From Candidatus Anstonellales archaeon (GTDB lineage Archaea > Micrarchaeota > Micrarchaeia > Anstonellales > CG1-02-47-40), in assembly GCA_038869735.1 (NCBI GenBank), contig JAWCQO010000003.1, positions 1 to 64,000 of the forward strand: a stretch of DNA of 64,000 bases, read 5' to 3'. Shown here piece after piece: positions 1 through 64,000 of the stretch. Below the pieces are notes generated by a model, which was not told the origin of the DNA, ran no database searches, and saw only the letters and a program-made list of their open reading frames with translations. The position numbers were made by a program, and so were the translations under genes. Within the stretch, counting starts at the first letter, position 1. Each line of letters opens with the position of its first letter.

Positions 1-60
1 AAAAAAAGAGAAGAAAGAATAAAAAAGCAAAAATAAAAAAGCACCGGTCTAGAGGCCTCT
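1..60 (-). terminator. Possible T-rich terminator with palindrome
   Basis: On the minus strand the palindrome AGAGGCCTCT (51-60) is followed by long T-rich runs (1-40). It lies beyond the 3' end of the minus-strand gene at 225-1556. Archaeal terminators are often plain T runs, so the T tracts are the main evidence. An identical copy lies at 7815-7874. Confidence 0.35.
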
Positions 61-164
61 CTTTATTCCCCCCATCACTTCTTTTTCGCCGTTCCACTTC
101 GTGTTCTTTCCGCCATTTTTCCATCATACCGCTACAATTGCCCCTAAAAATCACTTCTTTTTCG
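1..164. repeat. 164-bp direct repeat, left copy
   Basis: This stretch reappears at 7815-7978 in the same orientation with one difference that I can see (position 128 A, position 7942 G). It lies downstream of the minus-strand gene at 225-1556. Read on the minus strand, it contains two short stretches that match the 3' end of that gene: the 15-mer ATCACTTCTTTTTCG occurs at 74-88 and 150-164 and again over the real stop at 224-238. It therefore looks like decayed 3' ends of paralogous genes rather than an independent element. The repeat reaches base 1, so its true left edge may lie outside the window. Confidence 0.9.
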
Positions 165-224
165 TCTCTTCACTCTCTTTAACAACAAACCAACCGAATA
201 ATCACACAACCAGATAGAACTCCA

Positions 225-1556
225 TCACTTCTTTTTCGCCTTTTTATTTTTCATGTCTATAACTTCTCTTATAATTTCCTTCATTAAATCTAGTGTTCTG
301 AGGCCTTCCACCGTCTCCCTCAAGTGGAAGGGGTCCAACCTACCGGCCTTTACAAGCTCATCAACCATTACAAGCGCCATCAGGTTGAGTTCCTCTGGTG
401 TTTTGCCTATCAACATACTTTTGTTTTCCAGGCCCCAAACCCAAAACTTAAGCCGCAACAAATAAGCCTCTTTCATGCTTTCACCAGTTGCAAAAAATAT
501 GTTTTTGATATTAGGGTCAAACTCAATAAGACAATCGATGAGTTCTACATCCTTGTTGTTCTTTGTTATCTTACTCTTCTTTACAAGCTGATGATAAGCC
601 CACACGACCTCATAATCATACCACCTATACAAAGCCTCCATCTTATGAAAATCAGTAGGCATACTCTCTATTTCATTTAGCCTTTTTTGCATTATATTGA
701 CATCAAGGAGCTCTTCAGGGGACTTAATGCTTAGTTGATAAGTGATGGGCGAATAATACTCGTGTATCTTTGCTTCAAGCTCTTTTTCAAACCACTCTGG
801 TATTGCCTTCTTGCCTTTGTCCTTCTTGCCTTTGTCCCTCTCGCCTTTGCTTTCGATTCTGTGCCTGTTTTCACAAGCCCAGAGACAGACCTTCAACATT
901 GCAGCCCTTTCCCTTCTCCAACTTGGCCAGTCAATCTTAAGGAACATAATCCTCTCAATTTCTTCAGCTGAGTAGAACTCCTTCGTCCGAGCCACATCTG
1001 AACAGAATCCTATCCTTTCATCCAGCTTTTGAAGTACAAGGTCAATGACAGGGTCCCTGCGTCTTATTGCAGATTGATATAGAGTGTAACCCCACCCCAA
1101 ATCATAAAGGTCAAAACAATACAGCGCATAGTGTTCCTTTTTTCTAAAAAAATCACTCATCTCTTCAAAATACCAACTTATGGGCCAGTCCTTTTTCATT
1201 ACATCTTTTATATAGCTTCCTGCCTTTTCAATTGAATCTGCTTCTGCTTCAAGACGGGCTATTTCTCTTTTAAGGCTATCCGGGCTGGTTAAGAATTTTA
1301 GAAGATAATCCTCTATCTTCTTTATTCCCTCCTTTTTGCTTTCATCCAAAAGATTTGAGATTACCTTAGCATCTGCATACTTCTTTGAACAGCCAACACT
1401 TCCAAAGATAATTAAAGAAGCAGCAATTCCAGCTACCGCAGTTTTTCCTGCGCTTCTGAGCACTTTTTCAAACTTTCTTTTAAAATAGCTTTTGTTTGAT
1501 TGAAGGTTGGGATTGAACTGGCTTTTTCCATGTTGGAGATTTTGGAATGCCACCAT
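225..1556 (-). CDS. Lipoprotein paralogue A, internally repeated, unknown function
   Basis: I do not recognise this 443-residue protein. It starts with a basic segment whose first 29 residues are identical to those of the gene at 5963-7594. A hydrophobic stretch (about 37-55) then ends in a lipobox-like GSVGC with Cys56, so it is probably a membrane-anchored lipoprotein. Two tandem modules are visible. Each runs from an ALY aromatic-rich segment to a K-x-x-x-W-x-x-E-N motif (about 143-230 and 308-378). Residues 256-298 (FEKELEAKI to KRLNEIE) and 369-378 (LKFWVWGLEN) match the twin gene, while the remainder has diverged. A lysine-rich linker lies near 235-251 and the protein ends in KKK. Promoter and start codon lie inside a perfect inverted repeat, and the TATA-like box about 26 bases before the ATG suggests a leaderless transcript. 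Function unknown; surface location is inferred from the signal sequence. Confidence 0.8.
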   Translation of the reverse strand: MVAFQNLQHGKSQFNPNLQSNKSYFKRKFEKVLRSAGKTAVAGIAASLIIFGSVGCSKKYADAKVISNLLDESKKEGIKKIEDYLLKFLTSPDSLKREIARLEAEADSIEKAGSYIKDVMKKDWPISWYFEEMSDFFRKKEHYALYCFDLYDLGWGYTLYQSAIRRRDPVIDLVLQKLDERIGFCSDVARTKEFYSAEEIERIMFLKIDWPSWRRERAAMLKVCLWACENRHRIESKGERDKGKKDKGKKAIPEWFEKELEAKIHEYYSPITYQLSIKSPEELLDVNIMQKRLNEIESMPTDFHKMEALYRWYDYEVVWAYHQLVKKSKITKNNKDVELIDCLIEFDPNIKNIFFATGESMKEAYLLRLKFWVWGLENKSMLIGKTPEELNLMALVMVDELVKAGRLDPFHLRETVEGLRTLDLMKEIIREVIDMKNKKAKKK

Positions 1557-1601
1557 AGCTCTATATTATAAGGATAACGTATTTTAAATCTTTCTATAAC
1601 A
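1470..1601 (-). repeat. 132-bp perfect inverted repeat, left arm
   Basis: This is the exact reverse complement of 5918-6049 as far as I can read it. It contains the promoter (TATA-like TTTAAAATA on the minus strand near 1581-1589) and the first 29 codons of the gene at 225-1556. Identity ends abruptly within codon 30. Perfect identity including non-coding bases points to recent gene conversion or active recombination between the arms. Confidence 0.93.
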
Positions 1602-1665
1602 GGTGATGAGAGCATAATGGAGATTTGGATGGAGTTATGCTTTTTGGGCCTTCAAATATCTTGCT

Positions 1666-1714
1666 CTTAGATTAAAGATAAAGGCAGAATCGAAATTGGC
1701 TTGGAGTGCCAGAA
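1666..1714 (+). repeat. 49-bp inverted repeat, left arm
   Basis: Matches the reverse complement of 8038-8086 with three differences. It lies just upstream of the large gene starting near 1782. The right arm lies beyond the 3' end of the paralogue at 5963-7594. The pair may mark the old boundary of a duplicated or inverted segment, or a shared upstream region of a lost second copy of the large gene. Confidence 0.85.
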
Positions 1715-1781
1715 GATTAGAAGATTTATTATGTCCACTGACAGTAGGTTTTTTATTTCTAAATTTAAAAGCCATTATTGT

Positions 1782-4700
1782 ATGAAGATAAAAAACCTTC
1801 TCTTTATCTCTCTTTTTCTTGTTTCTCTAATCTTTTCATTAAATCGTTCTGATCCATGTTTTGTGCCTGACGTTCCGACAAAGATAATTCCGATTCTTGA
1901 TACGGACAACGGCAGGTTAAGCCTGCAAGTGGTAACTGAAAAACGGGATCAGCAGGGAAGGGTTTCTTATGAGTGGTTTTCTCCAAATGACAGCGTGAGG
2001 GCAACAATCTTTATCTACCACAACAAAATAAATTCCGCTGACGGAATTACGCAGGACGATTTGATTTGGAGAGTTGAAACTGATTATTATGGATTTGTTT
2101 CTCTTCCTCTTGGAGAAAGAATAAATTTTGACAGCTCAAAGGCGTCAACCTACACTTTCGTTTATTGCTATGGCTTTACAGAGCCAAAAAGGCTTGCAAA
2201 ATGCCTCTATCTTCCAGACCGAAATAAAAACCCTATAGAGGAGATAAATTATGCGGATATAGCAATTATATACGGTTTTGACTCTTCAGGGAATCAGATG
2301 ACTCAAGGTTCGCCTCCTTCCTGTGACTTGCCAGATTCTTGCGCTGGAAATCTTGATTCTCTTGCCTCTACATATGCAAAATGGAGTTATGAACCTCCGA
2401 GAAAGGAATTTAATCTTGGGGTTTGCATGATGGTTTCAATCCTACTCTCGCTTCTTTTAGGAGCTATGTTTATGAGAGGGGAAGACCCCCTTAGGTTCTG
2501 GGACATTACTACTACACGATTTTCAAGGGGAAGAGCCTATCAGATGAGATTGAGGTCAAAACTGGACCAGACTCAGGCGATTGTCGGAGCTGCTCTTCAG
2601 GTCAGCGGAGCAACCGAAATCGTGAAGGGCCACGCTGTTAAAGGATTGAAAAAGATGGTTGGCTCGTTTGGAGATATTTCTAAAATATCTGAGAAGGCTA
2701 GTAGGGTTTCTCAACGCGCACCGGGACAACAAACAAGTGGAGGCTCTGATGGAGGGGGTTCTCAACCCGAAGGGGAGGGACAAACAATAAATGGAGGCTC
2801 TAAGATAGGGGGTTCTAAACTCGAACAGCGACAATCAAGACCATTCACTGAATGGATGAGCAAGCCTTATTCAGGCTCAGGACAGTTGATTACTTTCTCT
2901 CTTCTTAGAGCCGGAGTTAATTTATTAAGAGGAGATAAGAAGAAGGCAAAAGATATCATTAAGGATGCATTTACCAGTAAAACGCCGACAGCAAAAGAGA
3001 CACTAACTCTTGTTTTTGATAGATTATGGGGCAGAATTCAACCTGAGCTAAGTGCTTGGATTGCTATGAATACGACTGGAAAAGATAGCGGCATCGGATT
3101 TATGCTGAGCAATCTTGCTGCGGAGGTGGGCACAGGAGTCATCGATCGTGAAACTATAACGCTTGCAGCCAATATTGCTTTTCTAAGTGAAGAGAATATA
3201 AAAATAATGGAGATAAAGTCCGAAAACGCAAAAAACGAGTTAGAAAAGAAGGGCTTGGTAGGTGCATTTAATAAAGCTAAGGAGATGCTGACGGATCCTG
3301 CTAGGTCTTTTGATGTTGATGATGTAATCAATGAACTCGAAAAGGATGGTTTGAGTAAGGAGGATGCGATACTGGTGACGGCAATTGCTTTGGTAGATAT
3401 CGTTCTAACAGCAATAGGAAATCAGGACGAAGGAATCAGGTATAAGAAAGAGAACCTTGAGAAGGTAGGAATAGCGCTTAAAAAAATTGATGACGAAGCT
3501 AAAAAGATTAGAGAAGAGATAAATAAGAGTCTAGATAATGTTAACTTCGATAGCATTTTGAAAAGTACGGAAGACCTCTTAAAGGCGACACGCGAAGTAG
3601 TCGGGGACAGGTATTTGGAGGTACTTAAATTAGTTAAGGTGCGCGACCAACAAAGCCTTGAAGTGACTGAAAAGAAAATCAAAAGTGAAGAAGAACAACA
3701 AAATGTAAGAGAGGAAAAGAAAGAAGAAGACACTATTCCTTACCTCATAAGGGCAATATCGATACTTAGAGAAAGGAGTGAGTTTATAAGGCAACACCAT
3801 AAGGAAATAAAAAAGTGGATGGGCATAAATCTTGCAGATGAAGATACGCTAAGAGCTGTTGAGGGCATTGATGAGTATTTGCCGGAAGGAAGACAAGTCT
3901 TGCTTGGTAGTCTTCTGCTTGCTGATTATGCTAATCTTAAGGTGAATGAGGGCGATTGGAAAGCTCTTGAAGCGTCTTTTGCCTTGAATAGCGCATTAAA
4001 GCATCTTGTTGATGCTAAGAAATACAGGAAACGCAAGGAGTCAGAGGCATTTCAAAAAGAATTGCGTGGTTTACTAACTTCTCTTTTTATTTATTACCAT
4101 AAGGGGGATAGCCTCGGAAAAGCAACGATAAGAACAGAGGTTCCTGGAGAGAAAATCACGCGGAGGATATATGATTTTCAATCATTATTTTCTACCCTTG
4201 ATAGGATGCCTCTGATTCCATCAACCAGAAGTGGTTTAGAATCTCTTAAAATGACGCTTGAAAAATATACAACTGGAGCAATTTCTTCAGATGAGCTAAA
4301 AAAATCGATGGAAGAAAATAGGGTATTTGGCTCAACCACAAAAGCGCTAAGAAAATTAGGGTATTTGGACCGCCTTGACCTTGCAAATGACGTATATGAC
4401 CAGTATTACTTTTCGCAATGTTCGCTAATAATAGCACGCTTTGGAGAGCCAATAGGAGAGAGAGTTGTGGAACTTATAACTGAGGAGCGGGACGGAAAGC
4501 TACAGATAAATCTATCAAAACTGGAAGCCCCACGCCTTAAACTAGGAAAGATGATGAAAGTTGAGGACTGGGAGGGGAAGCTAAAGGAGCAGGATTATGT
4601 CAGTACAAAAGAAATAATGGCTGACTTAAGTAAGTTGTCAAAGCCAAAAGAGATTAGTGAAGAAAAACCAAGTAAAGTAGAAAAGACGGAAAAGCGCGTA

Positions 4701-5855
4701 TCGACTTTAAACCTGATTTCTGTCTATTTATCCTTGTTAAATGCATATAAAAGCCGGCTTGAAACAGAAAAACAAGTGAAAGCGCTGGAGAAAAGAATAA
4801 TGCGATTGGAAAGGTTAGCGGGAACTGTTAGGCTTGAAAATCAGCCTAGTCTGCAGGAAAAGATATCTTCAGCAAAGAACACTTATAATATTATTAAGAG
4901 TGGTTTTGAAAAGGCAGGCGACTATGCTAAAATATTAGAGGTAAAGAAAGGAGAACTTCTTGGTTTCCTACATAGAGAGTTTAGTAGTGAAGAGGAGTAC
5001 AATAAGAGCCTTGAGGATGTGGTTAAAACAACGCGCAACTCAGAACTTTATTGTTCTATCTATCAACAAATAATCGATATAATTGAGATTGCCAATGTAA
5101 GCTATAGAGATGGAAGATGCACAATAGATGGAAAAAACGCTATAAAATTGGTTGAGAATGGGATAATGCCTGCAAATATTGGGATTCTTAACACAAGCGA
5201 GGAAATAATTAAAGCCGAATCACTGTTGGGTCATCCCCCAAGACTAACTCTTCTTAGCTTTATTGATGAAGCAATCCTACGGTCCTTTTCTACTAGCCCT
5301 CCAACTACAGGAGATATATTTAGGAACATACTTGCATCGATAGAAGGAACAATGCCTGTAGCATGGGCAAAAGTACTACTAACTCGAAGGATGACAAAAG
5401 AGGAGGAGATGGAGTTGGGAAGCAGTTATTCGCTCTTTTTTAATGGACTCTTAAATCTAAAGGAGGGAATAGAAGATGGCAAATGGGATTATGAGTTGAT
5501 GGATAATTACAAAAAAATGAGAAGTAAGATACTTTTTGCCAAGGAGCTTTACAGGGAGGGCATTGAACTTTCAAAAAGGTCTGGAATTAGCCAAGAGGCA
5601 ATAAGAGATGCGTTTGGAAGTTTTGACAAAATGGCTATGTCTAACATAAATGTGGCAGATGAGGGAGTTAAGGAGGAGTTGAGGAAACTGATTTTGTCTT
5701 ACAACATATATTACCCAAACCCCCCTGAAACTTTAGAAGGAGCAGAAGAGGAACTAAAGGAAAAGACTATTGAATATTTAAAAACAGGTAAGTCCGAAGA
5801 ATATGCTAATTACATTAAAAGCTACGAGAACTACGAGAGTCTGTTGCCAAAATGA
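1782..5855 (+). CDS. Giant membrane-anchored protein, unknown family
   Basis: I do not recognise this protein of about 1357 residues. The frame is open from a TTG at 1701, but I prefer ATG 1782 because it begins a clear signal or membrane segment (MKIKNLLFISLFLVSLIF). Counting from 1782, about 170 extracytoplasmic residues with several cysteines follow, then a second membrane segment near 213-231. A linker rich in Gly and Ser (about 319-346) is built from two imperfect copies of an 18-codon unit. The remaining thousand residues are charged, helical and coiled-coil-like, with no enzyme motif that I can see. Two membrane crossings suggest that this long part is cytoplasmic, if the first segment is not cleaved. 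It lies between the two divergent lipoprotein paralogues and inside their inverted repeats, which suggests that the three genes travel and work together. Confidence 0.8.
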   Translation: MKIKNLLFISLFLVSLIFSLNRSDPCFVPDVPTKIIPILDTDNGRLSLQVVTEKRDQQGRVSYEWFSPNDSVRATIFIYHNKINSADGITQDDLIWRVETDYYGFVSLPLGERINFDSSKASTYTFVYCYGFTEPKRLAKCLYLPDRNKNPIEEINYADIAIIYGFDSSGNQMTQGSPPSCDLPDSCAGNLDSLASTYAKWSYEPPRKEFNLGVCMMVSILLSLLLGAMFMRGEDPLRFWDITTTRFSRGRAYQMRLRSKLDQTQAIVGAALQVSGATEIVKGHAVKGLKKMVGSFGDISKISEKASRVSQRAPGQQTSGGSDGGGSQPEGEGQTINGGSKIGGSKLEQRQSRPFTEWMSKPYSGSGQLITFSLLRAGVNLLRGDKKKAKDIIKDAFTSKTPTAKETLTLVFDRLWGRIQPELSAWIAMNTTGKDSGIGFMLSNLAAEVGTGVIDRETITLAANIAFLSEENIKIMEIKSENAKNELEKKGLVGAFNKAKEMLTDPARSFDVDDVINELEKDGLSKEDAILVTAIALVDIVLTAIGNQDEGIRYKKENLEKVGIALKKIDDEAKKIREEINKSLDNVNFDSILKSTEDLLKATREVVGDRYLEVLKLVKVRDQQSLEVTEKKIKSEEEQQNVREEKKEEDTIPYLIRAISILRERSEFIRQHHKEIKKWMGINLADEDTLRAVEGIDEYLPEGRQVLLGSLLLADYANLKVNEGDWKALEASFALNSALKHLVDAKKYRKRKESEAFQKELRGLLTSLFIYYHKGDSLGKATIRTEVPGEKITRRIYDFQSLFSTLDRMPLIPSTRSGLESLKMTLEKYTTGAISSDELKKSMEENRVFGSTTKALRKLGYLDRLDLANDVYDQYYFSQCSLIIARFGEPIGERVVELITEERDGKLQINLSKLEAPRLKLGKMMKVEDWEGKLKEQDYVSTKEIMADLSKLSKPKEISEEKPSKVEKTEKRVSTLNLISVYLSLLNAYKSRLETEKQVKALEKRIMRLERLAGTVRLENQPSLQEKISSAKNTYNIIKSGFEKAGDYAKILEVKKGELLGFLHREFSSEEEYNKSLEDVVKTTRNSELYCSIYQQIIDIIEIANVSYRDGRCTIDGKNAIKLVENGIMPANIGILNTSEEIIKAESLLGHPPRLTLLSFIDEAILRSFSTSPPTTGDIFRNILASIEGTMPVAWAKVLLTRRMTKEEEMELGSSYSLFFNGLLNLKEGIEDGKWDYELMDNYKKMRSKILFAKELYREGIELSKRSGISQEAIRDAFGSFDKMAMSNINVADEGVKEELRKLILSYNIYYPNPPETLEGAEEELKEKTIEYLKTGKSEEYANYIKSYENYESLLPK

Positions 5856-5917
5856 AGCTACGGCCTAAAAATGGGAGTGCGGAAATAAGCAAATGCCTTT
5901 AAGCTCTAATTGATAAT

Positions 5918-6049
5918 TGTTATAGAAAGATTTAAAATACGTTATCCTTATAATATAGAGCTATGGTGGCATTCCAAAATCTCCAACATGGAAAAAGCCA
6001 GTTCAATCCCAACCTTCAATCAAACAAAAGCTATTTTAAAAGAAAGTTT
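5918..6049 (+). repeat. 132-bp perfect inverted repeat, right arm
   Basis: Reverse-complement partner of 1470-1601. It carries the promoter and first 29 codons of the gene at 5963-7594. The two arms enclose 4.3 kb that contains the giant protein gene. Recombination between them would flip that gene while leaving both flanking genes attached to intact promoters. Confidence 0.93.
5930..5963 (+). promoter_or_regulatory. Shared archaeal promoter, leaderless start
   Basis: The TATA-like TTTAAAATA at 5930-5938, preceded by a purine-rich BRE-like GAAAGA, is centred about 28 bases before the ATG at 5963, the spacing expected for a transcript that starts at the initiation codon. The identical sequence occurs inverted at 1556-1589, so the two paralogues should be expressed alike. 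No Shine-Dalgarno motif precedes either ATG. Confidence 0.6.
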
Positions 6050-7594
6050 AAAAGTCTCCTCTTAACAGCAATTGCTCCTGCGTGTTTGCTGTTGTCTACG
6101 CCTTCTTTTTCTCAAAATTCAGGAAAAAGCCAACAAGCCACAAATCAAACATCGGTAGAGAAATCATCAAATAAAGACATAACCAAGGCACACTCATTTG
6201 GTGAATCCATGGCCGAGCCTCTTTTGAAGATGTATCTTGAAAAGGCCATGGAATTAAGAAAGAAAATAAGAAAGGAAAAATCGATGAGTAAAGAAGATTA
6301 TGCTGAATTTTTACAGTCGTTCAAAATGGCAGTTACTGGTTTTGAATTCATTACAGCGATGGGTGATTCTCTTCAAGCAAAGCTCAAAGAACACTTAACT
6401 ACACCTCCTTCTAATACTGGCATACTCTCCCCCTATGGTTTTAAACTCCCCTATGCATATTCGGTTATCTGGCCAGGCATGCTGACGGGGATCTACCTTA
6501 GTCCAGAGGAGTCATGGTACATATTGGCATATACTCGCAACCAACCAAGTTATATAAAAAGAGGGATTCTCTTTTATGATCAATTTACTAACATCCCTCA
6601 ATTTGTTAAGGCACCAGCAGAATTAGAGCCTTTTTTAAAATTGACAGGCTTGACGCAAATGGACCTGCTTTGGATAATAACAAATGAATCAGCAATAAAA
6701 CCAGCGTATGAGGATTACATTAAGATGAAGGAGAAGGAAGAAGAAGACAAAAAAGACACGTTGAAGGTACTTTTAATGTCGAAAATTAAAGATTATCTAT
6801 CCTATCATCCATACAAATTATTTGATGATATTCCGTTGAAGAAGCTAATTGCAAAGTCCAAAGCCTTTATTTGGTTTCTTGAAAATGCGCCTGCAGTTGA
6901 GAGCAATAGAAGCACATTCCCTCAGTTTGAAAAAGAGCTTGAAGCAAAGATACGCGAGTATTATTCGCCAATCACTTATCAACCAAGCATTAAGTCAGCC
7001 GATGAAGTCCTTGATGTCAATATAATGCGAAAAAGGCTAAATGAAATTGAGAATGATGTACACCTACACCCAGACAATGTAACCGAAGCCCTCTACAGAT
7101 TCTTTGAATCTGATGCAAAATACGCACTTTACCTTACCAGCACTTCCAACTCTGAAGAGTATAAAAATAAGCATGCTCTCTTGTCCTCGCTATTTAGCAT
7201 TTTGCCTACCTCGTTTTATCCATTCTACAAGCCATATGCTCCAACGCTGTATGAAATAATAAATAAGATTATATACGACAACCTAAGCTATAACTCAATA
7301 TTATCTTCAATTGAGTACGAGTCATGGCAGAACATCCCATACAGTATGTCACCATATCACTTCCACTACCGGCCTTTAAAATTGATTGACCTGAAGTTTT
7401 GGGTTTGGGGCCTGGAGAACGCAAATCTTCTTAGGGGACTGGATGAGTATCAGCTCAAAAAATTAGCTGCTACAAGATTTGCAGAGATGATACGAAATGG
7501 CGAAATTCTCGATTACAAACTTCTAGCTCGCGACAAAAGAAGAATAGAGGAATGTTGGGAGATTCTGATGGATAAGACTATCAAGAAAAAATAG
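5963..7594 (+). CDS. Secreted paralogue B, mosaic twin of the 225-1556 gene
   Basis: A 543-residue protein that I do not recognise. Residues 1-29 are identical to the minus-strand twin. A different hydrophobic core follows (about 31-46), ending either in SFSQ, a signal-peptidase-I-like site near 50, or in a lipobox-like APAC at 38-41. The centre is unrelated at a glance, but residues 322-363 (FEKELEAKI to KRLNEIE) and the LKFWVWGLEN block are nearly the same as in the twin, and the protein again ends in KKK. A K-x-x-x-W-x-x-E-N motif appears twice (around 300-308 and near 480), so the internal two-module plan is conserved. Alternating identical and divergent blocks suggest recombination or diversifying selection. 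Probably exported; function unknown. Confidence 0.8.
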   Translation: MVAFQNLQHGKSQFNPNLQSNKSYFKRKFKSLLLTAIAPACLLLSTPSFSQNSGKSQQATNQTSVEKSSNKDITKAHSFGESMAEPLLKMYLEKAMELRKKIRKEKSMSKEDYAEFLQSFKMAVTGFEFITAMGDSLQAKLKEHLTTPPSNTGILSPYGFKLPYAYSVIWPGMLTGIYLSPEESWYILAYTRNQPSYIKRGILFYDQFTNIPQFVKAPAELEPFLKLTGLTQMDLLWIITNESAIKPAYEDYIKMKEKEEEDKKDTLKVLLMSKIKDYLSYHPYKLFDDIPLKKLIAKSKAFIWFLENAPAVESNRSTFPQFEKELEAKIREYYSPITYQPSIKSADEVLDVNIMRKRLNEIENDVHLHPDNVTEALYRFFESDAKYALYLTSTSNSEEYKNKHALLSSLFSILPTSFYPFYKPYAPTLYEIINKIIYDNLSYNSILSSIEYESWQNIPYSMSPYHFHYRPLKLIDLKFWVWGLENANLLRGLDEYQLKKLAATRFAEMIRNGEILDYKLLARDKRRIEECWEILMDKTIKKK

Positions 7595-7624
7595 TACTTG
7601 GCAAAGCATCTTGAAGGCTTCAGG

Positions 7625-7658
7625 GAAGCTAGAATATGGGACTATAAAATAAAAATAC
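7625..7658 (+). repeat. 34-bp direct repeat, copy 1
   Basis: GAAGCTAGAATATGGGACTA and the bases that follow recur at 7708-7741 with two differences; the copies start 83 bp apart. Both lie just downstream of the paralogue at 5963-7594. Each ends in an A/T-rich ACTATAAAATAAAAATAC. Confidence 0.85.
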
Positions 7659-7707
7659 GCCGGTCCTTTTGCAATATTACTTACAGCGCTCATTAACACG
7701 TTAGCAA

Positions 7708-7741
7708 GAAGCTAGAATTTGAGACTATAAAATAAAAATAC
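7708..7741 (+). repeat. 34-bp direct repeat, copy 2
   Basis: Second copy of the repeat at 7625-7658. Whether the pair is a recombination scar or an RNA-level signal cannot be decided from two copies. Confidence 0.85.
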
Positions 7742-7814
7742 ACTGGAGCCGTCGAATTCTCTTTTGTTGCTTAATTTGAATAAACTGGTAAATGGCGCCT
7801 ATCAGAAGGAAAAC

Positions 7815-7978
7815 AAAAAAAGAGAAGAAAGAATAAAAAAGCAAAAATAAAAAAGCACCGGTCTAGAGGCCTCTCTTTATTCCCCCCATCACTTCTTTTT
7901 CGCCGTTCCACTTCGTGTTCTTTCCGCCATTTTTCCATCATGCCGCTACAATTGCCCCTAAAAATCACTTCTTTTTCG
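7815..7978. repeat. 164-bp direct repeat, right copy
   Basis: Same sequence and orientation as 1-164, so the whole locus of three genes is bracketed by direct repeats 7.8 kb apart. Recombination between them would delete or amplify the locus. Confidence 0.9.
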
Positions 7979-8030
7979 CCGTTCCACTTCGTGTTCTTTC
8001 CGCCATTTTTCCATCATACCGCTACAATTG
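7890..8030. repeat. 76-bp tandem repeat, nearly two units
   Basis: The unit begins CACTTCTTTTTCGCCGTTCC; copy one is 7890-7965 and copy two starts at 7966 and runs to about 8030. Copy one has CATGCC where copy two has CATACC. The left locus copy at 1-164 has only one such unit, so unit number differs between the two ends of the locus. Read on the minus strand, each unit carries the KKK-stop end of the paralogue family. Confidence 0.85.
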
Positions 8031-8037
8031 TTCTCCA

Positions 8038-8086
8038 TTCTGGCACTCCAACCCAATTTCGATTTTGCCTTTATCTTTAAGCTAAG
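8038..8086 (-). repeat. 49-bp inverted repeat, right arm
   Basis: Reverse complement of 1666-1714 with three differences. It marks the right limit of homology with the accessory locus; housekeeping genes begin just after it. Confidence 0.85.
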
Positions 8087-8107
8087 TTTCTTTTGTAAAA
8101 CAAGGCC

Positions 8108-8404
8108 CTAGTATCCAAACATCTCATCTAATGCTCGGTTTATGCTGTCACTTGATATTTTATATCCGGAATCCTGCCCGGACTCGTATACATCTTTTTT
8201 CTCCTCTTCACTACTTTTTTCAAAGTCGCTTCCTACCTCCTTCCTTTCGCCGCCTTGCATCGAAACTACGCTGATATGCAATACATTCCCACACGACCGA
8301 CACGTTCCGGAAGCAGTCAACTCGTCTATGTTCATATCAGATGAGAAGTCTAGGCTTATGTAAGCTCCACACGAACACCTGAAGCTCTTTTTTATAGTTG
8401 GCAT
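8108..8404 (-). CDS. Small zinc-ribbon-like protein, unknown function
   Basis: About 98 residues from ATG 8404. An N-terminal FRCSCGAY and a later CRSCGNVLH give two cysteine pairs (about residues 10-12 and 36-39) able to bind one metal, followed by an acidic, Ser/Glu-rich and probably flexible half. The open frame extends to a GTG at 8479 for an extra 25 residues. Each candidate start has its own TATA-like box at a leaderless distance, because the promoter is duplicated in tandem. I prefer the ATG because the zinc ribbon then begins near the N-terminus. It could be a transcription-related or regulatory zinc protein, but there is no family match I can name. The gene follows glmS on the same strand. 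Confidence 0.6.
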   Translation of the reverse strand: MPTIKKSFRCSCGAYISLDFSSDMNIDELTASGTCRSCGNVLHISVVSMQGGERKEVGSDFEKSSEEEKKDVYESGQDSGYKISSDSINRALDEMFGY

Positions 8405-8410
8405 ACTGCA

Positions 8411-8449
8411 GAATACTTTGTTGATATATAAAAACCTACTCCTTACTCT
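8411..8449 (-). promoter_or_regulatory. Promoter repeat, proximal copy
   Basis: A 39-bp sequence with TTTTTATATATCAA on the minus strand (8421-8434), about 25 bases before ATG 8404. It repeats at 8490-8528 with two differences, giving a tandem promoter. Confidence 0.6.
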
Positions 8450-8489
8450 TGGCTTCTCGGTTATAGCCCCAAGTGACACGCTACAGCGG

Positions 8490-8528
8490 GAATACTTTGT
8501 TGATATATAAAAATCTACCCCTTACTCT
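8490..8528 (-). promoter_or_regulatory. Promoter repeat, distal copy overlapping the glmS stop
   Basis: Second copy of the 39-bp promoter repeat, overlapping the last codons of glmS. Its TATA-like box is about 25-30 bases before the alternative GTG at 8479. The pair could drive two forms of the downstream zinc-ribbon protein. Confidence 0.55.
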
Positions 8529-10282
8529 ACGGTTACAGACTTTGCTAGGTTTCTCGGCTTGTCCGGGTCTCTTCCAAGAAGTACCGCCATGTAGTAGGAC
8601 AGCATCTGGAGAGGAACAGCATAAATTATTGGTGAAAACAACGGCTTTTCTAGCGTCGGCATTCTAAAAAAAACATCGCAGGAGGAAAGAATCCTGGAGG
8701 AATCAGAAAACCCCACAACGGTTGCGTTTCTTGCCCTACACTCTTGTATATTTGATAGAATTTTTTGTGTTGTGTCATCCTCCGGAGCAATGGCTATTAC
8801 ACAAACTCCTTTATCAAGGAGAGACATCGGACCGTGTTTTAGCTCTCCTGCCGGATAACCTTCAGCATGAAGATAGGTTATCTCTTTAAGCTTAAGCGCA
8901 CCTTCCAAAGCTATTGGATAAGATAGTCCCCTTCCTATAAAAAAGAAATCCCTCATCTTCGACAGCATCTTTGCAAGTTTCTTTATCTCTCCTTCCTTTG
9001 TAAGGATTGCGCCCAAAACAGCAGAGAGGTCTTTTAGCTGTTCAGCACAATCCTCATTCTTAATAAGCAACCATGCCAACCTATACAAAACAACCAGTTG
9101 CGAAGTAAAACTCTTTGTTGCAACAACCGATACCTCAGGTCCAGCACCAATATAAACACAGGCATCAGCTTCTCGTGAAAGAGAACTTCCAACGACATTT
9201 GTGATTCCTATTATTTTCGCACCTTTTCTTTTTGCTTCCCTGACAGCAAGGAGCATATCCGCCGTCTCTCCCGATTGGCTTATTGCAATGACAACGTCTT
9301 TTTTTCCAAAGAAATCAGCAACGTATTCTGAGCCTATAATCGCTTCACATCCTATACCATGCCGTGCTAATAGCCCCTTAAAAATAAGCGCAGCGTGATA
9401 AGAAGTTCCGCAAGCAACCAAGAACAATTGGCGGATTTCATTTTTAGTCAGAATCTCGCCTGCAGCCCTTATATCTGCTGCAATAGCTGCTCGTATGGTG
9501 TTTTGCTGTTCTACTATCTCCTTTAGCATGAAATGAGGATATCCATCTTTTTGCGCCATCTGTGGCGTCCACTCAATGTGCACAGGCTTCCTCTTTATCC
9601 TCGTTCCGTCAAATCCATAAATTGCGTACGTGCTGTCAGTGATTTCAGCCCATTCATCCTCGGCCAAAAATACAAAATCACGTGTTCTTGAAAGAAATGC
9701 CGGCACATCTGATGCAAAAAACATTTCGTTTTTTCCAACTCCAACTACAAGGGGTGAGCTTCTGCGTGCTCCATAAAGCTTCCTTTCTCCCTGATGCATA
9801 ACAACAAAAGAAAACGAACCCTCAATCCTTCTTATAGCAGAGAGAAATGCATCTTTAAATCCTTTTCCTTCTCTAAGCCCACGCGCTATAAGATGCGCAA
9901 CAAGCTCCGTATCAGTCTCAGATTTTATCTTGCATCCACTCTTCAAGAGTTCATCCTTTAACTCCAGAAAATTTTCAATAATCCCATTATGAACAAGACA
10001 AACCTCCCCTCTTTCATCGGTGTGAGGGTGCGCATTCATGGCGTTTACCCCGCCGTGGGTCGCCCATCTTGTGTGTCCTATCCCTATTGTCCCTTCAAGG
10101 CGCGAAAAGTCGTGCTTTTTCTCTATTTCTTCCAGCTTTCCAACGTCCTTTATTATATTTATCTTTGAGCCCATAACAGCTATCCCTGCTGAATCGTATC
10201 CTCTATATTCAACATTTTTTAGAGCTTCAAGAATTACCAAAGAAGCTTTACTACTACCAACATAGCCAACAATTCCGCACAT
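8522..10282 (-). CDS. glmS: Glutamine-fructose-6-phosphate aminotransferase
   Basis: Makes glucosamine-6-phosphate from fructose-6-phosphate and glutamine, the first step toward UDP-GlcNAc. The 586-residue protein begins MCGIVGYVG, giving the catalytic N-terminal Cys of the class II glutaminase domain (about 1-220). Two SIS sugar isomerase domains follow (about 260-586) with the family motifs SQSGETADML, SVVATKSFTSQ and the C-terminal KPRNLAKSVTVE. Length is close to the bacterial and archaeal norm. A purine-rich GAGAGGT lies just before the ATG. Its product would feed the UDP-GlcNAc-derived sugars made by the glycan island at 45-60 kb. Identification is firm. Confidence 0.97.
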   Translation of the reverse strand: MCGIVGYVGSSKASLVILEALKNVEYRGYDSAGIAVMGSKINIIKDVGKLEEIEKKHDFSRLEGTIGIGHTRWATHGGVNAMNAHPHTDERGEVCLVHNGIIENFLELKDELLKSGCKIKSETDTELVAHLIARGLREGKGFKDAFLSAIRRIEGSFSFVVMHQGERKLYGARRSSPLVVGVGKNEMFFASDVPAFLSRTRDFVFLAEDEWAEITDSTYAIYGFDGTRIKRKPVHIEWTPQMAQKDGYPHFMLKEIVEQQNTIRAAIAADIRAAGEILTKNEIRQLFLVACGTSYHAALIFKGLLARHGIGCEAIIGSEYVADFFGKKDVVIAISQSGETADMLLAVREAKRKGAKIIGITNVVGSSLSREADACVYIGAGPEVSVVATKSFTSQLVVLYRLAWLLIKNEDCAEQLKDLSAVLGAILTKEGEIKKLAKMLSKMRDFFFIGRGLSYPIALEGALKLKEITYLHAEGYPAGELKHGPMSLLDKGVCVIAIAPEDDTTQKILSNIQECRARNATVVGFSDSSRILSSCDVFFRMPTLEKPLFSPIIYAVPLQMLSYYMAVLLGRDPDKPRNLAKSVTVE

Positions 10283-10376
10283 ATAACCTCTCTCCCAAAA
10301 AACCCTCTAATATGCATCTTAGCTTTTCTCAGTCCTTCGATTTCATTAATCCTACATCCACAGCTATCATGCCTCT

Positions 10377-10577
10377 TCATCTTTTCTCGCTAATCTTCTC
10401 TGCAATTGCAAATGTTCTTCTCAGAGCTTTTATTCTTACTCTTACTTTTTCTCCCTTTTTCCCCCCTTCAACAAACACGACAAAGCCTTCAACATGCGCA
10501 ATTCCATCTCCCTTTGAACCCTGTGCATCTATTGTTACCTCATATTCCTTCCCGAGTTCAACAGGCACAAGAGCCAT
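10377..10577 (-). CDS. TRAM-domain protein
   Basis: A 66-residue protein consisting of essentially one TRAM domain, an OB-like RNA-binding fold (VELGKEYEVTIDAQGSKGDG, then FVVFVEGGKKGEKVRVRI). Free-standing TRAM proteins are typical of archaea, where some act as RNA chaperones. I chose ATG 10577; an in-frame GTG at 10586 would add three residues. It sits upstream of glmS on the same strand and diverges from nrdR. The RNA target cannot be told from sequence. Confidence 0.85.
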   Translation of the reverse strand: MALVPVELGKEYEVTIDAQGSKGDGIAHVEGFVVFVEGGKKGEKVRVRIKALRRTFAIAEKISEKR

Positions 10578-10668
10578 CAAAACCACGCTAATTTCTAATC
10601 AGCAGGCAAAAAAATTTGCCCCTTACCCTTTTTATTCTTTCCAACTCTTAAACCTTCCAGTGATACCT

Positions 10669-11121
10669 TTGCGCTGTCCATTCTGCTCTTATGAGGAAAC
10701 TTCTGTTATAGATTCGCGGGATACGGACAATATGCAGACTACAAGAAGAAGGCGTGAATGCCTACGCTGTAAAAGAAGGTTTACTACCTACGAAAAGCCC
10801 GAGGCACCGGAGTTGTATATAATAAAAAAAGACGGAAGGCGTGAGCAGTTTGACCCAAACAAGCTTAGAATAGGGATCCTAAAAGCATGCGAGAAGCGCC
10901 CAATCCCGATGGAAAAAATATCGCAATTCGTAGTCGACATCGAACGAACACTCAGGCGAAAAGGAAAAAATGAAATAAAAAGCTCTGAAGTTGGAGAGCT
11001 TGTTTCAAAGAAACTCTTGCGACTTGACCCAGTAGCTTATATAAGATTCACCTCCGTCTATCGTGATTTTTCAGACGTCACCGAATTCAAGCGTGCAATA
11101 AAGGAAATTTCAAAAAAATAA
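10669..11121 (+). CDS. nrdR: NrdR-like transcriptional repressor
   Basis: About 150 residues. An N-terminal zinc ribbon (LRCPFC at the start, CLRC near 31-34) with the family signature TRRRRECLRCKRRFTTYE is followed by an ATP-cone (about 47-137) beginning IIKKDGRREQFDPNKL. NrdR senses nucleotides and represses ribonucleotide reductase genes. The frame is open upstream to 10312, but that extension is low-complexity and overlaps the TRAM gene on the other strand. The family normally starts directly at the first CPFC, so I take TTG 10669; GTG 10660 is the alternative. NrdR is chiefly bacterial, so its presence here is notable. No ribonucleotide reductase gene lies in the window. Confidence 0.9.
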   Translation: MRCPFCSYEETSVIDSRDTDNMQTTRRRRECLRCKRRFTTYEKPEAPELYIIKKDGRREQFDPNKLRIGILKACEKRPIPMEKISQFVVDIERTLRRKGKNEIKSSEVGELVSKKLLRLDPVAYIRFTSVYRDFSDVTEFKRAIKEISKK

Positions 11122-11199
11122 AAAACAAATTTTGCCAGTAGTTTTAAATACTCCTTCAAACCAAATCATCCATCTCTCTTGACCTCAAGGTGTATTTTT

Positions 11200-11313
11200 T
11201 TGGGTTCACGTCCGCGAAAATGGAAGAAGAAAGGAAGAATGCGCTGGAAATGGCTAAAAAAAAGAAGAAAGCGCCTTAAAAGGAGATTAAAGAGGCGTGT
11301 TGGGGAACTATAA
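11200..11313 (+). CDS. rpl41e: Ribosomal protein L41e
   Basis: A 37-codon gene easily missed for its size. From TTG 11200 it encodes a Lys/Arg/Trp-rich peptide containing [20 protein letters not shown], the pattern of archaeal L41e, which is a short basic helix bound in the ribosome. A Shine-Dalgarno-like AAGGTG (11188-11193) lies seven bases before the TTG, and a TATA-like TTTTAAATA lies at 11142-11150. A shorter start at ATG 11239 would give 24 residues and lose the conserved [10 protein letters not shown] part, so the TTG is preferred. Composition and motif make the call strong despite the length. Confidence 0.85.
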
Positions 11314-11365
11314 GCGCAATATTAAGAATAAGCGCAATAATAAGACAAGCCTTAAGTTTCTTTAT

Positions 11366-11393
11366 TTTCTCTATCTCAACCAACCAAGCTTAA
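11366..11393. repeat. 28-bp direct repeat, copy 1
   Basis: Recurs at 11443-11470 with a single A-to-G difference. It includes CCAAGCTTAA. Found in an intergenic stretch; purpose unknown. Confidence 0.8.
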
Positions 11394-11442
11394 TCTGAGG
11401 TTAACCCCAGAAGCCTTTTAGGCCGTAAGTCTGGCGCCTTAG

Positions 11443-11470
11443 TTTCTCTATCTCAACCAGCCAAGCTTAA
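11443..11470. repeat. 28-bp direct repeat, copy 2
   Basis: Partner of 11366-11393. Confidence 0.8.
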
Positions 11471-11675
11471 GCCTGACACAATCCTTATGAAAGTTTCAAG
11501 AAAACTGGCCAGAAAACAAGAGCCAGAGGCCAAGAGCTAGAGGCCAGCGGCGCAAAGGCGTTTGTTCAAGGGACTCTTAGTTTGCAATCTATAAGCCTAT
11601 AAACCTAATTTGGCTTGTAAAACATCATTTTATGTTGCATCCACGCCCTGGCAGGTAAATATTACAGGCGCTTTT

Positions 11676-12248
11676 TCACCTTTCCTGGTACCTTGCCCTT
11701 TTTTCTACTTCTCTCATTCTCTCAACTACTTGCATGCTTCCAACCTGCTCGTATTTTTCAACGAACTCCTCCCCTTCTTTCTTGTCAAGAGCCTGTTTCA
11801 TAGTAAAAACATCCACTGCTTTATCCTCTACCCTGTTGGAAAAATAGCCAAGCCCAAAATCAATGACCCAGATTTGGTTATCTTCTCCAACAATAAGATT
11901 TGCAGGAGTGAAGTCTCCATGAATTATGTCTAGCGAATGCAACTTTGCAAGGATAATTGCAATTCGTTCTAACTGCTCTCTGCTCAACTTTTTTTCACTT
12001 GCAAGCTTTCCTGGGATGAATGAGAAAATGATTTCGAACTCCCCCTCACCAAAAACTTGAGGACAAAGCACTCCGGCTTCAAAAGCCCTTCTGAGTATCT
12101 TTGCTTCCCTCTTTGTCCGAGTCCTTCTCAACTTAACATCAAGAGTGGGATTCCTATACTCTTTTTTTTCACGCACTTTTCGTAAAGCCTTCACTCCTTC
12201 AAATGTAGTTTCAACTAAAATGGCTTCTGCCCCTCTGAGATGCGCCAT
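11676..12248 (-). CDS. bud32: KEOPS complex kinase/ATPase Bud32
   Basis: A 190-residue minimal protein kinase of the Bud32 (PRPK) type. It has the short N-lobe with RGAEAILVE and KLRRTRTKREAKIL, the catalytic loop HGDFTPANLI and the metal-binding DFGLG. With Kae1, Cgi121 and Pcc1 it supports t6A modification of tRNAs that read ANN codons. Here it stands alone rather than fused to Kae1, as it is in some archaea; Kae1 is not in the window. It lies 10 bases after the M50 protease gene on the same strand. Confidence 0.93.
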   Translation of the reverse strand: MAHLRGAEAILVETTFEGVKALRKVREKKEYRNPTLDVKLRRTRTKREAKILRRAFEAGVLCPQVFGEGEFEIIFSFIPGKLASEKKLSREQLERIAIILAKLHSLDIIHGDFTPANLIVGEDNQIWVIDFGLGYFSNRVEDKAVDVFTMKQALDKKEGEEFVEKYEQVGSMQVVERMREVEKRARYQER

Positions 12249-12258
12249 ACATCTTCAC

Positions 12259-12843
12259 CTAAAATGCCATAAGTGCTGATATTCCTATGACAAGAAGCCA
12301 TACTTTCCAATCCCAAGCCAGTACTTTGCTTCCATCCAATGGAAATATCGGAATCATATTAAAGAAAGCAAGAAATGAATTTACATATGCACCAAGAATC
12401 GCAATTCGCTGTAGCGTGTTGCTTGGGGCTATAACCGAGAAGCCGACAAAGATTAATGCAAGAATGATATTTGTAACTGGTCCGGCAACTGAAATTATCC
12501 CATTCTGTCTTCGTGTTATATGGGGGGAATATATCCAAACCGCACCAGGAGCAAGAAAAAGAAAACCTATCGGAAGAATTGCCATCACAAGCATAAGGAC
12601 AAGTCCGGTTGGCCATGCCCTAAACTCAGCCCACGCCCCATATCTCATGGCTACAAACTTATGCGCAAGCTCATGCAAAACAAATCCAGTTCCAACAGTT
12701 ATTGTAAAGACACCCATAAAAAAGATAAATGTTGGCGGCTTTATTCCAAGCCCTCCACCTTCATGAAATGTCAACGCTAATGATATTGCAAGAACAGACA
12801 CCGCAATATTGACTATCTCCTCAACACTGATTATAGATCTCAT
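12259..12843 (-). CDS. M50-family membrane metalloprotease
   Basis: A 194-residue multispanning protein. The zinc-binding HELAHKFVA (about residues 57-65) sits in one membrane helix, and NMIPIFPLDGSKV near 161-173 supplies the third metal ligand, the layout of site-2-type intramembrane proteases. The short N-terminal helix and absence of PDZ or CBS domains match compact archaeal members. The substrate is unknown; such enzymes usually cleave membrane-bound regulators or signal peptides. It is cotranscribed with bud32 judging by the 10-base gap. Confidence 0.88.
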   Translation of the reverse strand: MRSIISVEEIVNIAVSVLAISLALTFHEGGGLGIKPPTFIFFMGVFTITVGTGFVLHELAHKFVAMRYGAWAEFRAWPTGLVLMLVMAILPIGFLFLAPGAVWIYSPHITRRQNGIISVAGPVTNIILALIFVGFSVIAPSNTLQRIAILGAYVNSFLAFFNMIPIFPLDGSKVLAWDWKVWLLVIGISALMAF

Positions 12844-12886
12844 CTTTGAGTTTACCTCCGAGGCTCTATCTATATTATCATCTATG

Positions 12887-15091
12887 TTATCTATACATGC
12901 TGTCCTGTCTTGAGAACTTCTTCATGCTGTCGATATGCGCTTTTGTTATTGTAGGCCTAATCAATTTTATTGCGTCTAAGAAATTCTTCATCGAGACGCT
13001 TGCAGCTTCCTGATTTGCGCGAAGAGCTTCCATTCCTGCTTCTCTACAGATGTTCTCTATATCAGCTCCTGTGTATCCATCGGTCTTTTTTGCAAGCTCT
13101 TCCAAGTTAACATCCTTTGCAAGTGGCATCTTCCTTGTGTGTACTCTGAATATTTCAAGTCGCGTCTTCTCATCCGGGGCAGGAATTTCAATTATTCTAT
13201 CAAACCGACCTGCTCGCAAAAGGGCAGGGTCCAATATATCCGGTCTGTTTGTAGCAGCCAGCACAACGACGTTTTTTAGGTTTGTAAGGCCGTCCATCTC
13301 AGTTAGAAGCGTGTTGACTATCCCCTCAAGCACCCTTTTCCCTCCTCCTTCATCTCCGCCTCTCCACGGAGCAATTGCGTCTATCTCATCTATAAATATG
13401 ATGGAAGGAGCTGCTGTGCGCGCTTTTCTAAAAAGCTCCCTTACCATTCTTTCACTTTCCCCAACCCATTTGCTTAGCACTTCGGGACCTTTTATTGATA
13501 TGAAGTTTGCCTCCGTTTCTGTGGCTACAGCCTTTGCAATCATCGTTTTTCCTGTGCCCGGTAGCCCAACAAGAAGAATTCCCTTTATTGGTCTTATTCC
13601 AAGGCGCGTGAAAACCTCAGGGTTTTTCAGTGGAAGCTCTATTGCCTCTTTTATCTCTTTCTTTACATTTTCAAGTCCGCCAACATCTGACCAACGCACG
13701 TTTGGTTTTTCTATAAACACTTCCCGCAAAGCTGAAGGCTGGATCTCGCGAAGTGCATTGAAAAAGTCCTCTCGCGTTACCCTCAAGTTCTCAAGTACTT
13801 CAGGGGGTATCGTCTCCTCTTCAAGGTTTATTTTTGGCAAAATTCTTCTCAAGGTTTTCATTGCAGCTTCCTTTGTAAGAGAAGATAAATCAGCACCCGT
13901 ATAACCGTGAGTTATGGCTGCAAGCTCATCCAAATTGACTGCATTTTGAGAATGACTCTCTGCTTTCTTTCCCTCACCTTCTCGATTGTCCTTCCCTTCA
14001 AGCGGCATATTTCTTGTGTGAATCTGCAAAATCTCCTTTCTCCCCTTCCTATCCGGGACGCCTATCTCTATTTCCCTGTCAAATCTTCCCGGTCGCCTCA
14101 GTGCGGGGTCAATCGAGTTAATCCTGTTAGTGGCACCAATTACTATAACCTGTCCTCGGCCTTTCAGTCCGTCCATTAAACTCAAAAGCTGAGAAACCAT
14201 CCTTCTCTCAACTTCTCCAGTAACTTCTTCTCGCTTAGGCGCAATCGCATCTATTTCATCCATAAATATTATCGAAGGAGCGTTGTCCTCAGCATCTTTG
14301 AATATCTGCCTAAGCCTCTCCTCACTTTCTCCTACGAATTTTGAAACTAGCTCCGGCCCTCCAATATGAATAAAATTGGCTTCAGACTCGTTAGCCACAG
14401 CCTTTGCAAGAAGCGTCTTTCCCGTTCCAGGAGGCCCGTGGATAAGCACCCCTTTTGGAGCTTCTATGCCAAGCTTCTCAAAAAGTTCCGGATGCCTTAA
14501 CGGAAGTTCAACCATTTCCCGGATTTTTTGTATCTCATCCTTTAAGCCACCAATGTCTTCATAAGAGACGCTTACTCCGCCTCCAACAACCTTTACAGGT
14601 TCGCTTTTGAGAAGGAGCTCTGTCCGATCAGAAACCATGCATATGCCGCTTGGCTGCACTATGGCTGCAACTAATGGAAAAGATGTTCCAAAAACCCCAA
14701 CAAATATCATATCCCCCCTATTCAAAGCTCTCCCAACAAGCCTCTTTTTTACAAATTGGTCAAAACCAGGCGAATATTTGATTGGCTGAGTTGGAGCGAG
14801 GACTACTTTTTTTGCCTCCTTTATATCAGCTTTTTTAACAGTTATTTTATCTCCTAAAGCAACCCCGCTGTTTTGGCGAAGATATCCATCCATGCGTATT
14901 ATCTCTGCACCCTCATCTTGCGGATGCGCCTGCCAAACTATTGCAGCCGTGCTTCTCTTTCCCTTAAGCTCAACAATATCCCCGGTTGAAACCGAAAGCT
15001 CCTCTCGAGCTTTCGAATCGATCCTTACAATGCCTCTACCCACGTCGTTTTGAAGTGCCTCTGCAACCCTCAGCTCAATGGATTTTGACAT
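12887..15091 (-). CDS. cdc48: Cdc48/VAT-type double AAA+ ATPase
   Basis: A 734-residue unfoldase. The N-domain (about 1-185) is a double-psi barrel plus second lobe. D1 has Walker A at 219-226 (GPPGTGKT) and IIFMDE near 275. D2 has Walker A at 509-516, reading GLPGTGKT instead of the usual GPPGTGKT, and IIFIDE near 565. Arginine-finger segments ([16 protein letters not shown]) are present. The C-terminus ends SMYR, and MYR fits the hydrophobic-Tyr-X motif by which proteasomal ATPases dock on the 20S core, so it may feed unfolded proteins to the proteasome. D1 is followed by an acidic/basic insertion near 366-384. Identification is secure. Confidence 0.97.
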
Positions 15092-15290
15092 AGCCTTTCA
15101 ACCATTCTTATTTCTTACTCTAACTTTTTATAATTGCTTTTTATACTTGCGCACCTTATTTATCCTTTTCTACCAAAAAAGCTCATCACAATTTCATTTA
15201 ATATACCTCTTCTCATCTTTAGGACGGACTCTGCCTTCTTTTCAACAATCCCCTAAACTTCCAACCAACTCACGCCTTTTAGGTTTTAAT

Positions 15291-16379
15291 CTACGTTGAA
15301 GAAGCCCTCATCTTAATAATCCTTTTTTTCTCTGAACCAGACCTTACCATCAGGCTTTCTAAAAATCCAAGTTTTTCTAATTTTGCAAGTCTTTTTCTGA
15401 CAACTCTTTTTTCATTTTCGTCAACAGCATCCAGGCGTTTATAAAGCTCCTTTGTTTCAATCTGTCCACCTGCATTCTCAACGGCCTCAAAAACCCTTTG
15501 CAATTCTTTGTTAAGGCTGAAAATCTTTCTTTTTGATATCCCCATCAAAATCTTTTCTTTTGCCTTTGTTACATGCCGAGGCTCTACCTTTCTATTCCCC
15601 TCCATTTCAGCCTCCTTTCCTGCTCCAAGCAACACAGAAAGAGCAATCCGCGCATCCCCTCCATTCTTTGCACCTATTCCAGCGCACATTGGGATTACTT
15701 CGTCTGAAAGTACTCCTGGAAAAAACGCTCTTTTGGCGCGATAGCCTAATATTTCCTTCAGCTGTTGAGGAGAATATGGTGAAAACTCAATGCTTCTTGA
15801 CGAAAGAGAGCTTCTTATTCTCTCGTCGAGGTTAGCGAATATGGACCTGCTGTTTGCAATAAGCACAAGCGAGAAATTGACTCCATGGTCCTCGCCGAAA
15901 CGTGCAAGCTCATAGAGAATACCTCCTTCTCCAGCTACAATAAGCCTATCTACTTCATCCAGCACCAAAGCAACCCCTACCCGTTCTCTCCTTGCACATT
16001 GCAGGATTCTATCTTTGATTTCATCAGGTGCAATCCCACGCCGAGGAAGAATCTCTCCCATCTTGTTTGCGATTTCTCCCAAGACAGCGTAGCTTGAGGA
16101 AAACTCCCAGCAGTTTATGTATACTGGGACTACTCGTTTAGTATACTCTCTAAGATGAGCCAATACGTGCTTTGCACAGGTGGTCTTTCCGGTTCCAGGA
16201 GGACCGGTCACAATTGCGTTTTCACCTTTTTTTCCTTCGGCAATTCCGCGAAGACAAAACCCAATCTCTCTTATTTCTTTTTCTCGGTGGAATATGTCTG
16301 TAGGAACATAGTCAGGTGCAAGTACTCCTTCATCTATAAAAATTCCTCCTTCCTTCTTTATCCTTTCAAAAAGATTCAT
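15291..16379 (-). CDS. cdc6: Orc1/Cdc6 replication initiator
   Basis: A 362-residue AAA+ initiator that binds origin DNA and helps load MCM. Walker A is at about 59-66 (GPPGTGKT), Walker B at 137-142 with LDEVD, and a sensor-type ANSRSIFANLDERIRSSL follows. The last 80 residues form the winged-helix DNA-binding domain (ELYKRL to RLAKLEKLGFL). It diverges from the small gene at 16435, with an AT-rich 55-base gap that likely holds both promoters. Archaeal origins often lie next to cdc6, but this gap is too short to hold a typical set of origin repeats. Confidence 0.95.
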   Translation of the reverse strand: MNLFERIKKEGGIFIDEGVLAPDYVPTDIFHREKEIREIGFCLRGIAEGKKGENAIVTGPPGTGKTTCAKHVLAHLREYTKRVVPVYINCWEFSSSYAVLGEIANKMGEILPRRGIAPDEIKDRILQCARRERVGVALVLDEVDRLIVAGEGGILYELARFGEDHGVNFSLVLIANSRSIFANLDERIRSSLSSRSIEFSPYSPQQLKEILGYRAKRAFFPGVLSDEVIPMCAGIGAKNGGDARIALSVLLGAGKEAEMEGNRKVEPRHVTKAKEKILMGISKRKIFSLNKELQRVFEAVENAGGQIETKELYKRLDAVDENEKRVVRKRLAKLEKLGFLESLMVRSGSEKKRIIKMRASST

Positions 16380-16434
16380 GTAACTCTAATGAAGAAAAAG
16401 ATTAATTATTTAACTTTGACTTCAAAATAAAATC

Positions 16435-16695
16435 ATGCCCACTACCATATCCGACCTTCGCAAAATTTTTGATTCTATTGCCAGCATAGGCGGAGATAAG
16501 AAAGCTATTGAGGGACCCACGGAACTGATGAAGTTGGCAGTTGAGATTGGAAAATCAGACCTTTCAGCAGACGAAAAAGAGTTCTTTTTTGAATCGCTTC
16601 GCTCGGAATGTCTCGCAGATGACGGGAAGGTAACTAAAGATGAGTTCAACACACTTTTGGACAAGATAGAAAAAATGAGAAAAGGGAAGAGCTAG
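16435..16695 (+). CDS. Small acidic hypothetical protein
   Basis: An 86-residue soluble protein that I do not recognise. It is predicted helical. Residues 54-80 (RSECLADDGKVTKDEFNTLL) resemble one EF-hand-like loop, but with too few ligands to claim calcium binding. A TATA-like TTATTTAA about 25 bases before the ATG suggests a leaderless transcript. The gene diverges from cdc6 and precedes the endonuclease Q gene by 78 bases. Confidence 0.6.
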   Translation: MPTTISDLRKIFDSIASIGGDKKAIEGPTELMKLAVEIGKSDLSADEKEFFFESLRSECLADDGKVTKDEFNTLLDKIEKMRKGKS

Positions 16696-16772
16696 TCGTC
16701 CTGTTTGTCTGCAGAACCATCATAGCTTCATGCTCAACCTTTTTATTTTTCGTCTTGTTCATCTTTCACATA

Positions 16773-18005
16773 ATGAGAGTCATAGCTGATCTTCATCTTC
16801 ATTCTCGCTATTCACGCGCAACAAGCCAAGACATGAATCTTGATGGTCTTTCACGGTGGGCAAAACTAAAGGGTATAAACGTTCTTGGCACGGGGGACTT
16901 TACTCACCCAAAATGGATAAGCGAGCTTGAGAAATTAATACCGGCAAACGACGGCATCTATACTTACAATGGTGTATACTTTATATTAAGCGTAGAGGTT
17001 TCAAACATTTTTTCCGTCGATAACAAGATTAAAAAAATTCACCAGATAGTGCTTTGTCCTTCACTTGAAATAGCCCGTCAGATAAACTCGGAGCTTGAAA
17101 AAAAGGCTGATCTTTCATCAGATGGAAGGCCGACCCTCGGTATGAGCGCAGCAGAGCTTGTTGAGATAATAATGTCAATATCTCCAAAAAATGTGGTTGT
17201 GCCAGCCCACATTTGGACTCCATGGTTTTCACTATTTGGCTCAAATTCTGGCTTTGATTCAATAGCCGAGTGTTATGAAGATATGAAAAAGCACATATTT
17301 GCTCTTGAAACAGGCTTGTCATCTGACCCGAAGATGAATTGGCGCCTTTCCACTCTTGATGACTATTCCCTTATATCAAACTCAGACGCTCATTCTCCCT
17401 CAAAACTCGGAAGAGAAGCCAACGTCTTTGAACTATCAGAGCTTACATACGACAGCCTTATTGGTGCAATAAAGTCAAAGGACAAGCAAAAATTCATCTG
17501 TACCTACGAGTTCTTTCCCCAAGAGGGAAAATATCACTACGATGGGCATAGAAGTTGCGGCGTTTCTCTTTCACCAAAACAAAGCAAACGATACGGAAAC
17601 ATCTGCCCTGTTTGCAAAAGTCCTATTACCATAGGCGTTTTACATCGTGTAGAAGAACTCGCTGATAGGGATGAAGGATTCATACCAAAAAATGCCATCC
17701 CCTTTGAGTCATTAGTACCTCTTCAAGAACTTATTGCAAAGGCGTTAAAAAAAGGAGAATTCACAAGCGCAGTTATGGAGGAATATAACCGCATTGTACG
17801 CTACTTTGGAAGCGAATTTGCTGCTTTACATGCAAAGGAAGAAGAACTAAGCATTGCAACCGACCAGAGAATCTCAAAAGCAATAATTAACATGCAGCAG
17901 GGAAAAATTCATATCACACCGGGATACGATGGAGTTTTTGGAAAGATTGAATTTTTTAAAAGCAATGAAGAAAGAGCAATCCAATCCACCCTTGGTGATT
18001 TTTAA
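16773..18005 (+). CDS. nucQ: Endonuclease Q, PHP-type DNA repair nuclease
   Basis: About 410 residues, an excellent fit to archaeal EndoQ. This enzyme nicks DNA on the 5' side of deaminated bases (uracil, hypoxanthine, xanthine) and abasic sites. The PHP domain begins ADLHLHSRYS (metal-binding His8 and His10) and continues through GTGDFTHP, VVPAHIW and SNSDAHSPSKLGREAN. A zinc-binding insert follows (HRSCGVSL to ICPVCKSP, about 263-290), then LHRVEELADR and a C-terminal helical part. I start at ATG 16773 because MRVIADLHLH begins the fold; an upstream ATG at 16755 adds six hydrophobic residues. It abuts the prenyltransferase gene by two bases. Confidence 0.92.
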   Translation: MRVIADLHLHSRYSRATSQDMNLDGLSRWAKLKGINVLGTGDFTHPKWISELEKLIPANDGIYTYNGVYFILSVEVSNIFSVDNKIKKIHQIVLCPSLEIARQINSELEKKADLSSDGRPTLGMSAAELVEIIMSISPKNVVVPAHIWTPWFSLFGSNSGFDSIAECYEDMKKHIFALETGLSSDPKMNWRLSTLDDYSLISNSDAHSPSKLGREANVFELSELTYDSLIGAIKSKDKQKFICTYEFFPQEGKYHYDGHRSCGVSLSPKQSKRYGNICPVCKSPITIGVLHRVEELADRDEGFIPKNAIPFESLVPLQELIAKALKKGEFTSAVMEEYNRIVRYFGSEFAALHAKEEELSIATDQRISKAIINMQQGKIHITPGYDGVFGKIEFFKSNEERAIQSTLGDF

Positions 18006-18007
18006 AG

Positions 18008-18886
18008 ATGAACGCAGGCTTTATTAGAAACTTTATACGCTTGACGAGGATTGAGCATGGTCTAGTCCTAATGCTTGCGGTTGCAACCGCAGAGATAATA
18101 GTTAAAAAAGACCTAAACTTTCTCTCAATCCCAATTCTTTTTTCTCTTTTTGTTCCACTACTAAACGAAATAGCTTCATTCTCACTCAACGACCTTCTGG
18201 ATATTGAGGCAGACAGAATAAACAGAAGGGTTGACAGACCACTTGTCAGCGGAGAGATAAAAAAAACGACATCCGTGTTGATAGCTATTGGTGGTTATGC
18301 GTTAAGCATCATTTTAGCAACTTTCATAAATAAAGTGTGCTTTCTAATAGCAACAGTCTTTGCCCTTCTCTCAATCGCATACAATTACCACCTCAAGACT
18401 CTTCCACTTGTCGGCAATCTATACATCGCAAGTTCTATGGCTATTCCATTCTTGTTTGGCAATCTGTCAGTTTCACCTTATCCGCATCCCTTAGTCCTTT
18501 CCATTTCGCTTCTGGCGTTCATGTCTGGTCTTGCTCGCGAAATAATAAAATCAGCAGAAGATTTAGAGGGCGACATAAAAGCTCGCAAGGCACAGACCTT
18601 ACCTGCATTAATAGGAGTTAAGTTTTCAGTTTTTCTTTCACTAGTCATTTATATCCTATTTATCCTATCTACCTCCATACCCTTTGCTTTTGGTCTCAAA
18701 CCAAACCCTCCCCTTCCCATACCATACCTTCCGCTAATGCTGATAATAGTGGCTGATTTTATCATTCTTTACTCCTCTATCCGGCTTATCTTCTCACAGG
18801 AAAAAGAGGTTCTCTCATTCTCAAGAAAGCTGTCATTGCTTGCTCTAATTGTCGGAATGCTTGGAATCTTCTTTGGAAGCATCTAA
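18008..18886 (+). CDS. UbiA prenyltransferase, probable DGGGP synthase
   Basis: A 292-residue polytopic prenyltransferase. Two Asp-rich motifs bind the Mg-prenyl diphosphate: NDLLDIEADRINRRVDRP (about 62-79) and AEDLEGDIKARKAQTLP (about 181-197). In archaea this subgroup usually adds the second geranylgeranyl chain to geranylgeranylglyceryl phosphate in ether-lipid synthesis. Other UbiA members (heme O, quinones) are less likely, since no such pathway is visible. It starts two bases after the EndoQ stop, so it is probably cotranscribed. Confidence 0.85.
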   Translation: MNAGFIRNFIRLTRIEHGLVLMLAVATAEIIVKKDLNFLSIPILFSLFVPLLNEIASFSLNDLLDIEADRINRRVDRPLVSGEIKKTTSVLIAIGGYALSIILATFINKVCFLIATVFALLSIAYNYHLKTLPLVGNLYIASSMAIPFLFGNLSVSPYPHPLVLSISLLAFMSGLAREIIKSAEDLEGDIKARKAQTLPALIGVKFSVFLSLVIYILFILSTSIPFAFGLKPNPPLPIPYLPLMLIIVADFIILYSSIRLIFSQEKEVLSFSRKLSLLALIVGMLGIFFGSI

Positions 18887-19070
18887 TATACAAAAAACCT
18901 TAAAGCTAAAAAGGCAAAAATGCAGGAAAGAAGACAAGCCAGCCGTTATGCCAACGAGGAGAAGGAGGCACTGCATCATACTAAAACTTTATTAACTACA
19001 CGTTACTAACTAAAATAGCTTAATATTAACTACAAGATTAACTACAAGAGCTCAACTTCAAAAAGGGGGG

Positions 19071-19952
19071 ATGGTTCTGCTAGTAATCACAAGTACAAGT
19101 CTTCCACTAAAACTATTCAGAAAAGGCAAAGTAAGAGACACTTATGATTACGGTCAAAATCTCCTAATGGTTGCTACCGATCGCCTTTCAGCTTTTGATG
19201 TAGTATTCAACGAAGGAATTCCGTTTAAGGGAATAATCCTAACCCAACTCTCCCTCTTTTGGTTTGATAAGTTAAAAGACTTAGTCAAAAACCATCTTAT
19301 CTCAACAGAGATACCTTCTGTTCTTCCAAAGTACCTCAAGGATAGAAGTATGATAGTAAAAAGAGCCAAACCTCTCCCTGCCGAATTTATAGTTCGCGGA
19401 TATCTTGCAGGAAGCGGCCTTAAAGACTATCTTGCAACCGGAAAGATTTCCGGAATAGAGCTACCCTCCGGATTAAAAAATTCAAGCAAACTACCACACC
19501 CTATACTAACTCCATCTACAAAGGCAGAAAAAGGACACGACCAAAACATCACAGCAGAAGAGCTAAAAGCCCTAATTGGAGAAGAGACATACGCCAAGGC
19601 AGAGAGCATGGCCATAAAAATATACAAAAGAGCAGCTGAATTTGCAGAGGAAAAAGGAATTATACTGGCAGATACGAAATTTGAATTTGGAAAGTATGAA
19701 GACGACATAATCCTTATAGATGAAGTACTCACCCCTGATTCCTCAAGATACTGGCCAAAGGAGCGATACAAAGAGGGAGAAAATCAAGAATCTTACGACA
19801 AGCAGTACGTGCGAGACTATTTAGAAAAAATTGGATGGAACAAGCAGCCTCCTCCACCCTCTCTCCCACAACACATAATAGAGAATACTTCAAAAAAGTA
19901 CATTGAAATTTATACAAAACTAACTGGAAAACACTGGGATTTTGGTGATTAA
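19071..19952 (+). CDS. purC: SAICAR synthase
   Basis: A 293-residue enzyme of purine synthesis that joins CAIR and aspartate. Family motifs are clear: KLFRKGKVRDTYDYG for ATP binding, ATDRLSAFDVVF, FIVRGYLAGSGLKDYLATG and DTKFEFGKY with IDEVLTPDSSRYWP. Length matches the longer yeast-like form rather than the short 240-residue bacterial form. A purine-rich AAAAAGGGGGG lies directly before the ATG. It is followed with no gap by purE. The preceding 184 bases carry short AT-rich repetitions (TTAACTACAAGA) and no supported gene. Confidence 0.96.
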   Translation: MVLLVITSTSLPLKLFRKGKVRDTYDYGQNLLMVATDRLSAFDVVFNEGIPFKGIILTQLSLFWFDKLKDLVKNHLISTEIPSVLPKYLKDRSMIVKRAKPLPAEFIVRGYLAGSGLKDYLATGKISGIELPSGLKNSSKLPHPILTPSTKAEKGHDQNITAEELKALIGEETYAKAESMAIKIYKRAAEFAEEKGIILADTKFEFGKYEDDIILIDEVLTPDSSRYWPKERYKEGENQESYDKQYVRDYLEKIGWNKQPPPPSLPQHIIENTSKKYIEIYTKLTGKHWDFGD

Positions 19953-20402
19953 ATGGCGCGAGTGCATATAATTTTGGGAAGCAAATCCGATGAGGAGATT
20001 GCAAAAAAATGCGCAGACGTTCTAAGCGAGTTTGGAGTTGAATACGAAATTGAAGTTGCAAGTGCTCATCGTAATCCTGAAAAGCTGGAGGCCATAGTGC
20101 AGTCAAGTGACGCCGATTTATTTATAGCCATAGCTGGTCTTTCAGCAGCCCTGCCTGGAGCAATAGCAGCTAAAACTATAAAGCCAGTTATAGGCGTTCC
20201 GCTTAATGTAAAGCTTGAAGGTTTGGATGCTCTCCTCTCTACTATGCAAATGCCTTCAGGAGTGCCGGTAGCCACTGTCGGCATAGACAACTGGAAGAAT
20301 GCAGCTATTCTTGCAGTAGAGGTACTTGCAGTCGCGAACAAAAATCTTAAAACCAAATTGGAAGACTACAAGGCAAGAATGAAAAGAGAAGGAGGAAAAT
20401 AA
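19953..20402 (+). CDS. purE: PurE-family AIR carboxylase or mutase
   Basis: A 149-residue PurE with GSKSDEEIA at the N-terminus and SAHRNPEKL. Class I PurE (N5-CAIR mutase) normally has AGGAAHLPG; here the loop reads AGLSAALPG, so the conserved histidine is replaced by alanine. That may indicate a class II AIR carboxylase that uses CO2 directly and needs no PurK, but class cannot be settled by eye. It starts directly after the purC stop codon, so the two consecutive steps are made from one transcript. No other purine genes are in the window. Confidence 0.93.
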
Positions 20403-20496
20403 AAAACCTAAAAATTAAAATAAAAAATAAAAAAGCGCGCCCTTCTCCATCCATCATATAAATTCTCTAAAACGATTATGGCTGGCTGTGTTTTAA

Positions 20497-21078
20497 GTGA
20501 GAAAGAACAAATACAACCCGCACTTTCCACCAATTCTTTTGCGATTAAAGAGAGGCCCACAGGTCCTCCTACCAAAAGACATAGGCCTAATTCTGGGGTT
20601 TAGTGGTGCAGGCAAAAACAGCAGATGTCTCGATGCAGGTTCTGGAAGTGGCTTTCTTGCAATAGCCCTTGGAAACGTTTGTAAATCAGTTGTCTCCTAT
20701 GAGTGGCGCGAAGATTTTTTCTTACTCGCACAAGAAAACGTCTCACGATCGGGATTAAAGAATGTAAAAATAGTGAAGAGAAATATATTTGATGGCATAA
20801 AGGAAAGAAACCTTGATTTAATCACTCTTGACATGGCCAATTCTGATAGGATAGTCGGAATAGCCTACAAAGCTCTCAAAGTTGGTGGCTTTCTTGTAGG
20901 CTATCTCCCCCATGCTGAACAGGTTCAGAAGTTCGCATTCCAATGCAGGCTTGCGGGCTTTTCAGAAGTCTTCACCCTCGAATCCATAGTTAGAGAATAT
21001 CTCGCGCATGATTCAGGTTTCAGGCCTCAGAACATGGGCCTAACTCACACAGCCTACCTTGTATTTGCAAAAAAATAA
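20497..21078 (+). CDS. TrmI-like tRNA (adenine-N1)-methyltransferase
   Basis: A 193-residue class I SAM-dependent methyltransferase. Motif I is LDAGSGSGFLAIAL (about 45-58), followed by SYEWREDFFLLAQENV and LITLDMAN. The end, FRPQNMGLTHTAYLVFAKK, resembles the TrmI C-terminus. TrmI methylates A57/A58 of tRNA and is usually about 250 residues with an N-terminal beta domain. That domain is almost absent here, leaving only a short PQVLLPKDIGLIL lead-in. Start is GTG 20497, preceded by a TATA-like CATATAAA. Function is probable rather than certain because of the shortened N-terminus. Confidence 0.75.
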   Translation: MRKNKYNPHFPPILLRLKRGPQVLLPKDIGLILGFSGAGKNSRCLDAGSGSGFLAIALGNVCKSVVSYEWREDFFLLAQENVSRSGLKNVKIVKRNIFDGIKERNLDLITLDMANSDRIVGIAYKALKVGGFLVGYLPHAEQVQKFAFQCRLAGFSEVFTLESIVREYLAHDSGFRPQNMGLTHTAYLVFAKK

Positions 21079-21148
21079 AAACTACTCAAAATTTAGTAAC
21101 TACTCTTTTAATCCTCATTTTAAATCTTTATTGTGGAAGAGAAACGAT

Positions 21149-21158
21149 TAAGGAGGTG
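21149..21158 (+). promoter_or_regulatory. Strong Shine-Dalgarno before sod
   Basis: AAGGAGGTGG lies eight bases before ATG 21167, the strongest ribosome binding site I noticed in the window. With a TATA-like TTTTAAATCT at 21118-21127 it suggests high expression with a leader of moderate length. Confidence 0.7.
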
Positions 21159-21166
21159 GCGACAAT

Positions 21167-21778
21167 ATGAAGAAATTTGAACTACCAGATTTGCCATATT
21201 CGTATGATGCTCTTGAACCATATATCTCAAAGCAAATAATGGAACTCCACCATAAGAAGCACCATCTAGCGTACGTAAACGGCGCAAACGCTGCTGTTGA
21301 TAAGCTTGAAAATTCACGCAAGGGAAAAGCTGAGATTGACATTAAAGCAACCCTCAGGGACCTTTCATTCAATCTCTCCGGTCATCTTCTTCATAAAGTT
21401 TTTTGGCAAAATATGGCTCCACCTTCAAAAAGCGGAGGCGAAACTCCTGGGGGGGAAGTAGGAGACAGGATAGACGAAAATTTTGGCTCATTTGAAGCTT
21501 TCAAAAAAGAATTCTCTTCAGCTGCAAAATCAGTTGAGGGAAGCGGCTGGGCTGCACTAATACTTGAGCCTACCTCCGAGCGCTTATTTGTTATTCAGAT
21601 TGAAAAGCACAATCTTCTATCCCTTCCGCGCCAAAAGCCAATTTTGGTTCTGGACGTGTGGGAGCATGCATACTATCTTCAATATCTAAATGACAGAGCA
21701 AAATATGTTGACAATTTCTGGTCTATAATAAACTGGGACGATGTAAGCAAAAGACTCGAGAAATGCTCCAATAAATAG
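21167..21778 (+). CDS. sod: Fe/Mn superoxide dismutase
   Basis: A 203-residue enzyme that converts superoxide to oxygen and peroxide. Metal ligands are visible: His28 in MELHHKKHH, the second His in GHLLHKVFWQNM, and Asp and His in DVWEHAYYLQY. GSGWAALIL and the later IEKHNL match archaeal members of the family. Sequence alone does not decide iron or manganese. The protein has no signal peptide, so it should be cytoplasmic. It precedes an exported cupredoxin gene by 23 bases, which suggests a joint oxidative-stress or copper-related unit. Confidence 0.96.
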   Translation: MKKFELPDLPYSYDALEPYISKQIMELHHKKHHLAYVNGANAAVDKLENSRKGKAEIDIKATLRDLSFNLSGHLLHKVFWQNMAPPSKSGGETPGGEVGDRIDENFGSFEAFKKEFSSAAKSVEGSGWAALILEPTSERLFVIQIEKHNLLSLPRQKPILVLDVWEHAYYLQYLNDRAKYVDNFWSIINWDDVSKRLEKCSNK

Positions 21779-21801
21779 GAGGGGAGGTTGAAACTTTTAA
21801 C

Positions 21802-22302
21802 ATGAAAATCACAATTGCTCTATCACTGGTCTTCCTTTCTCTTCTCTCCATGCTTCTTCTTGGCTGCACGCAAGTATCAGAGAGAAGCCAGCCAGCATCT
21901 CAACAAACAAACAACCTCGAGAAAGAAAACACAGGTTCAGCTTCTTCTGATAAGACCGCTGGTGAGACCCTCCAGCAACAAAATTCTGAGCCACAAGCAC
22001 CTGAAACTCATATTGTAAGGATGGAAGATGGGGGATACACTCCTTCTACTCTCACAATTAAGAAAGGAGATACTGTAATCTTTATAAATTATGGAACAAG
22101 GCCAAACTGGCCTGCAAGTGCAAACCATCCTACCCATGAGGTATATCCAGAAGGAGGAGGATGCATATCAAGTGCATTTGATGCGTGTAGAGGGCTATTA
22201 CCAGGAGAAAACTTTACCTTTGTCTTTAACAAGATAGGCGAATGGGGTTATCACAATCACTTACAGCCAACTTCAAGAGGAAAAATAATAGTTCAGCAAT
22301 AG
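21802..22302 (+). CDS. Cupredoxin lipoprotein
   Basis: 166 residues. An N-terminal hydrophobic segment ends in LLLGC (Cys22), a lipobox-like site. A Ser/Gln-rich linker (about 23-65) leads to a plastocyanin-like domain (about 70-166). Type 1 copper ligands are visible: His in NHPTHEVYP, Cys in DACRGLLPGE and His in GYHNHLQP. It should be an electron carrier or copper-binding protein tethered to the outer face of the membrane. The sequence between the first His and the Cys is longer than in plastocyanin. No oxidase or denitrification partner lies nearby; the superoxide dismutase upstream is the only functional hint. Confidence 0.87.
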   Translation: MKITIALSLVFLSLLSMLLLGCTQVSERSQPASQQTNNLEKENTGSASSDKTAGETLQQQNSEPQAPETHIVRMEDGGYTPSTLTIKKGDTVIFINYGTRPNWPASANHPTHEVYPEGGGCISSAFDACRGLLPGENFTFVFNKIGEWGYHNHLQPTSRGKIIVQQ

Positions 22303-22377
22303 CGGCTAACTAACTGAGCAACTGCAGATTGCAAAGTTCCACAAGCAATTTTAAATATGCTTTCCTTACACTAATCC

Positions 22378-24369
22378 GTGAAACAAAAAGGCCAGGCATC
22401 TCTTGAATACTTGATAATTACTGCCCTTGGAATATCTCTTATAGCTTCTCTTTTCTATTTTGGAATAAATTATTCTACAGATAACATTCGCTCAACACTC
22501 GCTAAAACTACAGTTGAGAAGTTGTCTCGAGAAGTCGATTACATACATTCTCTTGGTCCCGGCTCACGAGAAAGCATAAACATATACATTCCGGAAGGAA
22601 CAACCAAATTTTCCATATCCGGAAATACAATCCATATGCAAATAGCCCTTTCAAGTGGAATCTCAGATGTATTCTCCAACACGCAGGCACAGCTTATAGG
22701 CTCACTCCCAACCAATCCAGGAGCTTACAACATAAATCTGTTTCATACAGATAGCGGAAAGATACTAATCGGAGACTCTTACCTTTCCTGCTATCCTGAC
22801 TCAATAGTCAAGACTCTTATCCAAGGAGAAAACTCAACAGCTTTGGTCTATCTAACAAACAAAGGAGAAACAAATCTAAGCCAAATACTTGCATCGTTGA
22901 GCAGCAACTTGGGGGGCTCTCTAACTATAAGTCGCCAACCAGAAAGTACGCTAGAGCCCGGCAAAAATTCAAGTGTTGAGTTGCTGTTTTCCACTCAAAA
23001 TCAGCGGGTAGGTGCTTATTCAGGCATGCTAATCGCAAATGCAAGTGGTGGGAGTGAATGCAGCACACTAATAACCCTCTCAGTTACTTCAACTCAGATA
23101 GAGGACACACAAGGTCCAGCTGTCACAACACTAAACATATCTCCGCCAAATCCCAATTCAGCGGATAGAATTGTAGTTAGCGCAATGGGAGATGAAACCT
23201 CAACAGGCAACAACACAGTATCTTCATGCCTGGCAGATATTGATTATGCAGAAATCTGGAACGCAATGTCTGCCAAAGACGGTTTTTATGATGAAATAAG
23301 AGAAGAAGTATTTTATGAGATAGGACTGCTATCTTCTGGACAGCATGTGGTAAGAGTCAAGTGCCTGGACTCACTCTCAAATGCTGGACAAACAGCCACC
23401 CATTCCTTTTTTGTTAATGCAAGCATTTCTGACAACATAGGTCCCTCGATTTCTTATCTTAACATCACGCCTACTAATCCAAACGAAAGCAGCCAGATAA
23501 CAGTTGATGCCATAGCTGACGAGCTACTAAGCGGAGGTTCACGCATATCCTCCTGCGAAATTGGATTGGATTATAATGGAACATGGCAAAATATGACTGC
23601 TATAGATGGGGCATACGATGAAGTCGTCGAATCCGTTACCTACAACTTAGGAAATCTAAGCGCAGGGAGCCACACAATACGCATAAAGTGTACTGATTCC
23701 CTCTCCAATACGGGTCCCTCAACCATCTTGGGCTTTATTGTAACACAAAGCGAAGAATCAAGAAACAAACTACTCCTGCTTTCTGCTTCATCAATCCCAG
23801 GCCAAGATGCCGATGAAAACCGCTGGATTGCATGGTTGCAATACTACTCCTCATCAAACAGACTAAACTGGAGCTTTGATGTTTTTACATATACTGACGT
23901 CACCTCAAACAATTTGAATCTTTCAACCTACAAAGTTGCTATTTTAGTTGGAGCTCCCTCTTCTGACGATAATTTCTACAATCTTCTGAGAAGCTACAAG
24001 AATTCCGGCCATTTCATAATCTTACTGGGGAAAGCCTTTATCTATGGGGGAATGAATCTAAATCTCACAACAAGTACTTCATCCTCCATATCCAGAGACG
24101 CTTTGATAGTGATAACTTCCCATCCTGTAACCTCAGGATATGCAATCAACAATGAATACGCAACAACTACCTCCAATGCCGCAATCTATTACAACACAAG
24201 ATATAGAGGAACAAATATACTTTCAATTGAAGGATATCCAACAAGAACAGTTACTGCAGAGCACGAGCGCGTAATAAGCTTTGGTGTTAGCCGTCCTGAC
24301 ATTCTTACAGCGGACGGTGAAACGTTTGTCAGTAGAATAATCAACTATTCTATCGCAAACTCACGATGA
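22378..24369 (+). CDS. Class III signal-peptide surface protein with repeated domain
   Basis: 663 residues from GTG 22378, leaderless judging by the TATA-like TTTTAAATA about 28 bases upstream. The N-terminus MKQKGQASLEYLIITALG is a class III signal peptide, cut before QASLEYL by a FlaK/PibD-type peptidase, so the protein should enter a pilus-like assembly. Two tandem domains of about 110 residues, each starting GPxxxxLNIxPxNPN and ending RxKCxDSLSNxG (about 245-345 and 357-455), look like Ig-type beta modules. The rest is a unique domain with LLLLSASSIPGQDADENRW that resembles a glutamine-amidotransferase-like fold only loosely. Many N-x-S/T sites make it a plausible AglB substrate. It heads the pilus locus. 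Confidence 0.82.
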   Translation: MKQKGQASLEYLIITALGISLIASLFYFGINYSTDNIRSTLAKTTVEKLSREVDYIHSLGPGSRESINIYIPEGTTKFSISGNTIHMQIALSSGISDVFSNTQAQLIGSLPTNPGAYNINLFHTDSGKILIGDSYLSCYPDSIVKTLIQGENSTALVYLTNKGETNLSQILASLSSNLGGSLTISRQPESTLEPGKNSSVELLFSTQNQRVGAYSGMLIANASGGSECSTLITLSVTSTQIEDTQGPAVTTLNISPPNPNSADRIVVSAMGDETSTGNNTVSSCLADIDYAEIWNAMSAKDGFYDEIREEVFYEIGLLSSGQHVVRVKCLDSLSNAGQTATHSFFVNASISDNIGPSISYLNITPTNPNESSQITVDAIADELLSGGSRISSCEIGLDYNGTWQNMTAIDGAYDEVVESVTYNLGNLSAGSHTIRIKCTDSLSNTGPSTILGFIVTQSEESRNKLLLLSASSIPGQDADENRWIAWLQYYSSSNRLNWSFDVFTYTDVTSNNLNLSTYKVAILVGAPSSDDNFYNLLRSYKNSGHFIILLGKAFIYGGMNLNLTTSTSSSISRDALIVITSHPVTSGYAINNEYATTTSNAAIYYNTRYRGTNILSIEGYPTRTVTAEHERVISFGVSRPDILTADGETFVSRIINYSIANSR

Positions 24370-24378
24370 GGTAGAGAT

Positions 24379-24786
24379 ATGAAAAAAAAGAAGGCTCATG
24401 CGGGAATTGAGTTTCTTATAATGTTCTTTTTTGTCCTGTCAGCGTTTGCATTTGTAGTTTCTCTTCACTCACTCTATACTGAAGAAGCATCAAAAATAGT
24501 AACTTCAGTCAAATCAAACGAGATGTGTCTTGCAATATCCGGCGCGTTTAATGCGCTTTATCCTCTTGGAGAGGGTTCTTCATATCTTCTAAATCTCTCA
24601 ACTTACCCCCGGGCCCAGAACCACAGTGTCTGGATATCAATCGAGCAGCAGCGTATAGTGGTAGACAAGGTTTCCTGTCCCTTAAGCTTTCCTATGCTTT
24701 CAAGTATCACTAATTCATCTTTTTTTCAGATTGAAAGAAATTTGTTTTTAAGAAATTCAGGCGGAGTGATGGTAATTGAGCAATAA
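24379..24786 (+). CDS. Minor pilin-like protein
   Basis: 135 residues. MKKKKAHAGIEFLIMFFFVLSAFAF has the basic stretch, Ala-Gly processing site and Glu+5-like residue of a class III signal peptide, followed by one hydrophobic helix. The rest is a short extracellular domain with two cysteines and NLS/NHS/NSS glycosylation sequons. Overlaps the next gene by 11 bases. Not recognised as a named family; pilus role is inferred from signal and position. Confidence 0.75.
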   Translation: MKKKKAHAGIEFLIMFFFVLSAFAFVVSLHSLYTEEASKIVTSVKSNEMCLAISGAFNALYPLGEGSSYLLNLSTYPRAQNHSVWISIEQQRIVVDKVSCPLSFPMLSSITNSSFFQIERNLFLRNSGGVMVIEQ

Positions 24787-25261
24787 AAACCACTATGTCA
24801 CAGGGCAGCTCATATCCATAGATGCTGTTGTTTCCCTAATCGCGCTTATTTTTATAATCCTCTTATTTTTGTATCATTGGACAGAAGGTATCAAAATCAC
24901 AAGCAATCTTGTAAGAAGAAATGGAATGGAGCAGTCAGCAATTGTTGCTTCAGATATTCTCTTAAAGTCTTCAGGCTATCCCCATAATTGGAATCAGTCA
25001 AATGTACAGGCAATCGGGCTTGCTTCCTCACCCCACGTACTTTCAGTAGATAAGATATTAGCATTCAAGAATATATCATACAACACATCAAAGAAACTCC
25101 TTGGCATAGTTGATGAGTTTTATTTTTATATAGACGATATCGAGGGAAATAGGATACACGAAGTTGGAAATTCCACATCAAGCGAGCTCTCTATCTCTGT
25201 TGTGAGGTTCGCGCTTCTTGATGGAAAAATGGTAAGAGTAGGGATGCTGATACATGGGTAA
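24776..25261 (+). CDS. Membrane-anchored pseudopilin-like protein
   Basis: 161 residues from TTG 24776, overlapping the previous gene. TGQLISIDAVVSLIALIFIILLFLYHW gives a single N-terminal helix with an Asp in the position where pilins often carry Glu. The C-terminal extracytoplasmic part has several N-x-S/T sites. This TGQLISIDA/FTLDAVLAL pattern is shared with the next gene, so the two are probably related subunits. No named family recognised. Confidence 0.72.
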   Translation: MSNKNHYVTGQLISIDAVVSLIALIFIILLFLYHWTEGIKITSNLVRRNGMEQSAIVASDILLKSSGYPHNWNQSNVQAIGLASSPHVLSVDKILAFKNISYNTSKKLLGIVDEFYFYIDDIEGNRIHEVGNSTSSELSISVVRFALLDGKMVRVGMLIHG

Positions 25262-25685
25262 AGGATTTATATTTACGCTTGATGCCGTTCTTGCGCTATT
25301 TTTAGTATTCTTACTCTTACCAACTATGATATACCTGCTCCGAGGCATACAACCACCAAATTCTCTGCTTCTATTGGAGAAGAAATCAAATGATGCACTC
25401 GCAGTCCTTGGAAAAAACGGCGAGTTGGCAACTCTCAATGCATCGTCTCTCAACGCCTCTCTTACCAACCTTCTTAGAGGGCTTTCATGGCATCTTGAGA
25501 TAAAGTATTACAATTATTCAGGAAGTTTTTTAGAGGCAGGCTCGCTATCTGTTGGAAGTCAGCCACCAATCGATTCTCCAATAATTGTTTCGTCTAGTCG
25601 ACTTTTTTTGGTTCCAAATCCTGAAAAAGGGGTAAAATACTACGGCATCGCAAGGTTATCTATATGGCAGAAAAAAAAGGAGTAG
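25254..25685 (+). CDS. Membrane-anchored pseudopilin-like protein
   Basis: 143 residues. MGKGFIFTLDAVLALFLVFLLLP is an N-terminal anchor with FTLDAVLA resembling the preceding protein's ISIDAVVS. Its start overlaps the preceding stop by eight bases and its end overlaps the next gene by 22 bases. Probably a minor subunit of the same pilus-like structure; the function is inferred from context. Confidence 0.72.
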   Translation: MGKGFIFTLDAVLALFLVFLLLPTMIYLLRGIQPPNSLLLLEKKSNDALAVLGKNGELATLNASSLNASLTNLLRGLSWHLEIKYYNYSGSFLEAGSLSVGSQPPIDSPIIVSSSRLFLVPNPEKGVKYYGIARLSIWQKKKE

Positions 25686-26494
25686 CCGCAACAGCATCCG
25701 TAATTCTTCTTCTTAGTATCCTCCTATATCTTTCTTATTATCTCTCGCTTTACTCTTCTTCGCTTTATTCCTCATCCACTTTACTATCAGAGTTTGAGAC
25801 AGCAGGCGTAAACTTTGACTCAATTGATCAGGCAGTCAGAGAAACGACAAAAAGAAATGCAATCGATGTTTCACAAAAACAAACTAATTTGTCAATAGCA
25901 ATCAACTCTTCGCGCCTCCCTACCTACTTTGAGACACTAGGCGCCACTGAAAAATTCCTGCGGCTACAACCAGAACTAAATTCAAACATAATTACAGACA
26001 ACCACTCCGTAGTGGTAATATTAACTCCTTTGAACATAACCCTTAACTACTCCTCTTCCAGATTCCTTGTTGCTCCGACCAACCAACAACAGGACATACC
26101 TAACATCTCATTTTATGAAATCTCATTACTTTTGCAATCACCAACGCCATCTATTAACTGGAGTTACCTATCAGAGCTTGAGGAAAATGACCCTTCCGCA
26201 CTCCGCGTTAGAATAGCAATACAGGGAACAAACGGAACCACCTATTCACAAAAATATGTTAGTAGGACTTTACCTTCAAGAGCCGACCTTCTCAATTCGC
26301 AGGGGATTCCTATAATAAACATTAACGTTAATCCCTCCTCTACTCTAAATATCACGTGGATTCCAGACACATATATAAAGATTAATGCGGGATTGAATAG
26401 TGCCGTTGTAGCTGAGCTAAAAAGTGTTGTCATCAACACAAGCATAAATAAATGGGGATATAAGAGTAGGGGCGTGATATTGAGTGAAGATTAA
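25664..26494 (+). CDS. Exported single-anchor protein of the pilus locus
   Basis: 276 residues. A helix near residues 7-28 (AATASVILLLSILLYLSYYLSLYSSS) is followed by an extracytoplasmic domain rich in Asn, Ser and Thr with many sequons (NLS, NSS, NIT, NYS, NGT). Overlaps both neighbours, so translation is likely coupled. It lacks a clear class III cleavage motif, so it could be a membrane-fixed assembly partner rather than a processed pilin. Confidence 0.7.
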   Translation: MAEKKGVAATASVILLLSILLYLSYYLSLYSSSLYSSSTLLSEFETAGVNFDSIDQAVRETTKRNAIDVSQKQTNLSIAINSSRLPTYFETLGATEKFLRLQPELNSNIITDNHSVVVILTPLNITLNYSSSRFLVAPTNQQQDIPNISFYEISLLLQSPTPSINWSYLSELEENDPSALRVRIAIQGTNGTTYSQKYVSRTLPSRADLLNSQGIPIININVNPSSTLNITWIPDTYIKINAGLNSAVVAELKSVVINTSINKWGYKSRGVILSED

Positions 26495-27146
26495 AGATAT
26501 CATGAGAAAGGAATTTGTGCTTTTGCGTGCAGATGATAGCTTGGAACACGTACTAAAGACCTTTGCAAAGGAAGGGATAACTTCAGCTCCGGTAGTCGAT
26601 GATGGCATTTTTATTGGCGTAGTAAGCGAGTCAAGTCTTTTAAGATACTTATCCCCCCAAAAGTTTCTTTTTTTCTGGAAGAGAGACAAACCAAAATCCA
26701 TAGATGAGATAAGAAGAATAACAGCTTCAAATCTTGCAAAAAAGGCAACCCTTACATTAAAACCAGATAATGAGCTTATTCAGGTGATCTGGAAAATAGC
26801 TGCAAACCCATATTGTGTCCCAATTTTAGACAAAAACAAGTTAGTCGGCATAATAAGAGGGGAGGATATTCTTCAGCTATTTTTGAAAGAACTTGCAGTT
26901 TTGGAATCTGAAGCCACTAATTCTAAAAAAGAATGGTCATATTCTGAGACTCAAATAGATAAAATCTTGGAGATGATAAGAACTAAGGGCTCTGTATCCT
27001 GCAATGAGCTTGCGCGGGAACTAAATACCAGCCAGAGAAATATAGAGCGAATCTGCTCTTCTCTTCACAAACATCATCTCATCAAGTTTAGATATTCTTT
27101 CTTTAGAGGGGCAATAGCTGAAAGGCTGGAGCATGAAACGAAATGA
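26484..27146 (+). CDS. CBS-pair protein with C-terminal winged helix
   Basis: 220 residues from GTG 26484. Two CBS motifs (IKDIMRKEFVLLRADDSLEHVL to GVVSESSLLRYL, and NLAKKATLTLKPDNELIQVI to GIIRGEDILQLF) fill about 1-140 and would bind an adenine nucleotide. Residues about 150-215 (KILEMIRTKGSVSCNELARELNTSQRNIERI) form a winged-helix DNA- or RNA-binding domain. A predicted energy-sensing regulator embedded in the pilus operon. It overlaps its neighbours by 11 and 4 bases. It could tune the operon or the adjacent ATPase. Confidence 0.83.
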   Translation: MKIKDIMRKEFVLLRADDSLEHVLKTFAKEGITSAPVVDDGIFIGVVSESSLLRYLSPQKFLFFWKRDKPKSIDEIRRITASNLAKKATLTLKPDNELIQVIWKIAANPYCVPILDKNKLVGIIRGEDILQLFLKELAVLESEATNSKKEWSYSETQIDKILEMIRTKGSVSCNELARELNTSQRNIERICSSLHKHHLIKFRYSFFRGAIAERLEHETK

Positions 27147-28678
27147 AAAGCAGAAGATACGAAAGCCAGAATATCATGGATAACTCTGGAAGAATTAAGG
27201 AAACAGAACTTGATTCCTATAACCTATGTGACGGAAGCCTCAAGGCCAATGTAGCAATCAAGAAAAGAGAAGGAGAGTGCATAAAGTCCTATTTTTTGGA
27301 AGTACCAAAGTGGAAAGAAGGAACAGAGGCATTTGTTGAGGATATAAAAGCAGAAATTCTTAAGAAAGTCAAAATAACTACGCAAGAAGCACTTAACATA
27401 CGAATCCTTGATGAAGTCAGAGGAAAATTTCTTTCGCTTGCTCGTAGCATGATTCTTGATGCTCTACCGCACATCTCAGAAGAAGAGGCTGACGCTATTT
27501 CACGAAAAATCATACAAGATATGCTTGGCTTAGGAGACATAGAGTTCTTTATAAAAGATGATAATATAGAAGAAATCTGTGTCAACGGAGCTTCTCAACC
27601 AATCTGGGTTTATCACAGAAAACATGGGTGGCTAAAAACCAACATATCCATTGCTTCAGAAAACCAAATCTGGAACTATGCAAGCGCCATTGCACGAGGC
27701 GCCGGCAGACAAATAAACGTTCTTTCACCTTTTCTGGATGCTTATCTTCCAACAGGGGACAGAGTAAATGCAACTCTTTTTCCAATATCTTATTTTGGAA
27801 ATACAATCACAATAAGAAAATTTGCAAGAAAACCATGGACCATCACAGACTATCTAACTACTAAAACACTCTCTTTGGAAGTAGCTGCAATTCTTTGGCT
27901 TGCAGTTCAATACGAAACAAATATCCTCATTTCTGGTGGAACGGGTTCAGGAAAAACTAGCCTACTCAATGTTCTCTCAATGTTTATCCCACCAAATCAA
28001 AGAGTTACAAGTATTGAGCAGACAAGAGAACTAACCCTCCCCCCTACCTTTCAGTGGGTACCTCTCGTCGTGAGAGAGCCGACAAGTGAAGGAATGGGTA
28101 AAGTGAGCATGCTAGACTTACTAATAAACTCTCTAAGAATGCGGCCTGATAGAATACTTGTCGGAGAGATCAGAAGAGAAGAGGAAGCGCAAGTCCTCTT
28201 TGAAGCCATACATACTGGCCACTCCGTATGCGCGACAATGCACGCTGAGACGGTGTCAGAAACCGTCAAGAGGCTTCTCAATCCGCCATTTTCGATACCG
28301 CCGGTTATGGTTGAATCTCTCCATCTAATAATACCAATGTACCGTGACAGAAAAAGTAATATACGAAGAATTTTTGAGATAGGTGAGGTTCTCCCAAGCG
28401 AGAGAGAAGGCATAAAGGAAAGAATAATCTACAGGTGGAGACCCTATAAAGATGCTATTGTTGCAGTTGAACCAAGCGTCCGCTTTATCGAAGCAATAAA
28501 AACCTATACCAACATATCGGACACAGAAATAAAAAGCGACTTAAAAGAAAAGGAGGAAGTCCTCCAGTTCATGGTCGAAAAGAACATAAACTCAGTCGAG
28601 GGAGTTGGAAATATAATATCCGACTATTATGACTCCCAGTCCTCGTTGCTTACAAAGATTCGCAAAAAACAAATATAG
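27143..28678 (+). CDS. Type IV pilus / archaellum-type secretion ATPase
   Basis: A 511-residue member of the GspE/TadA/FlaI ATPase family that drives pilus assembly. Walker A is GGTGSGKT with Lys271; the Asp box region SIEQTRELTLP, Walker B MRPDRILVGEIRREE and HTGHSVCATMHAET follow. An N-terminal helical domain (about 1-150) is typical. It is linked by a 4-base overlap to the regulator upstream and followed by two membrane platform genes. Archaellum-specific partners FlaF, G and H are absent, so a pilus is likelier than an archaellum. Confidence 0.93.
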   Translation: MKSRRYESQNIMDNSGRIKETELDSYNLCDGSLKANVAIKKREGECIKSYFLEVPKWKEGTEAFVEDIKAEILKKVKITTQEALNIRILDEVRGKFLSLARSMILDALPHISEEEADAISRKIIQDMLGLGDIEFFIKDDNIEEICVNGASQPIWVYHRKHGWLKTNISIASENQIWNYASAIARGAGRQINVLSPFLDAYLPTGDRVNATLFPISYFGNTITIRKFARKPWTITDYLTTKTLSLEVAAILWLAVQYETNILISGGTGSGKTSLLNVLSMFIPPNQRVTSIEQTRELTLPPTFQWVPLVVREPTSEGMGKVSMLDLLINSLRMRPDRILVGEIRREEEAQVLFEAIHTGHSVCATMHAETVSETVKRLLNPPFSIPPVMVESLHLIIPMYRDRKSNIRRIFEIGEVLPSEREGIKERIIYRWRPYKDAIVAVEPSVRFIEAIKTYTNISDTEIKSDLKEKEEVLQFMVEKNINSVEGVGNIISDYYDSQSSLLTKIRKKQI

Positions 28679-28700
28679 CCTCTGCAGGTGATGAGCGATA

Positions 28701-29624
28701 ATGATAGATTTTATTCCCTTTCTCCCTTTAAACCCTCGAGGCAGATTAACGAAAAACATAATAAGACATTTCTATCCCCTTTCGTCTCTTTTTGTAAAAC
28801 TATTTCCTCACCTTAAAGCAGAGCTTGAAGAATCTGAGATTGCATTTGATGCATTAGAATACGTTAGCAGTGCGTTCCTTTCATTTCTTATTTGGCTTAT
28901 AGCCACCCTCTTAATACTTCTCACTTACATTTATGCAACTGGTATCTACTCATATACACTAAAACAACTTTCCATTGCAGGTGTTTTCTCTTTTCTTCTT
29001 CCATTAGCTTTGTTCATATATACTATGCTTTATCCGCGCTGGATTGCAAGCAAAAGAAGATTAGAACTTGAATCTGACTTGCTTTTTGCACTGAGAGGCT
29101 TGTTGATACAAACAAGTGCAGGTGTTTCTCTTTACGATGCATTAGCTTTTCTAAGTGAAGGTTACGAAGACAAGAAAACAGGCTATGGGGAAGTAGGAAG
29201 GCAATTCCATCTAATTGTGCAGGAAGTGCGTGGAGGCAAAGAATTCACTCAAGCCCTTGAAGAAAATGCAGCAAGACACAGATCCCCTTATTATAGACGT
29301 GTGTTATGGCAACTTGCAAACGCAAACAAATCTGGAGCTAATATAAGCAGAGTTCTTCAAGAGATCGTTTATTCACTCTCAGATGAGCAGAGAATCCTAA
29401 TTCGCAACTATGGTTCAAAGCTAAACCTTCTCGCTCTCCTGTATATGATTTTTTGCATAATTGCTCCTACTATGGCAATCATTTTCCTTTCAATAGCAAG
29501 TTCCTTTGTTGAGACATCTTTTTTTAACGAGATAACACTTGGGACCATGCTTCTTGCACTTGTACTCTTTCAGATACTTTTCATGGGGCTTATAAAGACC
29601 AGCCGGCCAGTGGTGGCGCTATGA
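28701..29624 (+). CDS. Pilus assembly platform protein, half 1 (TadC-like)
   Basis: 307 residues with a T2SSF domain. Two membrane helices lie near 50-105, a cytoplasmic loop carries LRGLLIQTSAGVSLYDAL and EVRGGKEFTQALEENAARHRSP, and two more helices end the protein. T2SSF proteins form the inner-membrane platform turned by the ATPase. It overlaps the next gene by four bases (ATGA). The partner locus at 34468 has both halves fused in one chain, so this gene and its neighbour are the split version. Confidence 0.87.
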   Translation: MIDFIPFLPLNPRGRLTKNIIRHFYPLSSLFVKLFPHLKAELEESEIAFDALEYVSSAFLSFLIWLIATLLILLTYIYATGIYSYTLKQLSIAGVFSFLLPLALFIYTMLYPRWIASKRRLELESDLLFALRGLLIQTSAGVSLYDALAFLSEGYEDKKTGYGEVGRQFHLIVQEVRGGKEFTQALEENAARHRSPYYRRVLWQLANANKSGANISRVLQEIVYSLSDEQRILIRNYGSKLNLLALLYMIFCIIAPTMAIIFLSIASSFVETSFFNEITLGTMLLALVLFQILFMGLIKTSRPVVAL

Positions 29625-30580
29625 GCTACTTAGAAAAATTGTACGACAACATAACCTCTCTCCTTTATGTCTGTGACATCAAATACACTACTTCAGAATT
29701 CATTCTCCGGATGTTTGCCTATGGAATTGTGCTAAGTCTAGTCATTTTTGCGGTGCTATCTGCTTATTCAACATCCCTGTCATTTTTCGGGTCTCTATTT
29801 ATATTTGCTATCTTTGAGATATCAATTTACTTTTTCCTACTTGTCAGTGCAAATAAAAGAACTGCTCAATTAGAAGAGTCTCTGCCGGACTTTCTTGCTT
29901 TTATGGCAAGCAACATACGGTCAGGGATTACATATGACAGGGCTCTTCTGCTGTCTGCAAAGAAGGAGTTCGGTTACCTTTCACGTGAAATAGACTATGC
30001 CGCAAAGGAATCTCTTGCTGGCAAGCCATTACAAGAAGTTCTTCTGGGGCTGGGAAGGAGAAGCCGTTCCGTGGCACTTTCCAAGTCAATGCGCCTTATA
30101 GTTCAAGGGTTTAATTCGGGGGGGAATCTTGCAAGCCTCTTGGACCAAACGGCCATCGAAATCCGCCGCTTCTCACTAATCAGAAAAGAAGTCCAATCTT
30201 CGATTTTAGTCTATAAACTTTTCATCTTTGCTGCAATTGCTCTGGGTGCTCCTCTTCTATATTCGGTTGCGAGTTTTCTAATAGAACTGATCTATGAAAG
30301 CAAACAAAGGATTTTCACTGAGGCATTTTTTGAGGGCGTTTCTTATCTTCAACTCACCCCTTCTTACAATCCAATAACTCCCTCTCTAGTATTCTCGTTT
30401 TCTCTTCTCGCAATCTTAATAACGTCATTTTTTGGTTCACTTACCTCAGGAATAATCTCAAAAGGAGAAGAATCGGAAGGCATTGCTTATTTTCCACTAG
30501 TAATCACAATATCTATCGCCGTTTTCTTTTTAAGCAGATTCTTGTTGGAATCATTTGTTAAAAAGATTTTCCTCTTGTAG
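29621..30580 (+). CDS. Pilus assembly platform protein, half 2 (TadC-like)
   Basis: 319 residues, again a T2SSF domain: QLEESLPDFLAFMASNIRSGITYDRALLLSAKKEFG and LSKSMRLIVQGFNSGGNLASLLDQ in the cytoplasmic part, with helices before and after. Together with the preceding gene it matches the two-repeat plan of archaeal FlaJ. Ends the plus-strand pilus operon. The following 120 bases hold the 16-base direct repeat ATTAGTTTATCATTAG twice and no gene. Confidence 0.87.
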   Translation: MSYLEKLYDNITSLLYVCDIKYTTSEFILRMFAYGIVLSLVIFAVLSAYSTSLSFFGSLFIFAIFEISIYFFLLVSANKRTAQLEESLPDFLAFMASNIRSGITYDRALLLSAKKEFGYLSREIDYAAKESLAGKPLQEVLLGLGRRSRSVALSKSMRLIVQGFNSGGNLASLLDQTAIEIRRFSLIRKEVQSSILVYKLFIFAAIALGAPLLYSVASFLIELIYESKQRIFTEAFFEGVSYLQLTPSYNPITPSLVFSFSLLAILITSFFGSLTSGIISKGEESEGIAYFPLVITISIAVFFLSRFLLESFVKKIFLL

Positions 30581-30707
30581 TAAAATTAGTTTATCATTAG
30601 ACCATTAATTTTTTCATCGTCCCCACATCAAAATCGATGTAGCAACTTGTAGAGTGAAACTTGTAGTAGAAATTAGTTTATCATTAGCCTACCAACTGCC
30701 TATCACT

Positions 30708-31163
30708 TCACCCTACTCTCCCAGTAAGAGTTCCGGAATCCACATACACAAATCCACTTACAAGGTCTCGATAAGTAATTTCAACCTTCAAGCTGTAACC
30801 CCCTCCCTTTGCAGGCGCTCCTGGCAACGTTCCAACACTTATCGTACTTGATGTTCTCCCAGCAGAGATATTCATTGGAGTGGCATACACCACTGAGTTT
30901 CCTCTAAACGTTGCATTTATCTTTACTACTTCTATATCTGACCCAACGGCATTTCTAAGCTGTATGCTCATAGCTCCTCCTTCTTCAATTCTCCACGCCG
31001 ATACTCCCACTTGAGTAAACCCTATGGCCTTACTTCCTATAAAGTTCTCCATATCAAAAACGCCAAGAGCAAAAAGAGCCCCTACGACAAGTACTATCAA
31101 AAGGAGAGCCCATCCATACGTCATCAAAAAATCAAGTCCTGCTTGTGCTCTTAGAATACGCAT
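30708..31163 (-). CDS. Class III signal-peptide pilin (major-pilin-like)
   Basis: About 151 residues from ATG 31163. MRILRAQAGLDFLMTYGWALLLIV is a class III signal peptide of the MTYGWALL type that is common in DPANN-group archaea. A small beta-rich domain follows, with N-x-S/T sites and an Ala/Gly/Ser-rich segment. A TATA-like TTTATAAAT near 31191-31199 predicts a transcript starting at or a few bases before the ATG. It is convergent with the pilus operon and has its own promoter, as expected for an abundant major subunit. An in-frame GTG at 31169 is a weaker start. Confidence 0.85.
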   Translation of the reverse strand: MRILRAQAGLDFLMTYGWALLLIVLVVGALFALGVFDMENFIGSKAIGFTQVGVSAWRIEEGGAMSIQLRNAVGSDIEVVKINATFRGNSVVYATPMNISAGRTSSTISVGTLPGAPAKGGGYSLKVEITYRDLVSGFVYVDSGTLTGRVG

Positions 31164-31256
31164 AAACACACAGCCTACTAATCACAATATGAATTTATAA
31201 ATATTATTACTGTATTGAAACTCAAACCTACAATCCAAGCGGCAGGTTAGGTGTTT

Positions 31257-31571
31257 ATGATTTGGCACGTCCTCCTATTTATCCTATACTTCTTGACACT
31301 TCTCATTTCTCTTCACATAGGCAAAAAAATGCACGGCGGTCCATTCACTTCGGTATTGCCATTCTTTATATCTGCAGTTGGCATTTTGGCTGCAAAGCAC
31401 TTTTTTGAGCTTATATTCGTGCTTTTTTCTTTTCAAGTAGAAAAAGACTTAGATTCTCTGAGATTTTCAACACAAGCTCTCCAGCTTGTTGCAGGCATAA
31501 TGCTAATGACTGCCCTCTATCATTTTTACCATATGGGCCATATTTTTAGTGAGTGGAAGAAGGTGCGCTAG
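31257..31571 (+). CDS. Small membrane protein, unknown
   Basis: 104 residues with three likely membrane helices: residues 2-20, then a histidine/glycine-rich loop with GKKMHGGPF, then about 35-60, then about 78-95. Start ATG 31257 is preceded by a Shine-Dalgarno-like AGGTTAGGTG. It ends directly before the next small membrane protein, and the two probably form one unit. No family recognised. Confidence 0.65.
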   Translation: MIWHVLLFILYFLTLLISLHIGKKMHGGPFTSVLPFFISAVGILAAKHFFELIFVLFSFQVEKDLDSLRFSTQALQLVAGIMLMTALYHFYHMGHIFSEWKKVR

Positions 31572-31883
31572 ATGGGGGAAGAAACATTAATTGGACTTGC
31601 AATTGGAGTAAAACTTGCAGTCTTCTTGGCAATTTTCTTTTATTCCCTTCTAATAGCAGAGCTTGGCAGGTTAAGGGAATTCTGGCTTTTTATTGTCTTT
31701 GGTGCAGCCTATGCCATTGTAGCCTCCCTTGAATTTATAGCTGTCTTTTCATCATTTTCTCAAGGACTTGTGCTATCCTTGGATAGTATACAGACAGCAA
31801 TATACATTCTTGAAGGAATCGGCGCTATCTCCCTTTTGGCAATCCTCTACTCGATTGACAAAAATATAAAGAACTACAAATAG
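31572..31883 (+). CDS. Small membrane protein, unknown
   Basis: 103 residues, also with three predicted helices, starting immediately after the previous stop codon. Size and layout resemble the preceding protein (helix, short loop, long helix pair), so they may be paralogous partners. They are followed 14 bases later by a RecA-fold protein without a P-loop. Small multi-helix proteins beside KaiC-like ATPases suggest a membrane sensing module; this is inference. Confidence 0.65.
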   Translation: MGEETLIGLAIGVKLAVFLAIFFYSLLIAELGRLREFWLFIVFGAAYAIVASLEFIAVFSSFSQGLVLSLDSIQTAIYILEGIGAISLLAILYSIDKNIKNYK

Positions 31884-31897
31884 GGGATAGAAGGTAG

Positions 31898-32446
31898 ATG
31901 TCAAAACATTTCTCTCTCTCTTATCTCAAGCCGAACTCAGTTACTCTTTTTATTGTTCCTGCAAGCAGGTACATAAATATAAACAATAAAATTTTGAAGC
32001 ACTTCATAAATAAGCTTAAGTTTTTCTGCATTTACGTATCTGTCAGTAGGTCTGCGGTTGAAATAGAAAAAATACTCAAAAAAGCAAGTATCCAGACAAA
32101 GAATATCTTTTACATAGACGCAATCTCACGCTCGCCAATAGGAATTCAGCGAATAGGCAATGCCATATTGTTAGAAAACCCTAAAGATTTAACACATATA
32201 AGCATAGCACTCTCAAAAGCGGTCTCCTCCTCTCCCGGAAACAAAAGAACACTTATTTTTGTAGACAGCCTCTCAACTCTAGTTATATATAACGGCATCG
32301 ATACTGTTACTAAATTTATGCATTATCTAATAAATCAATCAAAAAGGTGGGGGGTATCAGGAGCCTTCATATCTGTAGAAGAAGAAGCTAATACTGCGCT
32401 TCTCTCAAAACTTGAAAATCTCGTTGATCATTACATTAAGGTCTGA
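31898..32446 (+). CDS. RecA/KaiC-fold protein lacking a P-loop
   Basis: 182 residues. RTLIFVDSLSTLVIYNG (about 126-142) resembles the Walker B strand of KaiC-like ATPases, and LKPNSVTLFIVPASRYININNKIL stands where a Walker A would be but lacks GxxxxGKT. It therefore looks like a degenerate, non-hydrolysing member of the RecA-like superfamily. A good SD-like GAAGGTAG precedes the ATG. It is convergent with the intact KaiC-like gene at 32464-33243, with which it might form a complex. Confidence 0.65.
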   Translation: MSKHFSLSYLKPNSVTLFIVPASRYININNKILKHFINKLKFFCIYVSVSRSAVEIEKILKKASIQTKNIFYIDAISRSPIGIQRIGNAILLENPKDLTHISIALSKAVSSSPGNKRTLIFVDSLSTLVIYNGIDTVTKFMHYLINQSKRWGVSGAFISVEEEANTALLSKLENLVDHYIKV

Positions 32447-32463
32447 CTACTTTTCGAGTTCAC

Positions 32464-33243
32464 TTAAAAAACTTCTGCATCAGGATAAATCTCTATCCCC
32501 TTTTCTGTTATCTCCATTGGGATAAGTCTAATCTCGTGTTTGCTTTCAGTCATCTTTCTTACAAATATTGTTCTTACAAATGTTCCGCTTTCCTTCTTTT
32601 CGGTGAGGCTAAAGACGATCACTCCATCAGCTACAAACTCTTCAAAGCCTGTTGAAGAAAACCCATGGGCGCCTTCTTTTATATCCGTAATTGCAAGCAA
32701 GGTTATCTTAAGCGATTTTATCTGTCGCCTTATATCTGAAAGGGCTTTTCGAATATCATAAACATTTTCAAAGTAAGCTGTAATTAGACTAAAAGGATCG
32801 ATAACAATCCGTTTTACCCCATAACGCTCAGTATGGTCCTCTATTATCTCTTTTAGCACATCGAATCTATAAACTTCAGGTTTGACAACAACAAGTTTGT
32901 TTTCTTGGATGAGTCGAGAGGCAGCCTTGCAAATTCTTTTTGCCTTGTTTATAATTTCTATTGGTTCATCTTCTAACGTGATATATAATCCAGGCTCACC
33001 CTTTGTCGCCCCCCAGCAAAGGAACTGCAAGGCAAAGGTCGATTTTCCAGTTCCGCAAGTCCCAGACAAGAGTGTGAGGCTTGAAGCCGGGATTCCGCCA
33101 CCGACAATTCTATCAAACTCAGGAATGCCAGACTCAATTCTACTTGTATCCTTGACCAATATTCTAAAATTACCTCTCCTATCTATTCTCTTAAGTCTCT
33201 TTTCTTTACCACCAATCCTTTTTCTATTCCTCGTTGATGCCAT
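32464..33243 (-). CDS. KaiC/RadA-like ATPase
   Basis: About 259 residues from ATG 33243. A basic N-terminal tail (about 1-30) leads to RIESGIPEFDRIVGGGIPASSLTLLSG, then Walker A GTCGTGKS with Lys67, GLYITLEDEP and RIVIDPFSLITAYF (Walker B). This is a single-domain KaiC-like protein of the archaeal type often tied to signal transduction or the archaellum regulator FlaH. FlaH proper normally has a different context with FlaI and FlaJ. The TATA-like CTTTATAAGC about 28 bases before the ATG implies a leaderless mRNA; an upstream TTG at 33249 is less likely. Confidence 0.83.
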   Translation of the reverse strand: MASTRNRKRIGGKEKRLKRIDRRGNFRILVKDTSRIESGIPEFDRIVGGGIPASSLTLLSGTCGTGKSTFALQFLCWGATKGEPGLYITLEDEPIEIINKAKRICKAASRLIQENKLVVVKPEVYRFDVLKEIIEDHTERYGVKRIVIDPFSLITAYFENVYDIRKALSDIRRQIKSLKITLLAITDIKEGAHGFSSTGFEEFVADGVIVFSLTEKKESGTFVRTIFVRKMTESKHEIRLIPMEITEKGIEIYPDAEVF

Positions 33244-33479
33244 AAACAAATAATTCTTCTGAAAAGCTTATAAAGTAAAAAGAATGGCCATTTTATTGTC
33301 TGGACGTGCAGGAGGGAGAAGCAAGGCAAACCAGTTCATCAAATTCGAGGCAGTCGAAGAATTGCTCAAAATCATCCATCTGTTGTGCACTTCAAACCCC
33401 TTCCTGCTTTTCTCCTTCCGCGCAAGGGCATTATTTGTGTTCGCGCCAAATTTGGTTAGTGCTTAGTACGTGGGTAAAG

Positions 33480-33597
33480 TGCAGGAGGAGGGATTTGAAC
33501 CCACGAAGGCCTAAGCCACGGGATTTCAAATTAAACTGTTTTTGTTACAGCATTAATCTTAAGTCCCGCCCATTTGACCAGGCTCTGGTACTCCTGC
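33480..33597 (-). tRNA. tRNA-Leu(TAA) with a 33-nt intron
   Basis: On the minus strand GCAGGAG (33597-33591) pairs with CTCCTGC (33487-33481), with discriminator A at 33480 and no encoded CCA. The D-arm CCAGAGCCTGGTCAAATGGG is leucine-like, and the long variable arm marks a class II tRNA. The anticodon loop reads CTTAAG then A, with anticodon TAA at 33561-33559. The T-loop is TTCAAAT. Removing 33 bases after position 37 restores a perfect CGGGA/TCCCG anticodon stem. A TATA-like box lies about 26 bases upstream (near 33620-33629). One T-T mismatch is present in the T-stem. Confidence 0.93.
33525..33557 (-). other. tRNA intron at canonical position 37/38
   Basis: The 33 bases begin ATTAATGCTGTAAC and end TTAATTTGAA on the minus strand. 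Placement between G37 and A38 is the standard archaeal site, cut by the bulge-helix-bulge splicing endonuclease. The internal CTGT/ACAG and ATTAA/TTAAT pairs allow a small hairpin. Confidence 0.85.
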
Positions 33598-33691
33598 AGA
33601 AATAATTTTTGTAAAAAGATGTTTATAGATTTTTATATTGGTGTCTTTAGCGCTTTCAAATCAACTTCTCATAACTCAACCATTCGTTAGT

Positions 33692-34444
33692 CTAACCATA
33701 CATACTTCCTATGCCGTAATCCTTTCCCTCAGCTTCTTTATATTTATTATGAACTGATTTTGCTTTTTCTATTAATTCCTTCATCTTGTCTTGGATTTCG
33801 GTAGCTTCTCTCTCCAATTCCGAGGTATCTACATTTATCCCGACAAGTTTATTTAATGCTTCGATAACCATTGCAGCACCCTTGGGATCCATAAATTCAG
33901 CGTGAGCTTCTGCAAGTAGAGAACTTACGGGATATCCAAGGCCAGCTCCGATTGAGAGGAGAACGGCAGCAACGCCTGTAGTCGCACCTTCCTTTATAAC
34001 AGACACCCCTTTTATCTGCGATAATCTTTTTACAAGTGAAGGTGTGCTTGCAATTGCATAAACAGTATCCTGTTCTCCTTTTATTGTAATTCCACCAAGT
34101 GAAATAATCTCCCTTGCCTTCTTCTCTTTTGCGTACTCAAAGATTACCTCTGCTAGGTTTCTTACTTTTATCATAGGAATTACAAATTCCGAGAGTATTA
34201 CAATAATTCTTTTACTAGGCGAAGCATAGACCCTTGCAGGGTGCATTGGCAAATAATTGTGCACTGCCGCCAAAGGTGGAAATGCGCGGCTTGTTACATA
34301 CCCTACTTGTTCCATCTTGAGCTTCTCAACAAGATACGATGCGGCAACTGTTCCAACCAAACCTATTCCCGGAAATCCTTCGACTATAATAGAGTTTTTT
34401 ATAGAATACTTTTTCGTTTCAACTATCTTTACGTCATCTATCAT
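33692..34444 (-). CDS. PAC2-family proteasome assembly chaperone homologue
   Basis: A 250-residue protein of the archaeal PAC2 (PbaA/PbaB-like) family: IVEGFPGIGLVGTVAASYLVEKL near the start, GGITIKGEQDTVYAIAS, EGATTGVAAVLLSIGAGLGYPVSSLLAEA, then a C-terminal helical tail. Relatives form rings or help assemble 20S proteasomes. The last four residues SMYG include MYG, a hydrophobic-Tyr-X ending like the MYR end of the Cdc48 protein in this window, compatible with docking on the 20S alpha ring. Lies between tRNA-Leu and the second pilus locus. Confidence 0.88.
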   Translation of the reverse strand: MIDDVKIVETKKYSIKNSIIVEGFPGIGLVGTVAASYLVEKLKMEQVGYVTSRAFPPLAAVHNYLPMHPARVYASPSKRIIVILSEFVIPMIKVRNLAEVIFEYAKEKKAREIISLGGITIKGEQDTVYAIASTPSLVKRLSQIKGVSVIKEGATTGVAAVLLSIGAGLGYPVSSLLAEAHAEFMDPKGAAMVIEALNKLVGINVDTSELEREATEIQDKMKELIEKAKSVHNKYKEAEGKDYGIGSMYG

Positions 34445-34467
34445 ACAATGAATTATCTGAGTAAAAA

Positions 34468-36177
34468 TTAAAAACCTACTTTAAGTGGATTTGCGTCCAT
34501 GGCAAAAGAGAACAAGAAAAGAGAGGAAGCAGCCATCAGCAAAAAATATGGAAAAAATTTGGATTTGTCCCCTTCAATATGTCCAACCATAAGAGATGAG
34601 AAGAGACAGCATATTACTAAATAAATGCGATTTGCCAGAGGAAGAGCATTTTTTATTTCAGCCCCACCCAAACTACTCTCTCTCCCCAAGAAGTTCGTTT
34701 TCCCAATATCAAGCGAGTTTGCCATAGACAACACACTTCCAAGAATAAGGGGCACTAAAACTCCTCCCCCAATAATAATAGTGTATTTTTGAACAGCCAG
34801 GAGACTGGCTCTTTCTCTTAGCAGAGAGAGAAACAAAAAGACATTCTCTGCACCCTCACGCAAAGCTCTTCGAACTTCACCACCGCTTTTGTACCCGTGT
34901 AACATAAGAAAGTTTACTCTTTCAAGAAGCTTGGAGCTGTTTCTTTCAGCCATGTCTGAAAGAGCAGAAGATACGCTCATCCCAGCCCTTATCTGATTGC
35001 TTGCTGCAGAAAATTCCTTTGAAAGTTCTCCATAGCCTCCTTGGGCAATAGCCTCAATTATTTTTTCTTCTTTTGCAATATTCTGAAGAGACGCCGCATG
35101 AAATAGCGCGTCAGGTATAGCGTTTTCAATTTCCTGGTTTCGCCTGCTTTCGACATATTCAAAAATCCAATAAGCGCAGATTGGAAAAATAATTAAAAGA
35201 CAACCCAGATAAAGAAGAGGAGCCCAAAAAATTCCACTTATGAGCAGCAAAACACCTATAACGATAGACGCAGCAGCTGCCATAAATGCAACCTGAGGCT
35301 CTACTCTCATCCTTTTCAAGTATCCTCTAATATCAAACTTCTTAGTTCCTGTCTTGGCGGGGGGCATCATCTTCCATACTAAAATAAGAACCAAGAGGTT
35401 AATCAAAGGAAATACTATCAAAAAACCAATCCATAACTGATAAAGCGAAATATCAAACTGAGGCAAGGAGGAAAAAACAACTAACATTACCTGAAAAAAA
35501 GCCGGTAACAAGGCAGATACTGCTATAAAAAAAAGTCCAACGAAAGATAATCTTGAAGAATACTCCCTATTCCTTGTTTTCTGGATATCCACAAGGTCAT
35601 CTGCAAGCCTACGTAAATTTTCACCCTTCGTCCCATACTCATATGCGGAGACAAGCAAATTTACTGCCCTGAGTACATGGCGAGAGTCTACTCTAGTTGC
35701 AATGTTGGATATTGCAGAAATTGCAGATGAACCCCCTCTTATCTCCCCCATGGCACGTCTAAACTCCTCTGATACCGCATACTTCCCTTCTGAAATTTTT
35801 TCTAATGCCTTCTCAAACGGCATCCCCAAATCAATAAAAAGTGCAATCTCCCTTAGCACAAACGCAAGCTCAGATTCAATTACCTCCGCCCTTTTTTTTG
35901 CAAGCACCGCTGGAAAATGCAGACATCCATAAAGCGCAATTCCAAAGAAAACAAGAACACTTCCAACTACAAAAATAATCTCTCCTGTAATTGTAATCGC
36001 AATCAAAAAAACAAAAATCAAAACAAGAATTGAGAACAGAACAGAGAATAAAAGATATCTCCTAACATTTATTCCAATTGCGGACTTTTTAAGAAGTGCG
36101 CTAATCCTTGCCTCTGTTTTCTGGGAAAATATCCCGAGTTCAGGCAGAAAGTTACCTACAGTTTCAATCAAACCCAA
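34468..36177 (-). CDS. Double-size pilus platform protein (FlaJ/TadBC-like)
   Basis: 569 residues from TTG 36177, two bases after the ATPase stop. It carries two T2SSF repeats: LAFVLREIALFIDLGMPFEKALEKISEG near 104-131 and ALFHAASLQNIAKEEKIIEAIAQGG near 350-374. Helices lie around 45-90, 210-265, 300-345 and at the end. This is the fused counterpart of the two half-size genes at 28701-30580. It partners the ATPase encoded directly upstream. No pilin genes lie in this operon. Confidence 0.88.
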   Translation of the reverse strand: MGLIETVGNFLPELGIFSQKTEARISALLKKSAIGINVRRYLLFSVLFSILVLIFVFLIAITITGEIIFVVGSVLVFFGIALYGCLHFPAVLAKKRAEVIESELAFVLREIALFIDLGMPFEKALEKISEGKYAVSEEFRRAMGEIRGGSSAISAISNIATRVDSRHVLRAVNLLVSAYEYGTKGENLRRLADDLVDIQKTRNREYSSRLSFVGLFFIAVSALLPAFFQVMLVVFSSLPQFDISLYQLWIGFLIVFPLINLLVLILVWKMMPPAKTGTKKFDIRGYLKRMRVEPQVAFMAAAASIVIGVLLLISGIFWAPLLYLGCLLIIFPICAYWIFEYVESRRNQEIENAIPDALFHAASLQNIAKEEKIIEAIAQGGYGELSKEFSAASNQIRAGMSVSSALSDMAERNSSKLLERVNFLMLHGYKSGGEVRRALREGAENVFLFLSLLRERASLLAVQKYTIIIGGGVLVPLILGSVLSMANSLDIGKTNFLGRESSLGGAEIKNALPLANRIYLVICCLFSSLMVGHIEGDKSKFFPYFLLMAASSLFLFSFAMDANPLKVGF

Positions 36178-36179
36178 TA

Positions 36180-37595
36180 TTAGTCATCCCCATAAGTGAA
36201 TTTTTGAATTAGTGCGAAGCTTTCTTCATAAGTTGGTTTTCTTCTTGCAAGTTTTCTGATAAATTCCTCTCTTCTACTAATCTCAGACAAAACTTCGTTC
36301 TTACTTATTCCTAAAAATGACGCTATCCTGTTAAATGTAGTAGAATTTAGATACTGTGGAATTAAACAATCCTTCTTTTCATCATATTGAAATAACATCT
36401 TAACCCCAATCTCCCCCTCTTTTTTTACTTCTGCAATCTCAGTTATCCTTCTTTTTTCACCGACCCTCTTTGTTTTTGCATCATAAAAAGAAATTCTCCT
36501 CTGGCATATAGTAAGGTCAAGGGATCTACAGTCCATATCCGAGACACCCAAATTCTTCATCCTCTGGATGGCTTCCTGGGAACTTTGGGCGTGCATAGTC
36601 GCATAACTCCCTTTTGCTTGTCCGGAAAGCATTGTCTCAACTAGTCCGCTCACTTCCTCACGGGTTCTTACTTCTCCAACAATAACCCTATCTGGTCTCA
36701 TGCGCAAGCTGTCCCAAACCATCTCCTTTATTCCGATTCCAAGTTCCTCGTTTGCAATCATTCTTACAAAATGAGGTTGTAATACCCTAATCTCAGGAGT
36801 ATCCTCAAATGCAACAACTCTTTCATTTTTTGGTACAAATGAAAAAAGCGCATTTAGAGTAGTAGTTTTTCCGCTGGCGGTATTGCCGCACACAAGCATT
36901 CTCAAGTCAAACTGCATTGCACACCAGAGAAATGATAACGCTTCAAAAGTCAGTGTTCCATTGAGCGCAAGCTCCCAGGGAGCAAACGGTGAGCTCGAAA
37001 ACTTTCGTATTGTAAGCTCCCCTTGAGAAAGGGGCGGGATGCTTGCATGAATTCTCGAGCCTCCTGGAAGAATAGCGTTTAATTTTGGTTTTTGGTACGT
37101 TACTCTTCTTCCCATTTCACGACCCATCTTATTTATGACTTCAATCAACAATTCCTCGTCGCTGAAAACTAGATTCGTTCTTTTCCACCCCGAATTTCTA
37201 AGATAGATATAAACAGGCTTTCCAAGACCAATAACTGATACCTCCTCAACATCACTGTCAGATATAGGACATTCGAGCCCGCAAAATCCGCTTATATGAG
37301 AAAGGCATGCCTCCAGAATATCCCTATACTGGTCTTCTCCAAGCTCTATCTGATTCTCGCGGCAATTTTGTTCTATAATCTCTCCAATAGCCCTCTCAAT
37401 CTCCTCTTTCTCAATCGTTTCGTGTTCTCGTGAATATTCCGAAAATTTTGTGATTATCTCTTTTGCAAACTCTCTTTCCTCATTAGAAAGTGGAGGTAAG
37501 GGAATTTGATACTCTGCCTTTACGGGTAATATCCGCCAGCCAATGTCTGTTGTTTTTTGTTCTCCCACTAAACTACCGATATTTTCTCTCCACAT
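36180..37595 (-). CDS. Second type IV pilus-type secretion ATPase
   Basis: 471 residues. Walker A is GNTASGKTTT with Lys243, then VVAFEDTPEIRVLQPH, MRPDRVIVGEVRTREE and SGQAKGSYATMHAQSS, all as in GspE/TadA/FlaI enzymes. It is clearly diverged from the ATPase at 27143, so this is a separate system rather than a recent copy. Its start overlaps the DUF192 gene by 28 bases. It could serve the lone pilin at 30708 or pilins elsewhere. Confidence 0.93.
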   Translation of the reverse strand: MWRENIGSLVGEQKTTDIGWRILPVKAEYQIPLPPLSNEEREFAKEIITKFSEYSREHETIEKEEIERAIGEIIEQNCRENQIELGEDQYRDILEACLSHISGFCGLECPISDSDVEEVSVIGLGKPVYIYLRNSGWKRTNLVFSDEELLIEVINKMGREMGRRVTYQKPKLNAILPGGSRIHASIPPLSQGELTIRKFSSSPFAPWELALNGTLTFEALSFLWCAMQFDLRMLVCGNTASGKTTTLNALFSFVPKNERVVAFEDTPEIRVLQPHFVRMIANEELGIGIKEMVWDSLRMRPDRVIVGEVRTREEVSGLVETMLSGQAKGSYATMHAQSSQEAIQRMKNLGVSDMDCRSLDLTICQRRISFYDAKTKRVGEKRRITEIAEVKKEGEIGVKMLFQYDEKKDCLIPQYLNSTTFNRIASFLGISKNEVLSEISRREEFIRKLARRKPTYEESFALIQKFTYGDD

Positions 37596-37921
37596 TTTAT
37601 TTTAAATTTTCTTGCAAAACCCGCAGGCATTTCAAGCAGAAATCGACACTTTCTCCGAGGTCTTATATAAAGAGTAAATGGCTTGACCGACTGAAAAACA
37701 TCCACCACAACGTAATTAGCATCTAGAAATACTGCGTCAAATGAAAAAAATACAAAAAGCGAATGTATAGCCCAACGCTTATCTTCTTCAAACTCAAACA
37801 GGATAGGGGCTGCTTTTTTTCTGAACATCAATCCTAACACTTTACTAATGGAACTTGCAGCGACTTCAGCGTTCTTTGCTATTGTCTGTCTTCCCTTCTT
37901 TATTTTAACCATGAGGTACAT
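37568..37921 (-). CDS. DUF192 protein
   Basis: 117 residues. AEVAASSISKVLGLMFRKKA, FVFFSFDAVFLDANYVVVDVFQSVKPF and FLLEMPAGFARKFKIKCGEKI form the conserved core of DUF192, a small beta-barrel family of unknown function that is widespread in bacteria and archaea. Exported members exist, but this one has no signal peptide. Start may be ATG 37921 or ATG 37912. It sits between uppS and the second pilus ATPase, overlapping the latter. Confidence 0.85.
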   Translation of the reverse strand: MYLMVKIKKGRQTIAKNAEVAASSISKVLGLMFRKKAAPILFEFEEDKRWAIHSLFVFFSFDAVFLDANYVVVDVFQSVKPFTLYIRPRRKCRFLLEMPAGFARKFKIKCGEKISVV

Positions 37922-37929
37922 TCACGTCT

Positions 37930-38607
37930 TTATTTTCCAAATCTCCTCTTTCTTTTCGAATACTCTAGGAGTGCCTTCTTAAACTCTCGTTTATCAAATT
38001 CCGGCCATAATTTTTTTGAAAAATAAAATTCCGAGTATGCTGATTGATATGGCATAAATCCAGAAGTTCTTATCTCTCCAGAAGTTCTTATAATTAAATC
38101 GGGGTCAGGTAAGTCATTTGTATAAAGAAGCTTCTGAAAGCTTTTTTCATTTACTCGGATCCCCAATTCAACCGCCTTATTAACCGCATCCACAATCTCT
38201 TGTCTGCCCCCATACCCAAAAAATAGATTCAGGAAATATTTTTTGTTTTTTGAAGTCCTCTGCTCTATCTCAGCCATCTTCTTTTGAATACTCTGCGGAA
38301 AAATCTCCCTTCTTCCATAGAATCTTACCCTTATTTTGTATTTTGAATAGTCTTTCTCCTTTTCCCCTTCTTTGAGCTTTTCTTCGAATAACCTAAAGAG
38401 ATAATTCACCTCCTCTTTGCTTCTTGTAATGTTTTCAGTTGAGAATCCCCAAAGAGAGACCATCTTAACTCCCAATTCCCTGCACCACTCGAGGGTTTTT
38501 TTCATATTTTCTATTCCCTTTTTGTGACCTTCAAGCGTTGGCAGACCATTTTTTCTTGCCCACCTGCGGTTTCCGTCAGGAATTATTGCAACGTGGTATG
38601 GTTTCAT
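37930..38607 (-). CDS. uppS: cis-prenyltransferase (polyprenyl diphosphate synthase)
   Basis: A 225-residue UppS-family enzyme that elongates isoprenyl diphosphate chains to the C50-60 carrier used for glycans. Motifs: IIPDGNRRWARKNG with the catalytic Asp near 10, SLWGFSTENITRSKEEV, LFFGYGGRQEIVDAV and IIRTSGEIRTSGFMPYQSAYSEFYF. Slightly shorter than the bacterial enzyme. It overlaps nothing and lies nine bases after the geranylgeranyl reductase gene. In archaea it makes the dolichol-type lipid needed by AglB, which is encoded 3 kb away. Confidence 0.95.
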   Translation of the reverse strand: MKPYHVAIIPDGNRRWARKNGLPTLEGHKKGIENMKKTLEWCRELGVKMVSLWGFSTENITRSKEEVNYLFRLFEEKLKEGEKEKDYSKYKIRVRFYGRREIFPQSIQKKMAEIEQRTSKNKKYFLNLFFGYGGRQEIVDAVNKAVELGIRVNEKSFQKLLYTNDLPDPDLIIRTSGEIRTSGFMPYQSAYSEFYFSKKLWPEFDKREFKKALLEYSKRKRRFGK

Positions 38608-38616
38608 AAAAACAAC

Positions 38617-39696
38617 TCAACCGAAAGCAATCATCTTGATATAATCAATTAGCTTTTCTTTTTCAATCATTTTGGTTGGCATATCCATATGCCCATGCTT
38701 TTCCAAAAAGCGGTCTGTTTTTAATCCCTTTACAATTCTGAAGCCCATTTCAAGTGCACCATCCCCAATATTGTTGAGAAAGCAACGCACAATATTGTGG
38801 ATAGCGAGGTCAGCTTCATATCTTTTTCGCCATTCAGCCTCATATAATTTAGGCTTCTCCACACATCTTCCAGCTATTTTTCCACACAGGCAACCAAAAA
38901 CAATCCCCCCTCCAGTACTTGCCTTTACTTGGCCAGCAGCATCTCCAACTAGCATCACGTTTCTGCCTTCAAATGTACCTGAAGTTTTTTTCCTAACCTC
39001 AAGAGGAATGAGCGCTGACGACGTATTCCTCCTCTTCATGTCCTTAACCCCAAGTTTGCTTATGAATCTATCAAAAAATTTCTTGCTGTTATTTGGAAGA
39101 CCAACTCCAACCCCTATTCTTGAATAGCCGTCACATGCTGGCACGACCCAACCAAAAAATCCTGGAAAGTCCTTTTGAGATAAGTACACATATACTCTGT
39201 CTTTTTCGGGTGCGAAATCAACCTCTTGCTGATAAGTGTTCACAAAACGCCTTATTCTCGGAAAACGAAAATAATCTGCCACAAATGAATTCGGCCCATC
39301 AGCTCCCACAATCTCTCTTTTTGATGCAATATCACTTTTAGAGACTCTTTTTCCGTAGATAATTTTTACTCCCTCTTTCTCTGCCCTTTCGGCACATAAA
39401 ACATCAAAATGCGCTCTGTCAATTACATATGCTGCTGTACTTTTACACTTTATTGCAATCTCTTCTTTTCCTGCAAAGATGCGAGCCCCGCTTATCTGAG
39501 AGAGAACACACTTTCTGTAATCTATAAACTCTGAAAGCTCGTCCAAACCTGTCTTTGAAACAAGACCGGTGCAATTAACGGGATTTCCTATTTGTCTATG
39601 CTCTTCATAAACTACTACATCATGTCCACTCATCGCTGCCGAAATTGCGCAAAAAAGCCCTGCAGGCCCTCCCCCCACGACGTCCAGTTTTGCCAT
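38617..39696 (-). CDS. Geranylgeranyl reductase family flavoprotein
   Basis: 359 residues. FAD-binding LDVVGGGPAGLFCAISAAMSG at the start, the family signature NCTGLVSKTGL near 42-52, GADGPNSFVADYF, then VMLVGDAAGQVKASTGGGIVFG. These enzymes saturate prenyl chains of archaeal lipids and, in some species, the dolichol carrier. Co-location with uppS suggests that here it may reduce the polyprenol, though ether-lipid hydrogenation is equally possible. Starts 60 bases from the divergent glycan island. Confidence 0.9.
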   Translation of the reverse strand: MAKLDVVGGGPAGLFCAISAAMSGHDVVVYEEHRQIGNPVNCTGLVSKTGLDELSEFIDYRKCVLSQISGARIFAGKEEIAIKCKSTAAYVIDRAHFDVLCAERAEKEGVKIIYGKRVSKSDIASKREIVGADGPNSFVADYFRFPRIRRFVNTYQQEVDFAPEKDRVYVYLSQKDFPGFFGWVVPACDGYSRIGVGVGLPNNSKKFFDRFISKLGVKDMKRRNTSSALIPLEVRKKTSGTFEGRNVMLVGDAAGQVKASTGGGIVFGCLCGKIAGRCVEKPKLYEAEWRKRYEADLAIHNIVRCFLNNIGDGALEMGFRIVKGLKTDRFLEKHGHMDMPTKMIEKEKLIDYIKMIAFG

Positions 39697-39759
39697 GTCC
39701 TAGCTAAGTAGCATTTAAAGTTAAAAAACAATACAATAACAATAAAACCGTTTGATTGT

Positions 39760-41286
39760 ATGCTTCAGAGAGAAAGTGCAAGAAGTGTGATTTTAATACT
39801 GCTCTTTTCATTACTTATCCGACTTGCTCTCTTTCTCATTGTTCCTATAACTGGCGACGCTGTCTTTCACTATAATTTTACCAAATTCATTGCTTCAAAT
39901 CTTTATATCCCTTCATTTGAGATTGAAGTCGGAGCAGGTGCACTCCCTTATTTCCATCCGCCTCTACACCACTTGCTCGGTGTTCCGCTTTACTGGATAG
40001 ACCCTAAACTACCATTTCTTGCACCCCTCGTCTATGGGGTAATCGGCCTATTCTTTGGCTATAGGTTACTAACATTACTTTTTGGCAAGGAGATTGCGTT
40101 CTACTCGCTTATTTCTGCTGCTATCCTCCCACCGCTTCTCTATTACTCAGCCATAAATTATACTGATTCGCTTATGTTTTTGACGATAACAGGAGCTCTT
40201 TATTTTTACTTCAAATATTCTAAAGAACACCTAAAAAGACACTTCATCTATTCAATAATATTCTCAGCTTTCTCACTCTTAACCCATTATCATGGCATCG
40301 CAGTACCATTAGGTATTGCCTTTCACTCTATTTTTTCAAGGAAAAACAAAACAGACGCAATTCTATCCCTAGTCGTCCCTCTTCTCCTCTCTTCCCCATG
40401 GTATGTCCGCAACTATCTTCTCTATGGTAACCCAGTTTTCCCAGTATTTGATTTAGGTTTTTATCCAGGAGCACAATATGATGTTCCAACTTTTTTTGAC
40501 TCCACAACGCGCCTTATTTCTCCTATCTTTTGGTTAAACATGCTTCTTGAATTTATGATTGGTGCTCCTAATTCTGGAGATTCTTATTCTTATATCTCAC
40601 AAAACCAATCAGTATCTCCCCTTTTGCCCGCCCCCTTTGTTCCGGCTGCACTTGTTTTTTGGTTACTAGCTTGGGGGTACGTCCTATTAATAATGCTTTA
40701 TGGCCTCCATTCTCTTCTTTCAAAAGAAAAACATCTAGCAACATTATTTATCTTTCTTTTTTTACTTTCTCTATTTTTTTCTATTCAGACCCCATATCCT
40801 CGAATGTTTTTTTCTACTTTTCCATTTCTAATCGCTGGAGCAGGATTCGGAATAAATCATCTTTTGGTCCGCTTTAAGATAAAAGCATTAATCAGTCTTG
40901 TAATTGCAGGGCTTTTAATTGTCGCCGTTCCATTTGCCTATGCGGTTACTTACAAGAAACTTTTTGAAAAACACCTCGAGTATTATTCCCTTATCAAAGA
41001 AAAAATCCCAAAAGATTCAATTATCCTTTCGACCTCTCCAGAAAGAATAATCTTCTATTCTGGAATACTCTCAAACTATTTTGGTAATGTAAAAGGGCGA
41101 ATCCCAGCTGACATTCTCTACTCCAAAAACTATCCTGCACTAAAAGAGTACAACATAACTCACATATGCGAGACTACTCTTCTTCACCTAAGTCCAGTTG
41201 AAAAGGAATTTTTTGATAGCATAGAACAAGAGCCACTCTTCATATACAAGAGCAATGGATACTTCGGCAAATGCTGGAAAATCTAG
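39760..41286 (+). CDS. GT-C (GT39-like) membrane glycosyltransferase
   Basis: 508 residues with about ten helices. The first luminal loop has ITGDAVFHYNF, an acidic motif typical of the GT-C fold, and a later FHPPLHHLL is typical of PMT/ArnT-like enzymes. A hydrophilic C-terminal domain (about 405-508) follows. These enzymes transfer a sugar from a polyprenyl-phosphate donor on the outer face of the membrane. First gene of the glycan island; exact sugar unknown. Confidence 0.8.
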   Translation: MLQRESARSVILILLFSLLIRLALFLIVPITGDAVFHYNFTKFIASNLYIPSFEIEVGAGALPYFHPPLHHLLGVPLYWIDPKLPFLAPLVYGVIGLFFGYRLLTLLFGKEIAFYSLISAAILPPLLYYSAINYTDSLMFLTITGALYFYFKYSKEHLKRHFIYSIIFSAFSLLTHYHGIAVPLGIAFHSIFSRKNKTDAILSLVVPLLLSSPWYVRNYLLYGNPVFPVFDLGFYPGAQYDVPTFFDSTTRLISPIFWLNMLLEFMIGAPNSGDSYSYISQNQSVSPLLPAPFVPAALVFWLLAWGYVLLIMLYGLHSLLSKEKHLATLFIFLFLLSLFFSIQTPYPRMFFSTFPFLIAGAGFGINHLLVRFKIKALISLVIAGLLIVAVPFAYAVTYKKLFEKHLEYYSLIKEKIPKDSIILSTSPERIIFYSGILSNYFGNVKGRIPADILYSKNYPALKEYNITHICETTLLHLSPVEKEFFDSIEQEPLFIYKSNGYFGKCWKI

Positions 41287-41340
41287 CACTGTCATGTTTT
41301 TTATACTTAAAGCTCAAAGTATCTCAGGAGGTTTATTCTC

Positions 41341-44300
41341 ATGTTTCAGTTTGACGCAATAAAATTGCTAGCTATAATACTATTGACATCATTTTTTCCA
41401 GCTCTCCCTCTTACATTTGCCATCCTTAGAAAAACACACTTCCATATAATTGAAAAGTTGCTCTTTGCCTTTACAATAGGTTTCTGTCTTATACCGCTCC
41501 TTTCTTTTTTTGAATTCTTCTTTTTTGGAATCAGTTTCTCAATTTGGCTGATTTACACAAACATCCTACTCACATTCCTAGTTGGGCTGTTAGCATGTTG
41601 GAAAATAGGTATTTTTTCAGATATAAAAATCAATCCCTCTCTTATTAAAACATCAAATGAATTCCGTATTCAGAATGTAGCACCACATTTATTTCCGCAT
41701 CTTGCTCCAGCTTCAATACTCGTTCTTTCATTTATTGCCTTTTGGATACGGTTACAATCATACACTCCAATATACCAGGAACTTGATCCCTATTTTTATA
41801 TGTATGGCGCACGACAAATTATAACTGATGGAGCAGCTCCCCTTTTTGACGATACTGCCTGGTATCCTTTTGGAAAGCCAAACCACCGTACGGCCCCTCT
41901 TACAAGCTATCTCGAGGCTCAGTGGTATTTGCTTTACACAAATTCGTCGGAATATTATAACTACCTTCTATCCGTAGTCTCATCCTTTTATCCACCCATT
42001 GTTGCCGGCTTGTTAGTATTTTTTGTCTATCTACTCATATCTCAAGAATATGGAAGGAGGTATGGCCTTGTTGCTGGCGCTTTATCCGCCTTTTTGCCGG
42101 CTACTATAATAAAAATGGCTGCAGGTGTAAATGAGATACAACCTTTCAATTTCTTTGCAATCTTTTTCCTATTCTCATCTTATTCCCTTGCAATAAAATA
42201 CAAAGAAAATTGGGTTTACTACCTCCTTACCGCCTTTGCTGTTGTAGTTCTTCTTTTCGGATCAAATGCAAACCAAATAATGGTTTTGGTAATCCCCTCC
42301 TTCACTATTATCTATTCGCTGTTTCTCATTTACAAAAAAGAGAATATATACTACTTTATGATTCTTTCACTCCTTTATTCGTTTATTGCCCTTGTGTCGA
42401 CATTAATGTTTGACTTATATCAACTTGGTAAGATATCTGATATCCCTTACCAATACCTCTTTTCTCTTGCAATTTCTGTTTTATTTTGTGCAATCCCCTA
42501 CTATCTCCAAAACTATGTGAAGGACAAGGAGTTTCGTATATATGTGGTTGGAGGTATTGTGTTAGTCGCCCTTGTTGGTGTTGCTTTTACTCCACTCTTC
42601 TCAAAATTCCTAGAGGCTGGAAGAGGAGCGGTCTCAACAATATCATTTGAACAGCCACTAACTCGTACAATACAGGAACAAGGTATTGCTGGCGGTTCAT
42701 TTGAAGGTGAGGCAGGACTTCTAGCAGCCAACCCTAGAAGCGTTAAGATCCCCTACCTCTCCTTTCTTGATAATTTTGTTCAGACACTAGTACTCTTATT
42801 TGCTGTTCCGTCGACACAAGCTATCAACACGCTCCTTTCAATTTTGGATTTTGCAGTTGGAGTTGTCTTTGGTTTGCAAACTAAGACCATTCAAAAAGAT
42901 GTTAGCCTTGGAATGTTCTTTCTTTTTGGTTCTTTCCTTGCAATTCTGTTTGCATTTGTTAGATCAGTTCAGAGGGGATACAATACACATCGATCAGATT
43001 TGTTTGCTCTCTACGCCCTTATAATCTTTCCAATATCCTATGTAGGACTAAATAGGACAAAATATACTATCTTCTTTGCATTGATGCTAGTCCTTGCTGC
43101 AACTATTTTAATTGCTGAATTTGAAATATTTCTGGGCTATTTAGTAAACCATTTTGCTAAACTAAGGAGTTGGCCAGAGGAGAAAAGAAGCAAGGCTCTT
43201 AAAACTATTCTCTTTGGCATGTTTTGTTTTGCGTTTTTATTTGCACTCTACAGTGCTTTTTCACCAACCCCCCTTGCCTCTTCTATATTGCTAGAATCAT
43301 CAAAGGTCCGATATCAAGACAACCCAATTGCGATTTCATCCAAGTTCCAAGAGATATGTGGTCGGTTAAAACTGGTTGGTCAGTACGATGAAGAAATATG
43401 TAAGGCTGGAGCTTTGGATGAAGCATTTCTCTCTGATATAAACAACCAGTTTTCTTCACGCCTATGCTTCCTTTCTTTAGTTTCTGACATTTTTAGGGGG
43501 CCAACAGAATCAGAAAGATATGCCGCTTCGTTTCGTTGTACTCGCATTTCTCCTTACTGGATAGAAGTTATGGACTGGATTGAGCATAACGTTTCCGATA
43601 GCGATAGAATTACTTCATGGTGGGATTACGGGCACTGGACAAACTTTTTTGGTAACAAAAAAACCGTCCTTAGAAACGAACACACCTCGCCAAAAATGAT
43701 TGGAATGATAGCAAGCGCATTCATTGCAGAGTCGCCGGAGGATCTAGCTAAAAAGATGCAATTCTTTGATTCGCGATACTTGATGTTAGACCAGGAGATA
43801 ATAAGTGGAGGGGGCTACTCCTTCGGAGGAAAGTTTGGAGCTCTAAATTATCTTTCGTGCGCAAACCTCAATCAGACCGACGTCTCCCGTTATCCTGGAG
43901 AGTCAGACTGTGAATTTGAACATACTTGGGAGTCAGTATACGTCCCTCGAAACCCCTCTTGGCAAGAAAAATGCACCATATCCTTCTCCCAGAACATTAG
44001 AGGCACAACTGCGTATGTGCCAATTCGCCAGAAAACATCAACCGGTACTCAGACGATACTTGCTCCCAGGTATTGCATAGGACAAGCTAAGATGGCTGAC
44101 GGGTCCATCAATCCACTTGCGACATATAAACTTGACACAAAAACCCAAAGTGGAGACCTCGTCCTAAACAAGGCCCTACTTTTTCAACCAGTGGAACAAA
44201 CTGAAAACTTTTACATTTTTCATTCCTTTTATACAAAGGACAATATCTGGCCTGGCCAAAACGGAACAGCTGCGAGTGGGTGGGAAGACAGAAAAGGAAA

Positions 44301-44430
44301 ATTCTATGACTCAGTCCTTTATCAAGGCTTCTACTTAAAAGAACTACCGGGTTTCGAATTAGTCTATGAGACAAAGGAGGGGGAAGTGAAAATTTACAGA
44401 TTGATAAACTTTACAAGCCCATTTAAGTGA
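41341..44430 (+). CDS. aglB: Oligosaccharyltransferase AglB (STT3 family)
   Basis: 1029 residues. About 13 membrane helices with the first-loop acidic motif ELDPYF (Asp149) lead to a large extracellular domain containing WWDYG at 760-764, which recognises the +2 Ser/Thr of the sequon. The enzyme moves the lipid-linked glycan to Asn of N-x-S/T. A good SD (AGGAGGT) precedes ATG 41341. It is followed within 37 bases by a flippase gene. Presence of AglB defines the cluster as N-glycosylation rather than lipopolysaccharide-like. Identification is firm. Confidence 0.96.
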   Translation: MFQFDAIKLLAIILLTSFFPALPLTFAILRKTHFHIIEKLLFAFTIGFCLIPLLSFFEFFFFGISFSIWLIYTNILLTFLVGLLACWKIGIFSDIKINPSLIKTSNEFRIQNVAPHLFPHLAPASILVLSFIAFWIRLQSYTPIYQELDPYFYMYGARQIITDGAAPLFDDTAWYPFGKPNHRTAPLTSYLEAQWYLLYTNSSEYYNYLLSVVSSFYPPIVAGLLVFFVYLLISQEYGRRYGLVAGALSAFLPATIIKMAAGVNEIQPFNFFAIFFLFSSYSLAIKYKENWVYYLLTAFAVVVLLFGSNANQIMVLVIPSFTIIYSLFLIYKKENIYYFMILSLLYSFIALVSTLMFDLYQLGKISDIPYQYLFSLAISVLFCAIPYYLQNYVKDKEFRIYVVGGIVLVALVGVAFTPLFSKFLEAGRGAVSTISFEQPLTRTIQEQGIAGGSFEGEAGLLAANPRSVKIPYLSFLDNFVQTLVLLFAVPSTQAINTLLSILDFAVGVVFGLQTKTIQKDVSLGMFFLFGSFLAILFAFVRSVQRGYNTHRSDLFALYALIIFPISYVGLNRTKYTIFFALMLVLAATILIAEFEIFLGYLVNHFAKLRSWPEEKRSKALKTILFGMFCFAFLFALYSAFSPTPLASSILLESSKVRYQDNPIAISSKFQEICGRLKLVGQYDEEICKAGALDEAFLSDINNQFSSRLCFLSLVSDIFRGPTESERYAASFRCTRISPYWIEVMDWIEHNVSDSDRITSWWDYGHWTNFFGNKKTVLRNEHTSPKMIGMIASAFIAESPEDLAKKMQFFDSRYLMLDQEIISGGGYSFGGKFGALNYLSCANLNQTDVSRYPGESDCEFEHTWESVYVPRNPSWQEKCTISFSQNIRGTTAYVPIRQKTSTGTQTILAPRYCIGQAKMADGSINPLATYKLDTKTQSGDLVLNKALLFQPVEQTENFYIFHSFYTKDNIWPGQNGTAASGWEDRKGKFYDSVLYQGFYLKELPGFELVYETKEGEVKIYRLINFTSPFK

Positions 44431-44466
44431 GTTTATACCTCAAACATATCCGCGCAGGTAGTCGAG

Positions 44467-45717
44467 GTGAAATTACTACAATATAAAAAACTAAAATTCT
44501 TTTTTGATAGTGGGATTACATTTGCTGGGGTAGTAATCCTAACTTTCTTTGCTTATCTATATCATTTTCTTATGGTTAGATTCTTATCTCCAAGAGATTA
44601 CGGCGAACTCTCAGTTTTAATCGGAACATTCGCTATAATTACATTTCCAGCAACAAGCATACAATCTCTCCTTTCCACTGAAGTCTCCCGTCTTCATTTA
44701 AAAAGAGAAGAAGAAAAAATGACGTATTTTATTTTTAAGCATCTTGGACTTTTTGCGTTTATATGTTCAATACCTTTTTTTCTTTCTCTCATTTTTATTT
44801 TTCTATTTAAGGATGCAGCAGTTCCTTATGTTCTAATGCTCCTTGGCACTATTATTATCTATCTCATAGCAATTCCCAGTGCTTACTTTCAAGGAACAGA
44901 AAACATAGTCATAGCCTCATTTATTCAAGGCTTTATAGCTTTTATAAGATTCATAGTATCTGGAATAATGGTAATTCTCGGGTTAGGCTTATTCGGAGCG
45001 ATTCTTGCCTTTCCGCTGTCCTCATTATTTGTCCTCTCACTTCTGCTTATACCATTCATTGGCAAAAAAAGAATCGAGAAGTATAGCATAAACTTTAATT
45101 ATCGCATAGGTTATGTATTTGTAACGGGCATGCTTTTTACTATCTTTATGTATCTTGATTTGTTTGCTACAAAACTTTTTATTGGTGCCGAAGCGGCAGG
45201 AATATACAACGCAGCTGCGATAACTGCAAGAATATTATACTTTCTTTCTAGCGGGCTTGTACTAGTTTTCATGCCAACAAGCTCAAAATTATCAAAAAAG
45301 GAACCCCCCGGAAAAAGACATCTCATCCTACTTGGAAAGTCTGCTTTCATGTTGTTGTTGCCACTCCTATTCTTTCTTGCCGTTCCTTCTCAGATACTTT
45401 CTTTTTTCTACACACCGCAGTTTTCATCTCCTCTTGTCTTTTCCATCCTTTCTATAGGCGCCTTTTTCTTTTCACTATTCTTTCTTTCTATAAACATATT
45501 CTGGTCATATGGAGATGAAAAAACGCCCTTCCTTCTATCCCTCCTCGGAGTATTCTTACACTTTCTTATCCTATGTTTTTTGGGGTTTTATTATCCTTCT
45601 ATTGAGAACTTTTCGCTTGCAACGTTGTTGTCCAGCATAACACTATTCTCTCTTTCTTTTCTCTTTCTCTTTGGATATCCAAAAAGCCTTTTGGGTTATC
45701 ACACATCAGAATTTTAA
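44467..45717 (+). CDS. Polysaccharide-type flippase (Wzx/MOP superfamily)
   Basis: 416 residues from GTG 44467 with about 12 helices. FFFDSGITFAGVVILTFFAYLYHFLMVRFLSPRDYGELSVLIG is the characteristic N-terminus of MOP exporters, followed by YFQGTENIVIASFIQG. Likely moves the lipid-linked glycan across the membrane for AglB, whose gene lies directly upstream. The second flippase at 60654 shows low similarity, so two glycans or two steps may be served. Confidence 0.87.
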   Translation: MKLLQYKKLKFFFDSGITFAGVVILTFFAYLYHFLMVRFLSPRDYGELSVLIGTFAIITFPATSIQSLLSTEVSRLHLKREEEKMTYFIFKHLGLFAFICSIPFFLSLIFIFLFKDAAVPYVLMLLGTIIIYLIAIPSAYFQGTENIVIASFIQGFIAFIRFIVSGIMVILGLGLFGAILAFPLSSLFVLSLLLIPFIGKKRIEKYSINFNYRIGYVFVTGMLFTIFMYLDLFATKLFIGAEAAGIYNAAAITARILYFLSSGLVLVFMPTSSKLSKKEPPGKRHLILLGKSAFMLLLPLLFFLAVPSQILSFFYTPQFSSPLVFSILSIGAFFFSLFFLSINIFWSYGDEKTPFLLSLLGVFLHFLILCFLGFYYPSIENFSLATLLSSITLFSLSFLFLFGYPKSLLGYHTSEF

Positions 45718-45762
45718 TTTTATCTAGCAAATTCTTTTCATTTGAAATAAGGCGATTTTTCT

Positions 45763-46758
45763 ATGGAAGTCCTTGTGGTTGGAGCCGGAGAGTGGGGGAG
45801 AAATCATATAAGAAACTACCTCAAACTTCCGTCGATTAATGTCACTGTGTGCGAACCAAATTCCCGCAATGCAGAAATTGCAAAGAAAATGTTTGGAGTT
45901 GAGATAATTTCAGATTACACTAAAACCTCGCCTGACGCAGTTTCTATCTGCACTCCAGCTTCCACACATTCACAGATAGCTGCTTACTTTCTTTTAAAAG
46001 GCATCCCTACTCTAGTTGAAAAGCCGCTTTCTCTGAAATGGATCGAGGCTCAGAAGCTTGTTGATATTGCAAAAAAACAACACGCTGTTCTGATGGTCGG
46101 TCACACTTTTCGTTTTGATGGGGGAATAACTTGGTTAGCAAAGAAGGTCAAAGAGAATTATTTCGGGAAAGTCGCCTTTGTTTCTCTCTCAAGAATGGGT
46201 TTCAAAAACCCTCGCGAAGATTGCGGTGTGATATTTAATTATGCAGTCCATGATTTTGATATAATGTGTAATCTATTCTCATCCAGGTTTCCAGATGAGG
46301 TTTCAACCATTATGACCCATCCGCTCGGAAGGCAAAACTTTGAAGATTTTGCAATAGTTTCTGCCGTTTTTGGAGAATCTTTTGCTTATTCACAAGTTAG
46401 CTGGCTGACTCCTATTAAGATGCGGGAAATTATTGTAGTGGGTGAGAAAAGAAGCGCAGTTCTGGATCCCTTAAAATTTGAAGTTGAGGTTTTCGAACAA
46501 GGAATCTACCCCGAATACGACAGCTTCGGAAAATATAGATTAATAAAACATGAAGGAAAAAAATTAACTTTTAAAGTAGATGCAAAAGAACCTCTAAGGT
46601 TAGAGCTTGAACATTTTCTTGAGTGTGCTAAAACAAACTCTGAGCCAATAACAAACGGTCAACTTGGAGCGGATATAGTGAAAATATGTGAAGCTGCGAT
46701 TGAAGCCGGAAAGAGAAAAAAATCAATCTTCTTTGATAAAAATGGAGATTGGAGATGA
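45763..46758 (+). CDS. Gfo/Idh/MocA oxidoreductase (WbpB/WlbA-like)
   Basis: 331 residues. An N-terminal NAD-binding motif VVGAGEWGRNHIRNY is followed by VSICTPASTHSQIA and the EKPLSLKWIEA segment with the conserved Lys of the family. Relatives oxidise the 3-hydroxyl of UDP-GlcNAcA so that an amino group can be added. Directly followed by the acetyltransferase-aminotransferase fusion, which would do the next two steps. Substrate is inferred from that context. Confidence 0.85.
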   Translation: MEVLVVGAGEWGRNHIRNYLKLPSINVTVCEPNSRNAEIAKKMFGVEIISDYTKTSPDAVSICTPASTHSQIAAYFLLKGIPTLVEKPLSLKWIEAQKLVDIAKKQHAVLMVGHTFRFDGGITWLAKKVKENYFGKVAFVSLSRMGFKNPREDCGVIFNYAVHDFDIMCNLFSSRFPDEVSTIMTHPLGRQNFEDFAIVSAVFGESFAYSQVSWLTPIKMREIIVVGEKRSAVLDPLKFEVEVFEQGIYPEYDSFGKYRLIKHEGKKLTFKVDAKEPLRLELEHFLECAKTNSEPITNGQLGADIVKICEAAIEAGKRKKSIFFDKNGDWR

Positions 46759-46764
46759 AATAAA

Positions 46765-48522
46765 ATGATTTCAAAAGAAAAGCTTCCAAAAAACGTGAAA
46801 GTTGGAAGCGAAGGGTTTATAGATAATAATGTAGTTCTGGGAGTCATGCCTGCAAATACAAAAGATACACTAACTCTTGAGATAGGTAAAAACTGCTACA
46901 TACGCTCAGGCACAGTTATATATGCTGGCACAAAAATCGGCGACAACTTTCAGACAGGCCACGGTGCAACGATTCGTGAACGTTGTCTTATTGGGAATAA
47001 CGTAAGTATAGGGACAAACGCCGTCGTTGAACGGGATACTATCATAAAAGATAATGTGAGGATACATTCAGGCGCGTTCATACCCGAGTATGCTTTTTTA
47101 GATGAGGGTGCTTGGATAGGTCCTAACGTCGTACTTACAAATGCTCCATATCCTACTTCACCTTATGCAAAAAGCCACATGATGGGACCAAAAATTGGGA
47201 AATATGCAAAAGTTGGTGCAAACTCTACAATCCTTCCGTACGTTTTTGTAGGTGAGAATTCAATAGTTGGAGCCGGTTCAGTGGTAGTCTCAGACGTACC
47301 TCGAAATTCGGTCGTAGTTGGAAACCCTGCCCGAAAAATAAAAACAGTTCACGATTTAAAAATACCAGGAGGTCTTCATGCTTATCCTGAACTACTATCA
47401 GCCAATATCTCCTCACCTCCAAAGTTACAGATACCTCGTTCGTATCCATTTATAGATGGAGAAGAGCGCAGAGCAGTTCTTGAAGTACTTGCAAGTCGTC
47501 AGTTTGTAAAAGGCCAGAAAGTAAGACTTTTGGAAGAGGAGTTTGCAAAGTACTGCGGAGTAAAGTATGCTATCGGAGTGAACTCCGGTACTTCTGCTCT
47601 TCTTATCTCACTAATGGCAATAGGCATAAAGGGAAAAGAAGTTATTACCCCTTCCAATTCCTTTCTTGCGTCTGCAAATGCAATTGAACTTGCAGGGGGA
47701 AAAGCAGTATTTGTCGAGCCTGATCCAAAGACATTCACTATTGACGTAGAAAAAATAAGAGAAAAAATAACAGATAAAACAGCAGCGATAATGCCTGTCC
47801 ACCTCTATGGCCAACCCGCGGACATGGACAAAATAAACTCGCTTGCCAAAGAATATTCATTAACGGTGATTGAGGATGCATGTCAGGCTCATGGCGCACT
47901 CTATAAGAGAAAGAAGACCGGGAGTTTGGGCGAGGTCGGCTGTTTCTCATTCTATCCAACAAAAAATATGATGTGTGCAGGTGATGGAGGGATAATAACT
48001 ACTAACAATGAGGATATTGCAAAGTGTGCAATCATGCTTCGTGATGCAGGAAGGGAAGGCAATAATCCAGACAATTGTAGTATTTTTGGATTTAACATGC
48101 GCCTTGGAGAGATACAGGCAGTCGTTGCCTTAGCCCAGCTAAAAAGGCTTGATTCATGGAATGAGAAGAGAAGAACCTTTGCAAAGATTTATACGGAAGA
48201 GCTCTCCTCATTAGTTGATACGCCTTATGAGGCCGATTATGCATATCACATCTATCACCTCTACACCATTAAGACAAAGAAAAGGGACAAATTGAAGAAC
48301 TTCTTAAAAGAACGCGGTATAGAAACAAGTGTAAGCTACAGTATCCCTCTCCCCTTAACGGATGCATACGCAAAAAAATACGGATATAGAAAAGGAGATT
48401 TTCAGGTCACTGAGAAGCTGTGCAGTGAGATTTTGTCTCTTCCAATGTTCCCTCAGCTTTCAGAAGAAGAGGTTAGACTTGTCTGTTCGTCAATCAAAGA
48501 CTTTTTTAGGGATGAGGTATGA
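46765..48522 (+). CDS. Fused N-acetyltransferase / 3-aminotransferase (WbpD-WbpE-like)
   Basis: 585 residues combining two enzymes that are usually separate. Residues about 20-195 form a left-handed beta-helix acetyltransferase (repeats such as IGNNVSIGTNAVVERDTII, and GANSTILPYVFVGENSIVG). Residues about 215-585 form a DegT/DnrJ aminotransferase with SGTSALLISLMAIG, VIEDACQAHGA and the PLP lysine Lys400 in SFYPTKNM. Together with the oxidoreductase upstream they would turn a 3-keto UDP-GlcNAcA into UDP-GlcNAc(3NAc)A. The biochemical order is amination then acetylation, the reverse of the domain order. Overlaps the next gene by four bases. Confidence 0.88.
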   Translation: MISKEKLPKNVKVGSEGFIDNNVVLGVMPANTKDTLTLEIGKNCYIRSGTVIYAGTKIGDNFQTGHGATIRERCLIGNNVSIGTNAVVERDTIIKDNVRIHSGAFIPEYAFLDEGAWIGPNVVLTNAPYPTSPYAKSHMMGPKIGKYAKVGANSTILPYVFVGENSIVGAGSVVVSDVPRNSVVVGNPARKIKTVHDLKIPGGLHAYPELLSANISSPPKLQIPRSYPFIDGEERRAVLEVLASRQFVKGQKVRLLEEEFAKYCGVKYAIGVNSGTSALLISLMAIGIKGKEVITPSNSFLASANAIELAGGKAVFVEPDPKTFTIDVEKIREKITDKTAAIMPVHLYGQPADMDKINSLAKEYSLTVIEDACQAHGALYKRKKTGSLGEVGCFSFYPTKNMMCAGDGGIITTNNEDIAKCAIMLRDAGREGNNPDNCSIFGFNMRLGEIQAVVALAQLKRLDSWNEKRRTFAKIYTEELSSLVDTPYEADYAYHIYHLYTIKTKKRDKLKNFLKERGIETSVSYSIPLPLTDAYAKKYGYRKGDFQVTEKLCSEILSLPMFPQLSEEEVRLVCSSIKDFFRDEV

Positions 48523-49460
48523 AGAAAAAAGAAATTTCAATAATAATTCCTGCATGCAATGAAGAGTCAAATCTTCCTGTCTTGGTTGAACGCATCGATG
48601 AGACATTTAAGAAAAACAACATAAAAGGAGAAGTTATAATAGTCGATGATGGAAGCACCGACAACACATGGCGCACTCTAGAAGCTCTCAAAAAGCGCTA
48701 TTCGTATCTCTATCCACTTAAGCACCCCCACAAGTTAGGTATAACCGCTGCTCTAAATACTGCAACTTCTGCTTCAAAAAACGATATTTTAATTTTCTTA
48801 CCCGCAGATCTACAATCAGATCCACGGGAGGATGTACCCAAACTTCTTTCAAAAATGAATGAGGGTAATTATGACATAGTTGTTGGAAGACGAGACGCCT
48901 GGAATCGCCCTCTTACAAAGATTATAGAATCAAAAATCTACAGCTTAATCCTTCGCTTCTTATTTCGTGTCCCCATCAATGACTTTAATTGGGTTCGCGT
49001 CTTTAAGCGAGAAACAGCCAAACACCTTCACCTAAGAAAAGACTGGCACAGGTATTTTGTTGTGATTGCTTCAAAAATGGGTTTTAAAGTGGGTGAAGTA
49101 GGCGTGAACGAATATCCGCGAATCTCTGGAAAATCAAAATTTAATTTTTTGAGAGTTATCACCGGCTTCTTAGATCTTCTTGTAATATGGTTCTACTTAC
49201 ACTTTACCAAGAAACCAATGTTATTTTTCGGAACAATAGGCATTCTCAGTTTTGCAATAGGTTCTGTTCTTGGCCTTCTACTAATCTATCTCTATCTAAT
49301 TGGAAGCCAAGAAGTTACAACGCGACCTATCCTATTCCTACTAACAATACTCATACTTGGCGGTATCCAGTCCTTCATTTTTGGTTTTCTTGCAGAATTG
49401 CATGCAACTACCCAAGACGAGATACACTCACTCTTTGAGCAACTTCGAAAAAAGGGCTGA
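48519..49460 (+). CDS. GT2 glycosyltransferase, polyprenyl-phosphate type (DPM1-like)
   Basis: 313 residues. A GT-A domain starts ISIIIPACNEESNLPVLVERI with VDDGSTDNT and the acceptor-metal motif FLPADLQSDPRED. Two C-terminal helices (about 225-290) anchor it in the membrane, as in dolichol-phosphate sugar synthases of the two-helix kind. It may charge polyprenyl phosphate with one sugar for a GT-C enzyme in this island. Joined to the fusion gene by ATGA. Confidence 0.85.
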   Translation: MKKKEISIIIPACNEESNLPVLVERIDETFKKNNIKGEVIIVDDGSTDNTWRTLEALKKRYSYLYPLKHPHKLGITAALNTATSASKNDILIFLPADLQSDPREDVPKLLSKMNEGNYDIVVGRRDAWNRPLTKIIESKIYSLILRFLFRVPINDFNWVRVFKRETAKHLHLRKDWHRYFVVIASKMGFKVGEVGVNEYPRISGKSKFNFLRVITGFLDLLVIWFYLHFTKKPMLFFGTIGILSFAIGSVLGLLLIYLYLIGSQEVTTRPILFLLTILILGGIQSFIFGFLAELHATTQDEIHSLFEQLRKKG

Positions 49461-49465
49461 TTTTC

Positions 49466-50518
49466 TTGAAGGTTGCAACTTTTATAGGCACCAGACCAAA
49501 CATAAGCAAAGAATTTGCAATGCATCGAGCATTTTCAAAATTAGGAATAGAGGAAGTTTTAGTCCACACAGGTCAGCATTACGATTACGAAATGTCGGGC
49601 ATCTTTTTTAAGGAGTTTGAGCTTCCAACGCCTTCATATCACTTAGGGGTTCGAAAGGGTAGCGAATGCGAACAGATGTCAAAAATAATAAAAACATCAG
49701 AAAAGGTTTTAACCAAAGAAAAACCCGACATGGCGGTAGTTTATGGAGATGTAACCTCAACATCAGCGCCGGCAATATCTGCCGTAAAGTGCAGGATACC
49801 AGTAGCTCACATAGAAGCAGGCATCAGAGACAGAAACTTATATAATTCTGAAGAATCAAATCGACGCATTGCAGACACGCTATCCGACCTTCTTTTTCCT
49901 CCTACAAAGGAAGCATATCAAAACCTTGTAAATGAAGGCTTTTCAGAAGAGCGAATTAAAAATTGCGGTGACGTTATGCTCGACTGCATGAATCTCATTC
50001 TAAAAAAAATGAATATTAAACCAAAAAGAGGAGATTATATCCTCTCAACTATCCATAGACAAGAAAATGCAGACAATATGCAACGCCTTTCTGAAATTTT
50101 TGAAGCTTTCTCTGAATGCGGACAAAAAGTAATAATACCACTTCATCCAAGAACACGAAAAAATCTAAAGCGCTTTGGGCTTTTGAATCATATCCAAAAC
50201 TCTGAAAATATAGAAGTACTCCCTCCTCTTGGTTATTTTGAATTTGTTTCACTTCTCGCAGGGGCAGATAAAGTTGTAACTGATTCGGGGGGTGTAAGAA
50301 GAGAAGCTTATTTTCTCCACAAACCAGTCATTGTGCCTATCAACATAGTCTGGTTTCCTGAGCTAGTAGAAGCTGGCTGGATGAAAGTAGCAATTACTAA
50401 AAAAGAAATTTTAGATGCACTAACTTCGTTTGAGCTCCCATCTGCTCACCCAGAACTTTTTGGTGATGGTCACGCTGCCGAAAAAATTGCAAATGAAATT
50501 TTAAATTTCGAAGGTTGA
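49466..50518 (+). CDS. UDP-N-acetylglucosamine 2-epimerase (WecB/WbpI-like)
   Basis: 350 residues from TTG 49466. Motifs: FIGTRPNISKEFAMHRAF, VHTGQHYDYEMSGIFF, VYGDVTSTSAPAISA, VAHIEAGIRD and VVTDSGGVRREAYFL. In this neighbourhood the likeliest substrate is UDP-GlcNAc(3NAc)A, giving the manno form, as WbpI does; the simple UDP-GlcNAc to UDP-ManNAc reaction is also possible. Start follows the previous stop by five bases. Confidence 0.9.
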   Translation: MKVATFIGTRPNISKEFAMHRAFSKLGIEEVLVHTGQHYDYEMSGIFFKEFELPTPSYHLGVRKGSECEQMSKIIKTSEKVLTKEKPDMAVVYGDVTSTSAPAISAVKCRIPVAHIEAGIRDRNLYNSEESNRRIADTLSDLLFPPTKEAYQNLVNEGFSEERIKNCGDVMLDCMNLILKKMNIKPKRGDYILSTIHRQENADNMQRLSEIFEAFSECGQKVIIPLHPRTRKNLKRFGLLNHIQNSENIEVLPPLGYFEFVSLLAGADKVVTDSGGVRREAYFLHKPVIVPINIVWFPELVEAGWMKVAITKKEILDALTSFELPSAHPELFGDGHAAEKIANEILNFEG

Positions 50519-50523
50519 TATCA

Positions 50524-52404
50524 ATGTGCGGAATAGCTGGTTTTTATCTTCCAAAAAATCTAAGAGCTCAACCTTCCATACTCAAAAAGATGGCAGATGC
50601 CCTTGTCCATCGTGGGCCTGATGCCGAAGGCTTCTTTCTAGAAGGTCCAGTAGGACTTGCAAGCAGACGTCTATCCATTATAGATATAAAAGGCGGAAAT
50701 CAGCCAATTTATTCCGCTGATAAGAACTATGTTATTATTTATAACGGCGAGGTGTATAACTTTCGTGAAATACGCAAAGAACTCGAGAGGGATGGAGTAG
50801 CTTTTGCTACTAACTCGGATACAGAAGTGATTCTTCAGTCTCACGCATTTTGGGGGGATGACGCCGTAAAAAAATTTAATGGAATGTTTGCTTATGCCCT
50901 TTACGAACGCATGTCTTCAAGACTCCTTCTTGCTCGAGATAGACTCGGTATAAAACCTCTCCATTATTCTCACCAAGAAAACGGCATTTTCTTTGCTTCT
51001 GAAATAAAATCACTTCTTGCAAGTGGCGCAGTGGAACCTAAACCCAACTATCAAGCTATTCTTGAATATCTCGCTTTTCAAAACATTTTTTCAGACAAGA
51101 CCTTTTTTGATGGAGTAAAAAATCTCCCTCCAGGCCATATAGCTATCATTGAACACGGAAAGATTCAACTAAAGAAATATTTTGAACCCTCGTTTTTTTA
51201 TGCAAACAGGACCGTTGAAGAGGACGCATCCCTTTTTTTAAAGACTGCAAGAGAAGCTGTAAAACGCCATATGATTGCAGATGTCCCCGTAGGTTGCTAC
51301 CTATCAGGTGGATTTGATTCTACAACTGTAACTGCACTTGCATGCGAAGTTGGAAAAAGCAGAATAAACTCGTTTACAGGCTATTTTGGAGATAAGCGAT
51401 ACGATGAAATTGACTGTGCTGAGGCAGTTGCAAAAAAATCAGGAGCAAAAATGCACAAAATAAAAATCACTCCGAAAGATTTTGTGGAGGATATCGAGAA
51501 AATCGTTTATTATATGGATGAACCAATTGCAGCAATGACTGCATTTTCCCACTATGAAGTAGCAAAAGCAGTGTCAAAACACGTAAAAGTTATTCTAACT
51601 GGACATGGAGGAGATGAGTTTTTTGCTGGCTATCCAATTTACAAATTATGTCTATACAACACTCTTGTAAAAAAATCCCCACTTTCGCTAATTACGGCGC
51701 TAGTAGAGGGCTTTGATTTAAGAGAAATACCAAGACTTTTTTATTTTCTTTTTTTTCCTCTTCTCTCTCCTGAGGCCTCAACAGGTCTATTCGTTCTTTT
51801 TGATGAAAACGAGCGGCGTCTCCTCTTAACAAATGACTTTTATGAAAAAACTAAGAATTTTTCCCCAAAAAAAGAGCTTGAAAAAGAGGTTGGAAAAGCA
51901 GACTTATACGACCCCGAATATCTAACCAGACTTTATATAAAATGTTATTTACCTTCCCTGTTTTTCGTTGAAGACAGAGTAGGAATGGCTCACTCTATAG
52001 AATCTAGAACCCCTCTCTGTGACAATGAATTAGTGGCCCTCTCCTGTAGTATTCCAATTGAAAGAAAACTTCACAAAAACCGGCTCAAATACATAGTAAA
52101 AGAGGCAATGAAAGGAATTCTACCGGAAATTCTTTACAGGCAATCTAAAAAGGGATTCCCAACTCCACTTGCTGATTGGTTCAGGCGCAGTCCTATCAAG
52201 GATTATGTCTATTCAATCTTTACAAGCGATAAATTTAAGTCACGAGGTATCTTTAACCCAGATTATTGTCTACATCTTCTCAATTCTCACTGCAAATCAA
52301 AACCACTTTTTCTGGATTCAGAACTTGTAACTGCCAATAAGCTTTGGTCAATTCTTATGGTGGAGTTGTGGTTTAGAACCTTTATAGATAAACCTTCAAC
52401 CTAA
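50524..52404 (+). CDS. AsnB-type glutamine amidotransferase
   Basis: About 626 residues. I start at ATG 50524 because the catalytic Cys must be residue 2 (MCGIAGFYL). The glutaminase domain (about 1-200) has LVHRGPDAEG and IIYNGEVYNF; the synthetase domain has the PP-loop VGCYLSGGFDSTTV near 260 and MAHSIESRTPLCDNELV. It reads as asparagine synthetase, but such genes inside glycan clusters often amidate uronic acids. With the diacetamido-uronate pathway adjacent that is plausible. It overlaps the convergent galU by nine bases. Confidence 0.88.
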   Translation: MCGIAGFYLPKNLRAQPSILKKMADALVHRGPDAEGFFLEGPVGLASRRLSIIDIKGGNQPIYSADKNYVIIYNGEVYNFREIRKELERDGVAFATNSDTEVILQSHAFWGDDAVKKFNGMFAYALYERMSSRLLLARDRLGIKPLHYSHQENGIFFASEIKSLLASGAVEPKPNYQAILEYLAFQNIFSDKTFFDGVKNLPPGHIAIIEHGKIQLKKYFEPSFFYANRTVEEDASLFLKTAREAVKRHMIADVPVGCYLSGGFDSTTVTALACEVGKSRINSFTGYFGDKRYDEIDCAEAVAKKSGAKMHKIKITPKDFVEDIEKIVYYMDEPIAAMTAFSHYEVAKAVSKHVKVILTGHGGDEFFAGYPIYKLCLYNTLVKKSPLSLITALVEGFDLREIPRLFYFLFFPLLSPEASTGLFVLFDENERRLLLTNDFYEKTKNFSPKKELEKEVGKADLYDPEYLTRLYIKCYLPSLFFVEDRVGMAHSIESRTPLCDNELVALSCSIPIERKLHKNRLKYIVKEAMKGILPEILYRQSKKGFPTPLADWFRRSPIKDYVYSIFTSDKFKSRGIFNPDYCLHLLNSHCKSKPLFLDSELVTANKLWSILMVELWFRTFIDKPST

Positions 52405-53283
52405 CTCCTCACTAATACTTCTGATAGTTGCTATCACTTTTTCCCTTAGTTCAGGTCTTTTTAGTGCAAGTCGAAGGGTTGCATTAATATAATCCGCTTT
52501 ATCCCCCAAATCATATCTTTTTCCAGAAAACTCATAAGCATAAATCTCTTTTTTATCTGAAATCATCATGCTTAATGCATCAGCCAGCTGAATCTCACCA
52601 TCTAATCCCGGTTTAGTTCTTTTTAGATAATCAAAGATATCAGGTGTAAATATGTACCTCCCGATTACTGCTAAATTTGAAGGAGCTTCGTTGTGCTTCG
52701 GTTTTTCAATAAGATTTTTTATACGCTTCACCCTCCCTTCTCCTTCTACAGTCACTATTCCGTACTTTGAAACGTCTGAAAAGGGCACAGCCGTTACTGC
52801 AATTATGGGCTTATTCATCCTTTCAAACTCCTTTGCTAATTGGAGTATGCAGGGCATTTCTGAGTCAACTACTATATCATCTCCAAGGAGTACAGCAAAT
52901 GGTTCATTCCCGACGAATTTTTTGGCGCAACTTATTGCATGACCAAGTCCTCTTGGAAAACTTTGCTTCGCATACCTTATATCCGCAATTTTATTTAAGC
53001 CGTTAAGATCATTAATTACTTCGGCTTTTCCTCTCTTTTCAAGTAACCTTATAACCCTTTTATTAGCAGTCCTAAAATGTTCCCTTATAGCCCGTTTCCC
53101 TTCACCAGTTATTATGAGTACTTTTCTTATCCCCGAACATGCAGCTTCCTCTACTACATACTGAATAGCCGGTTTGTCTATTACTGGAAGCATTTCTTTT
53201 GGCATTGCCTTTGTTGCTGGGAGAAATCGCGTTCCAAGACCCGCGGCAGGAATGACTGCTTTCTTAATCCTCACAACTATCAC
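52396..53283 (-). CDS. galU: UTP-glucose-1-phosphate uridylyltransferase
   Basis: 295 residues. IKKAVIPAAGLGTRFLPATKAMPKEMLPVIDKPAIQYVVEEA is the GalU hallmark, with LLGDDIVV and the late DGEIQLADALSMMI segment. Makes UDP-glucose from UTP. Starts at GTG 53283 or, two codons into the same run, GTG 53274. It is divergent from the UDP-sugar dehydrogenase gene 70 bases away, which would use its product. Confidence 0.94.
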   Translation of the reverse strand: MIVVRIKKAVIPAAGLGTRFLPATKAMPKEMLPVIDKPAIQYVVEEAACSGIRKVLIITGEGKRAIREHFRTANKRVIRLLEKRGKAEVINDLNGLNKIADIRYAKQSFPRGLGHAISCAKKFVGNEPFAVLLGDDIVVDSEMPCILQLAKEFERMNKPIIAVTAVPFSDVSKYGIVTVEGEGRVKRIKNLIEKPKHNEAPSNLAVIGRYIFTPDIFDYLKRTKPGLDGEIQLADALSMMISDKKEIYAYEFSGKRYDLGDKADYINATLRLALKRPELREKVIATIRSISEELG

Positions 53284-53353
53284 CCAACTTTAAAAAACTT
53301 ATAATCAGCTATTATCAACTTTCCTTAAAAATAATACCTAATATAATAATCAC

Positions 53354-54613
53354 ATGAAAATTGCAATATTCGGGGCGGGATATGTTGGCCTAGTAACAGG
53401 TGCATGTCTTGCAGATATGGGCAATAAAGTTCAATTTATAGACGTATCTAAAGAAAAAGTAGCCCAGATAAATTCATACTGCTCTCCTGTCTATGAACCA
53501 AAACTTCCAGAACTTCTCAAAAAGAATAAAGCAAGGATATCCGCAACTACAGATCCACAAAAAGCGTTATCTGACTCGGAGATTATTTTTATTTGCGTTG
53601 GAACTCCATCCTTATCAAATGGGACAACTGATATGAGCTATCTTATCTCCGTTTGCAGAGAGGTCGGAAAGGCAATATCAAATATCAATCACGTACCATT
53701 AATAATTCTTAAAAGCACTACCCCCCCACAGCAAATAGATTTTCTTATATCCATCATTGAAAAAGAAAGTGGAAAAAGCGAGGGAGAAGGCTTCTATTTC
53801 TGCACAAATCCAGAATTCCTTCGCGAAGGAAGTGCAGTGACGGACTTTATGAATCCTGACAGAATAGTTGTTGGATGTAAAAAAACAAAACCGAAAACTA
53901 TTTTTAGTTCTCTCTACAAGTCCATCAAGGCACCCCTCCTCTTTTTTGACCCAAAAACTGCAATGATGATAAAATACGCTTCAAACGCCTTTCTTGCAAC
54001 TAAAATTTCTTTTGCAAACGAAATTGGAAACATCTGCAAGAAACTTGGAATAGATTCTTACGAAGTTGCAGAAGGCATGGGCTATGATAAACGCATAGGA
54101 CGCCAATTCTTAAATTCAGGATGTGGATTTGGAGGAAGCTGCTTCTCAAAAGATATCCTTTCACTTATTTCGCAAGCTAAACAGTTAAATATAAATCCGA
54201 GAATCCTTATTTCAACGCTCGAAGTCAATCGCTATCAGCCAGCCGTCTTAATATCAATTCTGCAAGAGCGTATAGGTTCACTAAAGGGAAAAAGAATAGG
54301 GCTTCTCGGGCTATCATTTAAACCAAACACGGATGACATCAGAGAAAGTCCGGCTATAGCTGTCTCAAAAATGCTCCTGTCATCAGGTGCGAACGTTATT
54401 GCTTATGACCCAGCTGCGAGTGAGAACTTCAAAAAAGCAGTGCCGGAGGTCAAATGCTCCAAATCAAAGGAGGAAGTTATCCAAAACTCAGACGCTATCC
54501 TTATATTGTCTGATTGGAAGGAATTCGAAGACATAGACACTGACAAATATGTGCTTGAGGGAAAACGCATATTAAAGAAAAAAAAGAATAATTACGAAGG
54601 CATTTGCTGGTAG
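53354..54613 (+). CDS. ugd: UDP-glucose 6-dehydrogenase
   Basis: 419 residues. Rossmann motif IFGAGYVGLVTGACLADMG at the N-terminus, VGTPSLSNGTTDM, FREGSAVTDFMNPDRIVVG, and catalytic Cys263 in GCGFGGSCFSKD. Two-step oxidation to UDP-glucuronate is expected, since galU lies opposite. UDP-GlcNAc as substrate cannot be excluded. The 3' end overlaps the convergent gene by 22 bases. Confidence 0.92.
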   Translation: MKIAIFGAGYVGLVTGACLADMGNKVQFIDVSKEKVAQINSYCSPVYEPKLPELLKKNKARISATTDPQKALSDSEIIFICVGTPSLSNGTTDMSYLISVCREVGKAISNINHVPLIILKSTTPPQQIDFLISIIEKESGKSEGEGFYFCTNPEFLREGSAVTDFMNPDRIVVGCKKTKPKTIFSSLYKSIKAPLLFFDPKTAMMIKYASNAFLATKISFANEIGNICKKLGIDSYEVAEGMGYDKRIGRQFLNSGCGFGGSCFSKDILSLISQAKQLNINPRILISTLEVNRYQPAVLISILQERIGSLKGKRIGLLGLSFKPNTDDIRESPAIAVSKMLLSSGANVIAYDPAASENFKKAVPEVKCSKSKEEVIQNSDAILILSDWKEFEDIDTDKYVLEGKRILKKKKNNYEGICW

Positions 54614-56094
54614 CTATTCAATTGATTATGCGCCTTAAGCAAAATCAGAACTGCCCCGCTAAACACAAAAAATCCGCTCAAGAGCGTATTGAGTGTTTTT
54701 ATCAAATAGCTGTGTATTGTCTCAACACCAAAACTTGCATCAGGAACAAGAATGGAAATCAGAGGTTTTAGTACGTATAAGGGACTTGCGTCATTTACTG
54801 CAAAAAGAGAACAACCCAAAACAAATATGGATATCCCAGACGCAAAACCAGTTTTTCTAAAAACGCTATAAGTCCCAACAACAGCTAAGACTACAAACAT
54901 GGCAAATAAACTTCCCTCAATGAGATTTTGCGGAGCCCGCTCCCTATAAAACAACGAAAAAATAATTATTGCCATCATTATGATGCCAAAATACGCAATT
55001 TCTGACCTTCTATACTCAAATTCCTCCAAATCTTTTTTTAACGAAGCAATTAGAATAGTCAACGCCGGTATAGCGTATAAAAATAATAAGTCAGTCAAAA
55101 CTTTCGATGAGAGAAGAGAAAAAAATATCAAGAAAACTATGTTTCTAAAAAGTTCAATCTCCGGATTCTTCATCTTAAATAGATAGGCATAAATTACAAA
55201 AGCCAAAAAAGACAAATAAAATAGAGGTTTAGATAAAAAAACAAAAAAATCGTTTACAGGAGTCTTATTAGTAGTTTTTAGTGGGTTTTTTTCAAAGGGG
55301 ATAAATTCTCCGTTTTCTAAATAAAATAAGACGTTCTCCATCCCCCCCGCAACAATCCTTCCGAGGTTTATTGGAGCAATCCCTCCAGCACCAAAATACT
55401 CAAAATTTACTGTTAACGTGTAAGGTACAAGTGCACGTTCGCCAGATTCAAGATAAAATGGAACTAATATTATCAAAAATGTTAGAGCCGAAATAATTCC
55501 AAACTTTACTGCATCCGAAATCCCCCTCTTCCTATAAACATAATACATAATAAGCGGAGCCATAGCTATTGGAACAGGTTTAAAGCCAGAAGCCAGTCCT
55601 ACAAGGACCCCACTGAGAGCAATTCTATGTTCAATAGCCATAAAAATCCCGCATAATAGAAAAAACATAAATATATGGTCGTCATTTCCCAATGCTCCTG
55701 AGGAAATGAGAACAAGATAAAATGATGCGTAAAAGAAAGAAGCGTACTCAGCCTTTAGCCTTCCAATAATATTTTTTGCGATGAAATAAATCACCACTAT
55801 TGCAGCCAAATCAAACACTATTGGCATAATCTTTAGAGACAAAAAGTCACTTCCAGCAATTTTGCTCCAACCCCAGTAAAACACAAGAGTTGCAGGACCA
55901 TAAACTACGGGAAGCTTATTACTTTGGATTTTGTCATAAGGCTTCCCTTCGTCAAAAAATTTTGCATATTCAACGTAGTACCCCATATCGTGAGGTATAG
56001 TTGGTTCTTCAATGAAAAGAAAAGCAGCTAACAATCTTACAATTAGGGAAATCACAAGAAGCGGTGCCAAAAACAAAACGTCATTTCTGTCCAT
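54592..56094 (-). CDS. Polytopic GT-C-like glycosyltransferase
   Basis: About 500 residues, roughly ten to twelve helices. First loop IEEPTIPHDMGYYVEYAKFF has an acidic His-Asp motif, and SGFKPVPIAMAPLIMYYVYR resembles the mannosyltransferase-like GT-C/GT87 families. ATG 56094 is chosen over TTG 56097. Probably uses a lipid-linked sugar on the outer face. Convergent with ugd and divergent from the GT2 gene at 56177. Confidence 0.75.
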   Translation of the reverse strand: MDRNDVLFLAPLLVISLIVRLLAAFLFIEEPTIPHDMGYYVEYAKFFDEGKPYDKIQSNKLPVVYGPATLVFYWGWSKIAGSDFLSLKIMPIVFDLAAIVVIYFIAKNIIGRLKAEYASFFYASFYLVLISSGALGNDDHIFMFFLLCGIFMAIEHRIALSGVLVGLASGFKPVPIAMAPLIMYYVYRKRGISDAVKFGIISALTFLIILVPFYLESGERALVPYTLTVNFEYFGAGGIAPINLGRIVAGGMENVLFYLENGEFIPFEKNPLKTTNKTPVNDFFVFLSKPLFYLSFLAFVIYAYLFKMKNPEIELFRNIVFLIFFSLLSSKVLTDLLFLYAIPALTILIASLKKDLEEFEYRRSEIAYFGIIMMAIIIFSLFYRERAPQNLIEGSLFAMFVVLAVVGTYSVFRKTGFASGISIFVLGCSLFAVNDASPLYVLKPLISILVPDASFGVETIHSYLIKTLNTLLSGFFVFSGAVLILLKAHNQLNSYQQMPS

Positions 56095-56176
56095 CAAAAA
56101 GCACCCGTTAGCCTAAATTAAGAAGCTTACGTTTTAAACCATTAAAAACTTAATAGACGGTAAAACTGCGCTAGGG

Positions 56177-56926
56177 GTGTTTTGTATAAAAAAAACAGTT
56201 TCAATAATCCTCCCAACAAAAAACGAATCAGAGACTCTCGAACAGATTTTATTATCTATACTTTTCGAATTCTCAAACTCCAACTATACTCCACAAATAA
56301 TTATAGCCGATGACAACAGCACAGATGGAACAAAAGAGATTATGGAAAAGTTTGCAACACGATATCCTAACAAGATAATCCCTCTTCACCGTTCTCCACC
56401 ATACGGATTTGGCTTATCTGTTGCCGAAGCTATCAACAAAGCTTCAGGCTTTGCAACTATCATCATGATGGCCGATTTCTCAGACAGGCCTTCTGATGCA
56501 ATTAAAATGGCAGAAAAAATAGAGGAAGGATTTGATATAGTATTCTCCACGAGATTCTCAAAAGGGGGCAAAGCACACAAGTATCCTCTCTTAAAATACC
56601 TTGCAAATCGATCTTTTAACAATGTACTTCGCATTCTATTCCTTATCCCCTACTCTGATACGTCCAATGCCTTTAAAGCGTATAAAACAGAACTCATAAA
56701 ATCACTTACCCCCACATCTAAGGGTTTTGAGATTACAATTGAGTTACCACTTCTTGCGATTATGAACGGAGCTAAGGCATGTGAGATTCCGGTTTTTTGG
56801 TCAAACAGGGACAGAGGTGTACCCAAATGGAATATTCTGAATGCATTTATCAGATATTCAACAAAACTCACAGAACTTTTTTTTCTGCGATTCGTCTCTT
56901 CAAAGACAAAAATTAGTCGATCCTAA
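56177..56926 (+). CDS. GT2 glycosyltransferase, soluble DPM1-like
   Basis: 249 residues from GTG 56177. A GT-A domain with SIILPTKNESETLEQILL, IIADDNSTDGTKEIM and MMADFSDRPSD. In the acceptor-metal motif the usual DAD/DLQ pattern is replaced by ADFSDRP, typical of dolichol-phosphate-mannose-synthase relatives. No membrane anchor is seen. Overlaps the convergent GT-C gene by 14 bases, and may charge its donor lipid. Confidence 0.85.
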   Translation: MFCIKKTVSIILPTKNESETLEQILLSILFEFSNSNYTPQIIIADDNSTDGTKEIMEKFATRYPNKIIPLHRSPPYGFGLSVAEAINKASGFATIIMMADFSDRPSDAIKMAEKIEEGFDIVFSTRFSKGGKAHKYPLLKYLANRSFNNVLRILFLIPYSDTSNAFKAYKTELIKSLTPTSKGFEITIELPLLAIMNGAKACEIPVFWSNRDRGVPKWNILNAFIRYSTKLTELFFLRFVSSKTKISRS

Positions 56927-58382
56927 AAATATACCATCTGCTATCGCCAAAAACTACTCTATCTTGCTCTTTCAGTAGTTTATTCTCTTCAGCCTTCTGC
57001 ACCATATATTTAATCCCATATTTTTTTGCAGTTTCCATAACTTTTTGGTTATTTTCATGTGGAGTTATAAAGCAAGTTCTACCCGTATAAAAGGAAATTT
57101 CAAGGCAGTCTTTTGACATTATCCTCTCTTCCATCCCAACATTTTTTTCAATCCACGCAACTATACCTGGTTTTTCAGTAGGCCTGCCCAAAAATACCAC
57201 AAACTGCAATAAGAGACAAATCAATACTATCATAATCAAAATAATCCTCCTTCTTTTATCCTCCTCCAAAATTCTTCTCGTTCCAAGAATAATAATAAGA
57301 AATGAGACTCCAAATAGAAAGGAGTAAGTGTAAGCTGCTGGAAAGTGCGCAGCTAGTGTAGCAACTATTAATCCTCCAGCAGAGAGACAGCAAAACAATT
57401 TTTCTCCTTCCTCAAGTTTCTTTTTCCACCTTGCCCGAATCCATAGTAAGGCCAGAACCAGTAGTACGATAGTCGTTACTGAAGAAAGAGAATTGTAATT
57501 TAAATTAGGATTATTAATAAAGTCAAAATTTAATCTAACCAAACCATCTTCTCCTCTGGAAAGGGGCAGTGGCAACACGCTTCTAACTATATTCTGAACC
57601 GTATTGCTTACAGCAGATTTAAAGTCAAACTCAAATAGGTTTGGAGGTTCAAGTTTTTCCATCTGTTCCCATTCTGTTATAAAAGGAACATACACAGACG
57701 CAGAGCTTGTAAAATTAAATAAAAATAAAATTATGAGAGCCAACAGAGACGACGAGAAAAAAAGAAGGAATCTTCTAATATTCAGAAAAGCGCCGTCCTT
57801 CTCAAGAAGCATCATAATTCCAAAGCCGACAGCAAGTGCAAATCCCATCTGGTGAGTTAGAATTGCAATCCCACAAAAAATTCCAGAAATATCCTTCTTT
57901 TTGCAGATCCAGAAGTAAACAGACAAAAGAAAAATTACAGCAAAGAACATTCTACTCTCACCGCCAATAGAAAGCGAAATAAAAATAGGATTAATCGCTG
58001 CGAATAATCCAGCCAATATGGCAGTTGGTTCTCCATACATCTTTTTTGATATTAAATACAAAATCCAAACAGCTATAGTCCCCGCAACTACATTAACGAT
58101 TTGCATTACATAAAATGAGTTTCCAAAAAAATCCATAACCGCGCCGGCAATTACTACAAATAATGGTGGCCTATAAGTTGCAGGAAAAGGTACTCTGACC
58201 TCACCCCAATAATTATCAACATAAGGGGAAGAAAACCCTAAACCAGACGCAAAATTTTTAGCTGCCAAAAAATGCCACATCTCGTCTCCTGACAGGGGAA
58301 GAGAAAACAAAAAGGAGAACACTAATCTTATAACAAATGCAAATAAGACTACAAAGACAATTTTTTTGTTGATTGCAAGCAT
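56913..58382 (-). CDS. GT39/ArnT-like membrane glycosyltransferase
   Basis: 489 residues from ATG 58382, which has an SD-like GAGGAGA just upstream; the frame is open to 58439 but the added residues are unremarkable. About eleven helices; LPLSGDEMWHFLAAKNF in the first loop has the GDE catalytic motif of ArnT/PMT enzymes, and YRPPLFVVIAG follows. A C-terminal soluble part (about 410-489) contains NVGMEERIMSKDCLEISFYTG. Sugar specificity unknown. Confidence 0.83.
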   Translation of the reverse strand: MLAINKKIVFVVLFAFVIRLVFSFLFSLPLSGDEMWHFLAAKNFASGLGFSSPYVDNYWGEVRVPFPATYRPPLFVVIAGAVMDFFGNSFYVMQIVNVVAGTIAVWILYLISKKMYGEPTAILAGLFAAINPIFISLSIGGESRMFFAVIFLLSVYFWICKKKDISGIFCGIAILTHQMGFALAVGFGIMMLLEKDGAFLNIRRFLLFFSSSLLALIILFLFNFTSSASVYVPFITEWEQMEKLEPPNLFEFDFKSAVSNTVQNIVRSVLPLPLSRGEDGLVRLNFDFINNPNLNYNSLSSVTTIVLLVLALLWIRARWKKKLEEGEKLFCCLSAGGLIVATLAAHFPAAYTYSFLFGVSFLIIILGTRRILEEDKRRRIILIMIVLICLLLQFVVFLGRPTEKPGIVAWIEKNVGMEERIMSKDCLEISFYTGRTCFITPHENNQKVMETAKKYGIKYMVQKAEENKLLKEQDRVVFGDSRWYIFRID

Positions 58383-58461
58383 TCTCTCCTCTAAACCTAT
58401 AAATACCTTAACTTTTAAACATCTAACCTTTATAATCAACCCTTACGTGGGTGATTCTTAC

Positions 58462-59682
58462 ATGCGAATATCTGTTATCGGAATTGGCAGAGTAGGTCTA
58501 CCTCTAGCACTGGCATTTGCATCAAAGGGTGTGCAAGTAATAGGTATGGATATAAATGAAAAATATCTTCAGATTCTGCGCTCAAAGAAAATGCCATTCA
58601 TGGAAGAAGGAGCAGAAGAAATACTCGTTAAAGAATTAGGTAAAAATTTTACCGTAACTTCAAACCTCGCTGATGCAATGGTCTCTGAAAATATAATTTT
58701 AACTCTCGGAACCCCTGTAGATGAACACATGAATCCAGATTTTTCTCAGATAGATTCCGTCCTCGAAAAGATGCTTCCCTATTTAAGAAAGGGGCACCTC
58801 ATAATCCTGAGAAGCACCGTTTCTCCTGGCACTATAGACTACATCACAGCCTATATAGAAGAAAATTCTCCCTTTAAGGTAGGAAAGGATATTTTTCTTG
58901 CATTTTGTCCAGAAAGGCTTGCAGAGGGCAAAGCTATAAAAGAGCTTTTTTCACTTCCAGAAATAGTTGGCGCAAATGATAATAAGAGTAAGGAGCGGGC
59001 AGTCGAGATATTTAAAAGAATAAAAAAGGAGATTTACACGACTACTGCTATAAATGCGGAACTGTTAAAACTATTTACTAACATGTACCGCTACATAAAC
59101 TTTGCAATAGCAAATGAATTTATGATAATCGCCGAGCAGTTTGGAGCCGATATCTACCAAATAGTAGAACTTTCAAACAAAAATTACCCACGCGGAGGCC
59201 CAAAAAACCCGGGTCTTACCGCAGGTCCGTGTCTGTTTAAAGACGGTTTTTTTCTCACCAGTAAAATAGCGTTTCCTGAGCTAATTGCAGCCGCTTGGAA
59301 AATAAACGAAACTATCCCCTCCTACCTAGTGGAAAGAATAAAGGACTTTACTACCATTAGAGGTAAGAAAGTGGCGCTGCTGGGACTTACATTTAAGGCA
59401 GATTCAGACGATACACGAGAATCTCTTTCTTTCAAATTAATAAAAATACTAAAACGGGAAAGAGCAAAGGTCGTTTTGCATGACCCATTTGTAAAAAATG
59501 ACGAGTCAATCGACTCTGTGATAAGTGGAGCAGACGTTTTAATAATCGCAACAGCTCATTCACAATACTCTAAACTTGGTTTTCAATATTTCAAATCCAA
59601 GATAAAACCCAACTGCATTATTGCAGATATATGGAACATGTTTGGAAAATCATCTATTGTATACCAATGTCCTGTGGGATGA
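58462..59682 (+). CDS. UDP-sugar dehydrogenase (WbpA/WbpO/WecC-like)
   Basis: 406 residues from ATG 58462; a TATA-like CTTTATAAT lies about 30 bases upstream. ISVIGIGRVGLPLALAFASKG, LGTPVDEHMNPDF, FCPERLAEGKAI and catalytic Cys257 in AGPCLFKDGF mark the UDP-N-acetylhexosamine dehydrogenase branch, unlike the glucose-type gene at 53354. Expected to oxidise UDP-GlcNAc or UDP-ManNAc at C6, feeding the acetamido-uronate enzymes at 45.8-50.5 kb. Exact substrate is inferred. Confidence 0.9.
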   Translation: MRISVIGIGRVGLPLALAFASKGVQVIGMDINEKYLQILRSKKMPFMEEGAEEILVKELGKNFTVTSNLADAMVSENIILTLGTPVDEHMNPDFSQIDSVLEKMLPYLRKGHLIILRSTVSPGTIDYITAYIEENSPFKVGKDIFLAFCPERLAEGKAIKELFSLPEIVGANDNKSKERAVEIFKRIKKEIYTTTAINAELLKLFTNMYRYINFAIANEFMIIAEQFGADIYQIVELSNKNYPRGGPKNPGLTAGPCLFKDGFFLTSKIAFPELIAAAWKINETIPSYLVERIKDFTTIRGKKVALLGLTFKADSDDTRESLSFKLIKILKRERAKVVLHDPFVKNDESIDSVISGADVLIIATAHSQYSKLGFQYFKSKIKPNCIIADIWNMFGKSSIVYQCPVG

Positions 59683-59685
59683 AAA

Positions 59686-60657
59686 ATGGCTAACGTCCTT
59701 GTTACCGGCGGTGCTGGCTTTATCGGAAGCGCAGTTGTAAGGCGTCTTGTTGCTCTTGGACACTCAATTAGGGTTGCTGACAATCTTTCAAAAGGGGACG
59801 TTTCAAACATAGATACAAATATCGTAGAATTTATGAAGGTTGATTTACTGAAGCCAGAAGAGGCTAAAGCCGCACTTAGCGATATTGACTATTGCTTCCA
59901 TTTTGCTGCAAAAATAGGGGGAATAGGCTACTTCAACAAATACCCTGCAGACATCTTACGCGACAACACAGCTATCCTTTCTAATGTGCTTGAAGCCGCA
60001 AGGTCTTCGAAAACAATCAGAAAAGTGGTCTATATTTCTTCCTCAATGGTTTTTGAGCGTACCACTAAATTTCCTTCCGCAGAAGAAGACGTCTTTTCAT
60101 CACCACCGCCGATAACTCATTATGGTTTTTCAAAGTTGGTTGGAGAGTATTTTTGCAAAGCCTATTTTGAACAATATGGCCTTAAATATTCCATCTTTAG
60201 GCCGTTCAACGCTTATGGTCCTGGTGAGGTCCCAGAGAATGAGGTTGGAATAGCCCATGTAATTCCAGATCTAATAAAAAAAATATATATAGACAAGCAA
60301 TACCCTGTTGAGATACTTGGTGACGGTAATCAGATCCGCGCATATACTTTTGTTGCTGACCTTGCAGATGCAATATCCACATGCGGTCTTGACAGCAGAT
60401 CCGACAACGAAGACTTTAACGTAGCAGATCCGCATCCAATTTCGGTGAGAGAACTTGTCCAAAAGATATGGAATTTAAAAAAACACGACAAACCGCTTAG
60501 GCTTGTCCATCTTCCTCCTTTTAAGGACGATGTTCAGAAGCGCATCCCCGATACAAAAAAAATTCGCTCTGTATTTGGCTGGAAGCCAAGCGTATGTTTA
60601 GATGACGGATTAAAACTCACGGCAGATTGGATAATAAAAAAGAAGGGTGTGCAATGA
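59686..60657 (+). CDS. NAD-dependent nucleotide-sugar epimerase
   Basis: 323 residues of the extended SDR family. VLVTGGAGFIGSAVVRRL binds NAD, SSSMVFE carries the Ser, and HYGFSKLVGEYF the catalytic Tyr-x-x-x-Lys. AAKIGGIGYFNKYPADILRDN resembles GDP-mannose 3,5-epimerase and heptose-nucleotide epimerases more than GalE. With GDP-heptose-type genes downstream, a GDP-sugar substrate is plausible. Its stop codon overlaps the next start (ATGA). Confidence 0.85.
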   Translation: MANVLVTGGAGFIGSAVVRRLVALGHSIRVADNLSKGDVSNIDTNIVEFMKVDLLKPEEAKAALSDIDYCFHFAAKIGGIGYFNKYPADILRDNTAILSNVLEAARSSKTIRKVVYISSSMVFERTTKFPSAEEDVFSSPPPITHYGFSKLVGEYFCKAYFEQYGLKYSIFRPFNAYGPGEVPENEVGIAHVIPDLIKKIYIDKQYPVEILGDGNQIRAYTFVADLADAISTCGLDSRSDNEDFNVADPHPISVRELVQKIWNLKKHDKPLRLVHLPPFKDDVQKRIPDTKKIRSVFGWKPSVCLDDGLKLTADWIIKKKGVQ

Positions 60658-62078
60658 GAGACAAAATAATTGAGCTGGCAAGAAAAAGCGGAGGACTCTT
60701 TTTTGCAAGCTCGATTGCTACTTTTTTCAACTTCCTCTTCGTTTTTTCCCTTGCACGCCTTCTTGGAGCAGCCGAATATGGATATATCCCCCTTGCGCGG
60801 GGAAGCCAACTCTTTATCGAAGCCTTTTTGGAGCTTGGACTTGCAGCAGCATTAATAAAACGAATTTCAGAAAAACCAGCTTCGCTGGAAAAAGTAGTCG
60901 GTACTTCTCTTTCACTCAAACTGTTACTAGGGCTTTTTTCATCGCTCATCTTGATTTTTCTTTCCACGAAGCTATCCTCACCCTTAGACCTGTATATCCT
61001 TGCCATTTCCCCCTTTCCTCTTTTTTCATTTGCTTTTTCTAATATGCGTAGCATTTATTCAGCGAAGATGGACCTTTTCAAAACTTCAATTCTTACAATA
61101 TTACCTGATGCCCTCCGTTTTTTTCTTGGTCTTCTACTTTTTTTTGCAGGATTTGGGGTCCTCTCAGGAATTCTTGGCTTTACATTCAGCGCTGCCGTTT
61201 CATTTGCAGTAGCTCTGCTCATCCTCTGGCGAGATAAATTACTGTCCTTTTCATTTGATACGGAAGAGGCAAAACGCCAGCTTGCGATTGGCCTTTTTCT
61301 AAATACTCAGCAAATCTCAAACTACTTCTTTCCATCATTTGTTACGATTCTCTGTGCCCTCCTGCTTTCAATAGCAGACCTAAGTGTAGTTGCAGTCTCC
61401 ATTTCTTTTGCATCACTTATTTATTTTTTCATATCCCCTCTTACTTCATTTTTTTACCCGTTTGCCTGCCAAAATAACCAAGAAGAGGGATTTTATCGAT
61501 TTCTTAGCTTCCTCCTTAGATATTGGTTCTCATTCGTTATACTTTCAATTCTTGTGGTGTCTTTTGCGGCTGAGTTCATTTTTTCACTCCTTGGAAAGTC
61601 GTTTCTTTATGGAAGCAGAGTGTTTTTCTTGATTGCTATTGCCGTTTTTCTTGATTCCTTTAAATCTATATCTGATTACTACTTTTCAGCAATAGATAAA
61701 TCAAAATTAATTGTTTTGGCAGAAGCCTCAAAGTTCGTATCATTCTTTGTCATATTGCTCGCTCTCCTGTTTACTGGTGCTTCATTATCCATCTCAGATA
61801 TTGCCTTGGCGATTCTTTTGTCTTTTGTATTGTCATTCCTAATTAGACTGTTTTGGATGTACAGCTCAACGCAAATTGAGCTAAGCCTAATAATAAAATC
61901 AGTTGCTATTTTCTTTGTTTTTGCGCTTATAGCCCTACATATACGCGACGTAAAAGTTGGTCTAATCTCATTAATAGCGGCCGCACTTGTTCTTTATCTT
62001 TCCGGCCTCATTACTAAAAAAGATTTTAGATACGCATTAGAAATTGCTGGAATAAGAACATTTAAGCATGGAAGATAA
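60654..62078 (+). CDS. Second polysaccharide flippase (MOP superfamily)
   Basis: About 474 residues and 12-14 helices. LARKSGGLFFASSIATFFNFLFVFSLARLLGAAEYGYIPLARG is typical of Wzx-like proteins. I start at ATG 60654, which overlaps the upstream stop; a TTG at 60627 would extend it by nine residues. It follows the epimerase and precedes the heptose-type genes by two bases, so it may export a glycan carrying that sugar. Confidence 0.87.
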   Translation: MRDKIIELARKSGGLFFASSIATFFNFLFVFSLARLLGAAEYGYIPLARGSQLFIEAFLELGLAAALIKRISEKPASLEKVVGTSLSLKLLLGLFSSLILIFLSTKLSSPLDLYILAISPFPLFSFAFSNMRSIYSAKMDLFKTSILTILPDALRFFLGLLLFFAGFGVLSGILGFTFSAAVSFAVALLILWRDKLLSFSFDTEEAKRQLAIGLFLNTQQISNYFFPSFVTILCALLLSIADLSVVAVSISFASLIYFFISPLTSFFYPFACQNNQEEGFYRFLSFLLRYWFSFVILSILVVSFAAEFIFSLLGKSFLYGSRVFFLIAIAVFLDSFKSISDYYFSAIDKSKLIVLAEASKFVSFFVILLALLFTGASLSISDIALAILLSFVLSFLIRLFWMYSSTQIELSLIIKSVAIFFVFALIALHIRDVKVGLISLIAAALVLYLSGLITKKDFRYALEIAGIRTFKHGR

Positions 62079-62080
62079 AC

Positions 62081-62815
62081 ATGAGGACAAAGCAAGCAGC
62101 AATCCTGGCAGGTGGCCTTGGAACACGCCTCAGGCCATTAACCCACAAAATACCAAAGCCAATGATAGAAATTCACGGGAAGCCATTTTTGGAATACCAG
62201 CTCAAATATCTCAAAAAAGAAGGAATTAAAAAAGTTGTATTGCTAACCGGCTACCTTCATGAGCAAATACGTTCATATTTTGGAGATTATTTTGAAGGTA
62301 TAAAACTTACATATTCAATAGAGCAAAAACAGCTTGGAACAGCTGGTGCACTCAAAAAAGCAGAAAAGCTCCTTGAACAGACCTTCTTTGTTCTAAACGG
62401 AGACACCTATTTTCCGCTAAAACTTCATCGTCTTGAATCGTTCTTTCTCAAAAAGCCAAATGCAATAGGCGCTCTTTCTGCCTACTCTGGGAGAAGTAGA
62501 GTTGCTACCTACAACCTTCTAATTGAAAAATCTGGTTTGGTTCTTGCATATTCAAAAAATTCACCATCGACCAACTTTAATTCAGTGGATGCAGGAGCTT
62601 CCATCTTCAAAAAAGAGCTCTTGTCGTTTATAACCCACACTCCATGCTCGCTTGAAGATGAAATTTACCCAAAGCTTATTCACGACGGGTTGCTTTATGC
62701 AATCAAAACGTCTCTACGCTTCTATGATATAGGGACATTTAAGAGATTGGACATGGCAAAAAAATTCTTTAAAAGAAGTGTGATGGAACGTGATAATTTC
62801 AACAGCTCCCCTTAG
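62081..62815 (+). CDS. Sugar nucleotidyltransferase, HddC-like
   Basis: 244 residues. AAILAGGLGTRLRPLTHKIPKPMIEIHGKPFLEYQL is the pyrophosphorylase signature, then VLNGDTYFPL and SVDAGASIFKK. Length and motif fit D-glycero-D-manno-heptose-1-phosphate guanylyltransferase (HddC) or short mannose-1-phosphate guanylyltransferases. The next genes (GHMP kinase, GmhA) favour the heptose role. Overlaps the kinase gene by 26 bases. Confidence 0.85.
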   Translation: MRTKQAAILAGGLGTRLRPLTHKIPKPMIEIHGKPFLEYQLKYLKKEGIKKVVLLTGYLHEQIRSYFGDYFEGIKLTYSIEQKQLGTAGALKKAEKLLEQTFFVLNGDTYFPLKLHRLESFFLKKPNAIGALSAYSGRSRVATYNLLIEKSGLVLAYSKNSPSTNFNSVDAGASIFKKELLSFITHTPCSLEDEIYPKLIHDGLLYAIKTSLRFYDIGTFKRLDMAKKFFKRSVMERDNFNSSP

Positions 62816-63779
62816 AATATCGCTCGGGGGAGGCGGAACGGACCTTCGTTCATATTATTCGAAATTTGGAGGATTTGTATTAAGTGCAGCAATAAACAAA
62901 TACGTTTATCTCCTTGTCCACAATCGATTTGACGGTATGATAAAAGCAAGCTATGCAAAAATGGAAATTGTAGATTCTCCCAATAAGATTGAGCACCCTA
63001 TAATTCGTGAAGCACTCAAAATGACTGGCATCAACAATTCAATTGAGATATTCTCTATGGCAGACATCCCTGCAAATTCAGGCCTTGGTTCCTCTTCCTC
63101 TTATACCGTCGCGCTCTTAAATGGTCTCTATGCTTTTAGAAAAAAGGAACTTACTCCAGAAGAGCTTGCAGAAAAAGCATGCAAGTTAGAGATAGACATT
63201 CTTGGCCAGCCTATTGGAAAGCAAGACCAGTACATAGCTGCTTTTGGTAGTCTTTGTTCCTTTGAGTTTCTTCCTGATGAGTCGGTCAAAATTCAGAGAC
63301 TCAACATCAGTACATCTACTCTGGAAGAGTTAGAAAAAAACCTTTGTCTTTTTTATACAGGCATCCAGCGAACCTCCACCGATATTCTATCCGAACAAAA
63401 TAGCCAAACCGCAAAAAATGATCCGAAAGTACTTGCAAATCTTCACGAGATAAAAAACATCGGCTATGCACTTCGTGATTCAATACTTAGCGGAGACTTA
63501 GATTTTGTTGGTCGAGCCTTAGCTTTAAACTGGGAAAAAAAGCGGAATCTCTCAACAAAAATATCAAATGACCGCATAGATAAATGGTACGACATCGCCA
63601 TCTCAGCAGGCGCCATGGGAGGAAAGCTTCTTGGGGCGGGAGGAGGCGGCTTTCTCCTTTTTTACTGTCATCAACAAAAACAGCCATCTCTTAAGAAAAG
63701 AATGAGAGCTGCAGGGCTTCGGGAGGTTAAGTTTAGTTTTTCAAGAATAGGGGCAAAACTATTTAGAAACTTCATATAA
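62790..63779 (+). CDS. GHMP kinase, HddA-like heptose-phosphate kinase
   Basis: 329 residues from GTG 62790. IISTAPLRISLGGGGTDLRSYYSKFGG at the start and PANSGLGSSSSYTVALLNGLYA (ATP loop) are typical, and GQPIGKQDQYIAAFGS and GGKLLGAGGGGFLLFYC complete the GHMP motifs. This branch phosphorylates D-glycero-D-manno-heptose 7-phosphate at C1 (HddA) or related sugars such as fucose. Context with HddC- and GmhA-like genes supports heptose. Confidence 0.88.
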   Translation: MIISTAPLRISLGGGGTDLRSYYSKFGGFVLSAAINKYVYLLVHNRFDGMIKASYAKMEIVDSPNKIEHPIIREALKMTGINNSIEIFSMADIPANSGLGSSSSYTVALLNGLYAFRKKELTPEELAEKACKLEIDILGQPIGKQDQYIAAFGSLCSFEFLPDESVKIQRLNISTSTLEELEKNLCLFYTGIQRTSTDILSEQNSQTAKNDPKVLANLHEIKNIGYALRDSILSGDLDFVGRALALNWEKKRNLSTKISNDRIDKWYDIAISAGAMGGKLLGAGGGGFLLFYCHQQKQPSLKKRMRAAGLREVKFSFSRIGAKLFRNFI

Positions 63780-63790
63780 AACTAAATTAT

Positions 63791-64000
63791 ATGGCCATAC
63801 CCTCAGATTCAGCTCAATTCAACTCAGAACAGTCTGCACTTCACTTCTTTAGCGAGCTAAAAAAAGCCCTAGATGGAGTTTCTCTATCAAGTTTGTTAGC
63901 AACTTGTGACGAGATTTTTAACTGTTGGAAGCGTGGGGGAGTCGTTTATGTGATGGGGAATGGTGGGTCTGGCGCAACAGCAAGTCATTTTGTTTGCGAT
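63791..64000 (+). CDS. gmhA: Sedoheptulose-7-phosphate isomerase GmhA, 5' part
   Basis: Only the first 70 codons fall in the window. NSEQSALHFFSELKKALDGV and CWKRGGVVYVMGNGGSGATASHFVCD match the N-terminus of GmhA-type SIS isomerases, where GNGGSxxxAxHF contributes to the active site. GmhA converts sedoheptulose 7-phosphate to D-glycero-D-manno-heptose 7-phosphate, the substrate of the upstream kinase. The DnaA-interacting DiaA and other SIS proteins share this motif, so the call rests partly on context. Confidence 0.8.
   Translation, partial: MAIPSDSAQFNSEQSALHFFSELKKALDGVSLSSLLATCDEIFNCWKRGGVVYVMGNGGSGATASHFVCD

Follow-up and report, generated by a model that had tools for sequence, protein, structure and literature searches.

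We propose that the two perfect 132-bp inverted repeats near the start of the window (the whole 64,000-nucleotide stretch analysed here) belong to a recombining, lineage-specific insertion in which inverted paralogs homogenised by gene conversion surround a relocated giant gene, and that inversion of the middle segment is at most an unprogrammed by-product of this arrangement. We regard this best reading as probable. An earlier note on this DNA had suggested either a phase-variation architecture or continuing gene conversion, and our analyses support the second suggestion and lend no support to the first. Inversion-prone repeats have hardly been described so far in archaeal chromosomes, and at the present locus operon break-up, ectopic gene conversion and possibly inversion can be put to the test on a concrete example from an uncultured lineage. 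It also carries a caution, in that a perfect inverted repeat alone does not make a phase switch.

Inverted arms and their promoters

Self-comparison confirmed that positions 1470-1601 and 5918-6049 are reverse complements of each other at every position and enclose the giant gene. The identity takes in 87 coding bp together with the 45 bp that precede the start codons, including the non-coding promoter bases mentioned in the earlier note. Its further claim, that similarity ends at once outside the arms, holds on the inner side facing the giant gene, where identity drops directly to 17-30%, and only nearly on the coding side, where the one 30-bp bin containing the border still has 70% identity and background levels are reached beyond it. 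The arms and the genes that begin in them are as follows.

225 to 1556, minus strand: gene1, an open reading frame of 443 aa, a predicted secreted or lipoprotein-like orphan paralog that aligns with gene2 over its length
1470 to 1601, minus strand: left inverted arm, holding gene1's core promoter and its first 29 codons, 132/132 identical to the reverse complement of 5918-6049
1583 to 1588, minus strand: TATA-like hexamer TTTAAA of gene1 at -32, within the genome-wide peak of -32 to -28
5918 to 6049, plus strand: right inverted arm, holding gene2's core promoter and its first 29 codons, identical to the reverse complement of 1470-1601
5931 to 5936, plus strand: TATA-like hexamer TTTAAA of gene2 at -32, within the same genome-wide peak
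5963 to 7594, plus strand: gene2, an open reading frame of 543 aa, a predicted secreted orphan paralog

By our estimate, the longest exact inverted match expected in random sequence of this genome's size is only ~19-20 bp, which rules out a chance origin of the arms. When the 884-kb genome was compared with itself at E<1e-5, no more than five inverted pairs shared a contig; three of the five belong to the present locus (136 bp with 99.3%, 128 bp with 91% and 49 bp with 94% identity), and the arm pair is the longest of all. No further copy of the arms was found anywhere in the genome. The arms showed no recombinase-type dyad above chance, with 198 of 200 shuffles scoring equally well, conservation of RNA structure in the leader was not supported (z -0.34), and no known RNA family matched in the first 12 kb of the window.

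Probable gene conversion between old inverted paralogs

For gene1 and gene2, a search of 301 genomes of the phylum gave one weak partial match and no convincing relative, and IMG/VR gave none; neither gene matched a Pfam family at the cut-off or an NCBIfam family, and within the genome the only relatives of gene2 are segments of gene1. The AlphaFold2 model of gene2 has a pLDDT of 38, too low to be of use. The two inverted paralogs share three blocks that keep the same order and the reading frame in each gene: the arms and two internal islands.

423 to 452, minus strand: island 3, gene1 copy, 28/30 identical to 7391-7420, in frame
665 to 792, minus strand: island 2, gene1 copy, 117/128 identical to 6925-7052, in frame
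6925 to 7052, plus strand: island 2, gene2 copy, counterpart of 665-792
7391 to 7420, plus strand: island 3, gene2 copy, counterpart of 423-452

A synonymous-codon test, which counts only residues identical in both paralogs and assumes genome-average codon usage, separated these islands from the rest of the genes. Outside the islands, 32 of 70 codons were identical where 27.1 were expected (P=0.13), indicating synonymous saturation, whereas all 28 arm codons were identical (12.3 expected, P=1.5e-11), as were 31 of 35 in island 2 (14.8 expected, P=4e-9). Codon identity confined to islands inside otherwise saturated, old inverted paralogs is the signature of gene conversion, and the test thereby supports continuing conversion as the earlier note had suggested. 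It shows that short islands, namely the promoter with the first 29 codons and the internal 128-bp block, have evidently been copied between the paralogs long after these diverged.

The genome encodes RadA, and we infer that the copying occurred by ectopic homologous recombination of the RadA type, which would keep the arms identical. Conversion events may at times resolve as crossovers, and the giant would then be flipped as an unprogrammed by-product. Some points weigh against this explanation. Identical arms with no continuing conversion would also result from a single recent templated copying of 132 bp at the time of the rearrangement, and strong selection on the promoter and leader DNA may be a source of arm identity, given that gene1 and gene2 lack convincing relatives in the phylum.

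A lineage-specific insertion with a relocated giant gene

The arms lie within a block of ~8.4 kb, in which 253-bp direct repeats surround gene1, the giant and gene2, inserted between a HAD-phosphatase gene and a zinc-finger gene. The earlier note overlooked both this insertion and the fact that the window begins at a contig end inside a direct repeat longer than the arms (191 bp exact).

1 to 164, plus strand: direct repeat R1, right part, 99.4% identical to 7815-7978; the final 124 bp of contig C6 make up the repeat's left part
1666 to 1714, plus strand: 49-bp element upstream of the giant, a possible promoter region, with a 94% inverted copy at 8038-8086
1731 to 5855, plus strand: giant membrane-protein gene (alternative start 1782), relocated ortholog of a gene of 1862 aa in the relative G001 (phmmer, 270 bits)
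7726 to 7978, plus strand: direct repeat R2, 97.6% identical over 253 bp to R1 joined with the C6 end, with 191 bp exact at 7751-7941
7964 to 8030, plus strand: second copy of a 76-bp-spaced unit, 67 bp, 98.5-100% identical to 7888-7954 and 74-140
8038 to 8086, minus strand: inverted copy of the giant's upstream element, matching 1666-1714
8108 to 8404, minus strand: zinc-finger-like gene at the right insertion border, whose G001 ortholog overlaps the HAD 3' end
8522 to 10282, minus strand: GlmS, conserved flank (Pfam SIS and GATase domains; synteny with G001)

In Micrarchaeota CG1_02_47_40 (G001), the family-level relative on which both the insertion and the relocation mainly rest, the GlmS, zinc-finger and HAD genes are contiguous, and the 3' ends of the latter two overlap by 11 bp. 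In a further genome, G008, HAD and GlmS are 25 bp apart. Synteny with G001 is kept on both flanks, and the gene order shows the block to be an apparent lineage-specific insertion between the convergent HAD and zinc-finger/GlmS genes. No transposase or integrase was found in the block, the three ORFs matching no such Pfam or NCBIfam family.

The same relative makes both the donor and the acceptor site of the giant's move visible. The 23S rRNA gene and a Cys-rich gene flank the giant in G001; in the present genome 223 bp of contig C5 separate these two, with no giant between them, and the giant is found on C3. The comparison shows that the giant has evidently moved out of its usual operon. No cassette-like scar above chance was detected at the C5 donor site, the giant protein had no match in IMG/VR, and no relationship was detected between gene1 or gene2 and the 209-aa gene that adjoins the giant in G001. 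The ~8.4-kb insertion holds two ancient inverted paralogs, both predicted to be secreted, with the relocated giant in the middle.

Inversion and alternative explanations

The earlier note was right about the geometry, as a crossover between the arms would break neither outer gene. Inverted repeats flank a segment, as in invertons, and two further marks of a programmed switch are missing from the sequence. No serine recombinase was found in the assembly (96.85% complete), and its sole match to a tyrosine recombinase has a broken reading frame and lies on a different contig. The start codon and putative promoter hexamer of each outer gene fall within its arm; a flip would thus switch neither of the two genes off, and neither is a silent partner of the hsdS type, which lacks a promoter or a start. 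Judged from sequence alone, a flip would not alter an active gene or promoter: it would retain the outer core promoters, take along the giant's upstream region and mainly change which paralog sits downstream of the giant. The boundary between the giant and gene2 contains no T-run of five or more. Phase variation, as suggested earlier, finds no support here, given the lack of an intact site-specific recombinase, of a dyad above chance and of any on/off logic.

Occasional inversion is a different matter. RadA-type recombination in the arms could flip the giant segment at low frequency, with no dedicated enzyme or regulation, and this possibility would be an extension of our best explanation, with which it is compatible. 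The perfect arms at a distance of 4.3 kb, the presence of RadA, the integrity of all genes after a flip and the precedent of Wolbachia (PMC3004938) all point in this direction, but no flipped relative turned up among the genomes compared, the assembly has a single arm orientation despite its break at the 191-bp direct repeat, and we consider such inversion unlikely. To a similar degree we doubt that the promoter-leader segment was copied once, inverted, during the giant's arrival and never exchanged again. Short duplications that are nearly exact do crowd the block borders (116 bp at HAD, R1/R2 and the 76-bp unit), and the inner arm edge coincides with the giant segment; however, islands 2 and 3, far from the junctions, have likewise been copied, and seemingly not at the same time.

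The three in-frame shared blocks with variable segments between them resemble an hsdS inversion locus (PMC4948785). A recombinase with its sites in the arms or internal islands could in principle generate chimeric paralogs or switch read-through from the giant. Programmed shuffling of this kind is very improbable in view of the missing recombinase, the dyad-free arms and the two promoter-bearing outer genes. An archaeal form of chromosomal shuffling, in which crossovers at the three blocks would swap variable segments, yield chimeric predicted secreted proteins and flip the giant each time toward either paralog, is improbable as well, if slightly less so. An assembly artefact in the arms or their arrangement seems the least credible explanation. 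The assembly is fragmented, with contigs broken at repeats and overlapping contig ends ~94% identical, but each of the four arm borders leads into a different unique sequence, within open reading frames, and G001 synteny holds on both flanks. As each arm joins one coding to one promoter side, an assembly error there could do no more than turn the segment around, and we rejected misplacement of the giant by such an error.

Comparison with known systems

Our genome comparisons reach to family level at the nearest, outside the genus, and a literature search found no paper combining inversion or phase variation with Micrarchaeota. Of the six archaeal samples in a survey of 209 datasets, none showed an inversion (PMC5903667). 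In the haloviruses phiCh1 and phiH1, two related tail-fibre genes are likewise inverted around a centre in an archaeal setting, but there an XerD-type integrase gene is central and inversion uncouples one gene from its start codon (PMC6210493), neither of which applies here. Thermococcus pTN3 undergoes archaeal inversions between comparably short segments, down to 104 bp, which require an active plasmid integrase (PMC5495485), whereas none was found intact here.

The pneumococcal hsdS inversion locus Spn556II (PMC4948785) shares inverted paralogs, several common repeats and variable segments between them; in the present locus, known from the assembly, both paralogs have a promoter and start codon, no locus recombinase is present and an unrelated giant occupies the middle. 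In Wolbachia, TIR-TIR recombination has produced inversions at 9% of IS loci (PMC3004938), a likeness in that inverted repeats surround a segment that homologous recombination can flip with no dedicated switch, although here the three ORFs match no transposase family and the arms are host-type gene parts. Ectopic gene conversion between inverted paralogs, a form of concerted evolution in which homologous recombination acts on duplicated genes, shares with the locus diverged paralogs, synonymous-identical islands, inverted orientation and RadA. The locus differs in that its paralogs stand on either side of an unrelated giant gene that has been relocated and in that the most perfect island is the promoter and leader, not the gene body.

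Structure and origin of the inserted block

The relocation of the giant gene, a very large membrane-protein gene, and the insertion between the HAD and zinc-finger genes are more informative results than the question of inversion. The locus runs from contig C6 into C3 in the order 337-aa gene, 665-aa gene, HAD, R1, gene1, giant, gene2, R2, zinc finger, GlmS, where R1 and R2 are direct repeats bordering the inserted block and gene1 and gene2 are paralogs encoding predicted secreted proteins. The 5′ ends of gene1 and gene2 lie in the left and right arms of the inverted repeat, respectively.

Features of the locus (on C3 unless stated)
C6 67093-67887, plus strand, HAD phosphatase gene
225-1556, minus strand, gene1, 443 aa
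1666-1714, 49-bp segment upstream of the giant, with an inverted copy at 8038-8086
1731-5855, plus strand, giant gene, about 1374 aa
5963-7594, plus strand, gene2, 543 aa
7726-7978, R2 direct repeat
7888-7954 and 7964-8030, 76-bp-spaced unit repeated in R2
8108-8404, minus strand, zinc-finger gene
8522-10282, minus strand, GlmS gene

The contig break splits R1: the final 124 bp of C6 correspond to 7726-7849, and the first 35 bp of C3 repeat the final 35 bp of C6. Once joined, R1 is 97.6% identical to R2 across 253 bp, which include an exact stretch of 191 bp. The left border of the insertion also carries an exact tandem duplication of 116 bp from the end of the HAD gene (C6 67798-68028). In Candidatus Micrarchaeota archaeon CG1_02_47_40 (G001, C11), the only same-family relative among the genomes searched, the TRAM, GlmS, zinc-finger, HAD, 664-aa and 334-aa genes are contiguous in that order, with an 11-bp overlap between the 3′ ends of the zinc-finger and HAD genes. 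The family-level match to G001 marks the window as Micrarchaeota DNA. The window genome has the same genes in the same order on either side of the block (identities: TRAM 70%, 665-aa gene 35%, 337-aa gene 59%, GlmS 56%, HAD 54%). As these flanks are contiguous in G001, and 25 bp lie between HAD and GlmS in another relative, G008, about 8.4 kb has been inserted between the HAD and zinc-finger genes. The conserved flanking order is also evidence for the C6-C3 join, separate from the overlap of the repeat. Two 39-bp direct repeats were also observed, one just downstream of gene2 and adjoining R2 (7625-7663 / 7708-7746, 90%) and one around the zinc-finger gene start and the GlmS 3′ end (8411-8449 / 8490-8528, 95%); the 38 bp between the copies of the latter (8451-8488) have a 95% inverted copy at 12407-12444.

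The best relative of the giant is a 1862-aa G001 protein (phmmer, 270 bits), whose gene sits between the 23S rRNA gene (L047:301-6363; C11) and a Cys-rich gene (L047 from 15775). The 23S rRNA gene of the window genome (C5 21083-23999) directly adjoins the ortholog of the Cys-rich gene (C5 24223-28518, 586 bits), with 223 bp between them. The giant has been relocated, as judged from donor and acceptor sites both visible in one comparison genome. In most other relatives examined, a gene of ~1300 aa, itself usually preceded by several ~350-aa genes, stands immediately before a giant that shares the N-terminal domain, and it is from this conserved arrangement that we infer the direction of the move.

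A recurrent Micrarchaeota cluster occurs at C5:24223-35735 and C4:34822-41956 of the window genome and at loci L102-L115, with no Pfam matches in the parts tested. It combines several ~350-aa genes with one of ~1300 aa that is often rich in Cys and a giant of 1000-2100 aa whose N-terminal domain is conserved; a second giant of this type lies on C4 of the window genome. The G001 23S rRNA gene is ~6 kb against a model of 2987 positions, and several small ORFs inside it resemble intron-borne homing endonucleases.

Copying between gene1 and gene2

The perfect inverted repeat described in an earlier note was borne out: 1470-1601 matches the reverse complement of 5918-6049 at all 132 bp. A genome search found no further arm copies, and whole-genome self-comparison of the assembly (884 kb, 15 contigs; the window is the first 64 kb of C3, a contig of 128,117 bp) gave only five same-contig inverted pairs at E<1e-5, three of them at this locus. 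Because it is exact over 132 bp, confined to a single locus and the longest of the five, the arm pair is real, unusual for this genome and not due to chance. Each arm holds the first 29 codons of its gene together with the 45 bp preceding them. A TTTAAA hexamer begins at -32 relative to the start codon, where such hexamers peak across the genome (-32 to -28), so both genes have an identical core-promoter-like region within the arm. Read by eye, both proteins seem to have a long, basic N-terminus that leads into a stretch resembling a signal peptide, and the gene1 product also a lipobox-like sequence, FGSVGC.

Gene1 and gene2 align from end to end with about 27% identity and numerous gaps. For residues identical in both paralogs, we compared codon agreement with the level that genome codon usage predicts once synonymous sites are saturated. 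Outside three near-identical islands, codons agree at 32 of 70 positions (27.1 expected, P=0.13), as against 28/28 in the arm (12.3 expected, P=1.5e-11), 31/35 in block 2 (665-792 / 6925-7052; 14.8 expected, P=4e-9) and 6/8 in block 3 (423-452 / 7391-7420; P=0.04). In both genes the islands occur in the same order and the same reading frame. Protein-level constraint alone was ruled out as their source, since synonymous sites would have stayed saturated as elsewhere. Copying of DNA between gene1 and gene2 after their divergence explains the islands, and gene conversion, one of the readings offered in the earlier note, is supported by the codon agreement in the arm and block 2 relative to the rest of the genes. 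Block 2, whose copies differ at 11 of 128 bp, looks older than the perfectly matching arm, suggesting more than one copying event.

Inversion and known systems

A crossover between the arms would reverse 1602-5917, and the giant would take its own upstream region (1602-1730) along. The location of its promoter is uncertain, as there is no clear TATA-like hexamer at the expected distance from its start. Neither gene1 nor gene2 would lose its start codon or core promoter; polarity is the main change predicted, with gene1 in place of gene2 after the giant. Read-through from the giant into gene2 is possible, since the interval between them has no T-run of five or more.

RadA is present in the genome. 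No serine recombinase was found in it (at 96.85% completeness, this absence is not final), and the sole match to a tyrosine recombinase (C11 10845-11299) is spread over two reading frames and lies on a different contig from the arms, which contain no dyad above shuffled sequence. A plasmid integrase of Thermococcus can invert DNA flanked by segments of only 104 bp (PMC5495485), so arms of 132 bp may be long enough for some enzymes, but this genome yielded no intact candidate. Inversion is possible on the sequence, and the proposed phase variation is not supported, given that the outer genes would keep their starts and core promoters, that no intact recombinase was found and that the arms hold no dyad above shuffled sequence.

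Mechanistically, the closest counterpart of the locus would be inverted paralogs that exchange sequence by ectopic gene conversion. In Wolbachia, inversion by inverted-repeat recombination occurs without a dedicated switch at 9% of IS loci (PMC3004938). The pneumococcal hsdS locus is alike in layout, with several inverted repeats (15, 298 and 85 bp) inside inverted paralogs and variable segments between them (PMC4948785); we do not place the locus in that class, as neither a recombinase nor an inversion was seen here. In the haloviruses phiH1 and phiCh1, the repeats enclose a XerD-type integrase gene and a flip separates one gene from its start codon (PMC6210493), whereas here both outer genes would keep their start codons after a flip.

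Assembly

An assembly error at the arms could do no more than invert the segment and would not misplace it, because each arm links a coding side with a promoter side. The assembly is broken at the 191-bp exact direct repeat and not at the 132-bp arms, which weakly suggests, from the assembly rather than from reads, that one orientation dominates. Elsewhere, the contig ends C14:9878-10236 / C6:1-359 and C5:78618-78817 / C2:165-364 match at only about 94%, suggesting strain variation or unjoined repeat copies. Long tandem-repeat arrays with copies offset by ~102 bp (C7:32685-35516, C7:58261-61222 and C11:1-1676) are common to C7 and C11 and lie partly at contig ends.
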